Assembly (NCBI GenBank): GCA_019695345.1 | Contig: JAIBAE010000033.1 | Span: forward strand, 1 to 44,567 | Direction of reading: 5' to 3' | DNA length: 44,567 nucleotides | DNA from: Bacteroidota bacterium | GTDB taxonomy: Bacteria; Bacteroidota; Ignavibacteria; Kapaibacteriales; NICIL-2 | Part shown: positions 1 to 44,567 of the stretch, one piece after another | Position numbering within the stretch: position 1 is the stretch's first letter | Layout: each line of letters starts with the position of its first letter | Notes under the pieces: generated by a model | Seen by the model: the letters and a program-made list of their open reading frames with translations, nothing else | Databases searched by the model: none | Told to the model about the DNA's origin: nothing | Position numbers and translations under genes: made by a program

Positions 1-2
1 GC

Positions 3-1100
3 GGTACTATTTACAGTTGTATAACAACCCTCAATAACCCAAGTGGAACACATGCAATGAATTGGTATTATAACAGTCAGCCACGTCCGTTTGACTCGTC
101 GTTTGTTCTTAACTTTGATATACCTGAGTTTGGTTGGCTTGCCCATATAACACAAGGATATTTTAATTGGGGAAGTGAGATTCAATATATAGAAAATGCA
201 GAGCACGCACAGTTAGCACAACAACCGTTTATTACTGATGACTATTATTGGACATTTGTACGAAGAGTACAAACCACGCCAAGTACTGCTATCAACAAGA
301 ACATATTTTCATCGGCTACAGAATTACTCAAACGTAGTAAACATACAGAACTCTCGCATTACTTGCTGTCGGGGTTTCAGTCCGGCACGTCGCGTTTTGC
401 TTTGGCAGATATTCTTAGTCATACAAAGGAGAGTACTATTCGTAGCTCAAGGCAAAACAAACAAGACCGTACTGTACTTCGGGATTCTCTTGCAAGCGAT
501 TGGTTTAGTGTCTATCAATCAAAACTCATACAATTTGTATTAGCAGATAATGATTACGATGTTGTAAGCATGAATATCGAAAACAAAAGAACAGGAATAA
601 GAGTACCGATAGATGTACGTTCTCTTTCGCCACAGGATGGAAGAAAAATACGTGCAGGGAGAATTGCACTTCGCAATGGTGGAGGTGATGAATACAGGTT
701 TGTAATAGGTAAAACAAACGAGCAAGCACAATACTTTGAAGATGTATATATAGGTGATATTCCTGAATTATTGGGTAAGGCAACAACCGAAGAAGATTAC
801 ACTGTTGATGTATCACCAACATTACAAACAAAAGAATCTGAAAACCTATTTGTCTATCCAAACCCTGCCGTAAAAGAAGTTGTAGTTCGATTTGTAGGAT
901 TACCCGAAGATATTACAACACCCGATTTTGAATACACGTTAGAATGTACTGATGCTCTTGGTAAAGTACTGGATAAACGACTTATCAAAGCAAAAGATTC
1001 TGTAACATTAAATGTTGAAAATCTCACCGACGGAGTTTATTACATTAGAGTAAGAGGTTCAGCATCAATAGTAAGCAATTCATTTACAATATTGAAATAG
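3..1100 (+). CDS. T9SS-sorted secreted protein, 5' end outside the window
   Basis: The frame is open from base 3 through the ATG at 57 with no stop, so the gene almost certainly starts upstream of the window and only the C-terminal 365 residues are visible. The last ~80 residues form a type A T9SS (Por) sorting domain: the YPNPA motif at the domain start, a central hydrophobic strand, a DALGKVL turn and a final YYIRVRG...FTILK strand. In the family this domain directs export across the outer membrane by the type IX system and is usually cleaved. The region before it carries no domain I recognise. It is followed by an intrinsic terminator. I cannot say what the mature protein does. Confidence 0.85.
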   Translation, partial: GTIYSCITTLNNPSGTHAMNWYYNSQPRPFDSSFVLNFDIPEFGWLAHITQGYFNWGSEIQYIENAEHAQLAQQPFITDDYYWTFVRRVQTTPSTAINKNIFSSATELLKRSKHTELSHYLLSGFQSGTSRFALADILSHTKESTIRSSRQNKQDRTVLRDSLASDWFSVYQSKLIQFVLADNDYDVVSMNIENKRTGIRVPIDVRSLSPQDGRKIRAGRIALRNGGGDEYRFVIGKTNEQAQYFEDVYIGDIPELLGKATTEEDYTVDVSPTLQTKESENLFVYPNPAVKEVVVRFVGLPEDITTPDFEYTLECTDALGKVLDKRLIKAKDSVTLNVENLTDGVYYIRVRGSASIVSNSFTILK

Positions 1101-1130
1101 ATTGAGGTAGAAGTAATTCTATCTTAGTCG

Positions 1131-1166
1131 AGGGTGACTGTTAGCAAGGGAGCGGTCACCCTTTTT
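1131..1166 (+). terminator. Intrinsic terminator after the T9SS cargo gene
   Basis: Stem AGGGTGAC (1131-1138) pairs perfectly with GTCACCCT (1155-1162), a 16-base loop lies between, and a T-run follows. It sits 31 bases after the stop codon of the upstream gene and separates it from flhA. Confidence 0.85.
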
Positions 1167-1170
1167 GTTT

Positions 1171-1236
1171 GGCTTTCTCTCCCGCATAACTACGCTTGTT
1201 ACATGGATAACGTTTGGTGCGGTCGGGCGATAGCAA
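1171..1236 (+). repeat. Dispersed intergenic repeat, family A, copy 1
   Basis: Left arm GCTTTCTCTCCCGCA and right arm GGTGCGGTCGGGCGATAGCA with about 30 variable bases between. This is one of the most typical copies and lies between the terminator and flhA. Confidence 0.8.
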
Positions 1237-1319
1237 AAAACACAGTATGGAACTTATGGCACAATGCTTGCACTGCTACAAGTACCCAAAAACTGTTTTT
1301 TTACTCTGCATAACCACGG

Positions 1320-3494
1320 ATGGCGGATTCTGCATCATTACAAGGCACGGATGAAGCGGCAGGCAACGGATTTACAGCCGTTCTTTCGCGCTTAAACAAA
1401 CACCCCGATATTTTATTGGCACTTGGTATTTTAACCGTGCTGGGGTTATTGGTGTTACCGCTATCGCCGTTTATGGTGGATGTGTTTTTGGGTTTAAGCA
1501 TCATGATTTCGGTGCTTATCTTAATGGTGTCGGTGTATATTACCTCTCCGTTAGAAATCAGTTCATTCCCCACAGTGCTACTTGTTACTACGTTGTTCCG
1601 CCTTGGTATGAACATCGCCTCTACGCGGTTAATTCTTGGCGAAGGAACTGCGGGCGGGATTATCCATGCCTTTGGAACGTTTGTGGTTGGCGGTAACTTT
1701 GTTGTGGGAGTAATTGTATTCCTTATTCTGTTGGTTATCAACTTTGTTGTAATTATAAAAGGTTCTACCCGTATTGCCGAGGTTGCCGCACGTTTTACCT
1801 TAGATGCGTTGCCCGGTAAACAAATGAGTATTGATGCCGACCTTAACGCCGGATTTATCGACGAAAAAGAAGCACGCAAACGCCGCGAGTTGTTGCAACA
1901 CGAAGCAGAATTTCATGGCGCTATGGATGGTGCCTCGAAGTTTGTAAAAGGGGATGCAATGGCGGCATTGATTATTACTGCCATAAACGTTCTTGGTGGA
2001 TTTGCCATTGGTGTGTTGCAACGTGGCATGGATATCATGACGGCTATTAAAACCTATACTATCTTAACCGTGGGCGATGGACTTGCTTCGCAAATTCCTG
2101 CGTTGCTGGTTTCGGTTGCAGCCGGTTTAATTGTTACCCGTACAGGTTCAACCGAGAAATTAGAAAAACAACTTGGCTTGCAATACGCTAACAAACCACG
2201 TCCGCTTGCAATTGCATCGGGGGTGATGTTGTTAATTGGTGTGTTGCCGGGCTTTCCGTTTTTACCATTTGCTTTACTTGCTACTTCAACCGGTGCAATG
2301 GCGTACTTCCGCTCTCAGACCATCAAACGCGAAGATGCCGATAAACTTCGCGAAGAACTTGCGGCTTCGGCACAAGAAAAACGCGAGAAAGATAAAGAAG
2401 AAGCTCCCGTTGAAGACTTACTCCGCATTGACCCCGTTGAAGTAGAACTTGGCTACGGATTAATCCAACTTGTGGACGAAACTCAGGGTGGTGATGTGTT
2501 TAAGCGTATCACGAACATCCGCAAACAACTTGCAACCGAGCTTGGTATTATCCTGCCGCCTGTGCGTGTGCGCGATAACCTTAACCTTGATGCAGAAGAA
2601 TACATTGTTAAACTTCGCGGGAACATTATAGCGCGTAACCGTTTGTATCCGGGAATGTTTTTGGCAATGAACCCCGGCACAGCCGATGGCGAGTTACATG
2701 GCATTAATGTAACCGAACCCGTATTTGGTTTGCCTGCAACATGGGTACAACAAAACGAACGCGAAAACGCAGAGATACTTGGCTTTACCGTTGTGGAATC
2801 GCCCACTGTTCTTGCAACACACTTAACCGAGTTGTTACGTCGCAATGCCGATAAACTTATTACACGCCAGGATGTAAAACAGTTAGTAGAAAATCTGAAA
2901 AAAGATTACGCCGCCTTGGTGGACGAAGTTACGCCCGATGCACTGCCAATTGGCATGATACAAAAAGTTCTGCAAGGGCTCCTGCGCGAAGGCGTGCCCG
3001 TACGCGACCTTCCGGTTGTGGTGGAATCGTTATTGGAGTACAGCAAAGTAACAAAGAATGTAGATGTACTGATAGAATACGTTCGCCATAATTTATCGGA
3101 AACAATTAAACGGTTGTACCAGGATAACAACGGCGTTATTCATGCGTTTGCCGCAGACTCCATGTTAGAAAATCTTCTAACCAATACATTGCAATCAAAC
3201 CCTAATGCAACCAACAGTCCTACACTTGGCCTCTCGCCCGATGTAGTACGCACCATACAAGTAAGCGTAGCAAATGCAATTGATGAAATCACCTTAGCGG
3301 GATACTCGCCGGTGTTGATTTGCTCTGCGCCAATACGCCCCTACATGTACCGCATGATACACACACAATACCCCATTGTAAGTGTAATCAGTTACACCGA
3401 ACTGCCATCGGACACCGATATAGACATCATTGCAAGTGTAACCGCCGATAAACAACTTGTAAGCGCACAACAAGGCCAGTTAGAACACGCATAA
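1320..3494 (+). CDS. flhA: Flagellar biosynthesis protein FlhA
   Basis: FlhA is the large inner-membrane export-gate protein of the flagellar type III secretion apparatus. The 724-residue product has about eight hydrophobic segments between residues ~28 and ~330 and then a soluble domain of about 390 residues that in the family docks chaperone-substrate complexes. The FHIPEP signature region is clear: STRIAEVAARFTLDALPGKQ followed by the DADLNAG motif near residues 155-180. The wording AMDGASKFVKGDA and the length fit FlhA better than the virulence paralogue SctV. The ATG at 1320 is forced by an in-frame TAA three codons upstream. No other flagellar gene is in the window, so flhA is isolated here. 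A family A repeat lies on each side. Confidence 0.95.
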   Translation: MADSASLQGTDEAAGNGFTAVLSRLNKHPDILLALGILTVLGLLVLPLSPFMVDVFLGLSIMISVLILMVSVYITSPLEISSFPTVLLVTTLFRLGMNIASTRLILGEGTAGGIIHAFGTFVVGGNFVVGVIVFLILLVINFVVIIKGSTRIAEVAARFTLDALPGKQMSIDADLNAGFIDEKEARKRRELLQHEAEFHGAMDGASKFVKGDAMAALIITAINVLGGFAIGVLQRGMDIMTAIKTYTILTVGDGLASQIPALLVSVAAGLIVTRTGSTEKLEKQLGLQYANKPRPLAIASGVMLLIGVLPGFPFLPFALLATSTGAMAYFRSQTIKREDADKLREELAASAQEKREKDKEEAPVEDLLRIDPVEVELGYGLIQLVDETQGGDVFKRITNIRKQLATELGIILPPVRVRDNLNLDAEEYIVKLRGNIIARNRLYPGMFLAMNPGTADGELHGINVTEPVFGLPATWVQQNERENAEILGFTVVESPTVLATHLTELLRRNADKLITRQDVKQLVENLKKDYAALVDEVTPDALPIGMIQKVLQGLLREGVPVRDLPVVVESLLEYSKVTKNVDVLIEYVRHNLSETIKRLYQDNNGVIHAFAADSMLENLLTNTLQSNPNATNSPTLGLSPDVVRTIQVSVANAIDEITLAGYSPVLICSAPIRPYMYRMIHTQYPIVSVISYTELPSDTDIDIIASVTADKQLVSAQQGQLEHA

Positions 3495-3513
3495 TATCAT
3501 CGTATAACATTAT

Positions 3514-3596
3514 TGCTTGCTATCGCGTGACCGCAGCAAACGGTACTGTATCAACACACCCGTACACAATGCGGGTAAGAACCTTCTGCAGCAAAA
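3514..3596 (-). repeat. Dispersed intergenic repeat, family A, copy 2
   Basis: Read on the minus strand: TTTTGCTGCAGAAGGTTCTT then ACCCGCA, and a right arm GCTGCGGTCACGCGATAGCAA. Both ends start with TTGCT and end with CCGCA when read inward, which shows that the unit is an imperfect inverted repeat. It starts about 20 bases after the flhA stop. Confidence 0.75.
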
Positions 3597-3763
3597 CAAC
3601 ATTTACCGTGAAAGAAATATAGAAGAGAAAATTTACCTTGTTTAATACTACAAACCTTTGTAAATAGCAGTACGTTGTTTTTTACTTCTTTGCAAAAACA
3701 CTAAAGGTTCCTTTGATGATCTTGATACATGCCTTATATGAATAATTGACTAATAGGCGTTAT

Positions 3764-5197
3764 ATGAAATTACTGCTTTTATTCTTCGTATTACTTTCCA
3801 ATACATCAATACTCTATTCTCAACAAGATTGGAAGGTCATACTAAATCAAGATATAGAGAAGACTGCTAATAGCGAGCTACGTGACGTACTCTTACTTTC
3901 AGACTCAATTATTATTGTAGCTGTGTATAACGAGGCATTTGGTACACGCCTTTACCGTTCGTCAGATTCTGGTGCCCGTTGGAACCAAGTATTTCAACAA
4001 GACGATAGCCTACATTCTTCGAGTAATTTTAAACTGCATTATTTCCTTCAAAACAATACTTGCTTCGTTTGTTTTGCGGGATACACGCCACTTTGTTTGC
4101 GCTCATCTGATAAAGGTATTTCGTGGGATACCACGCGGTTTGACAAGGCACTTGGCTCTAATACGTTCAAGCGAGACTACTATGAACCCGGTATGGATAT
4201 AGACTTCTTTTTTGATGGACAAAAGGGTATTATGTCATGTCAGCACAGACCGGGTATAGGTGGTTATGGAACATACGCCATAATCCTTGAAACCTCTGAT
4301 GCAGGTAGAAGCTGGAACCAAAAATGTGTGAATCCACATTTATCATCTGTTTTTGAGATTTCTATTCTAAATGACTCTAATGGTGTTATTCATTTTACTT
4401 CCGCGCTAGAGCCGGAGCCTACAGTTAATGGACTACTTTCATTAAATGAAATATGCACTTTACCCAAAAGACGTAATGATTTTTATAAACTACTTGAGTA
4501 CAATGGACCTATATTAGTGATGCACAACCCAGATAGATTTTTATGTTTTAAAAGAGAAAAAGGGTTTATATATTCATTTATTGATTATCAAGATATACTA
4601 TATGATTCTTACAATGATACTCTTTCATTCTTTGACTTAAAATTGAGATACACCGATGGCTCTCTGCCTTATACGATGGTGTCAGCATGCGAACCCAATA
4701 TGCAAACCATTTATATTGCAACATCTGCAATCGGTGCAGCCCCAAAATTGTTTAATCATTTATCTGATGTATTTCACAAAAGTACTGACGGCGGTAAGTC
4801 TTTTTATAAGATTCGTGTACCTGACCCACTACCAAATAGGTACCTAGAAGGCATGTATGATAGAATTCAGGTATTTGGTAAAAACACTGTTGCCGCAGTA
4901 AGTAGAGAAAAACTGATTATTAGTTACAACGGTGGCGGTAATCCAATATCAACTGTAGAAGATATAAATAACTCAGCTACAACATTCCTCTATCCCAATC
5001 CCGCACAGTCAACCATTACTCTTACACAACCCGGTACAGTGTATATTGTTGATGTATTAGGTAACACAGTACTACAGCACCATGAAACTGAAGCATCCAG
5101 TACAATAAGCATAGCACATTTGTTAGTAGGTATGTACACCGTTTGTTTGCAAAGCAATACTACGTATCAGGCACAAAAACTACTTGTTGTACGGTAG
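3764..5197 (+). CDS. Secreted Asp-box (BNR/YCF48-like) protein with T9SS sorting domain
   Basis: The start is placed at ATG 3764 because it gives a clean signal peptide (MKLLLLFFVLLSNTSILYSQ, cleavage before QDW). The TTG at 3746 would only add six residues. The body contains at least four Asp-box type motifs (YRSSDSGARW, RSSDKGISW, ETSDAGRSW, KSTDGGKSF), typical of BNR/sialidase-like or YCF48-like beta-propellers. The last ~75 residues are a T9SS type A domain opening with LYPNPAQ and ending KLLVVR. No catalytic residues of sialidases could be assigned, so an adhesive or structural surface role is as likely as an enzymatic one. The gene stands alone, followed by a weak terminator and a family A repeat. 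Confidence 0.85.
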   Translation: MKLLLLFFVLLSNTSILYSQQDWKVILNQDIEKTANSELRDVLLLSDSIIIVAVYNEAFGTRLYRSSDSGARWNQVFQQDDSLHSSSNFKLHYFLQNNTCFVCFAGYTPLCLRSSDKGISWDTTRFDKALGSNTFKRDYYEPGMDIDFFFDGQKGIMSCQHRPGIGGYGTYAIILETSDAGRSWNQKCVNPHLSSVFEISILNDSNGVIHFTSALEPEPTVNGLLSLNEICTLPKRRNDFYKLLEYNGPILVMHNPDRFLCFKREKGFIYSFIDYQDILYDSYNDTLSFFDLKLRYTDGSLPYTMVSACEPNMQTIYIATSAIGAAPKLFNHLSDVFHKSTDGGKSFYKIRVPDPLPNRYLEGMYDRIQVFGKNTVAAVSREKLIISYNGGGNPISTVEDINNSATTFLYPNPAQSTITLTQPGTVYIVDVLGNTVLQHHETEASSTISIAHLLVGMYTVCLQSNTTYQAQKLLVVR

Positions 5198-5210
5198 CTC
5201 TATTGCAAAC

Positions 5211-5243
5211 AGAGAATGACACTTCAGTACAAGTTCTCTTTTT
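5211..5243 (+). terminator. Probable intrinsic terminator
   Basis: AGAGA (5211-5215) pairs with TCTCT (5235-5239), an inner ACTT/AAGT pairing extends it across an asymmetric bulge, and a T5 tract follows. It lies just after the Asp-box gene and in front of the convergent DUF2007 gene. Confidence 0.5.
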
Positions 5244-5262
5244 AAGGTAACAATGAAACCTC

Positions 5263-5330
5263 GGCTTTCTCTCCCGCACAACAACACACGTTAGATGCAT
5301 ACCGCTCAGTGCGGTCAGGCGATAGCGAAA
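5263..5330 (+). repeat. Dispersed intergenic repeat, family A, copy 3
   Basis: Left arm GGCTTTCTCTCCCGCA, right arm AGTGCGGTCAGGCGATAGCG. It lies between convergent genes and ends two bases before the stop codon of the DUF2007 gene. Confidence 0.8.
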
Positions 5331-5332
5331 AA

Positions 5333-5593
5333 CTATACATCGAAGGTATCTGTATCGGTGTTGTCTGATTCATCTTCTATTTCCATATCAATAAGGCATT
5401 CTATTGCTTGTGTGTAGTATTCTTGCGGTACAAGTACTTTGGCAATGGCTAAACTGCCAAGGGTAAATGCACGCATACTATCCACCTGCGATAGCACCTG
5501 CGCCGGTATGCCTTGCGCTTGTAAGTGTCCGGCAATTAGCCGTGCATTAACTTCGGTGTTGGTTGTGTAACACACTTCCCATTGTTGTTGCAT
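5333..5593 (-). CDS. DUF2007-family small protein (putative signal transducer)
   Basis: An 86-residue cytoplasmic protein starting MQQQWEVCYTTNTEVNARLI, taken from ATG 5593 rather than the TTG-initiated extension that would run into kynU. The pattern (short first strand, N-E-A/V-xx-xx-L helix, then GIPAQVLSQ, and a LVPQEYYTQAIECL helix near the end) is that of DUF2007, a GlnB-like small domain of unknown role. The C-terminus is an acidic tail (EIEDESDNTDTDTFDV). It lies 10 bases downstream of kynU on the same strand, so the two are probably co-transcribed. No functional link to tryptophan breakdown can be read from the sequence. Confidence 0.75.
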   Translation of the reverse strand: MQQQWEVCYTTNTEVNARLIAGHLQAQGIPAQVLSQVDSMRAFTLGSLAIAKVLVPQEYYTQAIECLIDMEIEDESDNTDTDTFDV

Positions 5594-5603
5594 TGTGTGG
5601 TGG

Positions 5604-6884
5604 TTATAATGTTTGTACACAATTGCGTAATATCTGCCCAAAGCGATACACATCGGTAAACGAGTTGTATAGTGGCGCCGGAGCCATGCGAATTACATCG
5701 GGGTTGCGCCAGTCTGCAATTACGCCGTGTTCCGATAGATAATCAAAAATCTGTTTGCCGTTGTTGCTTGCAATAGTTGATAACTGTGCCCCGCGTTCGG
5801 TTGGGTTTTGCGGTGTAATAATGTGTAAGCGGTGCGCGGGAAATTCGTTGGCTACTGTGTTGATAACATATTCCAAATATCCCGTTAGCATAATACTCTT
5901 AGCCCGCAGATTCTGTATGCCTGCCTCGCTGTAAATATCAAGCGATGCCTTGTGCAACGCCATCGGGAAAACAGGTGCGTTGCTTAGTTGCCAGCTTTCG
6001 GCAGTTTGTACGGGTGTAAACCATTGCGGCATAGTAAAGCGTACAGATTCATCATTTCCCCACCATCCTGCAAAACGCGGTAGTTCTGTGTTGGTGCAAT
6101 GGCGTTCGTGTACAAATACGCCTGCAACTCCGCCCGGACCCGAATTAAGATACTTATACGAACACCATGCGGCGTAGTCAACATTCCAGTTGTGTAGTTC
6201 TAACGGAACATTACCAATGGCGTGTGCTAAGTCCCAGCCAATATGCGCACCAACGCTGTGTGCGGCATTGGTAATTGCCTGCATATCGTACCATTGCCCA
6301 ACGTAATAATGCACAGCACTTAAATGCACCAAACAAAGCGAGTTGCCAAGTTGCTGTATGGTTTGGATAATATCTTCGGTGCGTAACGTGTTTTCGCCTT
6401 GGCGTGGGTGAAGCTCTACAATACATTCATCGCGGTTCAGTCCGTGAAGTTGTACCTGACTTTCGGCGGCATATCTATCCGATGGAAATTCCTGCCCAAG
6501 TATCAGTATCTTGTTACGGGTGGCAGTTGGGAGGTAGAACGACGTCATCATCAGATGCACGTTTACCGTTAGTGCATTCATGCACACAACCTCGTGCGGA
6601 AATGCGCCAACTAATGTGGCAAGCGGCTTGGCAAATATCTTATGGTACGAGAACCACGGAGTTTTAGCGCGGAAGTGACCTTCTACGCCATGGGTTTTCC
6701 AATCTTCAAACTCTTGTTGTACCGCCGCTTCCGAGCGTTTGGGCAACAACCCAAGTGAGTTCCCGCACAGGTACACAGCATCGCTGCCATTATGTTGTGG
6801 AATGTAAAATTCGTTGCGGAAATGCGCCAACGAATCGGCGGCATCCATAGCGTGTGCAAACTCTTCGGTAAACTGATAATTCAT
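5604..6884 (-). CDS. kynU: Kynureninase
   Basis: A PLP-dependent enzyme that cleaves kynurenine (or 3-hydroxykynurenine) to anthranilate (or 3-hydroxyanthranilate) and alanine in tryptophan degradation or eukaryote-like NAD synthesis. Counting from the ATG at 6884 (426 residues, a usual length), one sees LCGNSLGLLPK near residues 39-49, the PLP-ring Asp in GWDLAHAIGN (D218), and the Schiff-base lysine K244 in SYKYLNSGPGG, followed by AGWWGND. An upstream TTG would add 12 residues but these look non-conserved. No kynA, kynB or nad gene is nearby, so whether this serves catabolism or NAD synthesis is not visible here. A family A repeat separates it from the divergent arginine operon. Confidence 0.95.
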   Translation of the reverse strand: MNYQFTEEFAHAMDAADSLAHFRNEFYIPQHNGSDAVYLCGNSLGLLPKRSEAAVQQEFEDWKTHGVEGHFRAKTPWFSYHKIFAKPLATLVGAFPHEVVCMNALTVNVHLMMTSFYLPTATRNKILILGQEFPSDRYAAESQVQLHGLNRDECIVELHPRQGENTLRTEDIIQTIQQLGNSLCLVHLSAVHYYVGQWYDMQAITNAAHSVGAHIGWDLAHAIGNVPLELHNWNVDYAAWCSYKYLNSGPGGVAGVFVHERHCTNTELPRFAGWWGNDESVRFTMPQWFTPVQTAESWQLSNAPVFPMALHKASLDIYSEAGIQNLRAKSIMLTGYLEYVINTVANEFPAHRLHIITPQNPTERGAQLSTIASNNGKQIFDYLSEHGVIADWRNPDVIRMAPAPLYNSFTDVYRFGQILRNCVQTL

Positions 6885-6960
6885 GATAATCTGGTTCAGG
6901 ATTGTTGAAATAATCCGCAATGTAGTAAAAGATGCGCTTGTGCAGAAACGTTGTTGTATT

Positions 6961-7029
6961 TTTTGCTATCGCGTGACCGCACCAATTGTTACATAAGCAA
7001 TCCCACGCCTTGCGGGAGAGTTCCTTGCT
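6961..7029 (-). repeat. Dispersed intergenic repeat, family A, copy 4
   Basis: On the minus strand: GCAAGGAACTCTCCCGCA, a variable centre, then GGTGCGGTCACGCGATAGCA. It occupies the divergent gap between kynU and the arginine operon promoter. Confidence 0.8.
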
Positions 7030-7079
7030 TTTACCAATAACCGTATAGGAAAATTTTATAAGAATGACGAAAATTTAAC

Positions 7080-7109
7080 TTGCGTGACTTTTGAGATTAT
7101 GTATTTTCG
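7080..7109 (+). promoter_or_regulatory. Candidate promoter of the arginine operon
   Basis: TTGCGT at 7080-7085 and TATTTTCG at 7102-7109 are separated by 16 bases. This fits a sigma70-like -35/-10 pair. It also fits the Bacteroidetes pattern (TTG, about 19 bases, TAnnTTTG) with one mismatch. Transcription would begin near 7115, just before the Arg-rich leader ORF. Prediction by eye only. Confidence 0.4.
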
Positions 7110-7137
7110 CGCCCATAATTATTACAACCATTATTCA

Positions 7138-7254
7138 ATGACACAAGCAATCACATATTTCTGTACCGCTAACCGCAATGCCTTCCGCCGCGAAATGTCG
7201 CGACGACTCAGTATTGTACGACGTACGGTGCGTAGGGAGTGTGTGATGAAGTAA
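7138..7254 (+). CDS. Arginine-rich leader peptide (38 aa), putative attenuator
   Basis: A short ORF too small for ordinary gene callers, beginning MTQAITYFCTANRNAFRRE. Nine of 38 codons are Arg, eight of them as four RR pairs (residues 17-18, 22-23, 28-29, 32-33), with CGC, CGA, CGT and AGG all used. It lies just after the candidate promoter, 30 bases before an intrinsic terminator and upstream of the arginine biosynthesis genes, exactly the arrangement of his/trp/ilv-type leader peptides. Inference: ribosome stalling on Arg codons under arginine starvation would prevent terminator formation. No strong Shine-Dalgarno is visible, and I could not establish a convincing antiterminator pairing by eye. 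Confidence 0.7.
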   Translation: MTQAITYFCTANRNAFRREMSRRLSIVRRTVRRECVMK

Positions 7255-7283
7255 TTGTGTTCAGGTGTTGTACACAAAATTTC

Positions 7284-7323
7284 AAAACCGCTTCCTGCTT
7301 AGTTGCTCGGAGCGGTTTTTTTT
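7284..7323 (+). terminator. Intrinsic terminator in the arginine operon leader (attenuator)
   Basis: AAAACCGCT (7284-7292) pairs with AGCGGTTTT (7311-7319), with CC/GG extending across a one-base bulge, followed by an unbroken T tract to 7323. It lies inside the leader, after the Arg-rich peptide and before all structural genes, so it must be read through for expression. Confidence 0.85.
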
Positions 7324-7356
7324 ATGCTGTATGTTGATGGTGTGGTAGTAATAGAA

Positions 7357-7423
7357 TGTTCTCACCCGCCGCAGGTGTTGCGTGCTGTTGCAGAACGTTC
7401 GGTGCGGTCAGGCGACAGCAAAG
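7357..7423 (+). repeat. Dispersed intergenic repeat, family A, copy 5
   Basis: Left arm ATGTTCTCACCCGCC, right arm GGTGCGGTCAGGCGACAGCA. This copy lies within the transcribed arginine leader, between the terminator and the second Arg-rich ORF. Confidence 0.75.
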
Positions 7424-7451
7424 AATATTGTTTAACAAATCGGGAGTTTAT

Positions 7452-7544
7452 ATGGATACCATATCCAGAATTATTGCACGACGACGCGTAGTACGCTACT
7501 CTGAAATTATTATATCGAACATTATTATAACAAGCTATTATTAA
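7452..7544 (+). CDS. Second arginine-rich small ORF (30 aa), putative regulatory uORF
   Basis: ATG 7452 is preceded by GGGAG at 7442-7446 (5-base spacing). The peptide begins MDTISRIIARRRVVRYS, with five Arg in 15 residues including an RRR run, then an Ile/Ser-rich tail. Its TAA stop (7542-7544) overlaps the AAAGGAAA Shine-Dalgarno of the acetyltransferase gene, whose ATG is at 7556, so a terminating ribosome would sit on that site. Inference: translational coupling or attenuation sensitive to arginine. It could also be a chance ORF, but a second Arg-rich peptide in one leader argues against that. Confidence 0.55.
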   Translation: MDTISRIIARRRVVRYSEIIISNIIITSYY

Positions 7545-7555
7545 AGGAAATCTTG

Positions 7556-8185
7556 ATGAATACAACCACTCATGCACACCATATCACATTTACTATCTAT
7601 AATGCTGGCGAACAGCACTTTGCGTATGCTGAAGAAATTTGCGAGGTAATTGCCGAATCCGCCAAACTGCGCGGCACCGGAATTGCCAAGCGCCATCCTG
7701 ATTATATCCGTTCTAAAATGCGCGAGGGCAAAGCAGTAATTGCCCTTACCCACGATAACCGTTTTGCGGGCTTCTGTTATATAGAAACATGGGAGGACAA
7801 AAAGTATGTTGCAAATTCCGGACTTATTGTAGCACCGGAATTCCGCAAGCAACATCTTGCAAAACGTATTAAGAAAGCCGCGTTCGAGCTATCGCGCACA
7901 AAATTTCCAGAAGCTAAAATTTTTGGTATTACAACAAGTGCAGCTGTGTTAAAAATTAACAGCGATCTTGGATACCGTGCCGCACACTTTACCGAACTCA
8001 CCGCCGACGACGCTTTTTGGAAGGGCTGCGAATCGTGCAACAACTTTGATATTCTTCAGCGTACTGAACGCAAGATGTGCTTGTGTACAGGCATGTTGTT
8101 CGACCCCGCAGAAGAAGCACGTAAAGCAGCAACAAACTTGGTAAGCATAGAGCTACCTACAGAACTTACTTTAGCGGAGGCGTAA
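7556..8185 (+). CDS. GNAT N-acetyltransferase of the arginine operon (putative N-acetylglutamate synthase)
   Basis: A 209-residue single-domain GNAT protein. The core strand SGLIVAPEF is followed by the acyl-CoA pyrophosphate-binding loop RKQHLAKRI (the R/Q-x-x-G/A pattern, somewhat divergent) and a late LGYR motif typical of GNAT motif B. It is the first gene of the cluster and its stop is one base before argG. Bacteroidetes arginine clusters often begin with such a protein in place of classical ArgA or ArgJ, so it probably makes the N-acyl-glutamate that starts the pathway. Whether the acyl group is acetyl or succinyl is not decided by the sequence. ATG 7556 is chosen over TTG 7553 because AAAGGAAA lies at ideal spacing. 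Confidence 0.7.
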   Translation: MNTTTHAHHITFTIYNAGEQHFAYAEEICEVIAESAKLRGTGIAKRHPDYIRSKMREGKAVIALTHDNRFAGFCYIETWEDKKYVANSGLIVAPEFRKQHLAKRIKKAAFELSRTKFPEAKIFGITTSAAVLKINSDLGYRAAHFTELTADDAFWKGCESCNNFDILQRTERKMCLCTGMLFDPAEEARKAATNLVSIELPTELTLAEA

Positions 8186-8186
8186 C

Positions 8187-9398
8187 ATGTCGGTACAAAA
8201 GAAAGTACTGCTTGCCTTTAGTGGCGGGCTGGATACATCGTATTGTGTAAAATATCTAAGCGAAACTTGTGGTATGGAAGTTCACACCGCAATTGTAAAC
8301 ACGGGCGGATTTTCTGCACAAGAACTATCACAAATCGAAGAACGTGCCTACGCACTAGGCGCGGCTACGCACACAACTCTCGATGAAACCAAAGCACTCT
8401 ACAACCAATGCCTGCGCTACCTTGTGTTTGGCAACGTGCTAAAGAACAACACTTATCCGCTTTCGGTAAGTGCAGAGCGTGTGTTTCAAGCACGTGCAAT
8501 TGCACAGCTTGCTAAAACCATGAACGTAGATTGCGTTGCGCACGGAAGCACTGGCGCAGGCAACGACCAAGTTCGTTTTGATGTAGTATTCCACACGCTT
8601 ATCCCCAATGTGGAAATCATCACCCCAATTCGCGATAACAAACTATCGCGCGAAGAAGAAATTGAATTTCTGAATTCATGCGGTGTAGAAGGCGATTGGA
8701 CAAAAGCGTTGTACTCAATTAACCAAGGCATCTGGGGTACAACAATAGGTGGGAAAGAAACCCTAACTTCGCATTTGCCATTACCCGAAAAAGCATATCC
8801 AACGCGCGCAACCGCAACAGAAGAACGCGTTATAACGCTACACTTCGAACGTGGTGAGTTTGTTGGAATCAACGGTGAAATGTTAGCTCACCCAACCGAA
8901 GCAATTCAGGCACTTACAAAACTTGCAGACGAATTTGCAATTGGTCGCGATATGCACATTGGCGATACCATTATTGGTATAAAAGGTCGTGTTGCATTTA
9001 CCGCAGGTGCACCACTACTTATTATTAAAGCGCATCACGCTCTTGAAAAACACACGCTAACAAAGTGGCAACTCAATCTTAAAGATCAACTCGCGCTATG
9101 GTACGGTCAGCTCTTGCACGAAGGACAATTTGCAGAGCCTGCTCTTCGCAGTATCGAGGCATTCTTTGAGCAATCGCAACAAACCGTACATGGCGAAGTA
9201 CATGTTCGTCTTGCACCGTATCGTTTCAGTATCGAAGGCATTTCATCGCCCAACGATTTAATGAATTCCACCTTTGGCAAGTACGGCGAAATGAATAACA
9301 CATGGAGCGGCAAAGATGTCGAGGGCTATTCACGCATTGCGGCTAATCAAGCACTTATTTACCACGCCGTAAACGGAGGCAATCATGATTCGCGTTAG
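8187..9398 (+). CDS. argG: Argininosuccinate synthase
   Basis: Joins citrulline and aspartate with ATP to form argininosuccinate. The 403-residue length fits the family. The N-terminal PP-loop AFSGGLDTS (residues 10-18) binds ATP; AHGSTGAGNDQVRF near residues 118-131 matches the citrulline/aspartate-binding AHGxTGKGNDQVRFE segment with Ala for Lys, and IWG and MNNTWSGKDVEGY follow. The divergence from the canonical sequence fits the form found in Bacteroidetes clusters with ArgF'. The start is separated by one base from the preceding stop, and the 3' end overlaps argC by 14 bases, implying translational coupling. Confidence 0.93.
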   Translation: MSVQKKVLLAFSGGLDTSYCVKYLSETCGMEVHTAIVNTGGFSAQELSQIEERAYALGAATHTTLDETKALYNQCLRYLVFGNVLKNNTYPLSVSAERVFQARAIAQLAKTMNVDCVAHGSTGAGNDQVRFDVVFHTLIPNVEIITPIRDNKLSREEEIEFLNSCGVEGDWTKALYSINQGIWGTTIGGKETLTSHLPLPEKAYPTRATATEERVITLHFERGEFVGINGEMLAHPTEAIQALTKLADEFAIGRDMHIGDTIIGIKGRVAFTAGAPLLIIKAHHALEKHTLTKWQLNLKDQLALWYGQLLHEGQFAEPALRSIEAFFEQSQQTVHGEVHVRLAPYRFSIEGISSPNDLMNSTFGKYGEMNNTWSGKDVEGYSRIAANQALIYHAVNGGNHDSR

Positions 9399-10350
9399 CA
9401 TAATTGGTGCATCGGGCTACACCGGCGGCGAGTTACTACGCATACTACTCAATCATCCACAATGCGAAGTAGTACATTGTTTCAGTTTGCACAATGCCGA
9501 TAAAGCCGTAAGTGCAATACACACCGATCTACTCGGCGACACATCCTTACACTTTACAAATACCGTGTATCGCGATGCCGATGTGTACTTTCTGTGTTTG
9601 GGTCATGGTAAATCGCGAGAGTTTATAGCAGAAAACTCTTGGCTGCTCGATAAACACATCATTGATTTAAGCAACGAGTTCCGTCTCCATAAAGAAGGCA
9701 ACACCTTTGTATATGGTTTGCCCGAGTTACACAAACAACAGATTGCACAATCTAAACACATAGCAAACCCAGGTTGTTTTGCCACAGCAATTCAACTTGC
9801 GTTGTTGCCACTTGCGCAGTCGAAACTTCTTACACAAGATATTCATGTAAGTGCCATCACCGGCTCAACAGGTGCTGGACAATCTCTTAGCGATACCGTA
9901 CATTTCTCATGGAGAGCAAACAACATGCAAGTGTACAAGGCATTTGCGCATCAACACGTTCCGGAAATAGTTCAATCATTGAAACACTCACAACCCGCTT
10001 GGAACAACGCTCTGCGTTTTATTCCATACCGTGGCAACTTCACCCGTGGAATCATCGCATCCTGTTATACAGTATGTGCTTTATCAAACGAGGAAGTAAC
10101 TGAGTTATACTTTTCTTATTACAGCGCACAACCTTTTGTACATGTAGTACAAGAGCAGCCAGACATTAAACAAGTTGTAAACACAAATAAGTGTTTGCTC
10201 CACGTAGAAAAACACGATGATGTAGTTCTCATAACAAGCGTACTCGATAACCTCATAAAAGGTGCATCAGGTCAGGCAGTACAGAACATGAATCTCATGT
10301 TTGGCATACCCGAGCAAACTGGTTTAATACTCAAAGCTTCTGTGTTTTGA
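9385..10350 (+). CDS. argC: N-acetyl-gamma-glutamyl-phosphate reductase
   Basis: Reduces N-acyl-glutamyl phosphate to the semialdehyde using NADPH. The N-terminus IIGASGYTGGELLR (residues 6-19) is the NADP-binding Rossmann loop. The catalytic cysteine lies in ANPGCFATAIQL (near residue 132), and GSTGAGQSLSD and AHQHVPEI follow, the latter holding the conserved His. At 321 residues it is a little shorter than most ArgC proteins. The start overlaps argG by 14 bases. After argC the compact order is broken by the GxxExxY insert. Confidence 0.93.
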   Translation: MIRVSIIGASGYTGGELLRILLNHPQCEVVHCFSLHNADKAVSAIHTDLLGDTSLHFTNTVYRDADVYFLCLGHGKSREFIAENSWLLDKHIIDLSNEFRLHKEGNTFVYGLPELHKQQIAQSKHIANPGCFATAIQLALLPLAQSKLLTQDIHVSAITGSTGAGQSLSDTVHFSWRANNMQVYKAFAHQHVPEIVQSLKHSQPAWNNALRFIPYRGNFTRGIIASCYTVCALSNEEVTELYFSYYSAQPFVHVVQEQPDIKQVVNTNKCLLHVEKHDDVVLITSVLDNLIKGASGQAVQNMNLMFGIPEQTGLILKASVF

Positions 10351-10368
10351 TTGTATTGTAAATGATTA

Positions 10369-10415
10369 GTTTAAACACAAAAGGAACAAAAGAAAACAAA
10401 AGATTCACAAAAGGA
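10369..10415 (+). repeat. Left flank of the GxxExxY insert (inverted-repeat arm)
   Basis: Begins GTTTAAACACAAAAGG and continues as ACAAAAG-like units every ~11 bases. The reverse complement of 10838-10885 downstream of the gene has the same string (GTTTTAAACACAAAAG) and the same periodic CAyAAG pattern, so the gene sits between two imperfect inverted arms of about 45 bp. Confidence 0.65.
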
Positions 10416-10423
10416 AGAGAGTC

Positions 10424-10831
10424 ATGACTCAATATTATATCAACCGACTTGGATACGAGATTGTTGGGGCTGCAATCGAAGTTCATAATTCTTTAGGACC
10501 CGGACTTCTTGAGTCTGTCTATGAGAAGTGCTTAGCACATGATTTGCTTATTCGAGGTTATGATGTTAAACGGCAGATTCCTGTTCCCGGCAACTACAAG
10601 GGGCTTGAGTTTACAACTGAGTTCAGATTAGATCTGATTGTAAATGATGTAATTATTGTTGAGTTAAAAGCTGCAGAGACATGGAATAAGGTTTGGGAAG
10701 CGCAATTGCTTACATATCTTAAACTTATGAATCTACCTAAGGGCTTACTTATTAACTTTTTTGAACCTGTGCTCAAAGATGGAATGAAATCTTTTGTTAC
10801 AGAAGCATACGCAAAACTCCCAAAAGAGTAA
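10424..10831 (+). CDS. GxxExxY family protein (PD-(D/E)xK-like)
   Basis: A 135-residue protein with the defining motif G27-L-L-E30-S-V-Y33 within SLGPGLLESVYE, and a PD-(D/E)xK-like core in RLDLIVNDVIIVELKA (D70, E80, K82). Family members are found scattered in many environmental bacterial genomes; their role is unknown, though the fold suggests nucleic acid cleavage or binding. It lies between argC and argF' in an otherwise overlapping operon and is bounded by inverted-repeat arms, so it looks like an insertion. It is on the operon strand with an upstream GGAAGAGAG for ribosome binding, so it may be expressed with the arginine genes without taking part in the pathway. Confidence 0.85.
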   Translation: MTQYYINRLGYEIVGAAIEVHNSLGPGLLESVYEKCLAHDLLIRGYDVKRQIPVPGNYKGLEFTTEFRLDLIVNDVIIVELKAAETWNKVWEAQLLTYLKLMNLPKGLLINFFEPVLKDGMKSFVTEAYAKLPKE

Positions 10832-10837
10832 CTAATG

Positions 10838-10885
10838 GCTTATGTGTCCCTTATGTGATTCTTATGTCTCTTTTGTGTTTAAAAC
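10838..10885 (-). repeat. Right flank of the GxxExxY insert (inverted-repeat arm)
   Basis: Ends CTTTTGTGTTTAAAAC; on the minus strand it matches the left flank at 10369-10415 with one extra T and scattered substitutions. It finishes 16 bases before the argF' start. Confidence 0.65.
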
Positions 10886-10901
10886 ATAATAAAAAACTAC
10901 C

Positions 10902-11852
10902 ATGAATAAATTCACTTCAATACAAGATGTTCCCAACCTGCAAGAGTTGTTAACAGTGGCACGCGATTGCAAACAACAACCCTTTGCAAACAAACACATC
11001 GGTACAAACAAAACACTCGGGCTGCTATTCTTTAATCCAAGCTTGCGCACACGCATGAGCACACAAAAAGCTGCGTACAATCTCGGCATGGATGTAATTG
11101 TTATGAACGTTGGTAGCGATTCATGGACGCTTGAAACACGTGACGGCGTAATCATGGATGGCTCTGCGACCGAGCACATCAAAGAAGCCGCAGCTGTGAT
11201 GGGAGAGTATTGCGACATCCTTGGTCTGCGCACCTTTGCCGGCTTGGTAGATAAACAACTCGACTACTCCGAAGACGTTCTCGAGAAGTTTATTCGCTAT
11301 AGTGGCAAACCGGTTATATCGCTCGAATCAGCTACACGCCATCCATTGCAATCACTTGCCGATGTATTTACTATAGAGGCACATAAAACTACCACGCGAC
11401 CCAAAGTAGTTTTGACATGGGCACCGCACCCAAAGGCATTGCCACAAGCGGTTCCCAACTCATTTGCCGAGTGGGCAATTGCCATGAACTACAACGTGGT
11501 TATTGCACACCCCGTTGGCTATGAACTCAGTGGGGAGTTCACTCGTGGTGCGAGTATCACACACAATCAAGACGAGGCATTGCACAACGCAGACTTTGTG
11601 TATGCAAAAAACTGGAGCAGCTTCCACAACTACGGAACAATACTCTCACACGATAAAGGGTGGATGATAACAGCAGAGAAAATGTCATGCACCAACAACG
11701 CTAAATTTATGCATTGCCTTCCGGTGCGCCGAAACCAGATAGTATCAGACGCTGTACTCGATTCCCCCAACTCCATCGTCACCGAAGAAGCGGGCAATCG
11801 AGTAGTCTCCGCGCAAGCAGTACTCCGCACCATGATTGAAAGCTTAGCATGA
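10902..11852 (+). CDS. argF': N-acyl-L-ornithine carbamoyltransferase (ArgF' type)
   Basis: Carbamoylates an N-acylated ornithine, giving N-acylcitrulline, instead of acting on free ornithine. The carbamoyl-phosphate loop NPSLRTRMST (residues 45-54), ATRHPLQSLAD, TWAPHPKALPQAVPNSFAEW and HCLPVRRNQIVSD are hallmarks of the acetyl/succinyl-ornithine branch. As I recall the structural work, the residue before the EH pair in the MDG loop sets specificity: Pro90 in the Bacteroides fragilis succinylornithine enzyme and Glu92 in the Xanthomonas acetylornithine enzyme. Here the aligned residue is Thr90 (MDGSATEH), so the acyl group used is uncertain. The stop overlaps the argB start by ATGA. Confidence 0.9.
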   Translation: MNKFTSIQDVPNLQELLTVARDCKQQPFANKHIGTNKTLGLLFFNPSLRTRMSTQKAAYNLGMDVIVMNVGSDSWTLETRDGVIMDGSATEHIKEAAAVMGEYCDILGLRTFAGLVDKQLDYSEDVLEKFIRYSGKPVISLESATRHPLQSLADVFTIEAHKTTTRPKVVLTWAPHPKALPQAVPNSFAEWAIAMNYNVVIAHPVGYELSGEFTRGASITHNQDEALHNADFVYAKNWSSFHNYGTILSHDKGWMITAEKMSCTNNAKFMHCLPVRRNQIVSDAVLDSPNSIVTEEAGNRVVSAQAVLRTMIESLA

Positions 11853-12622
11853 ACATAACCGTTATAAAAATTGGCGGCAATGTTGTGGATGATGCCAATG
11901 CACGTACCGAGTTTTATGCGCAACTTTCTGCAATTCGTAGTGCAGTGATTCTTGTGCATGGTGGCGGCAAAGTGGCTACAGAACTTAGTTCTAAGCTTGG
12001 CATCCCGACAACAATGATTGACGGTAGGCGCGTCACCGATGCTGAAACTCTTCGTGTTGTAACCATGGTGTACGCTGGTCTTATCAACAAGCAGCTTGTT
12101 GCTGAGTTGCAATCGCATGGCATAAACGCGCTTGGAATTACCGGAGCAGATGGCAACATACTTCGCGCCCACAAACGCACGCATGCACAACACGATTACG
12201 GTTTTGTTGGCGATATTGATTCTGTAAACACAGAACTACTTTCACAGTTAGTACAAGCGAATCTTTTACCAGTTATTGCTCCGCTTACGCACGACGGCTC
12301 CGGGCAATTGCTTAACACCAATGCCGACACCATTGCCGCACAGGTCGCATCAGCACTTGCACAAACGTTTACCGTGGATGTGATATACTGTTTTGAGAAA
12401 CGTGGTGTGTTACGCAATGTAGAAGATGAATCAACGCTTATACCGTCGCTAACTCTCACAGAATATTCTGCACTTAAAGCCAATGGCGTTGTTGCACAAG
12501 GAATGATTCCAAAACTTGATAATGCCTTTGATGCAATAGCACGTGGTGTGCATAGCGTGCGAATAACAAAGTACACACATCTTGATGGCGGCACCTTGCT
12601 ACATAAAGGAGAATCCGCATGA
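11849..12622 (+). CDS. argB: N-acetylglutamate kinase
   Basis: Phosphorylates the gamma-carboxylate of N-acyl-glutamate. The product has 257 residues and the amino-acid-kinase fold: IKIGGNVVDD (residues 6-15), VILVHGGGK (glycine-rich phosphate loop near 33-41), and the GLINKQLV and LNTNADTIAAQVA segments typical of ArgB. The short form without an N-terminal regulatory helix is normally not the hexameric arginine-inhibited type. ATGA overlaps couple it to argF' before and the deacetylase after. Confidence 0.92.
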   Translation: MNITVIKIGGNVVDDANARTEFYAQLSAIRSAVILVHGGGKVATELSSKLGIPTTMIDGRRVTDAETLRVVTMVYAGLINKQLVAELQSHGINALGITGADGNILRAHKRTHAQHDYGFVGDIDSVNTELLSQLVQANLLPVIAPLTHDGSGQLLNTNADTIAAQVASALAQTFTVDVIYCFEKRGVLRNVEDESTLIPSLTLTEYSALKANGVVAQGMIPKLDNAFDAIARGVHSVRITKYTHLDGGTLLHKGESA

Positions 12623-13692
12623 CACCTGTTGAATTACTTCAATCAATGATTGCAACCGAATCGTTCTCCCGCAACGAGGGAGCTGTTGCCGAGATTGTGC
12701 AACAGTATCTTGAAAGCAATGGCGTTGAGTGTAATCGTTTGCTTTATAATGTGTGGTGTGTAAATAAATATTATGATTCATCGAAGCCCACGTTATTACT
12801 CAACTCACACATAGATACAGTTAAGCCAAACAACGATTGGACGCGCAATCCATTTGAAGCAACTATCGAGGATGGGATTCTCTATGGATTGGGTAGCAAT
12901 GATGCGGGTGGATGTGTTGTATCCTTGGTGCAAACGTTTATCAACTTCAACAACCGAAGTGATCTTGCGTTTAACCTTGTTCTTGCTGTTACAGCAGAAG
13001 AAGAAATAAGCGGTGAGAACGGCATTGTTGCTGTGGTTCCAGCGCTGCCACACATTGATTGCGCAATCGTTGGCGAACCAACCGAAATGCAACTTGCTAT
13101 TGCCGAAAAAGGATTGATGGTGTTGCGTTGCACGGCGCAAGGTAAGTCGGGTCATGCTGCGCGGAACGAAGGAGTGAATGCAATTGATATTGCGATGCAG
13201 GATATTCAGTGGTTTCATTCGTACAAGTTTGATAGAACAAGCGATTACCTTGGCGATGTAAAAATGACGGTAACAATCATAAACGCAGGAACGCAACACA
13301 ACGTTGTTCCTGATAGATGCGATTTTACTGTTGATGTTCGCACAACCGATGCTTATACTAACGAGGAAACACTTGCTATCATCACAAACAACATACGAAG
13401 CACGGTGGCGGATGTGTCGCGGCGTTTAGAGCCCTCTCGTATAGAACGCTCGCACCCGCTTGCGTTAGCAGCAACTACCATTGGTATGAATCCATACGGC
13501 TCGCCAACACTATCAGACCAAGCATTGTTGCGGGTTCCGAGTGTAAAGATTGGTCCGGGTTCGTCGTCACGTTCGCATACAGCCAACGAGTTTATCTACG
13601 TTCACGAAATTGAGCATGGCATTGCGCGCTACTGCGAGTTGTTAGAATGTTTTAATACCATTTTGAAAGAAAAGAATGAAACTTTGGGATAA
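12619..13692 (+). CDS. argE: M20 deacylase, probable N-acetylornithine/N-acetylcitrulline deacetylase
   Basis: A 357-residue M20 zinc hydrolase. The metal ligand and catalytic signatures are LNSHIDTVKP (His and Asp), GLGSNDAGG (bridging Asp), TAEEEISGENG (general base Glu) and GEPTEM. The dimerisation domain contains GKSGHAAR with the conserved His. With an ArgF' upstream, the logical substrate is N-acylcitrulline rather than N-acetylornithine, yielding citrulline for ArgG; this is inferred from context. DapE-type activity on succinyl-diaminopimelate cannot be excluded from motifs alone. The start overlaps argB by four bases and the end overlaps argH by 17. Confidence 0.8.
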   Translation: MTPVELLQSMIATESFSRNEGAVAEIVQQYLESNGVECNRLLYNVWCVNKYYDSSKPTLLLNSHIDTVKPNNDWTRNPFEATIEDGILYGLGSNDAGGCVVSLVQTFINFNNRSDLAFNLVLAVTAEEEISGENGIVAVVPALPHIDCAIVGEPTEMQLAIAEKGLMVLRCTAQGKSGHAARNEGVNAIDIAMQDIQWFHSYKFDRTSDYLGDVKMTVTIINAGTQHNVVPDRCDFTVDVRTTDAYTNEETLAIITNNIRSTVADVSRRLEPSRIERSHPLALAATTIGMNPYGSPTLSDQALLRVPSVKIGPGSSSRSHTANEFIYVHEIEHGIARYCELLECFNTILKEKNETLG

Positions 13693-14965
13693 GGGAATTT
13701 CTACCAACGCGTTGATTGAGGATTTTACCGTTGGGCGCGACCGCGAGTTTGATATGCTGCTTGCTAAACATGATGTGCGTGGTTCTATTGCACATGCTAC
13801 CATGCTTGCCGAGGTTGGTATTCTTACTACCGATGAAGGCAATGCGTTGGTGCAGGAGTTGCACACCATTGAACGCGAAATAGAGAATGGTGAGTTTGCT
13901 ATTGCACCCGAGATGGAAGATGTGCACTCGCAAGTGGAGTACCTGCTAACGCTGCGTCTTGGCGAGATTGGTAAAAAAATTCACACTGGGCGTTCGCGTA
14001 ACGATCAAGTTCTTGTGGATATGAAGCTGTTCATGCGCGAAGAACTTTGTAATGTACGCGATTCTGTTTCTACGTTGTTTGCTACGTTGCTTACTTTGGC
14101 AGAGCAGCACAAAGAACAGTTGCTTCCGGGCTACACACATTTTCAGATTGCAATGCCAAGCTCGTTTGGGTTGTGGTTTAGCGCGTATGCCGAGTCACTT
14201 ACTGACGATATGGAATTGATTGTTGCGGCGCATAATGTGGTGAATAAAAATCCGCTTGGGTCTGCTGCGGGCTATGGTTCTTCCTTTCCGCTTAACAGAA
14301 CGCGCACAACGGAACTTCTTGGTTTTAGTGCAATGAATGTTAGCTCGGTGTATGCACAAATGACGCGAGGGAAATCCGAACGGGTTGTTGCTACGGCACT
14401 TGCATCTGTTGCGGGCACTCTTAGTAAACTTGCGTACGATGTTTGTTTATACACCTCGCAGAACTTAGCTTTTGTGCGCCTTCCGGCGGAGTTCACAACG
14501 GGAAGTAGTATTATGCCACACAAACAAAACCCCGACATTTTTGAACTTATTCGCGCAAAGTGTAACCGCTTGCAAGCGTTGCCTAATGATATACTTCTTG
14601 TAACCAACAACCTGCCTTCGGGCTATCATCGCGACTTTCAGATTCTTAAAGAGCTTGTATTTCCTGCTTTTACCGAGTTGCAGCAATGTTTGCAATTGGC
14701 TACGCTTGTTCTTCCGCAGTTGCAGGTTACGCCCAACATCATGAGCAACAATTTGTACGCCTATTGCTTTAGTGTTGATGCCGTTAATCAGCTTGTTCAG
14801 CAAAGTGTTTCCTTCCGCGATGCGTATAAACAAATTGGCGAGAGTATTCAGCGTGGCGATTTCACTGTGCCCGAACACCTTACCCACACGCACGAAGGAA
14901 GCATTGGCAACTTGCGTTTGGATTTGATTCAACAACAAATGCAAAAAGTACTTTCATCTATGTAG
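13676..14965 (+). CDS. argH: Argininosuccinate lyase
   Basis: Splits argininosuccinate to arginine and fumarate, the last step of the pathway. The fumarase/aspartase superfamily signature GSSIMPHKQNPD is present near residues 278-289, together with HTGRSRNDQV (near 102-111) and LLPGYTHFQIAMP. The length of 429 is slightly below the common 450-460. It overlaps the deacetylase by 17 bases, the largest overlap in the operon, and is the last gene: a family A repeat begins four bases after the stop. Confidence 0.94.
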   Translation: MKLWDKGISTNALIEDFTVGRDREFDMLLAKHDVRGSIAHATMLAEVGILTTDEGNALVQELHTIEREIENGEFAIAPEMEDVHSQVEYLLTLRLGEIGKKIHTGRSRNDQVLVDMKLFMREELCNVRDSVSTLFATLLTLAEQHKEQLLPGYTHFQIAMPSSFGLWFSAYAESLTDDMELIVAAHNVVNKNPLGSAAGYGSSFPLNRTRTTELLGFSAMNVSSVYAQMTRGKSERVVATALASVAGTLSKLAYDVCLYTSQNLAFVRLPAEFTTGSSIMPHKQNPDIFELIRAKCNRLQALPNDILLVTNNLPSGYHRDFQILKELVFPAFTELQQCLQLATLVLPQLQVTPNIMSNNLYAYCFSVDAVNQLVQQSVSFRDAYKQIGESIQRGDFTVPEHLTHTHEGSIGNLRLDLIQQQMQKVLSSM

Positions 14966-14968
14966 GTT

Positions 14969-15030
14969 CTGCTACCGCAGACCGCACCAGATGTTGTGCT
15001 GTACTAATCCTTACGTTGCGGGAGTGTAGC
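14969..15030 (-). repeat. Dispersed intergenic repeat, family A, copy 6
   Basis: On the minus strand: GCTACACTCCCGCA ... GGTGCGGTCTGCGGTAGCA. The right arm varies (GCGGTAGC for GCGATAGC). It begins directly behind argH. Confidence 0.7.
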
Positions 15031-15090
15031 ATAAGTGAAATATGGTATCTTAATGCGACAGTTAGACTAATTAAAGGACATCATTAACAT

Positions 15091-15606
15091 TTAATCTTTA
15101 AAGTTATCGTTGATGTAGTCATCTAGTTTATTTTCACCGGTGAGCTTGATAAGTTCTTCCATTCCTTTGCTCTTTTTAATATTAATACCCTTTTGATAGA
15201 CTTTCATCATAGAAAGTAATGCCGCCTTCGTAGCTAAGTGTGGGGTTGCATTAGATTTATTTTCCAAATAAAATCTAGCATAACTTGCCATATATAATGC
15301 CAACAACTCGGCATTGTCCCTATATAAATCACCATGTCTTTCTGTTATAACTATGTTAACATTAGGACTTCCAGAAATCCATGTAATTATATATAGATTG
15401 ACTTCCTTTCTTGTAGTAACTTCTTTATCGAGATCCGTTTCTTCAAGCCATTTCGCGGCACGGATAATTGTTGGCTCTTGTTTGGCATAGTCTTCCACAG
15501 TTTTATAGACTATGTTTTTAGGTGTATCAAAAGTAGTTTGCGAATAAATAACCGCTGCTGAAAATAAAAGTGTTGTAATAGCAAGCAAGAGAACAATCTT
15601 TTTCAT
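15091..15606 (-). CDS. Secreted hypothetical protein
   Basis: A 171-residue product with a clear signal peptide (MKKIVLLLAITTLLFSAAVIYSQ). The start is put at ATG 15606; a TTG four codons upstream is less likely. The mature part is alpha-helical in character and Lys-rich, with an NLYIITWISGSPNVNIVIT strand segment in the middle and many Tyr/Leu helices after it. I do not recognise a family. It is a single-gene unit between two family A repeats, transcribed toward the arginine operon. Confidence 0.7.
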   Translation of the reverse strand: MKKIVLLLAITTLLFSAAVIYSQTTFDTPKNIVYKTVEDYAKQEPTIIRAAKWLEETDLDKEVTTRKEVNLYIITWISGSPNVNIVITERHGDLYRDNAELLALYMASYARFYLENKSNATPHLATKAALLSMMKVYQKGINIKKSKGMEELIKLTGENKLDDYINDNFKD

Positions 15607-15707
15607 TTGATTATCCAAATAAATAGAAAAATTAATACAGTTATTCTTGAAAATACGACAAGACTACTTCTAAAACAACTGCGAAGTGTTTCAAATCTTG
15701 TTTCTGA

Positions 15708-15781
15708 GCAGGTACTTCTCTCTCCCGCAAGTGGTTGGTATGGGCTAACAGTAAGGCGCGGGGCGGTCAGGCGATAGCAAA
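15708..15781 (+). repeat. Dispersed intergenic repeat, family A, copy 7
   Basis: Left arm ACTTCTCTCTCCCGCA, right arm GGGCGGTCAGGCGATAGCAA. It lies in the divergent gap upstream of the MoxR-type gene. Confidence 0.8.
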
Positions 15782-15870
15782 GTAATTACACCTCACTCAA
15801 AATTTATTTTCTTGGGGTGGGGCGTGGGTTGTATTTTCCCGTATTGTGTTCCATTGATTTTTGTGTTGTT

Positions 15871-17217
15871 ATGACGATGTCCATAGAAGAAATTGCGGTG
15901 AAACTGAAAAATGCAGCGACATTTATTGGTAAGCGCGTGGTAAACCGCGAAGAAGTTATTGAACAGGCATTCTGTGCGTTGCTAACAGGCGAACACTTGC
16001 TTCTGCAAAGCCGTACCGGTGTTGGTAAAACGTTGCTTGCCGAGCAAATCTTTGGGATGTTTACGGGTGCAAATATCTTCCGCGTACAGGCAAGTAAAGA
16101 GCAACAACCCGATACTTACTTTGGCGGTTTGGATATTGAGCAACTGAAAACCGGAATGATAACCCACAACACTACGGGCTCGTTGGTGGAAAGTGAGTTT
16201 GGATTTATAGATGAGATTTTTGATGCCAACGATTTTACCTTACGTGCGTTGCTATCGTTATTAAACGAGCGCAGGTTGATTCGTGGTGTGCAGAACGTGG
16301 AAGCAAAAGTACACACCGTGATTGCCGCTACAAACTACCTTCGTGTTAGCGAAGTTACCGAGGCATTGTTGGATAGGTTTATGTACAAAGCACTTATCCT
16401 GCCCGATAAGGAACCATACAACCAATTTAAAATTGCCCAGAAATACTTAATGCACGGCGGCAGAACAATAGAACCACCGGCAAAAATTCCGTTCAGCGAG
16501 TTATCGGAAATGAACCGCATAATAACGGGACACGATACGGGGTATCATATCATCATGAAACCCGAAGATTTATACTTCACCAATTTGGTAATACGTCACT
16601 TCGAGTTTTTGCGCAACCGCAGTTTACGGGAATCGCACAAGGGGCAAAGCACGGCTCACTACAACGACTTTTATATCTCGCCGCGTACGCAGGCAAAATC
16701 GTTAGACCTGTTACGCGCCTTGGCACTACTGCGCGGCAGAACCTACGTAACACACGAAGACATCAGCAAACTGTATTTCATCTTTGCAACCGTTGGCGTA
16801 CCCGAAGAAGTTGCCTTGTACAAAAAGGCATTCCAAACCGTACAGAACACTATGGTGTCATCCAACGGGTTCGACCAAATTGCAACACTCCTTGCATTCG
16901 AAACACTCTTGCAACACGTCCGCGAAGACCGCAGTTTGTTAGACCAACCGCTGGGCGAGTTAACCCAAACACCACTACGCCGCAACTTTATAGAATGGTT
17001 TAAGGAAACCTTTGGCGGGGTTGATAAAACCGTAGCGCAAAACCGCCGCTCGCTTGAGCAGTTTATCTCGGAGTTTGTACCCGCGTGCGATGAAGTACGC
17101 GAGCTAAAAGTTTCCGTAGAACAACTCATGACCAAAGTATTCCAGGAAATAGAACGCGAGCAAGCCCGCGCCGAGGAACGTAAACAACAAAAAGAAGGAC
17201 AAGCAACACAACAATAG
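15871..17217 (+). CDS. MoxR-type AAA+ ATPase
   Basis: MoxR/RavA-type AAA+ proteins act as chaperones, often with a VWA-domain partner. From ATG 15871 (448 residues) the P-loop is S47-RTGVGKT, so the first Gly of GxxxxGKT is Ser. Walker B is GFIDEIFD (D114, E115), followed by RALLSLLNERR, sensor 1 ATNY and the LLDRF arginine-finger region. A helical C-terminal part ends in a Glu/Arg/Gln-rich coiled tail (EIEREQARAEERKQQK). An upstream GTG (15817) would add 18 residues of unlikely composition. No VWA gene follows directly; the next gene is a secreted peptidase. Substrate unknown. Confidence 0.85.
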   Translation: MTMSIEEIAVKLKNAATFIGKRVVNREEVIEQAFCALLTGEHLLLQSRTGVGKTLLAEQIFGMFTGANIFRVQASKEQQPDTYFGGLDIEQLKTGMITHNTTGSLVESEFGFIDEIFDANDFTLRALLSLLNERRLIRGVQNVEAKVHTVIAATNYLRVSEVTEALLDRFMYKALILPDKEPYNQFKIAQKYLMHGGRTIEPPAKIPFSELSEMNRIITGHDTGYHIIMKPEDLYFTNLVIRHFEFLRNRSLRESHKGQSTAHYNDFYISPRTQAKSLDLLRALALLRGRTYVTHEDISKLYFIFATVGVPEEVALYKKAFQTVQNTMVSSNGFDQIATLLAFETLLQHVREDRSLLDQPLGELTQTPLRRNFIEWFKETFGGVDKTVAQNRRSLEQFISEFVPACDEVRELKVSVEQLMTKVFQEIEREQARAEERKQQKEGQATQQ

Positions 17218-17233
17218 CGTTTGTAATTCTGTA

Positions 17234-17298
17234 TATGCTACCGCAAACCGCACCAAGTAACTATGTATTATACAGCGTCCGCTTGCGGGAAAGAAGCA
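17234..17298 (-). repeat. Dispersed intergenic repeat, family A, copy 8
   Basis: On the minus strand: ATGCTTCTTTCCCGCA ... GGTGCGGTTTGCGGTAGCA. It shares the GCGGTAGC variant of the right arm with copy 6 and starts 16 bases after the MoxR-type gene. Confidence 0.7.
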
Positions 17299-17367
17299 TC
17301 TGCACAACAACAACGGCTATCGTGATGGGAAGTGATTGCTCTATCTTGCTGAATACCAAATGCACGT

Positions 17368-18480
17368 ATGATTAAATGTAGTCTCATACTATTGTTTTGT
17401 GCGGTTGTTGTGCTACACGCACAACCATACGATGCTACATTTCGTATTGCACTATCTTCCAGAATAGACACAACAAACACCGAGGTTCATAACGTACTAA
17501 CAACATGGATGAACTACTTGCGCTCACGTCCGGACTCGTTATACAACAACCCGTATTGGGTGCAATCCGAGCGTCAGCAATTACCGGAGTTCGACTTAAC
17601 CCGCAACTGGATATTTCAATCGCCCGATATGTTGCGGCGTTACCAACCAACAATACTCAGTGTAGAAAACGAAGGCGCATTGCGGTGTATCCGCACCATG
17701 TTTACGTATGCCGATAACAACGGCGTAGCGCCACTTGCATTCCACCGAGTGTATGCCGAGCAACATTCGGGTCAGTGGTACCTTAAAGGTGCGTGGAGTG
17801 TGCTAACCCAAAACTGGAATCGAACTACATTTGGCAAAATAACATATGTGTATTCCGGCAAAAATACATTTAGCACAACATTAGCACGTGGCGCATCCCG
17901 TTGGTGCGATTCACTTGCTTCGGCATTTGAACTTAATCTTTCCGAATCGACAGTATTTGTGTGCGAGAACCGCGATGAACTTGCACGAGTGTTGGGGTTA
18001 GATTACTTTATTGCGCCGCCGCATGGAATAACCTATCAGGAAAACGCCATGATGTTTTCGGGGCTGGGAACTCCGTGGCATCCGCACGAGTTAGCACACC
18101 TTGTGTTTGCGCAATACAGCACAACGCATGTATTACTTAAAGAGGGAATAGCAACGTGGGTGGGTGGCTCGCTTGGCGATAGCTACCCGGCGTTGGTACA
18201 ACAGTTTATTAAGAAGTATAGCGAAACACCGTTTCGTATTCAGGATGTACTTAACAAGTCGGTAGAAGAAAGCCAAACGTTTTATACTATTGGGGCGGTG
18301 TTGTGTAATGCCGTGTACGATATTGGCGGTGCCGAATCAGTTCGCTTGTTGTTGTCGGCACCTGCAACCGATGGCGGGTTGTTTGCAACGGTATCGCGCT
18401 TGTTAAACATTCAACCCGATAAACTCAATGATTATGTAATGCGTAAAGCAAAACAATACTCGGCTAACAGGCACGAGTAA
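17368..18480 (+). CDS. Secreted HExxH metallopeptidase-like protein
   Basis: A 370-residue protein with a signal peptide (MIKCSLILLFCAVVVLHAQ). Near residue 240 it has the zinc-binding HELAH (H240, E241, H244), followed by the EG-A-W motif KEGIATWVGGS with E259 as probable third ligand, the arrangement seen in MA-clan (gluzincin, M1-like/Peptidase_MA) proteins. The N-terminal half contains no known domain to me. It probably acts in the periplasm or outside the cell. It follows the MoxR-type gene after 150 bases and a repeat, so an operon is uncertain. Confidence 0.75.
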   Translation: MIKCSLILLFCAVVVLHAQPYDATFRIALSSRIDTTNTEVHNVLTTWMNYLRSRPDSLYNNPYWVQSERQQLPEFDLTRNWIFQSPDMLRRYQPTILSVENEGALRCIRTMFTYADNNGVAPLAFHRVYAEQHSGQWYLKGAWSVLTQNWNRTTFGKITYVYSGKNTFSTTLARGASRWCDSLASAFELNLSESTVFVCENRDELARVLGLDYFIAPPHGITYQENAMMFSGLGTPWHPHELAHLVFAQYSTTHVLLKEGIATWVGGSLGDSYPALVQQFIKKYSETPFRIQDVLNKSVEESQTFYTIGAVLCNAVYDIGGAESVRLLLSAPATDGGLFATVSRLLNIQPDKLNDYVMRKAKQYSANRHE

Positions 18481-18515
18481 CCTAACTACGCACATCACGG
18501 TTAAGGCAATGTGTT

Positions 18516-18587
18516 GTAGCAAAGGTTCTTTCCCGCAGATAGAGAATTTTTATTGCACATGGCTTGGGGCGGCAATGCGCAAGCAAA
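18516..18587 (+). repeat. Dispersed intergenic repeat, family A, copy 9
   Basis: Left arm GTAGCAAAGGTTCTTTCCCG, right arm GGGGCGGCAATGCGCAAGCA. The right arm belongs to a sub-variant (GGCAATGCGCAAGC) shared with copy 13. Confidence 0.65.
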
Positions 18588-18657
18588 ATGTTAACACTTG
18601 TATTATAAAACTGTTTGCGATGTTTGCATGTTACTAGTAAATGTTTACTATTGATTT

Positions 18658-19611
18658 ATGTTTCTACGGACCTGTGTATGTATACTTGTGATAATCCGAT
18701 GTGCTGCGTTTGCGCAGGACGTGCAGGACACTACGTGGTATGGTTCGTTGCCTAATCCCGATTCGCTTGATATTACAGGCGATTTTGTGAAGTCGTATTC
18801 TACCGGTTGGTTTCCTCAACCATTCAAGGCGCGCAGTACCGGAGTTATTGCTACAACAAATTTTTATGAATGGGATAGAGCGAACAACATTCGTTCTGCA
18901 TCGTTTAAGCCAACCAAATATGCCTTTAGTGCCGCCAACCCTTTTACGGGCGATGAAGATGAAATTAAGAAACCTAATTCCGATAAACCCGAAGACGACA
19001 AGTTTACAAGCGAAGGATATAGTTCAATAGGATTGTACTACGCCTACAACGTCCCGTTTCTTTCGTGTGTGCTGCGTGGGGCTGCTGTATGGGAGGCGTC
19101 GCGAACGCGTTTGTACTCGTTGGATACCTCGCGTAGTTTTCTTGCCTTAAATGGCGCACCGCAACCGTTCAGAGAAGTATCGGTTCTGTTTTCCAATCAG
19201 CATTTTATTAATCTGCAAGCAGGGTTGGCTATTCCGGTATATGGCGTGTTTGCCGAAACCGAGGTGATGACTATTTCATCGTATTATTATATTTATGGCG
19301 GTGTTCAAGCCGCAGGCAGAATACTGAGCGAGAATACACAGTACGTGCAAATAGCCGATGCAAAGGATAGAATACGATTCCCTAACGGACGTGATACCGT
19401 TACGGTAATGAACACAATTCCCTTGCAAACAGGCAATACCTTTCGTTTTAATGCCGATGTTGCTTTGGGGTGGCGTTTAGGGTGGCGCGGCGTTCTTAAT
19501 TTTTCCGTAGAGTGGTATGCAACTATTCCGTTAAATGGCGTGGTTTCCGATGCCGATTGGCGACAATACCGCTTCGGGATGCGCACAACTCTTGGGTACG
19601 AGCGTAATTAA
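18658..19611 (+). CDS. Hypothetical envelope protein, probable outer-membrane barrel
   Basis: 317 residues starting with a signal peptide (MFLRTCVCILVIIRCAAFAQ). The mature part alternates polar and hydrophobic residues with many aromatics (SSIGLYYAYNV, FRFNADVALGW, VLNFSVEWYATI, YRFGMRTTLGYERN), as in outer-membrane beta-barrels. A charged stretch rich in D/E/K/P (residues ~100-122) probably forms a loop. I do not recognise a family. Monocistronic by spacing. Confidence 0.6.
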   Translation: MFLRTCVCILVIIRCAAFAQDVQDTTWYGSLPNPDSLDITGDFVKSYSTGWFPQPFKARSTGVIATTNFYEWDRANNIRSASFKPTKYAFSAANPFTGDEDEIKKPNSDKPEDDKFTSEGYSSIGLYYAYNVPFLSCVLRGAAVWEASRTRLYSLDTSRSFLALNGAPQPFREVSVLFSNQHFINLQAGLAIPVYGVFAETEVMTISSYYYIYGGVQAAGRILSENTQYVQIADAKDRIRFPNGRDTVTVMNTIPLQTGNTFRFNADVALGWRLGWRGVLNFSVEWYATIPLNGVVSDADWRQYRFGMRTTLGYERN

Positions 19612-19638
19612 CATTCAATGTTGGTTATAGCCCACCAC

Positions 19639-19694
19639 AGCCGAAGCAAACCTTACTGCGCGGCAACCCGGTCCGCTCCAACCGTTACAGCATC
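19639..19694 (+). repeat. Dispersed GC-rich repeat, family B, copy 1
   Basis: AGCCGAAGCAAACCTTACTG followed by GCGCGGCAACCCGGTCCGCTCC-type core. Bases 19658-19691 match the reverse complement of 25302-25335 at 33 of 34 positions. Confidence 0.75.
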
Positions 19695-19791
19695 GCAACA
19701 AGAGTTAATTACAGTAAATAGCTTTGGAAACTGTTTAAGTTTTAAATCGAAATGGTTTTCGATGTATTTTCTGCTCTGCAACGTAAAGATT

Positions 19792-19882
19792 GTCATTCCC
19801 GAAAACGCTGAATAAGCGTTTATCGGGAATCCATAAAATTCTCATTCAGTATAATGGATACCCGATTTCTCGGGTATGACAG
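19792..19882. repeat. Fold-back (MITE-like) element with TGTCAT termini
   Basis: Ends TGTCATTCCCGA and TCGGGTATGACA are inverted repeats with one mismatch. Within it, CATTCCCGAAAACGCT and AAGCGTTTATCGGGAAT form a hairpin, and GATACCCGA/TCGGGTATG forms a second. The CATTCCCG...CGGGAATCC style is shared with small palindromic elements known from many bacteria. Confidence 0.7.
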
Positions 19883-20025
19883 TTCCTTAATAATTCTTAA
19901 ATGGTTTCTTATATACAAATCACATACGTCAAGCACCGTCACAATCACTATAATCGTACATGGTTCGTTATGTTGATGGCAAGTAACTATGTGCTCTTTC
20001 CTGTTACTATACCTGTGCAGTATTG

Positions 20026-20424
20026 ATGTTAAACGTTAAGTTCAGCCGTATTGAGGATTTATTAGATTTTTTGCCAACCAAAGAACGGCAATTAATAGAA
20101 CAATTACGCGAGCTTGTATTTGAGAATATACCCGATGTAACCGAGCGGCTATCGTATAGCGTTCCGTATTACAAACGGAACAAGGATATCTGTTTTATTT
20201 GGCCGGCTTCGGTGTTATGGGGTAAAAATAAATCGCACAAGGGTGTGCGGTTTGGTTTCACCCGCGGGCATTTGTTAACCGATGAGGCCGCTTATCTGGA
20301 ACGCGGAACACGTAAACAGGTATTTTGGAAAGACTTTGCCAAACTAACCAAACCCGATATTGAAACACTACGGCAATATTTGCTTGAGGCTGTTTTAATT
20401 GATGAATCCGGTACAACAATGTAA
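20026..20424 (+). CDS. DUF1801 domain protein
   Basis: A 132-residue protein from ATG 20026 (a TTG one codon earlier is open). The helix-rich start RIEDLLDFLPTKERQLIEQLRELV, then LSYSVPYYKRNKDICFIWP and the late helix FWKDFAKLTKPDIETLRQYL follow the DUF1801/YdhG-like pattern, a small frataxin-like fold of unknown function often annotated as iron-chaperone-like. There is no clear link to its neighbours. Confidence 0.75.
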   Translation: MLNVKFSRIEDLLDFLPTKERQLIEQLRELVFENIPDVTERLSYSVPYYKRNKDICFIWPASVLWGKNKSHKGVRFGFTRGHLLTDEAAYLERGTRKQVFWKDFAKLTKPDIETLRQYLLEAVLIDESGTTM

Positions 20425-20526
20425 AAGGTCGGGCAGGTTTTGCCGATAATCATTTTATCAATTCTTGTATTTGCGGTATGTTCGCGGATACTTTGCATGA
20501 TGCAGTAGTAATTACCATGGAGTTTT

Positions 20527-21723
20527 GTGGAACAGAATAACGAAGAAAGAAACGAGCAAGCTAACACCGGAAATGAGCATTCCGGTGAAACAAGGCAACG
20601 AAATCACCACCGAAGAGATAAATATCGGGGGAACCGCAGACCGCATCATCGCGGAAATGGTAACGAGCGGGCGCAAACGGAATCTGATGCCAATGCATCA
20701 GCAGAGAACACTCAGGAAACCCCGCAGCGTCCGCCACAGCGTGAACGTAACCGCCCTTCTGAACAAAGAAACGAACCACGCGGAGAGCGCGGACCGTCCT
20801 CGATAAGTGTAGTGATACCCATGTTAAACGAGGAAGAATCGCTACCCGAGTTGATTGACCAGTTAGAGAAGGTATTGGAAAAGGCGTCTCGCGGCAGATA
20901 TGAAGTTTTGTTTATAGATGATGGTTCTACCGATAGCTCGTTTGACATTGTTCGGCGTTATAACAGAAAAAACAGCAGAATTCATGGTATAAGATTCAGA
21001 AGAAACTACGGGAAATCGGCAGCGTTATCGGTAGCGTTTGCTGCTGCCAAGAACGACGTAGTAATAACTATGGATGCCGATTTACAAGACGACCCTAACG
21101 AAATCCCAAATCTGTTGGCAAAAATCCAAGAAGGGTTTGATTTGGTTTCCGGGTGGAAAAAGAAAAGAAACGACCCCTTAGAAAAGCGTTTACCATCGAA
21201 GTTTTTCAATTTTGTAACATCAACGGTTAGTGGTATTAAACTTCACGATTTTAACTGCGGCTTAAAAGCATACCGCAAAGATGTAGTGAAAACAGTGCAG
21301 GTATATGGCGAAATGCACCGGTATATTCCGGCATTAGCCCATTGGGAAGGTTTTAAGGTTACCGAGATTCCCGTTCAGCACCACGCCCGTAAGTATGGGT
21401 ATTCTAAGTTTGGCTTTAGCAGGTATATGAAAGGATTCTTAGACCTACTTACCGTGGTATTCACCACGCGCTTTATCAAACGTCCGTTACACTTGTTTGG
21501 AACTTTAGGTGCATTCTTTGCTATTGTAGGGTTTAGTGTAGATTTATACTTAAGTTACGAATGGGCATTTAATAATGTTCCGTTAAGTAACAGACCGTTA
21601 ACATTGGCGGGCGTTGCACTTATAATAGTAGGTGTTCAGTTGATTTCTATGGGATTAATTGGCGAAATGATTGTGAAGAATTCCCTTTCTAATGCCGAAT
21701 ACACTGTTAAAGAAAAATTCTGA
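20527..21723 (+). CDS. Family 2 glycosyltransferase, polyprenyl-phosphate type, with disordered N-terminal extension
   Basis: The catalytic domain starts near residue 94 (SISVVIPMLNEEESLPELID) and holds DDGSTDSSFD, the metal-binding DADLQDDP and NCGLKAYRK, then the HHARKYGYSKFGFSRY membrane-association segment, all typical of DPM1/GtrB/ArnC-like enzymes that load a sugar onto a polyprenyl phosphate. Two C-terminal transmembrane helices follow (~residues 320-345 and 355-385). The first ~90 residues are low complexity, rich in N, R, E, Q and H, and probably disordered. The start is a GTG with GGAG four bases before it. Starting later would remove the extension, and no ATG exists between it and the domain, so I keep it. 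Confidence 0.88.
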   Translation: MEQNNEERNEQANTGNEHSGETRQRNHHRRDKYRGNRRPHHRGNGNERAQTESDANASAENTQETPQRPPQRERNRPSEQRNEPRGERGPSSISVVIPMLNEEESLPELIDQLEKVLEKASRGRYEVLFIDDGSTDSSFDIVRRYNRKNSRIHGIRFRRNYGKSAALSVAFAAAKNDVVITMDADLQDDPNEIPNLLAKIQEGFDLVSGWKKKRNDPLEKRLPSKFFNFVTSTVSGIKLHDFNCGLKAYRKDVVKTVQVYGEMHRYIPALAHWEGFKVTEIPVQHHARKYGYSKFGFSRYMKGFLDLLTVVFTTRFIKRPLHLFGTLGAFFAIVGFSVDLYLSYEWAFNNVPLSNRPLTLAGVALIIVGVQLISMGLIGEMIVKNSLSNAEYTVKEKF

Positions 21724-21737
21724 TACGGTGTGTTGCA

Positions 21738-21811
21738 TGCTACTGTTCTTTCCCGCCCTTTGGGGATAGTATAAAGATAAGGTTCGGTTCGGTGCGGTCT
21801 GGCGATAGCAG
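21738..21811 (+). repeat. Dispersed intergenic repeat, family A, copy 10
   Basis: Left arm TGCTACTGTTCTTTCCCGCC, right arm GGTGCGGTCTGGCGATAGCA. The outer TGCTA pairs with TAGCA at the far end, making the inverted-repeat nature of the unit visible. Confidence 0.8.
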
Positions 21812-21900
21812 AGCATACCGAATTATTTTTTGAAGCATGAAATACGTAAATATGGAAGAGCGTATTTGTATATTGCACCTAAGGATTTTTTGGGGATTAC

Positions 21901-22704
21901 ATGACATTGAATAATATACTTCGGTATTATATCCTAATTGTTGGATTAGGTATTGGTATTCTTGGGCAGGCACAGGATGTGTTAGCCCAGAGTGGGCGGC
22001 GTACAAATGAATTAACACCCTACGAAATAGGTTATACTGCCACTTTTCTGATGGGAAATAATGCCGCCAAAGGATTAATTGTTGTACCAGATGAGAACCA
22101 TGTAGGTAATGTAACGGGCTCGAATATTGTTGGCGGACAATCTACTATTAGTGCAAGAATGAATTTTGAGGTTGGTTCTTCCAGAAAGCTTATAATACCA
22201 TTAGGTGTTGATGTGATGTTTTTCAGAGGGTTACAACGATTAGAAACATCCACAGATTTAGGACGTGCATCAGTTGATATTAACATCACTTCAATTGTTG
22301 CCGGTTTGCAATACCGCTTTGTTGATTTACCATTATCGGATGCGTTTTTGTATGGCGGAGTTGAGGCACGCGGTTCGTTTTGTGGGGGTCCGCATTTTGT
22401 GTATGCAGTTGAAGATAAGATAACGCATCAACCATTACCGGAATACAGTTTGGATTCTACATTAAAAGAAAGTGTATTCCGCTTTGGCGGTGCTGCACGG
22501 GTTGGAGTACAAGGTATTCTTTCCGACCCTTTGCGTATTAATATCAGTTATGCCTACGGAGCAATAAATCTCATTGGTCGTGATTTACGGGCAACCGCAA
22601 AAGACAGAAGAGGAGAGTTATTAACACCATCTACACTAAACGAAACCTCCGAATCGGTGGTGTTCTTTTCACAGTTTAGTTTAATGCTTCAGTATAGATT
22701 TTAA
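21901..22704 (+). CDS. Hypothetical outer-membrane beta-barrel protein
   Basis: 267 residues with a signal peptide ending around GILGQAQDVLAQ. The mature part consists of alternating strands (YEIGYTATFLMG, STISARMNFEVG, IIPLGVDVMFF, VAGLQYRFVDL, INISYAYGAINL) and terminates in LMLQYRF, a C-terminal Phe as used for barrel insertion by the Bam machinery. It is OmpA-barrel/porin-like in size, with no OmpA peptidoglycan domain. It is followed 21 bases later by a GT9 glycosyltransferase gene, so both may be in one transcript. Confidence 0.7.
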   Translation: MTLNNILRYYILIVGLGIGILGQAQDVLAQSGRRTNELTPYEIGYTATFLMGNNAAKGLIVVPDENHVGNVTGSNIVGGQSTISARMNFEVGSSRKLIIPLGVDVMFFRGLQRLETSTDLGRASVDINITSIVAGLQYRFVDLPLSDAFLYGGVEARGSFCGGPHFVYAVEDKITHQPLPEYSLDSTLKESVFRFGGAARVGVQGILSDPLRINISYAYGAINLIGRDLRATAKDRRGELLTPSTLNETSESVVFFSQFSLMLQYRF

Positions 22705-22725
22705 GGAATATGCCGGATAGTAGGG

Positions 22726-23826
22726 ATGTCGTTACATTTACCAACATATCGAACTGATTGTTTACATTTCCGGGGTGACATACCGTGTGCTCCACACAAG
22801 CAGCACGGTATTCACTGCGCGGAGTGTGAGCATTATTCCCAACAAACCGGTTCTATACTTATTGTTAAGTTAGGGGCAATAGGTGATGTTATAAGAACAA
22901 CTCCCTTATTGCATAAACTACGCAAAGAATATCCCACAAAGTCAATTGTATGGCTTACGTATTCACCTGACGTTTTACCGGATGTTGTACACCGTCCGTT
23001 GATGTTCTCAACAGAAAGCATTGTTACCTTACAAGCAACACGGTTCGACCTTTTGATAAACTTAGATAAAGACCCCCATGCATGTGCTCTGGCATCAACA
23101 ATTCCGGCAGATGAGAAAATGGGCTTTATTCTTGAAGACGGTAAACCAGCACCTGTAAATGCCAATGCCGAGCATAAGTTTCTTACCGGATTGTTTGATG
23201 ATGTAAACAAAGCAAATACAAAATCGTATGTAGAAGAGATTTTTGAAATATGTGGGTGGATATTTTCCGGCGAGGAGTACATGATTGCAACTCCCGCCGT
23301 AAATAACTTTCACTCCTTACGCAACGGACAGTTAGTTGTGGGGCTTAACACGGGTTGTGGAGAGCGCTGGACTTCCCGCCGGTGGAGTGATGCACAATGG
23401 GAAGAACTTATTGCATTGCTTAAACAAAACGGGTATTCACCATTATTACTTGGTGGGAAACAAGAGCATGCGTTAAATACGACTCTTGCACATGCAACTG
23501 GCGCACAATATCACGGCTACTTTCCGTTACAGGAATTTATTGCTCAGGTTGATTCTTGCGATTGTGTAGTTACGGCAGTTACAATGGGATTCCACATAGC
23601 TGTTGGTTTACATAAACCTGTTGTGTTAATGAATAACATTTTCAACCCCAACGAGTTTGAATTATATGGGCGTGGTGAGATTGTTCAGCCCGAGAAACAA
23701 TGCCACTGTTTTTTCCGTGGTACCTGCATTAACAAAGAATACCAGTGTATGGATTCTCTTTACCCACACGCAATATTTACCGCAGTAGAACGCTCGCTTA
23801 CACACAAAAAACAAATGCAAGAATAA
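22726..23826 (+). CDS. Family 9 (heptosyltransferase-like) glycosyltransferase with Cys-rich ends
   Basis: ILIVKLGAIGDVIRTTPLL (near residues 45-63) is the hallmark N-terminus of ADP-heptose:LPS heptosyltransferases (GT9), and VGLNTGCGERWTSRRWSDAQW plus the late LHKPVVLMNN segment form the donor-binding half. GT9 enzymes add heptose or related sugars to lipopolysaccharide core on the cytoplasmic face. Before the domain there is an unusual ~40-residue segment with C12, C21, C31 and C34 plus several His, resembling a metal-binding knuckle, and a second cluster (QCHCFFRGTC and YQC) lies near the C-terminus. The true acceptor sugar cannot be told from sequence. Confidence 0.85.
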   Translation: MSLHLPTYRTDCLHFRGDIPCAPHKQHGIHCAECEHYSQQTGSILIVKLGAIGDVIRTTPLLHKLRKEYPTKSIVWLTYSPDVLPDVVHRPLMFSTESIVTLQATRFDLLINLDKDPHACALASTIPADEKMGFILEDGKPAPVNANAEHKFLTGLFDDVNKANTKSYVEEIFEICGWIFSGEEYMIATPAVNNFHSLRNGQLVVGLNTGCGERWTSRRWSDAQWEELIALLKQNGYSPLLLGGKQEHALNTTLAHATGAQYHGYFPLQEFIAQVDSCDCVVTAVTMGFHIAVGLHKPVVLMNNIFNPNEFELYGRGEIVQPEKQCHCFFRGTCINKEYQCMDSLYPHAIFTAVERSLTHKKQMQE

Positions 23827-23869
23827 CGTATCTTTGTTTACATGTGCAGTATGTTTGCAAGAAATAGTC

Positions 23870-24949
23870 ATGACCTCTACACCATTTTTCACCATACCGG
23901 AACAACCTGTGTCAACCGCTCTCAGCGAGCGTGAGGAACTGATTTTACGTACTATTATCCAAGGGTACGTGTTAACTGCAAACCCTGTCGGCTCTGCTGT
24001 GTTAGCCAATATGTTGGAAGATACTGTTAAACTTTCTTCGGCTACCATACGTAACGTGATGGCACACCTGGAAGAATTAGGATACATCACGCACCCACAC
24101 ACAAGTGCCGGACGCATCCCTACCGATAAAGGCTACCGTTTGTATGTAAATACGTTAACCCAGCAACAAATTTCGGCATCGGGTAACGAGGCACAGGCAA
24201 TACACCAACTCGCACAAGCACATAAAGAAAGCGCACTGCGCGATGCCTCGAAGATACTTGGAGTTTTATCGCATGTATTGGGTGTTGTACAAATCCCGCA
24301 AGTGGGCGATTTACTTATCCAAAAGTTAGACCTTATTGCACTATCTTCCATGCGGATATTGGTGGTTATTGCATTCGATTCGGATGTAGTACGAACCATA
24401 ACATTAGAAGCCTCGTTTACTATCGACCACACTCGCCTTGATGACATTGCACGTTTTATAAACGAACGCATCAGTGGTAAAACATTGCGCTACGTTCGCG
24501 AACACTTTGCAAACATTATTCAAGATTCTACGCTAACCTTGCGCAACGATACAGAGAGTCCGCTCCTACGTTTGTTTATCGATTCGGTTGATATGCTGTT
24601 TGCCCAACATTCCTCCGAGCGGGTGCATGTTGCCGGAGCACAACATCTGCTACAACAACCGGAATTTGGCTCGCCCGAAAAAATGCGCGGCGTTATTGAG
24701 TTAATAGAAAACGAAGATGTAATCATCCACTTGTTAGAACAAACCGATGTTCCCGATGGTAGCGTACATGTATCTATTGGGCATGAGTTAAATAATCAAT
24801 CGCTCGATGATTACAGTTTGGTAAGTGCACAATATACTATTGCGGGCGCACGCTGTTCGGTTGGATTAATCGGTCCCAAGCGCATGAACTACGCAAAAAT
24901 GATTGCCCTTGTTGGGAATGTAGCCGGAATATTATCAACAAAAGAATAA
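23870..24949 (+). CDS. hrcA: Heat-inducible transcription repressor HrcA
   Basis: HrcA binds the CIRCE operator to repress groESL/dnaK-type genes. The N-terminal winged helix-turn-helix is plain: SEREELILRTIIQGYVLTANPVGS then LSSATIRNVMAHLEELGYI and HTSAGRIPTDKGYR. The C-terminal GAF-like part includes FINERISGKTLRYVRE and GSVHVSIGHE and ends with a SVGLIGPKRMNYAKMIALV motif. ATG 23870 gives 359 residues; a TTG 12 codons upstream would add a poor extension. Unlike in many genomes, grpE and dnaK do not follow, and I saw no CIRCE inverted repeat near the gene. Confidence 0.92.
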   Translation: MTSTPFFTIPEQPVSTALSEREELILRTIIQGYVLTANPVGSAVLANMLEDTVKLSSATIRNVMAHLEELGYITHPHTSAGRIPTDKGYRLYVNTLTQQQISASGNEAQAIHQLAQAHKESALRDASKILGVLSHVLGVVQIPQVGDLLIQKLDLIALSSMRILVVIAFDSDVVRTITLEASFTIDHTRLDDIARFINERISGKTLRYVREHFANIIQDSTLTLRNDTESPLLRLFIDSVDMLFAQHSSERVHVAGAQHLLQQPEFGSPEKMRGVIELIENEDVIIHLLEQTDVPDGSVHVSIGHELNNQSLDDYSLVSAQYTIAGARCSVGLIGPKRMNYAKMIALVGNVAGILSTKE

Positions 24950-24950
24950 T

Positions 24951-25022
24951 CTTTCCCGCCTCTGCCGAAGCAACCGCGCCAGCGCGCAAACCCGGTGCGA
25001 GCCGCACAACCTGCTTCGCAGA
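24951..25022 (+). repeat. Dispersed GC-rich repeat, family B, copy 2 (divergent)
   Basis: Starts CTTTCCCGCCTCTGCCGAAG directly after the hrcA stop and contains AACCCGGTGCGAGCC. It has the family A style left end joined to the family B body, which suggests that the two families are related. Confidence 0.6.
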
Positions 25023-25070
25023 ATAATTACGAATAACGGATTACGTACTCGTCTCATACACTCAAACTCT

Positions 25071-25139
25071 ACTGTCATTCTGTGGGCAACACGAAAAATC
25101 TGTATAACCGAAGATGCGTCACTCCATTCATCATGACAG
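25071..25139. repeat. Fold-back element with CTGTCAT/ATGACAG ends
   Basis: Begins CTGTCATTCTGTGGGCAACA and ends TCATGACAG; GATGCGTCACTCC lies in the right half. Termini are the same seven bases inverted, like the element at 19792. Confidence 0.55.
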
Positions 25140-25154
25140 CTACAACGTTCCGGT

Positions 25155-25187
25155 TTGTCATTCAGGGCAACACGAAGAATCTCTCTG
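25155..25187 (+). repeat. Partial copy of the GTCATTC/GGGCAACACGAA element
   Basis: TGTCATTCAGGGCAACACGA followed by AGAATCT repeats the start of the element at 25071 with two bases missing and one substitution. The right half is not evident. Confidence 0.55.
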
Positions 25188-25300
25188 ATTGTTAGGTATG
25201 TTACAGAAACTTGTCATCACTCAATTCATGGGCAAAATATTTATTCGCCACTACGTACGGTAATGTCTGAAAATCCTTAATCCGTAATTGATTAAAGCGC

Positions 25301-25368
25301 CGCTGCAACGGTTGGAGCGGACCGGGTTGCCGCGCACGCAGACTGCTACGGCAAAGGCGGGGAACAGC
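25301..25368 (-). repeat. Dispersed GC-rich repeat, family B, copy 3
   Basis: On the minus strand: TGTTCCCCGCCTTTGCCG, then a GCGGCAACCCGGTCCGCTCC core and CAACCGTTGCAG. It is nearly identical to copy 1 over 34 bases in inverted orientation. Confidence 0.75.
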
Positions 25369-25463
25369 ATATTTATTACTATTCCCTACATACTGTAGTA
25401 TGATAATTGCACATTGGTATACTGCACTACCGAAGCAGACATTTACCAACCTGGGCGTGACTA

Positions 25464-27737
25464 TTACGGTGTTTCTATTTTGATTTCTACACAACGAGAG
25501 TAGAAACGTCCTTCGGGTATATTAAAGTCGAACAAATCGCGCGAACCAACTGCCTGCACTGTTGCCGATGTAGCTTTAAGCGCCTTTGCAGTATTTGTTG
25601 CCCGCTCTTGCGATAACTCACGGTTTGTTTGTGCATCGCCAAGATGGTCGGTATATCCGGTAATTTGTATAACCGAGCCGGATGTAATTTTTGCCGCTAT
25701 TGAATTTAACTGCGTGGAATAAGAATCATTTATTTCCGTTTCCTTTGCATTTGGGAACAGCAAACTTGATATGGTTATTTGTTTATCCGGTAGTTGCTGA
25801 GATTGCTTTTTGTCTTTAGTAATTCCTTCGGCCGGGATTTCGAGATTTGCGGTAACGGATTTCCCTTCTGTGTTACGCACATCTAATTGTACAACAACAG
25901 GTTGGTTGTTTTGCAAAAGTTGTTGCATTTTTGATTGCATATTCCACACAATTGGTTTGGGCATTGTGCGCCCTTCGTTTTTATGAAGTTCGTTGTTACT
26001 TTTTGTTGCAGTTAAGCTCCAACTTGCAACAGGTGAACGCCCTTGTACGGTTGGGGTAACTGTAATTGCAGATGGGGTTACAATACCAACAATCTGAGTT
26101 GTAGTAACAGGCACAAGAAGTTCAGTATCGTCGGTAGTAATTTCAACTCTGCGGTTTTCTTCTGCGCCATCGGGGGTTTGTGAGTTTGACGGAACTTGTG
26201 GCAAACTGCGTGACTGAACTATTATACGCTTGTCTTCAATTCCCCATACATCCATTATATACTTCTTAACAGCCATTGCCCGTTCTTTGGAAAGCTTGGT
26301 TTTTCCGAATTCATCGCGCACATCTTGGTTACATCCGGTTAAGGTAATTTTTGTTTTTGGGCTTGCTTTCATTCTACTGCCAATCACGTTAAGCAACTGC
26401 TGATACACCTCTAACCTATTTAGTGTATTGATTTGTTGTTCGTTAAATGTAGTTGCATCGGTTGTTGATAGCCGCTTGTAGCGAGCAGGCAATTCGGCTG
26501 AGTTCTCGCCAAAGAAAACGTACGGCAGTAAAGGAATGATGGTAGTTGTATTCAACTCTTCTGCCATTATTTTATTAACCGGAATCTGGTTGCCATTGTT
26601 ATCGGTATATGTTGCCCGAACATTTGCTTTAAATTCTAACGTTGAAGGCGGGACATATAACGTATCGGTGCGTTTGTAGATAGCCGTAACAAACAAGGTG
26701 TCGGTTGTTCGTAAGGAGTCGTACGTCCAAGCTCCTTTACCGTTAATAATTGTTTGATAGGCAATGGAAGGACTCTCGATTGTTGTTGTATCTATATGGC
26801 GGACTTTTTCTAATGTTACTTCGGGGTCGTCTACAAACGACTCTCCATATTTAACAGCAACACCTAACCGTATAGTGTTCACCGTCCAAGATAGCGCAAC
26901 CGAGCGAGATAGTAAATCGGTAGCACCTACCTCGTACCAGAGTTCGGGTGATATAATGATTCCCTTCTTTTCTTTAGCCAATAAATCATACGCTGCGCCA
27001 AACAAAATTGACACCTGCGATGAATTATAGCGTGAAAGTGTACCACTGAATACATTTCGTACTCGCGTAGTATTGCCTTGTTCATCTACAAAGGCACCGG
27101 TTGGTGAAGTTACGTTTTCCGATTGCGTATAGTTTGTTGAAAGAATATATGAATACCGTGCCCCGGAGAATAGTTGCAAGTTTTTGAATAGTCTTATACC
27201 AAACAATGGTTCTATACCAACAGCAGATACTTTGGTATCTAAGCGATACTCGAACTGTGCACTGTTATTTAACGATGGTAATGTTTCAGCACGACGTAAC
27301 TCTGCGTTGGTTGTGGTATAGACGCCACGTACATCGGCAAAGAAAAAGTGTCCGATTTGAAATTCAGCCAACGCACCTACAACAAAGCCGCCGCCGCTTC
27401 CGCCTTCAAAGCCGGGATTACAACTAAACGTTTCCGGAACGTATAATAAACGTGCATCATGGGAATTGCTGGTATATCCACCAAACAATCCGAACCGTGG
27501 CGTGTATTGACGAGGTTGTACTGCTACACGATTTTGTGCATTCACGGTTTGCAGCATACAACATACAGATAACACACTCATTACAATAACACAATAAGCC
27601 CTACATAAAGTAGTTATCTGCGATAAAGGTGCGATAACAGTTGAAGGTTCTGTCCCGCAATTCGATGGGTTTTGTTGTTGATGTAATGACCGGTGCGGTT
27701 TGCGCAGCATAATAGTATCCATTCTAATCGTTCTCAT
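25464..27737 (-). CDS. OmpA-like outer-membrane protein with two OmpA domains
   Basis: 757 residues: an N-terminal barrel-like region (~80-300), a linker, a first OmpA-like peptidoglycan-binding domain (~404-536, opening PYVFFGENSAELP and ending AEENRRVEIT) and a second at the C-terminus (~655-757, QITGYTDHLGDAQTNRELSQERA). The start at 27737 overlaps the stop of the upstream 1586-residue gene by ATGA, suggesting coupling. That start places about 43 residues before the hydrophobic signal segment (RAYCVIVMSVLSVCCMLQTVNAQ), and residues ~10-32 are encoded by a family A repeat. An alternative ATG at 27581 removes them but leaves a signal peptide without basic residues. The role is probably anchoring the outer membrane or the large surface protein to peptidoglycan. 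Confidence 0.85.
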   Translation of the reverse strand: MRTIRMDTIMLRKPHRSLHQQQNPSNCGTEPSTVIAPLSQITTLCRAYCVIVMSVLSVCCMLQTVNAQNRVAVQPRQYTPRFGLFGGYTSNSHDARLLYVPETFSCNPGFEGGSGGGFVVGALAEFQIGHFFFADVRGVYTTTNAELRRAETLPSLNNSAQFEYRLDTKVSAVGIEPLFGIRLFKNLQLFSGARYSYILSTNYTQSENVTSPTGAFVDEQGNTTRVRNVFSGTLSRYNSSQVSILFGAAYDLLAKEKKGIIISPELWYEVGATDLLSRSVALSWTVNTIRLGVAVKYGESFVDDPEVTLEKVRHIDTTTIESPSIAYQTIINGKGAWTYDSLRTTDTLFVTAIYKRTDTLYVPPSTLEFKANVRATYTDNNGNQIPVNKIMAEELNTTTIIPLLPYVFFGENSAELPARYKRLSTTDATTFNEQQINTLNRLEVYQQLLNVIGSRMKASPKTKITLTGCNQDVRDEFGKTKLSKERAMAVKKYIMDVWGIEDKRIIVQSRSLPQVPSNSQTPDGAEENRRVEITTDDTELLVPVTTTQIVGIVTPSAITVTPTVQGRSPVASWSLTATKSNNELHKNEGRTMPKPIVWNMQSKMQQLLQNNQPVVVQLDVRNTEGKSVTANLEIPAEGITKDKKQSQQLPDKQITISSLLFPNAKETEINDSYSTQLNSIAAKITSGSVIQITGYTDHLGDAQTNRELSQERATNTAKALKATSATVQAVGSRDLFDFNIPEGRFYSRCVEIKIETP
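27641..27711 (+). repeat. Family A repeat, copy 11, inside the 5' end of the OmpA-like frame
   Basis: Left arm TTGAAGGTTCTGTCCCGCA, right arm CGGTGCGGTTTGCGCAGCA. It is the only copy lying in an annotated reading frame and stays open on the minus strand, encoding residues ~10-32 of the extended OmpA-like protein. Confidence 0.7.
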
Positions 27738-30700
27738 TTTACCACCTCCATCCGTAAGCTTGACTTTTGTGTTGCAGTTTGGAGCACAAGCCAGTAGCTG
27801 CCCGTAATCACATTCTCGGTAGTAAAAATATAATTGTATTTTCCTGCTTTCAGGTCAGAGTCCACTAACCGTTGAATAGTATTTCCGAATATATCGGTAA
27901 GCAGAAGTGTGGTTTGCCCGTCTTCGGATGTTTCGAATTCGATTGTGGTACCGCCATCGGTTACCGGATGAGGTCGTGTTAGAAACAACTGCGTTGCGGC
28001 AAAGGGGTCGAACAACCGCGTGCCACCTTGCGTACATAAACCATACACATTAAACACTCCATTATATACAGTAAGTGTAGCATCTCCGCCAACTGCTTGG
28101 GCACTATCTATATATACTTTGGTAAGAACACTATCGCCAAGCATCACTTTAAATTTCATTGTTCCCAACACCTCGGTTTTAGGATTACGGTCTGCAATGT
28201 TGTAGCTAAACGGGATGATACGATACTTCCCTTGCACAACTCCTGGTGGTGTGGAATCGGCAGGTGCAAGCATAGTTGCATTATACCATAGATAGCCCTT
28301 GATGGCAGTAATACCTACTTGTTCCAGATTAACAGGATTGCGCAAGTAAATAGGGATATTAATAGTATTCCCTACCCTGCCGGATGTATTCCCTACATCA
28401 AGTGTAGCCAATGCACCCGATACATACGAAGTAATAATAAACTCATCTTCTTTACCGCAATCGGCTGATATTTTTCCGCGGACTGTAACAGTATCTTTTT
28501 TTGTAGGCGTGTATTGTACTGCAAGTTTGTATGTGGCATTAGGTTTTATTGTAAATGGCACTTGTGCATTTACAAATGTAAACGGTGCAATACTTGGTAA
28601 TGAGGTTACCGTAATGGTACGAAGAGAAGTGTTGCGAATTTCGAATGAATCGGTTTTGGTTGTGTTCAGCAATGTAAGCATTGTCAGATTAGCAGCGTCG
28701 AACTTTGGTTCGATAACTGCGCCGGTTACACCTACATTTACTTTTGTGTTACACAGAGCATTGATAACAGATATCTGGAACGAGAACACGCCTTCGGTTG
28801 TACGTGGTGCCAGTGTAAGGTGAATTGTATCCTGCTTATTACCTGTAATTGTTTGCGGAGACATTGGCAGGATATTACTACTTTGAAACGCAACGATCAC
28901 ATTTTCTGTTCCATTATTTTTTATAACAATGGGTATATCTGTTGGTTGATTATAACATACTGTATCTAACTGTAATGTTTGGGTAATGACATCTAACACA
29001 ATTGGAACTTTTTTAGCAGTTAGTACAAGTGATACCTGAGGCACTGTTGAGTTGTTATGTACAATTGCTGTTGTTGTATATGTTCCATTTGTTGTTGTTG
29101 TAAAGCGCACTGCAACAGACTTTGTTTCAGAAGGTGAAATTGTTAACGAAGCGAATGTAGTAAGCAATGCAAAGTTACTTTGGTTGCCACCTTGAAATGT
29201 AATATCAGAAACTGTTAGGTCGCTGCTTCCGGTATTTGTAATACGAATGGAGTCTACAGTAGTATCGGAACACCCTGCCGATAAAAACTCAGGAGCAGTT
29301 GCTTCACATACCGGTCCAGAGAATACACCTTGTCCGTACAATGATACAATGGTAGCAATATCATTTGCATTTGTTTGGATAACTAATCTTCCGCTTGTAC
29401 GACCTACAACTGAGGGCTTAAATCGCACATCTATGTTCTTAACACTATTTGGTTGCAGTGTAATTTGTCCGGATGCATTCAACACCATAAAATCATTACT
29501 ATTGGGCAACTCATTCTGAATACTCTGTATTACTACTGGCAACAAACTGATGTTTTTTAATGAAAGTACTTCAATAGAGTCTTTTTGTTCTCCAAGTTTA
29601 ACTGCACCCATATTAATCGTTTTAACTTCGGATAAAAATGTTGCGGCAATTCCGTTACCTTGAACTAACGAAGTCTGTGTAAAGTCACCCGACCGAACAG
29701 ATAATGTTGCCGTATATTTTTTAACCATCGTTGGGTGAAAAAGTATTTCAACACTTAGACTTTTTCCGGGCATGATTGTATAAGGAACCTGAGCAGATGC
29801 AATACTAATATCAGAGGAGTTATTGGTCAGTTCAATAGAAGTAACTTCTACTGGTAAAACACCATTGTTAGTTATAGCCGCATTTATCACCGAGTCTCTT
29901 GTTGTTTCTATTTGTGTATCTGCAAATGTTATCTCTTTTACTGTTAATTTTGTCTCTGAGATATCCCACATCGCATCTGAAACATCTTGTTGTATTGGTG
30001 GCGCATTATTTTTCCATATGCGTGCGGTGTAATCGTACGATGTTGAAAGTAGTAATGAGGCATCACCCGATATACTGAGAGCCGTAATATTATTTTCATG
30101 TCCCTTATATGTACGTTGCAACGTACCGGAAGGAAGATTAAATGTTTGGGCTGCATTACCGTTAGCAACTCCTGCCAACACTGCATTATTCTTTGCAAAC
30201 ACAGCATTAATAAATGGTACTTTTGTTGGCACTGAGCAATACCTGTTCCCGGTTGAGGTTTGATAAACCAATACATCATTTACCGACGTATTATTTGCAT
30301 TATTATAAACTGATGCAAGTAATGAGTTATCCGGACTTATAGTAAGTTTGCTTGTAGGTCTGCCACAGCGTAATATTCTCTTTTGTATTCCTACATTAGC
30401 ATCTATCTCTTCGATACTATCTGCTTTTGCCAGGTACAATACATTTGTATTTGTATTAATAGCAAAATCACTACACCCAAAATATCCACCCAACTTCGAG
30501 CCACTTGTTATTGACCAAATATCAACTACGTTTTTATCATTAATGGTAATCAGTTTATCGGATGTACTATTAAACCCAAACTTTGAAATACTCGAAAAGT
30601 TATGCGTAGTGCCGTCGGCAGAAAATACTTCGGCATAGGTACTGCTATTATACACTTTAATTGTGGGTATTTGATTTTGAATAACAGAAATCGCTATAAA

Positions 30701-32494
30701 TTTATCATCGGCACTCCACTCTGCCAATAACGACCACGTACAATTTGGTATTTGTAGTTGCTTTACTTCTTTCCCTGTTTGGGTATCCCAAAAACGGACA
30801 GTGTTGTCTTTGGATGTTGTAGCTACGACTGTACCTGCATGATTGTATCGTGCAAGAACACTGCTTTGTGCAGATATAGTTTTATAAGTACGTAGTAAAC
30901 TGCCATCTTGTGTACTCCACTGATATGTTGCATCGCCGGAGCATGTTACTGCATTAGTTCCATCCGGACTCAACTCTCCGTTGCTTATAGATTTATCCGG
31001 ATGCAACAGTGTAAGATATGAAGAGTTAATTCCCGGGGCTGCTACTTGTGTAATTCGTAATAAACATTGTGCTGAGGTTACAGCCGGAATATTCTTCCAC
31101 TCGTGTTGTAAGCCGGTGGCTTGGTCGGTAATGATATTCCAGTTTGTTCCATTGTTTGTACTGTATTCCAATTGTACAGTATCTGTTGCGGCAATACCCG
31201 TCCAGGTTATTACAGTACTAGTACCACCTAATAATTTCTCACCACCGTTAGGACTGGTTATCCGCAATGTAGAAGTTGATGGAATTCCATTGCCCGATGC
31301 ACCTGCGGCAAATAACTTAATAGGTGAACATAAATTACATTGCAATGTAAACTCAGCAAACTCATAACCAACATCGCTTGGTGTGTACGAAACAGTTACG
31401 GTAGCACTGCCACCTGCAGGTACAATAAAGGTATCTGGCGAAATTGCAAACTTTGGATTACTACTGGTTGCAGATGTTACAACAACAGGTATTCCGTCAG
31501 CACGCAACGTAAACGTATTTTGTTTTACTGTGCCAATAGTTAAGTTTTTAAATTCAAGTGTTCCGGAAGGTGTTGTATATACGCCAAAAGATTTTTGTCC
31601 ATTTGTGGTATACTCTACCTCGTCGGACATTCCCATGTTTCTATACAATACAACTGCGTTCCGCAATGTATCGCCCATTGAATAACAAGAGTTCCATGTT
31701 ACCTCGCAGTGGTTAGTATACTGCTCTCTTGCAAGAATTTGTGTTACAATTTTTTCCGCATCCTGAACTGATGTTATAGAGTTATAGCAACTACCACCTG
31801 TTTGTTGAACAATAGTCTTTAGAGAATTTGAAGCAATACTTCCAAGTACAAAACAATAGATAGTGCACTGCATGGTACGTGCTTGTGCTACTATTTCCTG
31901 TGCCTGAATATCAGCAACCTGGCGCCCGTCGGTTATCAATACAATTACGCGGTTGTACCGTGCTTTTTTGTGGATATAGAAAGCCCCGCCATTTGCCGAT
32001 AAAAATGCCTCGTTAAAATCCATAGTACTACCGGCAGTAATAGCATTACATGCTTGGCGCACATCGCCTTTGTTCTTTAGAAAGTCTGAATACACCGACG
32101 CTTTAGAATCAACTGCTACTACCGCACACTCACTACTCGCATTAAGCCCGTTTACCCATTTTGTACACGTGGCTTTGGCAATATCTAAATTCGATTGCCC
32201 CTGTACCGTAGATACCGTAGAATGTGAAATTGCTGTAAGTATAACCGACGATATAGCGCGGCTTGTTACATTGCCGCAACGAATATCCGTTACCGTGCGC
32301 GGTGCTCCGTTTTCCGAGACACGAATATCGCCCACATCCGGACGCATAACGGTACCTTGGTCCGATAACGCAATGAACTTTGCTTTTACTTTAGGAAACT
32401 GGGAAACATCTGTACCAAATACGCTAAATGTCTGGCTGTGTAATTGATGAATAGTGCAAACAGCCAGTATACATACAAACCAATAAATTCTCAT
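27734..32494 (-). CDS. Giant T9SS surface protein: VWA, beta-propeller, ASH repeats, cohesin-like, sorting domain
   Basis: 1586 residues with signal peptide MRIYWFVCILAVCTIHQLHS. A von Willebrand A-type domain occupies ~75-255 (VIVLITDGRQ near 183-192); the MIDAS DxSxS is replaced by TAISHS, so classical metal binding is doubtful. One ASH/choice-of-anchor-type Ig domain lies at ~310-400 and an NGGE-type Ig domain at ~410-495. WD40/propeller repeats follow at ~500-830 (RFWDTQTGKEVKQL, YKGHENNITALSISGDASLL, ARIWKNN). Several ASH-type domains fill ~850-1390, then a cohesin-like sandwich (LDVGNTSGRVGNTINIPIYL) and a T9SS C-terminal domain. It is exported to the surface and coupled to the OmpA-like gene. 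Function unknown; adhesion or a sensing scaffold is inferred. Confidence 0.85.
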   Translation of the reverse strand: MRIYWFVCILAVCTIHQLHSQTFSVFGTDVSQFPKVKAKFIALSDQGTVMRPDVGDIRVSENGAPRTVTDIRCGNVTSRAISSVILTAISHSTVSTVQGQSNLDIAKATCTKWVNGLNASSECAVVAVDSKASVYSDFLKNKGDVRQACNAITAGSTMDFNEAFLSANGGAFYIHKKARYNRVIVLITDGRQVADIQAQEIVAQARTMQCTIYCFVLGSIASNSLKTIVQQTGGSCYNSITSVQDAEKIVTQILAREQYTNHCEVTWNSCYSMGDTLRNAVVLYRNMGMSDEVEYTTNGQKSFGVYTTPSGTLEFKNLTIGTVKQNTFTLRADGIPVVVTSATSSNPKFAISPDTFIVPAGGSATVTVSYTPSDVGYEFAEFTLQCNLCSPIKLFAAGASGNGIPSTSTLRITSPNGGEKLLGGTSTVITWTGIAATDTVQLEYSTNNGTNWNIITDQATGLQHEWKNIPAVTSAQCLLRITQVAAPGINSSYLTLLHPDKSISNGELSPDGTNAVTCSGDATYQWSTQDGSLLRTYKTISAQSSVLARYNHAGTVVATTSKDNTVRFWDTQTGKEVKQLQIPNCTWSLLAEWSADDKFIAISVIQNQIPTIKVYNSSTYAEVFSADGTTHNFSSISKFGFNSTSDKLITINDKNVVDIWSITSGSKLGGYFGCSDFAINTNTNVLYLAKADSIEEIDANVGIQKRILRCGRPTSKLTISPDNSLLASVYNNANNTSVNDVLVYQTSTGNRYCSVPTKVPFINAVFAKNNAVLAGVANGNAAQTFNLPSGTLQRTYKGHENNITALSISGDASLLLSTSYDYTARIWKNNAPPIQQDVSDAMWDISETKLTVKEITFADTQIETTRDSVINAAITNNGVLPVEVTSIELTNNSSDISIASAQVPYTIMPGKSLSVEILFHPTMVKKYTATLSVRSGDFTQTSLVQGNGIAATFLSEVKTINMGAVKLGEQKDSIEVLSLKNISLLPVVIQSIQNELPNSNDFMVLNASGQITLQPNSVKNIDVRFKPSVVGRTSGRLVIQTNANDIATIVSLYGQGVFSGPVCEATAPEFLSAGCSDTTVDSIRITNTGSSDLTVSDITFQGGNQSNFALLTTFASLTISPSETKSVAVRFTTTTNGTYTTTAIVHNNSTVPQVSLVLTAKKVPIVLDVITQTLQLDTVCYNQPTDIPIVIKNNGTENVIVAFQSSNILPMSPQTITGNKQDTIHLTLAPRTTEGVFSFQISVINALCNTKVNVGVTGAVIEPKFDAANLTMLTLLNTTKTDSFEIRNTSLRTITVTSLPSIAPFTFVNAQVPFTIKPNATYKLAVQYTPTKKDTVTVRGKISADCGKEDEFIITSYVSGALATLDVGNTSGRVGNTINIPIYLRNPVNLEQVGITAIKGYLWYNATMLAPADSTPPGVVQGKYRIIPFSYNIADRNPKTEVLGTMKFKVMLGDSVLTKVYIDSAQAVGGDATLTVYNGVFNVYGLCTQGGTRLFDPFAATQLFLTRPHPVTDGGTTIEFETSEDGQTTLLLTDIFGNTIQRLVDSDLKAGKYNYIFTTENVITGSYWLVLQTATQKSSLRMEVVK

Positions 32495-32600
32495 ATATAA
32501 TCCTCTCTTTTACCCCTACAAGATACAACCATTTTTTTCAATAAAGGGTGTAATCAACAGAACAATCTTTACTACAATAAAGAGAGTTAAATATCTTTTG

Positions 32601-32657
32601 TTTCACAGCCCGCACCGTTTGGTAACAATGCTATAAACCTTTTACAGCGGGAAAAAA
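32601..32657 (-). repeat. Degenerate family A repeat
   Basis: On the minus strand: CTTTTTTCCCGCTG ... AACGGTGCGGGCTGTGAAA. Left arm and GGTGCGG are kept, the GCGATAGC end is lost. Confidence 0.45.
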
Positions 32658-32718
32658 GGGCGTATGCTACCCAACCATTTATCGTGATTACTGAGCTAAG
32701 TACATTACAATGCGACGT

Positions 32719-32780
32719 AGTACGGCCGGAACCGACCGGGTTGCGGCGCAGAAGGATTGCTTCGGCTTGTGGCGGGAACA
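32719..32780 (-). repeat. Dispersed GC-rich repeat, family B, copy 4
   Basis: On the minus strand: TGTTCCCGCCACAAGCCGAA then GCAATCCTTCTGCGC and GCAACCCGGTCGGTTCC. This is the most complete family B copy and closely resembles copy 1 over its whole length. Confidence 0.75.
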
Positions 32781-32803
32781 TTTATCTATTCTATAACAAA
32801 CCC

Positions 32804-33538
32804 TTACTTTAACGAAAAAGGTACGGTGATTGTTACCCAATCTTCGTGCGGTTTGCCATCGAGTGTGCCGCAGGTAAATTCGGTTTTGCCTATTACGCGT
32901 TTAACCTCGTTTACTAAAATGGCGGGACAGCCCGATGTTTCTTTAACGTCTTTTACTTTGCCGTTTACATCAACAAGTACATCAATTTTAACAACGCACT
33001 CTGTTCCGGCAGATTTAGCATCGCTTGGGTATTCAATTTTGGATTTGAAATCAGCTCGGTTGTATTTAGGGCGTGTGTATCCGTCGCCTTCATCTTTTGC
33101 AAGTTCTTCTTCGTCCGGGTTTTGTTTTGCCTTCCCTAACTTAAAGATAATTGGAATGGTCATCCATGTTTTAATGGGTTTGTTTTCGTACACGGCAGGT
33201 GTAAATGTTGCTTTCATACACGCCATTACAGCGGCGGTATCTAATAATGGATGCACACCTTCCTTAATGATATAACGTTCTACCATTCCTTTTTTGCCAA
33301 TTAATACATGTACTTGTACTGTTCCTTGTATGCCGCTTTTTTTTGCTGGATCGGGGTATTTAAATGCTTTGAGTAACGATAATTTATCAAGCACAGCTTC
33401 TTTATCCATCATTACAAAGTCATCGGGGTCGGGGTCAGTTTCTGTAGCCGATGTAGATTTTTTTTGTGCAGTTGCTTCCAAAGAACAACACAGGAGTAAT
33501 CCTACTATAAACAATGAGAATATATATGTTTTGTTCAT
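32804..33538 (-). CDS. Secreted protein with two TonB C-terminal domains
   Basis: 244 residues with an N-terminal hydrophobic segment (MNKTYIFSLFIVGLLLCCSLEATAQ) that reads as a cleavable signal peptide, possibly a lipoprotein signal. Two TonB_C-like units follow: ~55-135 (GIQGTVQVHVLIGKKGMVERYIIKEG...WMTIPIIF) and ~165-244 (AGTECVVKIDVLVDVNGKVKDVKETSGCP...WVTITVPF). Each has the VxVxVxxxGxVxxxxxxxG pattern. True TonB has a long Pro-rich linker and an uncleaved anchor, both missing, so this is more likely a periplasmic TonB-like domain protein than the energy transducer itself. No exbB or exbD is nearby. Confidence 0.8.
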   Translation of the reverse strand: MNKTYIFSLFIVGLLLCCSLEATAQKKSTSATETDPDPDDFVMMDKEAVLDKLSLLKAFKYPDPAKKSGIQGTVQVHVLIGKKGMVERYIIKEGVHPLLDTAAVMACMKATFTPAVYENKPIKTWMTIPIIFKLGKAKQNPDEEELAKDEGDGYTRPKYNRADFKSKIEYPSDAKSAGTECVVKIDVLVDVNGKVKDVKETSGCPAILVNEVKRVIGKTEFTCGTLDGKPHEDWVTITVPFSLK

Positions 33539-33663
33539 GGTGTATTTTCTGTAATACTGTTACTACGGGCTACGGCACAAAAATCGTGTATTTGTTTTAC
33601 ATAGCTACCTGTATACAGCTATTTTTTTCTTGTAGTTTGCTTTAGGGAATGCTTTGTAGTGGC

Positions 33664-33729
33664 ATGGGGATCTCATCCGCATGACAAGGGTGCTGTGTAA
33701 GTACGCTTGCGGTGCGGTCGGGCGATAAC
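33664..33729 (+). repeat. Dispersed intergenic repeat, family A, copy 12
   Basis: Left end diverged (GATCTCATCCGCA), right arm intact (GGTGCGGTCGGGCGATAACA). It lies 10 bases from the stop of the lipoprotein gene at 33740. Confidence 0.65.
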
Positions 33730-33739
33730 ATATTGAAAC

Positions 33740-34405
33740 CTAAAACTGTAATGCCGCAAGGATGGAACGAAATGTTTTGTTCATTTCGATTTCATCGGGT
33801 GGTGGCATTGCGCTTATGGTGGTTGGTACAAGTGAGCATTCGTAGTAGTTGTTGATGGACGACACAAATACTGCCGAGTGCGAACGCATCAACCGAGTGC
33901 TTGTTGCGGAGTCTGCCGTGAATTCGTACAACCCAAATGTTTTATCGCCCATTGTTGCAGTAGTTATGGTACTAAGCATCCGTACGGTTCCTGCTGTTTT
34001 ACGTGAGCGTTTTTCGAATGCCAAACGTGCGAGTCCTATTACTCCCTCTTTGGATACTGTTTGCTCAACTATATCGGTTTTACGGATTGATTGCACTATC
34101 ATGCTTACGGTATAATCTTTGTTTACGGCAACTGCAACTACATCCGATGACGCTTTACCTTCTACGTCAATCAGGAACCAATCTTTAGGAATAAAGGCAA
34201 GCATATCGCCGGGTTTGGAGCGGATATAATCTTCGCTCATGGGGATTTCCGGCTTGGGCAATGCTACGGGTGGTGGCTCGGGTTTCTTTTCTTCCGATAC
34301 AAACAAACACCCCTGTGCAAGGAAACTTACAGCACTTGCTAAAACTACAAGCACAATGTAAAGAGCATATTTGTGAATATACTTTTGTACTACGTTCCTT
34401 CTCAC
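33740..34405 (-). CDS. Putative lipoprotein, unknown function
   Basis: 221 residues. The N-terminus has basic residues, a hydrophobic stretch and a lipobox ending LAQGC (Cys near residue 33), followed by a Pro/Lys linker (EEKKPEPPPVALPKPEIP). The mature domain (FIPKDWFLIDVEGKASSDVVAVAVNKDYTVSMIVQSIRK...) looks like a single alpha/beta domain; I do not recognise it. Its ATG overlaps the stop of the DUF1684 gene upstream (ATGA at 34402-34405), so the two lipoproteins are translationally coupled. Confidence 0.7.
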   Translation of the reverse strand: MRRNVVQKYIHKYALYIVLVVLASAVSFLAQGCLFVSEEKKPEPPPVALPKPEIPMSEDYIRSKPGDMLAFIPKDWFLIDVEGKASSDVVAVAVNKDYTVSMIVQSIRKTDIVEQTVSKEGVIGLARLAFEKRSRKTAGTVRMLSTITTATMGDKTFGLYEFTADSATSTRLMRSHSAVFVSSINNYYECSLVPTTISAMPPPDEIEMNKTFRSILAALQF

Positions 34406-35112
34406 TTATGCGCTCCCTGATGTGCTGCAAATGTTTTCTCTCCGGCTTTAATGGCAACGGTTAATACGTTTTGCGGCGGAACCAACAAACACGAGAAGTT
34501 TGAATTATAAGCACAGTACGGACTATATGCCGTATTAAAATCTATCTGGATTTCGTTATCGCCGGTGTCTTCTACTTCAACATAACGTCCGGCAGCATAT
34601 GTTTCGTTGCCTGTTGTTTTATCTTTAAACGGAATCAGAATACTCGACGATTTTGAACCTGCATCTTTATAACCATACAATGTATAAACATTTTCACCTT
34701 CGCCAAGCGAGAACGTAAACTTTCCAACACGAACCATATTATGCAACTCCCCGCCCGACGCAATAAGCTTTACTTCTTCGGGTGTTTCTGCGGGTTCGTA
34801 GTTAGCAAGTACAACATAAGTTTCAGAGAAAGGATAATACGATAACCCTTTAAACGATTTACGTAAATCCTTAGGCAACGGCGAAAGTGTATCGTACTTC
34901 AGATATTTATCTTTTTCGGCGCGTAGTTTATCGGAGGCAGTTGCGCCCGATGGCAACTCCGGTAATGGTTCATCGTCATCACCGCCACCACACGAAACAA
35001 ACATCAATCCTGCACATAACAACATACCCATCAGTACGTTTGTTAACAAATGTGTTTGCGATGTTCTGTATCTCTCTAAAACCATACGTGTACTTATTGT
35101 AAGGATGTTCAT
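34402..35112 (-). CDS. DUF1684 family lipoprotein
   Basis: 236 residues with a lipobox MFVSC (Cys near 41) followed by GGGDDDE, a typical Bacteroidota lipoprotein start. The C-terminal half matches DUF1684: FKDKTTGNETYAAGRYVEV, then IDFNTAYSPYCAYNSNFSC and LTVAIKAGEKTF. Family function is unknown. The first ATG (35112) leaves a long n-region; ATG at 35085 is an alternative. It is coupled to the following lipoprotein gene by ATGA and lies 30 bases downstream of dcd. Confidence 0.85.
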   Translation of the reverse strand: MNILTISTRMVLERYRTSQTHLLTNVLMGMLLCAGLMFVSCGGGDDDEPLPELPSGATASDKLRAEKDKYLKYDTLSPLPKDLRKSFKGLSYYPFSETYVVLANYEPAETPEEVKLIASGGELHNMVRVGKFTFSLGEGENVYTLYGYKDAGSKSSSILIPFKDKTTGNETYAAGRYVEVEDTGDNEIQIDFNTAYSPYCAYNSNFSCLLVPPQNVLTVAIKAGEKTFAAHQGAHK

Positions 35113-35142
35113 TCAGTTAGTTAGTACCCAACAGTTCAATCA

Positions 35143-35679
35143 TTAAAAATGATTCTTCCACATCATACTTTCTACAGGAACGTTTTTGCGCTCGTTATAC
35201 TTGGCGGATTTCTTTGTTCCGTACCGTGTTTGTACATCACCTTGTACAGCAAAGTAAATAAGCTGACCTATAGGCATACCTGCATATACACGAACCGGTT
35301 GCTTAACGGAAATCTCAAGCGTCCAGAAATTACAGAAACCAACATCTCCCTTACCTGCTGTTGCGTGGATATCAATCCCCAAACGTCCTACCGAACTTTT
35401 ACCTTCCAGAAACGGTACATGTGCATGAGTTTCAGTGTATTCTTCGGTAACGCCTAAATAGAACTTATCGGGTAATAGCACATAACCATCTTCAGGAATA
35501 TCAAACGGCGTTACTGTATTATGCTTACGGGCATCCAAAATTTCATCGTTATATAAAGCAAGCGTGCGCCCCAAGTGAACATCATAACTGTTAGAACCTA
35601 AACATTCCGGACGGTATGGCTCAACAAGGATAGTGCCTTTATTCATCTCTTCCAAAATCTGCTTATCGGATAAAATCAT
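35143..35679 (-). CDS. dcd: dCTP deaminase
   Basis: Deaminates dCTP to dUTP in thymidylate precursor supply. The 178 residues show ILSDKQILEEMNKG at the start, CLGSNSYDVHLG (near 27-38), FLEGKSSVGRLGIDIHATAG (near 89-108) and GFCNFWTLEI with the catalytic Glu, all characteristic of Dcd. Whether it also hydrolyses dUTP (bifunctional form) cannot be decided by eye. It may be co-transcribed with the two lipoprotein genes downstream. Confidence 0.93.
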   Translation of the reverse strand: MILSDKQILEEMNKGTILVEPYRPECLGSNSYDVHLGRTLALYNDEILDARKHNTVTPFDIPEDGYVLLPDKFYLGVTEEYTETHAHVPFLEGKSSVGRLGIDIHATAGKGDVGFCNFWTLEISVKQPVRVYAGMPIGQLIYFAVQGDVQTRYGTKKSAKYNERKNVPVESMMWKNHF

Positions 35680-35730
35680 ACGTGTTTTTTATTGAAGTAG
35701 TAAATACAACTATGGTTTCCCTTACCGTAT

Positions 35731-35795
35731 AGCCGGGCGTTGTGCGCCGCAACCCGGTCGGCTCCGCACCATTGTGCTGTTGCCGCACGGCAGGA
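35731..35795 (+). repeat. Dispersed GC-rich repeat, family B, copy 5
   Basis: AGCCGGGCGTTGTGCGCCGC then AACCCGGTCGGCTCC and GCTGTTGCCGCACGGCAGG. The left half differs from copies 1 and 4, the core is kept. Confidence 0.65.
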
Positions 35796-35890
35796 ATTGG
35801 GCAAAAATACCGTATTATTTTGTTTAGAACAGAATTGTATGCCTCAAAGCGCAAAATAATCTGCACGATTCCGCTGATAGGTACACACAA

Positions 35891-35956
35891 AGGAATTTCT
35901 CCCGCAGAGTATGGGCTTGTAACCAACACCATTTGGTGCGGCAATGCGCAAGCAAA
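35891..35956 (+). repeat. Dispersed intergenic repeat, family A, copy 13
   Basis: Left arm AGGAATTTCTCCCGCA, right arm GGTGCGGCAATGCGCAAGCA. It has the same GGCAATGCGCAAGC right-end variant as copy 9. Confidence 0.7.
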
Positions 35957-36032
35957 TATCAATAAAACATAATTCCATCCGTACATTTGCAGAATACTAT
36001 AATTACACTTATTGCTACACAATACAGAATTC

Positions 36033-36923
36033 ATGAAACTATCTACTATAGCTTTTGTTTGTTCCTTTGCAACGTTGTTCTTGTTAAATGCTTGTTCCTC
36101 CACACAACACCCCAACCCCGATACTGTTACCGTTGCAACCTTTAATATGGAATGGCTTGGCGATGGCAATGCCGACGATAAAAAGCCCCGAACTGAAGCA
36201 GACTACAAACGTATTGCCGAGGTTATTGAAAAATGTAATGCCGATATTATTGGCGTAGAAGAAGTTGAAAACGGCGATGCACTGGCACGTGTGTTAAAGT
36301 ATGTTGACGGTTACTCGTACTACATTGGTAAAGCCGGACGCCAGCAAAACGTGGGTGTGTTGTATCGCAACACCGTAACTGTAACTAATCCGCAAGAATA
36401 CATGCCCGTAGCTACCCGTGGCGAGCGTAACCGTCCCGGTTTTGTTGTGAATTGCCGTAAAGGAAATTTCGACTGGACGATGATGGTACTGCATTTAAAG
36501 TCAACATCACGTGCCGACTCTACCGACCAGCTACGCGAGGAATCGTACGTAAACCGCCGCGAACAAGCCGCTAAAGTTGCCGCCTGGGCAGACTCCATTG
36601 TAACAACTACAAAAGAAAAAGATGTTCTGATTATTGGCGATTTAAATGATTCGCCCGTACGCAAAAACAATCCTACCCTTACAGCATTATCAAACGATGT
36701 AAACGTTATATTTTTAACTGCGTCGTTGGGGTCGTGTAAAAACTCTTCGTGGTTAAATATAGACCACATTGTTGCTTCGCAGCAAGCGGCAAAACGTTGG
36801 CTACCAGCCGCAATGCACCATTATAACTTCCATGCAGCGTACCGCACCGAAGAAGCAAACATGATTAGCGACCACTGCCCTGTGCTTGGTCAGTTCGAGA
36901 TAACATCACCCGATAACGATTAA
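36033..36923 (+). CDS. Endonuclease/exonuclease/phosphatase family lipoprotein
   Basis: 296 residues from ATG 36033 (a TTG seven codons earlier is open but gives a worse signal). MKLSTIAFVCSFATLFLLNAC is a lipoprotein signal. The EEP fold motifs appear in order: VATFNMEWLG (Asn), IIGVEEVEN (metal Glu), VLHLKS, LIIGDLNDSP (Asp/Asn), NIDHIVAS and ISDHCPV (catalytic Asp/His). The family cleaves phosphodiesters or phosphomonoesters in nucleic acids, lipids or inositol phosphates. The lipid anchor places it in the envelope, so an extracellular nuclease or phosphatase is likely; the substrate is unknown. Confidence 0.87.
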   Translation: MKLSTIAFVCSFATLFLLNACSSTQHPNPDTVTVATFNMEWLGDGNADDKKPRTEADYKRIAEVIEKCNADIIGVEEVENGDALARVLKYVDGYSYYIGKAGRQQNVGVLYRNTVTVTNPQEYMPVATRGERNRPGFVVNCRKGNFDWTMMVLHLKSTSRADSTDQLREESYVNRREQAAKVAAWADSIVTTTKEKDVLIIGDLNDSPVRKNNPTLTALSNDVNVIFLTASLGSCKNSSWLNIDHIVASQQAAKRWLPAAMHHYNFHAAYRTEEANMISDHCPVLGQFEITSPDND

Positions 36924-36930
36924 CGCTTGT

Positions 36931-37335
36931 ATGAAGCCCGACGTACAACATTCATCTGCCACGTTTGAAACAACGGTTACAAGCGAAATGACCGCCGTTC
37001 TGGATGGCAATCCCATTCACCCAGTGTATTCTACATTTTGGCTCTCACATCACGCCGAGGTTGCCGCGCGCCGCGCCATAGAACCTTATTTTGAGAACGA
37101 TGAAAACGCAGTTGGCGGCGAGCTGTTTATTCACCACGAGTCCATGTGCGCCGTGGGCGATACGGTGCGTATTGTTGCTACTGTTACCAAGGTTCACGGA
37201 AGAAAGATAGTGTGTAGTATCGAAGCGTTTTCAAGTTCACGGCGGATTGCAACGGGTCACCAAACGCAGATTGTGTTATCCAACAACACCATTGCTTCGC
37301 TTGTAGATGAAGCATATTCTCTGCTTGCCAAATAG
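36931..37335 (+). CDS. Hotdog-fold thioesterase-like protein (FlK type)
   Basis: 134 residues with the single hotdog fold: STFWLSHHAEVAARRAI helix, GGELFIHHESMCAVGDTVRIVATV, then KIVCSIEAFSSSRRIATGHQTQIVL. This resembles the FlK (fluoroacetyl-CoA thioesterase) branch, which has a Thr-Glu-His active site; HHE and GHQ here may hold equivalents. The physiological thioester is unknown. It starts seven bases after the lipoprotein gene, so the two are probably in one transcript. Confidence 0.75.
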   Translation: MKPDVQHSSATFETTVTSEMTAVLDGNPIHPVYSTFWLSHHAEVAARRAIEPYFENDENAVGGELFIHHESMCAVGDTVRIVATVTKVHGRKIVCSIEAFSSSRRIATGHQTQIVLSNNTIASLVDEAYSLLAK

Positions 37336-37400
37336 TTTTTGCTATCGCAGGACTGCACCAAACGTTACATAAAACACAAACTCCGCTTGCAGAACAGAAC
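37335..37400 (-). repeat. Dispersed intergenic repeat, family A, copy 14
   Basis: On the minus strand: CTGTTCTGTTCTGCAAGCGG ... TGGTGCAGTCCTGCGATAGC. Both arms carry substitutions. It begins on the last base of the thioesterase stop codon. Confidence 0.6.
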
Positions 37401-37470
37401 AGTTTGGCAATACACAAGCACTACCGTAATTAATCCAATCTGTGGTAACGGGTTCGGGAAACGCGGGGCA

Positions 37471-37539
37471 CACTCTCTCCCGCACACCCAAGGTTAGTAG
37501 GGCAGAAATGCCGTTTTGCGCGGTTTGCGCCAGCAAAAT
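37471..37539 (+). repeat. Dispersed intergenic repeat, family A, copy 15
   Basis: Left arm CACTCTCTCCCGCA, right arm GCGCGGTTTGCGCCAGCAAAA. Second copy in the same gap, in opposite orientation to copy 14. Confidence 0.65.
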
Positions 37540-37560
37540 CAAATTCTGTAGCAATACTTT

Positions 37561-37592
37561 GCCCGCTTGCCCGTATATTTGCGGGCTTTTTT
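37561..37592 (+). terminator. Intrinsic terminator upstream of tRNA-Leu
   Basis: GCCCGC (37561-37566) pairs with GCGGGC (37581-37586), followed by six T. It closes the thioesterase transcript 23 bases before the tRNA gene, unless the tRNA promoter lies upstream of it, in which case it would act as an attenuator. Confidence 0.8.
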
Positions 37593-37614
37593 ACAACAAA
37601 GCACCTAAATACCT

Positions 37615-37696
37615 GCGGACGTGGCGAAATTGGCAGACGCACCAGACTTAGGATCTGGCGGGTAATTCCGTGAGAGTTCAAGTCTCTCCGTCCGCA
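37615..37696 (+). tRNA. tRNA-Leu (anticodon UAG)
   Basis: An 82-base class II tRNA. The acceptor stem GCGGACG pairs with CGTCCGC; the anticodon stem CCAGA/TCTGG encloses loop CTTAGGA with anticodon TAG (reads CUN); a long variable arm (CGGGTAATTCCG region) and the T arm GAGAG-TTCAAGT-CTCTC follow. The discriminator is A, as expected for Leu. CCA is not encoded and must be added after transcription. Confidence 0.95.
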
Positions 37697-37706
37697 CTAC
37701 TTTTAT

Positions 37707-37732
37707 GATAGCATTCCATGTGGGATGCTATC
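37707..37732 (+). terminator. Hairpin between tRNA-Leu and tig, possible terminator
   Basis: GATAGCATTCC and GGGATGCTATC form an 11-bp stem with one mismatch and a tetraloop ATGT. The following bases are T-rich but interrupted. It could end the tRNA transcript or only mark its 3' processing side. Confidence 0.55.
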
Positions 37733-37766
37733 GTTATTTATATCATTTTTTTGAAAGGTTCCTTCC

Positions 37767-39071
37767 GTGAATGTAAATATTTCCGAGCAAGAGGGATTAA
37801 AACGCGAAATTGAGATTACGTTATCGTTAGAAGAATTACAACCACATTTCGACAAAGCATTTCAGGCAGCACAACAAGAAGCACAGATTGAGGGATTCCG
37901 TAAAGGTAAAGTCCCTATGAACGTTATTAAAGCTCGATTTGGTAAATCAATTGAGCGCGATGCATTAGGCGATATTGCCGATGAATCGTTCCGCAAAGCT
38001 GTGGAAGAAAACAACCTGGAGGTTGCAGGTGCGCCTATGCTTGTAGAAATGAAACGTACCGACGATGGTGGTGGATTCTTTAAGATTGCCTACGAGGTAT
38101 ATCCTACTATTACCTTACGCGAATACCACGAAATTGAAATTGAAAAACCAACCCGCGAAATTTCCGATGATGATGTAGAAAAAGAATTAGAAAACATCCG
38201 TTTACGTACATCAAAATTAGAACCAGCCGAGCAGGTTACCGATACCATGCACGTTGTTAAGCTTAAGTTTAGCGATATAGATGCATCTACCGGAATGCCT
38301 TTACTTGGCGGTAAAGAACGCGAAGTATTTTTGGAGAGCGAAGAAACCGATGCAATTTTACGTAACGATGTATTGAACCTGAAAAAAGGTGATTCATTCC
38401 GTTACACCGAAGAACATGCAGCCGGCGAGCACGGCGACCACGCCCACACACACGATTACCACGTAACCGTTACCGATATCCAAAAAGTTGTGAAATCGGA
38501 ACTTAATCAAGAATACATCCAGCAAATTTCCAGTGGTGTGCTAAACACCGAAGAAGAACTTCGTGCTGATATCAAACGTTCCTTACAACAATACTGGGAT
38601 AGAGAAGTAAGCGAAGCACTTCGCGACCAAGTTATCACAAAATTTATCCAACTTCACGAGTTTGATATTCCGGAATCGTTAGTTGTACTTACAGCACAGG
38701 ACATGATTGAGGATGCTAAAAAGCGTCACCCGGATGACCAATACTTAAAACGTGCAAAGAACGAAGAGTTGTTTAACATGTTTATGGCTCCGGCAGAACA
38801 AAGTGTACGTTGGCAGTTAATTGCAAGCGAGATTGTTGCCAAAGAAGAAATCACCATTGGCGAAGAAGACTTAGATAAAGTTGCAAGCCAGATTGGTATA
38901 GAAAAAGAGCAGGTTCGTGTTGCGGTAGAGAAGAACCCTCAATTACGTAACCGCATGACAAACGACCGTTTATTCGACTTTTTAATGAGCCGTATTGTTG
39001 TTACCGAACGCCCCTACGATGACATGCTTGATGAAATAGAAGTAGTGGACGATAATGAGGATAATCAATAA
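37767..39071 (+). CDS. tig: Trigger factor
   Basis: Ribosome-bound chaperone and peptidyl-prolyl isomerase that first meets nascent chains at the exit tunnel. The N-terminal signature GFRKGKVPMNVIKARFG (near residues 43-59) is the ribosome-docking loop, and the FKBP-like middle domain spans ~150-245. This domain contains a His-rich patch (EHGDHAHTHDYH, near 222-235) that may bind metal. The helical C-terminal arm domain ends in an acidic tail (DEIEVVDDNEDNQ). 434 residues is normal. The start is an ATG-less GTG (residue 1), with GAAAGG upstream. clpP follows after 99 bases, a common order. Confidence 0.93.
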   Translation: MNVNISEQEGLKREIEITLSLEELQPHFDKAFQAAQQEAQIEGFRKGKVPMNVIKARFGKSIERDALGDIADESFRKAVEENNLEVAGAPMLVEMKRTDDGGGFFKIAYEVYPTITLREYHEIEIEKPTREISDDDVEKELENIRLRTSKLEPAEQVTDTMHVVKLKFSDIDASTGMPLLGGKEREVFLESEETDAILRNDVLNLKKGDSFRYTEEHAAGEHGDHAHTHDYHVTVTDIQKVVKSELNQEYIQQISSGVLNTEEELRADIKRSLQQYWDREVSEALRDQVITKFIQLHEFDIPESLVVLTAQDMIEDAKKRHPDDQYLKRAKNEELFNMFMAPAEQSVRWQLIASEIVAKEEITIGEEDLDKVASQIGIEKEQVRVAVEKNPQLRNRMTNDRLFDFLMSRIVVTERPYDDMLDEIEVVDDNEDNQ

Positions 39072-39170
39072 TACACCCTAACGGGAACTCACTAAGATTC
39101 CTGTCTGTGCGTCAAGCGTGGTGGTTTTGAATTTTGCAGAAATCTATAATTCAGAAAGAGAGACGGAAGA

Positions 39171-39779
39171 ATGATTCACAGCACCGAGATTACCAATCAA
39201 CTTGTGCCGTACGTAATAGAGCAAACAAGCCGCGGAGAGCGTTCGTACGATATTTACTCCCGCTTGTTAAAAGAACGTATCATATTTATCGGAACACCAA
39301 TAGACGATTACGTGGCTTCGTTAACCATAGCACAATTATTGTTCCTTGCCAGCGAAGACCCAAGCAAAGATATCTTTATGTATATCAACTCGCCGGGTGG
39401 AAGCGTTACGGCCGGCATGGCAATCTACGACACCATGCAATTTATTAAGCCCGATATATCAACCTATTGTGTTGGTATGGCTGCATCTATGGCGCAAGTA
39501 TTATTATGCGCAGGTACCAAAGGCAAACGTTATGCTTTGCCACACTCTCGCATTATGATGCACCAGCCATTAGGCGGAACACAAGGGCAAGCAACCGATA
39601 TCGAAATCTACACCAAAGAAATGCTCCGCATCCGTGACATGCTGTACAATGTAATTGCAAAACACAGCGGACGTGATTACGACACCGTAAAACAAGATGC
39701 CGACCGCGATAACTACATGTCGCCACAGGAAGCACTTGAGTACGGTTTAATAGACACCGTTCTGGAAAGCACAAAGTAA
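39171..39779 (+). CDS. clpP: ATP-dependent Clp protease proteolytic subunit
   Basis: Serine peptidase that forms the tetradecameric barrel served by ClpX or ClpA/C. The triad is visible: S106 in [11 protein letters not shown]131 in MMHQPLGG and D180 in [19 protein letters not shown] is the oxyanion region. 202 residues is typical. The usual Gly after the active-site Ser-Met (ASMG) is Ala here. ATG 39171 is preceded by GGAAG at good spacing. clpX is not in the window; a strong terminator follows, so clpX must be elsewhere or separately transcribed. Confidence 0.95.
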
Positions 39780-39800
39780 TTTCTTACGTGCAAAAACATC

Positions 39801-39835
39801 AAAGCCGGTTCAGACGTTCTGAATCGGCTTTTTTT
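39801..39835 (+). terminator. Intrinsic terminator after clpP
   Basis: AAAGCCGGTTCAGA pairs with TCTGAATCGGCTTT (one G-T pair) around a CGT loop and is followed by a T tract. It is one of the strongest terminators in the window. Confidence 0.9.
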
Positions 39836-39903
39836 GCTCTGCTATCGCCCGACCGCGCCAAACAACGGCGCATAACTGCACAATATCCTGCGGGATAGAA
39901 GGT
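39834..39903 (-). repeat. Dispersed intergenic repeat, family A, copy 16
   Basis: On the minus strand: CCTTCTATCCCGCAGG ... GGCGCGGTCGGGCGATAGCA. It begins within the T tract of the clpP terminator and ends nine bases before the stop of the RloB-like gene. Confidence 0.75.
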
Positions 39904-39911
39904 AATTGAAA

Positions 39912-40535
39912 TTAACTTTGCTTTAAATGTTGAAGAACATTTTCAAAGTCTTCGTAAAACTTGCGAAAACTAATCGGAGAATCAGTTTTCAGTTTACTGT
40001 AGTTTACATCTTTGCAGATTGACCGGATTCGTATTTTTCTATCTTCTTGAGTATGTTTTTTCCCGTAAACATTTTGCTTAGCAGTCTTATCATTCTGCTT
40101 TTCCAGATTGTTGAGATTCTTATTAGAGTGAGGTGCTTCTTTCTGTTCCTTAATCATCCATAACCATGTTTCAATACATCGTACAGGCAATGTAATAACA
40201 ACACGGTTTTTGTATTTATCGGGTACATCACTTGAGTGATTAGCATAAAGTTTATTGAAATGGGTTTGTTCGTGTGTATCTACATCTCTAACCGAAAAGA
40301 AGATATGGACATCGTATTCAATAAACGCACTTTTACAAGCCTCTTTAAGCTTTTTGTCGATAGCTGTTTTATCACGGACAGTTATATAAAATTTCTTGTC
40401 TTGTTCGAAAGAATACGCCTCCTCTGATGTATTTTTTAACATTCCCGAATGTTGGGTAGCATAGTCACTTAAAAATGCTATTATAAATTCCTCACAAGCT
40501 ACATCCTCAGCTAATACTACAAACCTGTATTTCAT
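39912..40535 (-). CDS. RloB/DUF4276-like (TOPRIM-type) protein, probable defence effector
   Basis: 207 residues. The first strand RFVVLAEDVACEEFI offers acidic residues (E10, E15/E16) where TOPRIM-like DUF4276/RloB proteins have VEGxTE. IFFSVRDVDTHEQ supplies a DxD (D84, D86). RCIETWLWM (E122) matches the IExWLL motif of that group. The C-terminal half is Lys/Asn-rich. This set suggests a metal-dependent nuclease domain, but the first motif is divergent and the call rests on pattern memory. The ATG overlaps the stop of the ATPase gene upstream (40532-40535), so the two products are made together and probably form one complex. Confidence 0.6.
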   Translation of the reverse strand: MKYRFVVLAEDVACEEFIIAFLSDYATQHSGMLKNTSEEAYSFEQDKKFYITVRDKTAIDKKLKEACKSAFIEYDVHIFFSVRDVDTHEQTHFNKLYANHSSDVPDKYKNRVVITLPVRCIETWLWMIKEQKEAPHSNKNLNNLEKQNDKTAKQNVYGKKHTQEDRKIRIRSICKDVNYSKLKTDSPISFRKFYEDFENVLQHLKQS

Positions 40536-41923
40536 TTAGGAACTCCTCCTAAGAATCCCATTTCCCAATACGTACCAAGTGAGTCCGTGTACTTTATAGG
40601 CTCTTCACCATTTTCGTGGAACTTTTTACTTTTAGGTTCTATAACATCATACTGTAAATTTTTAACAATGGTTTCTTTCTCATCTTTCTCAAACACAAAT
40701 ACTGATTCAGGAATATCCGAGAAATAATCAACAACATAAGGGGAATGTGTTGACATTATAACTTGAATATCTTTTTCCTCAGCAAGTTCAAATATCAAAT
40801 TAAGAGTCTCGCGTAAACGCCTTGGATGAATTCCTTTTTCGGGTTCTTCTAATAAAAGTAACCGTGGGGGATTTGGTTGATGTATAATACATAACAACGC
40901 TAAAAAATACAACGTACCTTCGGAAAGTTCATCAGCCCAAAAGGTGTTTCCGTTGTTATCTTTTAACCCAAGTCTCTTAAATGTATCCGTACTTTTTTTG
41001 TTATTCTTTCCGTAGGTTAAGCGTAACGGGTTATCTTCATCAATTTCTACCCTCTCAAATACTACCTCTTTAAACTCGGGTACAAAACGATTTAAATCCT
41101 CTGTAATTCTCGCTGCTATTTCTCGGTGATTGCTGTATATAACATCAAAGAATGAAACAATGTTTGAAGCATCGCTATTTACAAAATCTTGGTTGTTTAA
41201 AGGATATGGTTTTAGTAATTCTTCGGGTGTTACCTTGTAAATTATGATAGGAGATAATGCGTTTTGAAAGCCGTAATTAACATTTAAGGCATCTTTAATG
41301 GAAGAAGGAACCCATTCATACTTAACTATATCATCTGTAAAGGCCTCTTTAAAGTAAAATTGTCCATTATTTACGGGAAATTGAAAGTTAGCTGATTTAT
41401 TAACAACAACCTCAGGCTCAATTAACTGGTATCCTGCTAAAACAGGTGGTTTATGATAAAATAGCCCTGAGAATGCGCATTCGAAATCATCAGAAATATT
41501 ACTAATTTTTCCTACATTATATGGATCAATTTCACTTATGCTAAAGTCTTTTTTTATAATTGCTTGTGCAATAGCATATCCATTAGTAAAGTATTTGTGA
41601 TTCCCGTAATTTCCTAAATACATATAACTATATTGTTCAAAGATACTACCATCCAAATCTGGTATATCTGTTTTTACTTTCATTGTGATTGCAATAGGTG
41701 ATTTTCTCAATGATTGGACATCCTTAACAGAAGATGTAATTATTCTGTCGAACTCTGCTTCCGTGTATGTTTTTCCAGTTGATAGTTCACTAAAAAACTT
41801 GAGGGCTTTAAGAACATTGGTTTTTCCTGAATTATTAGGGCCAATTAAAAGATTGACCTGTTGAAGTTTAAGCGTTACGTCTCGTAACGAACGGAAATTT
41901 TGTATGCGTATTTCCTGTATCAT
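40532..41923 (-). CDS. SMC/OLD-like AAA ATPase, probable defence-system partner
   Basis: 463 residues from ATG 41923, which has GGATGAG upstream; a TTG nine codons earlier is open but less likely. IQNFRSLRDVTLKLQQVNLLIGPNNSGKT holds the Walker A (near 26-33). Late in the protein come an ABC-type signature (ADELSEGTLYFLALL), Walker B with LLLLEEPEKGIHP and the H-loop IMSTHSPYVVDYF. The arrangement is that of AAA_15/AAA_21 (OLD-like, RloA/AbiLi-like) ATPases, which in defence islands act with a nuclease. The coding is more AT-rich and the gene orientation opposes its neighbours, in line with acquisition by transfer. Confidence 0.8.
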   Translation of the reverse strand: MIQEIRIQNFRSLRDVTLKLQQVNLLIGPNNSGKTNVLKALKFFSELSTGKTYTEAEFDRIITSSVKDVQSLRKSPIAITMKVKTDIPDLDGSIFEQYSYMYLGNYGNHKYFTNGYAIAQAIIKKDFSISEIDPYNVGKISNISDDFECAFSGLFYHKPPVLAGYQLIEPEVVVNKSANFQFPVNNGQFYFKEAFTDDIVKYEWVPSSIKDALNVNYGFQNALSPIIIYKVTPEELLKPYPLNNQDFVNSDASNIVSFFDVIYSNHREIAARITEDLNRFVPEFKEVVFERVEIDEDNPLRLTYGKNNKKSTDTFKRLGLKDNNGNTFWADELSEGTLYFLALLCIIHQPNPPRLLLLEEPEKGIHPRRLRETLNLIFELAEEKDIQVIMSTHSPYVVDYFSDIPESVFVFEKDEKETIVKNLQYDVIEPKSKKFHENGEEPIKYTDSLGTYWEMGFLGGVPK

Positions 41924-42030
41924 AATCTCATCCAATACTGTTTTTCGCAAATTACGGAATACTCAAAACTCTTTGTGCAACATCTACACCATAAATCTCT
42001 AATCTGCGTTAACCACTGTTTATTAGTTGC

Positions 42031-42096
42031 CCAATCTTTCCCGCATGTAGCGGTTTTACCAAAATATGCGGCGCGGAGCGGTCTGCGGAAGCAAAA
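42031..42096 (+). repeat. Dispersed intergenic repeat, family A, copy 17
   Basis: Left arm CCCAATCTTTCCCGCA, right arm GGAGCGGTCTGCGGAAGCAAA. Lies in the divergent gap between the ATPase gene and ileS. Confidence 0.65.
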
Positions 42097-42181
42097 AAGA
42101 ACCCGTAAATGTACGGCTAATGCCGATAAAGCACGATATTTGCAGTTCAAGTAAATGATATGTACAAATAGTTACACAGTT

Positions 42182-44567
42182 ATGTTTCAACCTTTACCCG
42201 ATAAACTTAGTTACCCGGAATTAGAAGAACGCATCTTAGATTTTTGGGAAACCAGCGGAGTTTTTAAGATGTCGATGGAGCAACGCGAGCGCGAAAATGC
42301 TCCGTGGTTTAATTTTTACGAAGGTCCGCCAACAGCCAACGGCGCTCCGGGAATTCACCACATTATGGCACGCACATTAAAAGACCTTGTGTGCCGCTAT
42401 AAAACTTTGCGCGGCTATTATGTGCGCCGCCAGGCAGGTTGGGATACACACGGCTTACCCGTTGAGATTGCCGTAAGTAAACAACTTGGCTTACTAAACA
42501 GAAAAGAAATTGAGAAATACGGTATTGACCGTTATAATAAAGCATGCCGCGATTTAGTGTACGAGCACATCAATATGGATGGCGGTTGGCGCACACTTAC
42601 CCGCCGTATGGGCTATTGGGTTGATATGGACAGCGCGTATATAACCTGCACCAACGGATACATTGAAAGTGTGTGGTGGAGTTTGAAACAGTTCTTTGAT
42701 AAAGGACTGATTTACAAAGGATTCAAGGTTGTGCCGCAATCGCCCACAATCGAAACACCACTTTCATCGCACGAGCTTTCGCTTGGGTATAAAGATGTAA
42801 AAGACCCCAATGTGTATCTAAAGTTAAAGATTACAAGCTCGCCTGTTGCCGAAGCAGTTGGTGCGGAAATACTTGTATGGACAACAACCCCGTGGACGTT
42901 ATTTGCTAACGTGGCTTTAGCGGTTGGTAACGATATTGAATATGTTCTTGCTCGGGTAACAACAACAACCGACGAACAAACAACAGCACACAACTATATT
43001 ATAGCCCAAAGCAGATTATCCGTTCTTGGCGAAGGAGCAGAAGTGGTTGCTACGTTTAAAGGTAGTGAGTTAGTTGGCTCGGGCTACGAACAGATATTTA
43101 CCGATGTAGAAATAGATACAACAACCTACCCAAATGCGTTAACCATTTTGGCGGGAGACTTTGTAAGTACAACCGATGGTACAGGCGTTGTACACTTAGC
43201 ACCGGCGTTTGGGCAAGATGACTTTGCTATGAGTAAGTTGTTCAACCTACCGATGCCGTTACCTGTAACACCAAACGGACACTTTACCGATGTAATAAAG
43301 GACTTTGCCGGACGCGCAATTAAAACATTTACCTACGACGACGGTCACGTTGAAGAAGGAGCTGATAAAGATATCATCATTGCGTTAAAGAAAGCCGGAA
43401 AGATTTTGAAGTCATCCATGGATTACTTGCACGCGTACCCGCATTGCTGGCGCACAGGTAACCCTGTTATGTACTATGCACGCGACTCGTGGTTTATCAA
43501 ATCACCGGAGTATCGTGATAATCTAATTGCTAATAATAGAACCATCAAATGGCAACCCGAGGAAATTGGCTCCGGACGTTTTGGTAATTGGTTGGACGAA
43601 GTAAAAGAGTGGTCGCTTTCCCGCGATAGATTCTGGGGAACGCCATTACCAATTTGGGTAAGTGAAGACGGAAGCGATGCGTTTGCAGTTGGCTCGGTTG
43701 AAGAGTTAATGGAAGGATTAATAGAAATGCCGGGCGGAAGCCGTGTGCCTGTAGCAACAAGCGGTGTTGAGATTGATTTACACCGTCCGTTTGTAGATGG
43801 AATTGTATTCGAGAAAAACGACAAAGTGTACCGCCGTGTACACGAAGTAATTGACGTATGGTACGATAGCGGCTCGATGCCGTTTGCGCAATTCCATTAT
43901 CCGTTTGAGAACAAGGAACTCTTTGAGAAATCATTCCCCGCAGATTTTATTGCCGAGGGTATTGACCAAACACGTGGTTGGTTCTATACATTACACAACA
44001 TTGCAACTGCCACATTTGATAGTGTTGCATATAAAAATGTTGTGGTAAATGAACTCATTCTTGACAAAAAGGGTGAGAAAATGTCGAAGAACAAAGGCAA
44101 TACTGTAAACCCGTTCGAGCAAATGAACAAATACGGCGCGGATGCCGTACGTTGGTACTTTACATCAAGTAATCCGCCGTGGAAATCAACACGCTACAAC
44201 GAAGAAGACATTGCCCAAACGGTAATTGCCGATTTCTTCCGCATGTTGGTTAATACATATTCGTTCTTTACCATGTATGCAAACATAGATGGCTTTACGG
44301 GCGAAGAAGAATCAGTTCCGTTAGCAGAACGTCCGGAAATTGACCGTTGGATTATATCGTCGCTCGAAACATTAAAAACCAACTACTGCCAGTTAATGGA
44401 CGAGTACGAAGTAACTCGCGCTGCACGAGCGGTAGAACTTTTTGTACGCGATGACGTTTCCAACTGGTATGTACGCCGCAACCGCCGCCGTTTCTGGAAA
44501 GGCGAACGCGATACAGACAAAACTTCTGCATACCAAACATTACGCACAGTAATGATGGATGTACTAC
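42182..44567 (+). CDS. ileS: Isoleucyl-tRNA synthetase, 3' end outside the window
   Basis: The frame is open from ATG 42182 to the window end, giving 795 residues of an enzyme expected to have 1000 or more. It charges tRNA-Ile and edits Val-tRNA. The HIGH region reads GPPTANGAPGIHHIMARTLKD, followed by GWDTHGLPVEI; this wording is that of the eukaryote-like (type 2) IleS found in Bacteroidetes and relatives, known for low mupirocin sensitivity. Editing-domain WTTTPWTL, the GIDQTRGWFYTL segment and the KMSKS loop GEKMSKNKGN are present. No frameshift was found on checking the frame at several points. The missing part is the end of the anticodon-binding and C-terminal domains. Confidence 0.95.
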   Translation, partial: MFQPLPDKLSYPELEERILDFWETSGVFKMSMEQRERENAPWFNFYEGPPTANGAPGIHHIMARTLKDLVCRYKTLRGYYVRRQAGWDTHGLPVEIAVSKQLGLLNRKEIEKYGIDRYNKACRDLVYEHINMDGGWRTLTRRMGYWVDMDSAYITCTNGYIESVWWSLKQFFDKGLIYKGFKVVPQSPTIETPLSSHELSLGYKDVKDPNVYLKLKITSSPVAEAVGAEILVWTTTPWTLFANVALAVGNDIEYVLARVTTTTDEQTTAHNYIIAQSRLSVLGEGAEVVATFKGSELVGSGYEQIFTDVEIDTTTYPNALTILAGDFVSTTDGTGVVHLAPAFGQDDFAMSKLFNLPMPLPVTPNGHFTDVIKDFAGRAIKTFTYDDGHVEEGADKDIIIALKKAGKILKSSMDYLHAYPHCWRTGNPVMYYARDSWFIKSPEYRDNLIANNRTIKWQPEEIGSGRFGNWLDEVKEWSLSRDRFWGTPLPIWVSEDGSDAFAVGSVEELMEGLIEMPGGSRVPVATSGVEIDLHRPFVDGIVFEKNDKVYRRVHEVIDVWYDSGSMPFAQFHYPFENKELFEKSFPADFIAEGIDQTRGWFYTLHNIATATFDSVAYKNVVVNELILDKKGEKMSKNKGNTVNPFEQMNKYGADAVRWYFTSSNPPWKSTRYNEEDIAQTVIADFFRMLVNTYSFFTMYANIDGFTGEEESVPLAERPEIDRWIISSLETLKTNYCQLMDEYEVTRAARAVELFVRDDVSNWYVRRNRRRFWKGERDTDKTSAYQTLRTVMMDVL

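Follow-up and report, generated by a model that had tools for sequence, protein, structure and literature searches.

Textbook control of arginine biosynthesis in bacteria is repression by ArgR and, to our knowledge, arginine is absent from the usual list of pathways controlled by attenuation. In fungi an upstream peptide, the arginine attenuator peptide, controls an arginine-biosynthesis gene. Leader peptides that sense arginine have also been described in bacteria. In Salmonella, two consecutive Arg codons in the 34-codon leader orf34 of speF sense arginine by ribosome pausing (PMC6386406), and in Staphylococcus aureus rare Arg codons in the rbfL leader peptide sense arginine supply (PMC13009471). 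The main text of a transcriptome study of Flavobacterium psychrophilum presents strong clues of leader-peptide attenuation before amino-acid biosynthesis operons (PMC9723704), and a survey of Actinobacteria found no RNA element before arginine operons. In the part of the literature covered, no description was found of attenuation by an Arg-codon leader at a bacterial arginine biosynthesis operon, and the novelty of such a case is unproven.

Genomic setting of the leader

The window, a stretch of 44,567 nucleotides (contig C27), belongs to the 4.56-Mb assembly, in 163 contigs, of a Bacteroidota genome from a Kapabacteria-type order (G000). Relatives used for comparison were MAGs labelled Candidatus Kapaibacterium, Ignavibacteria or Chlorobiota. 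A divergent kynureninase-like gene (5604-6920, minus strand) is separated by some 450 nt of leader from an arginine operon (7556-14965, plus strand) with the gene order argA-like GNAT, argG, argC, GxxExxY, argF', argB, argE-like and argH ( Table 1 ). The arginine biosynthesis genes expected downstream of the leader are borne out by NCBIfam and Pfam matches: argC, argB, argH and the N-acetylornithine carbamoyltransferase gene pass NCBIfam cut-offs, and profile searches give family matches for argG, the argE-like gene and the GNAT acyltransferase as well. In most members of the order that have an argA candidate, this gene adjoins argG. The GxxExxY (PDDEXK_3) gene at 10424-10831 lies inside the operon, between argC and argF'. 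The leader precedes a biosynthetic operon for the same amino acid that its clustered codons specify.

Control by ArgR supposes that the repressor is encoded in the genome. Its DNA-binding domain (PF01316) was detected in one of 61 genomes and not in that of the window, and its C-terminal domain (PF02863) was found in none of the seven genomes searched; positive controls worked in both cases. HisG, anthranilate synthase component I (Anth_synt_I_N) and IlvD (ILVD) were not found in five genomes of the family (G000, G001, G002, G004 and G005), so that arginine biosynthesis is perhaps one of few such pathways here, and no his, trp or ilv attenuators could be obtained for comparison. Although they make arginine, these five organisms may be auxotrophs for several other amino acids.

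Table 1. Features of the leader and the arginine operon in the window.
Feature	Coordinates	Strand	Details
Likely promoter, Bacteroidetes type	7080..7109	+	TTG (7080-7082), 19-nt spacer, TATTTTCG (7102-7109)
Leader peptide ORF, 38 codons	7138..7254	+	ATG 7138 to TAA 7254; MTQAITYFCTANRNAFRREMSRRLSIVRRTVRRECVMK
Region 1 (protector), leader codons 4-11	7149..7168	+	Pairs with 7226-7248 in the minimum-energy fold
Region 2	7226..7248	+	Alternative partner of region 1 or, through 7232-7244, of the terminator 5' arm
Small hairpin directly 3' of the stop codon	7255..7277	+	Folds inside the antiterminator
Intrinsic terminator	7284..7323	+	Stem AAAACCGCTTC / GGAGCGGTTTT, then eight T
Region 3, terminator 5' arm	7287..7298	+	Antiterminator partner of 7232-7244
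Second short ORF, 30 codons	7452..7544	+	Five Arg codons; 11 nt separate its end from argA; MDTISRIIARRRVVRYSEIIISNIIITSYY
argA candidate, GNAT-family acyltransferase	7556..8185	+	First gene of the operon; Pfam PF00583
argG, argC, GxxExxY gene, argF' (N-acetylornithine carbamoyltransferase), argB, argE-like, argH	8187..14965	+	

Promoter and leader ORF

The likely promoter resembles those of the Bacteroidetes class. Its TTG and TATTTTCG elements are conserved, with unchanged 19-nt spacing, in G002, the genome with the closest leader, and are similar in most leaders of genus g2 of the same family. The one correction to the original observation concerns its promoter-like pair: the sigma-70-like TTGAGA-17-CATAAT (7091-7119) was rejected, as its frequency is about that expected by chance and its -10 element (CATAAT, 7114-7119) is not conserved in G002.

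The 38-codon ORF is present as first described, with nine Arg codons clustered as R13, R17-18, R22-23, R28-29 and R32-33, that is, four RR pairs and R13. A longer reading of 56 codons from a GTG was discarded, and the ATG at 7138 preferred, because the GTG lies upstream of the likely promoter. Upstream of the operon in the window, Arg density exceeds that of shuffles of the same region (p = 0.010). In several GC-rich relatives Arg richness by itself is not significant (p 0.08-0.16, with values up to 0.17 against shuffles) and it was dropped as proof on its own; the case rests instead on codon-level selection and on structure.

Between the window and G002, whose leader peptide is MTQTITYFCTANRNAFRREMSRRLSMMRPMVGSMYRCVYQ, codons 1-25 differ by eight synonymous changes and one that is non-synonymous. 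Each of the five Arg codons in this segment is kept in G002, four of them with a synonymous change. If one random change in four were synonymous, eight among nine would, by our own arithmetic, have a probability near 1e-4. At the level of sequence comparison, this pattern demonstrates selection on the peptide over codons 1-25, with retention of the Arg codons, and the leader ORF is probably translated.

Terminator and alternative pairings

An intrinsic terminator with a tract of eight T had been noted between the leader ORF and the first gene of the operon, and folding confirms it: the terminator has an 11-bp outer stem and a stability of -18.0 kcal/mol (z -4.05), equalled by none of 200 shuffles. 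It had been missed by a pattern scan that permits short loops only.

Folding of 7122-7330 yields a long stem between regions 1 and 2 followed by the terminator (z -3.5, 0/200 shuffles). The region 1:2 duplex has an energy of -24.5 kcal/mol, and 56 of 2000 shuffles are as good (7 of 2000 for its G002 equivalent). When folding starts at 7205, so that region 1 is treated as unavailable, 7232-7244 pairs with 7287-7298 instead. This is the antiterminator that could not be recognised by eye, the acknowledged weak point of the original prediction; the segment that contains it (7226-7298) reaches -26.9 kcal/mol (z -4.78), with no shuffle out of 200 as good. With a ribosome placed at R28 the antiterminator is stabilised by 18.5 kcal/mol, a value reached by one of 300 shuffles. 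The three alternative pairings, as modelled, are those of a classical attenuator. The sequence of the small hairpin after the stop codon is not kept in G002.

Conservation in the family

Promoter, Arg-rich ORF and terminator occur in the same order in all seven same-family genomes that have the operon with argA; the eighth, G003, lacks both argA and argG. Comparison of related genomes, suggested at the outset as a check, thus finds both the Arg-rich ORF and the terminator wherever the operon occurs in this family. The G002 terminator lies at the same place (-19.3 kcal/mol). Antiterminator stabilisation across the seven leaders is 15-23 kcal/mol, as compared with 6-12 in shuffles, and is reached by 1, 0, 0, 0, 5, 0 and 0 of 300 shuffles, respectively. 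The end of the G002 leader has diverged, with 18 of 42 bases identical to the window, and still pairs with the conserved region 1; taken as an isolated duplex, its antiterminator is weak (241 of 1000 shuffles as good).

Compensatory changes, also anticipated, are present in genus g2, where a C-G pair of the 1:2 stem is replaced by U-A in G007 and a G-C pair of the terminator by A-U in G005, yet covariation is only modest, since five sequences are available. Leaders of this genus (for example MTSLLRRRSLRRRPCQQWHG...) carry RRR-x-x-RR(R) clusters that end shortly before the predicted switch. Their antiterminator is formed by TGGCAYRGG, which encodes W-H and pairs with the loop and arm of the terminator. 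In three leaders it disappears no more than a few codons past the last clustered Arg; the loss is more gradual in G006 and G001. Every clustered Arg in these leaders (L014, L025, L028, L029 and L041) is encoded by CGA, and in the folds these codons face a downstream TTGTCG; CGA is a minority codon, making up 8% of the Arg codons in twelve genes of the window.

Ribosome position and proposed mechanism

The consequences of ribosome position were modelled by masking the RNA through to 13 nt beyond the first position of the codon in the A site and computing pairing in the remainder; the model is static and co-transcriptional kinetics are inferred. In the window, before the 3' arm of the terminator exists, the predicted probability that the 5' arm is captured stays at 1.00 as long as the ribosome stalls no further than R29; it falls to 0.95 at T30, to 0.54 at V31 and to 0.01 once the stop codon is reached, and the switch comes directly behind the Arg clusters. 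At equilibrium with the full terminator, termination is 0.99 in free RNA, as expected if the 1:2 stem protects termination when translation does not occur, and from codon 30 onward; it drops almost to 0 at R13 and R28 and takes intermediate values across R17-R23 (0.12-0.87), those for R18-R23 being 0.35-0.87. A mutually exclusive antiterminator set by ribosome position is predicted in all seven leaders. In most relatives the terminator prevails at equilibrium even with a stalled ribosome, so that the switch there would need co-transcriptional kinetics.

These observations make it highly probable that the leader is a ribosome-mediated transcription attenuator that senses charged tRNA-Arg ahead of the arginine operon. 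The anatomy of the leader, its conservation, selection at codon level and alternative pairings beyond chance are shown by the sequence analysis. From these, together with the ribosome-position model and the failure to find ArgR, which lend support to the control by stalling on Arg codons originally proposed, we infer ribosome stalling, a kinetic choice of structure and a response to arginine. At low arginine, the ribosome would stall on Arg codons between 13 and 29, and this ribosome, or one behind it, would occupy region 1. Region 2 could then pair with the terminator's 5' arm while the 3' arm is still to be transcribed, and transcription would continue into the arg operon. When arginine is ample, a ribosome at the stop codon would cover region 2, allowing the terminator to fold and transcription to end. 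If the leader is not translated, regions 1 and 2 would pair and the terminator would form too. The attenuator would take over the role played elsewhere by ArgR.

Arg-rich leaders in other families and the wider Bacteroidota

In family f2, leaders with RRR-x-x-LRE and a GCTGCGRGA/TCYCGCAGC stem, with no T-tract, occur at 12 of 21 argA loci, and one base pair of the stem is changed on both sides. Of 123 genomes, 12 contain a single copy of the leader DNA motif, at sites that coincide with argA loci; in several f2 genomes that lack it, argA lies close behind a purE-like gene. In four f2 leaders (L003, L036, L037 and L042) the stop codon is followed by a further conserved structure (GAAGCCCCCTCGA...TCGACCGCGACTTC), which lacks a T-tract and whose unpaired bases are unusually conserved. 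Arg-rich leaders are also present in families f3 and f8 and are mostly absent from f7 and f9; none was found upstream of the detached argG of family f7.

Among other Bacteroidota and neighbours, 26 of 71 argA loci have an ATG-started ORF with at least four Arg in ten codons; the reverse strand gives 7 and shuffles give 2.9 (maximum 7). Many Bacteroidota Arg leaders finish in RRRP* or RxRA*, positioned on a stop-codon hairpin of the form GCCC-loop-GGGC. In Flavobacteriia argA leaders (L090, L100, L117 and L132) the Arg-rich stretch runs up to a hairpin (GCCC-loop-GGGT) close to the stop codon, behind which comes another hairpin whose loop, AGGTGWGTCC, is conserved; Rfam gave no match. The chances seem about even that Arg-codon leaders are a widespread, perhaps ancestral, control of arginine biosynthesis in Bacteroidota, with at least three RNA architectures. 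With equal uncertainty, these would be the terminator type of the window, the f2 type, and a type with RR(R)P* or R-x-RA* endings above a short GCC-GGC hairpin where the stop codon lies. Such leaders may act as a substitute for ArgR in lineages that lack it.

Alternative explanations

Control could be exerted on argA translation or mRNA stability, through the second short ORF or RNA folding, with the terminator as an extra layer. A 30-codon ORF (MNAQYVLIVVLRSRPCAECIVSTIINSSYY) occupies the matching place in G002, and T-tract terminators are lacking in family f2 and in many Bacteroidota Arg leaders, both of which fit such control; conservation suggests translational coupling or reinitiation at argA. 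Within the window's family, however, the conservation of a strong terminator and an antiterminator, together with the presence of only two Arg codons in the second ORF of G002 where the window has five, leaves this explanation unlikely. Both second ORFs end SYY and have CAAGCTATTATTAA in common. Somewhat less probable still is an arginine-dependent arrest peptide resembling that of fungi, responding to free arginine and the nascent chain rather than to tRNA charging. Conservation of codons 1-25 between the window and G002 extends beyond the Arg codons (TYFCTANRNAFRREMSRRLS), as an arrest peptide would require, but region 1 overlaps these codons, so that RNA pairing adds constraint; moreover, the leaders of genus g2 and family f2 have Arg clusters and not this peptide, and the anatomy of a biosynthetic operon favours stalling at low arginine.

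That the terminator serves an unregulated small transcript or ends upstream transcription, with the Arg-rich ORF an accident of base composition, is very improbable. Arg-rich ORFs are not rare by chance in GC-rich relatives, but here the Arg codons are kept through synonymous-only change, the order of promoter, ORF and terminator persists in seven genomes, the antiterminators lie far beyond shuffles, and Arg enrichment recurs at argA loci of other Bacteroidota (26 of 71, compared with 2.9 in shuffles). Hardly any weight can be given to a T-box or arginine-binding riboswitch, to which a structured leader ahead of an amino-acid operon might otherwise point: region 2 falls inside the conserved coding frame, and Rfam covariance models gave a single match in the window, to a tRNA, and none in the leaders of relatives, so that an Rfam identity for the leader was rejected.

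Implications and comparison with known systems

If the attenuator reading is true, a conserved Arg attenuator in a lineage where no ArgR can be detected would extend the attenuation list by one amino acid and would illustrate how a repressor that is lost or absent can be replaced in cis. For uncultured Bacteroidota it would also provide a simple means of reporting arginine starvation, and the Arg-rich leaders before argA across the phylum make the question testable in culturable species.

The mechanism itself is of a known kind, that of trp/his-type attenuation. The trp, his, leu, ilv, thr and phe attenuators likewise have a leader ORF rich in codons for the product, with protector, antiterminator and terminator pairings, before a biosynthetic operon; the window differs from them in that arginine would be the amino acid sensed and in that the host lineage appears to be without ArgR. 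The fungal arginine attenuator peptide is, in contrast, eukaryotic and translational, and arrest depends on high arginine and the nascent chain. The candidates of F. psychrophilum are also from Bacteroidota, and the main text of that study names no arginine case (PMC9723704). The speF orf34 leader resembles that of the window in using an Arg-codon ORF as arginine sensor, but its peptide is unrelated, the gene controlled encodes a catabolic ornithine decarboxylase, and control involves Rho, mRNA decay and RBS access, with no intrinsic terminator (PMC6386406). In rbfL, stalling blocks the RBS of a biofilm regulator, so that control is translational, opposite in sign and not linked to a biosynthetic operon, yet there, as proposed for the window, the Arg codons of a leader peptide report arginine supply (PMC13009471).
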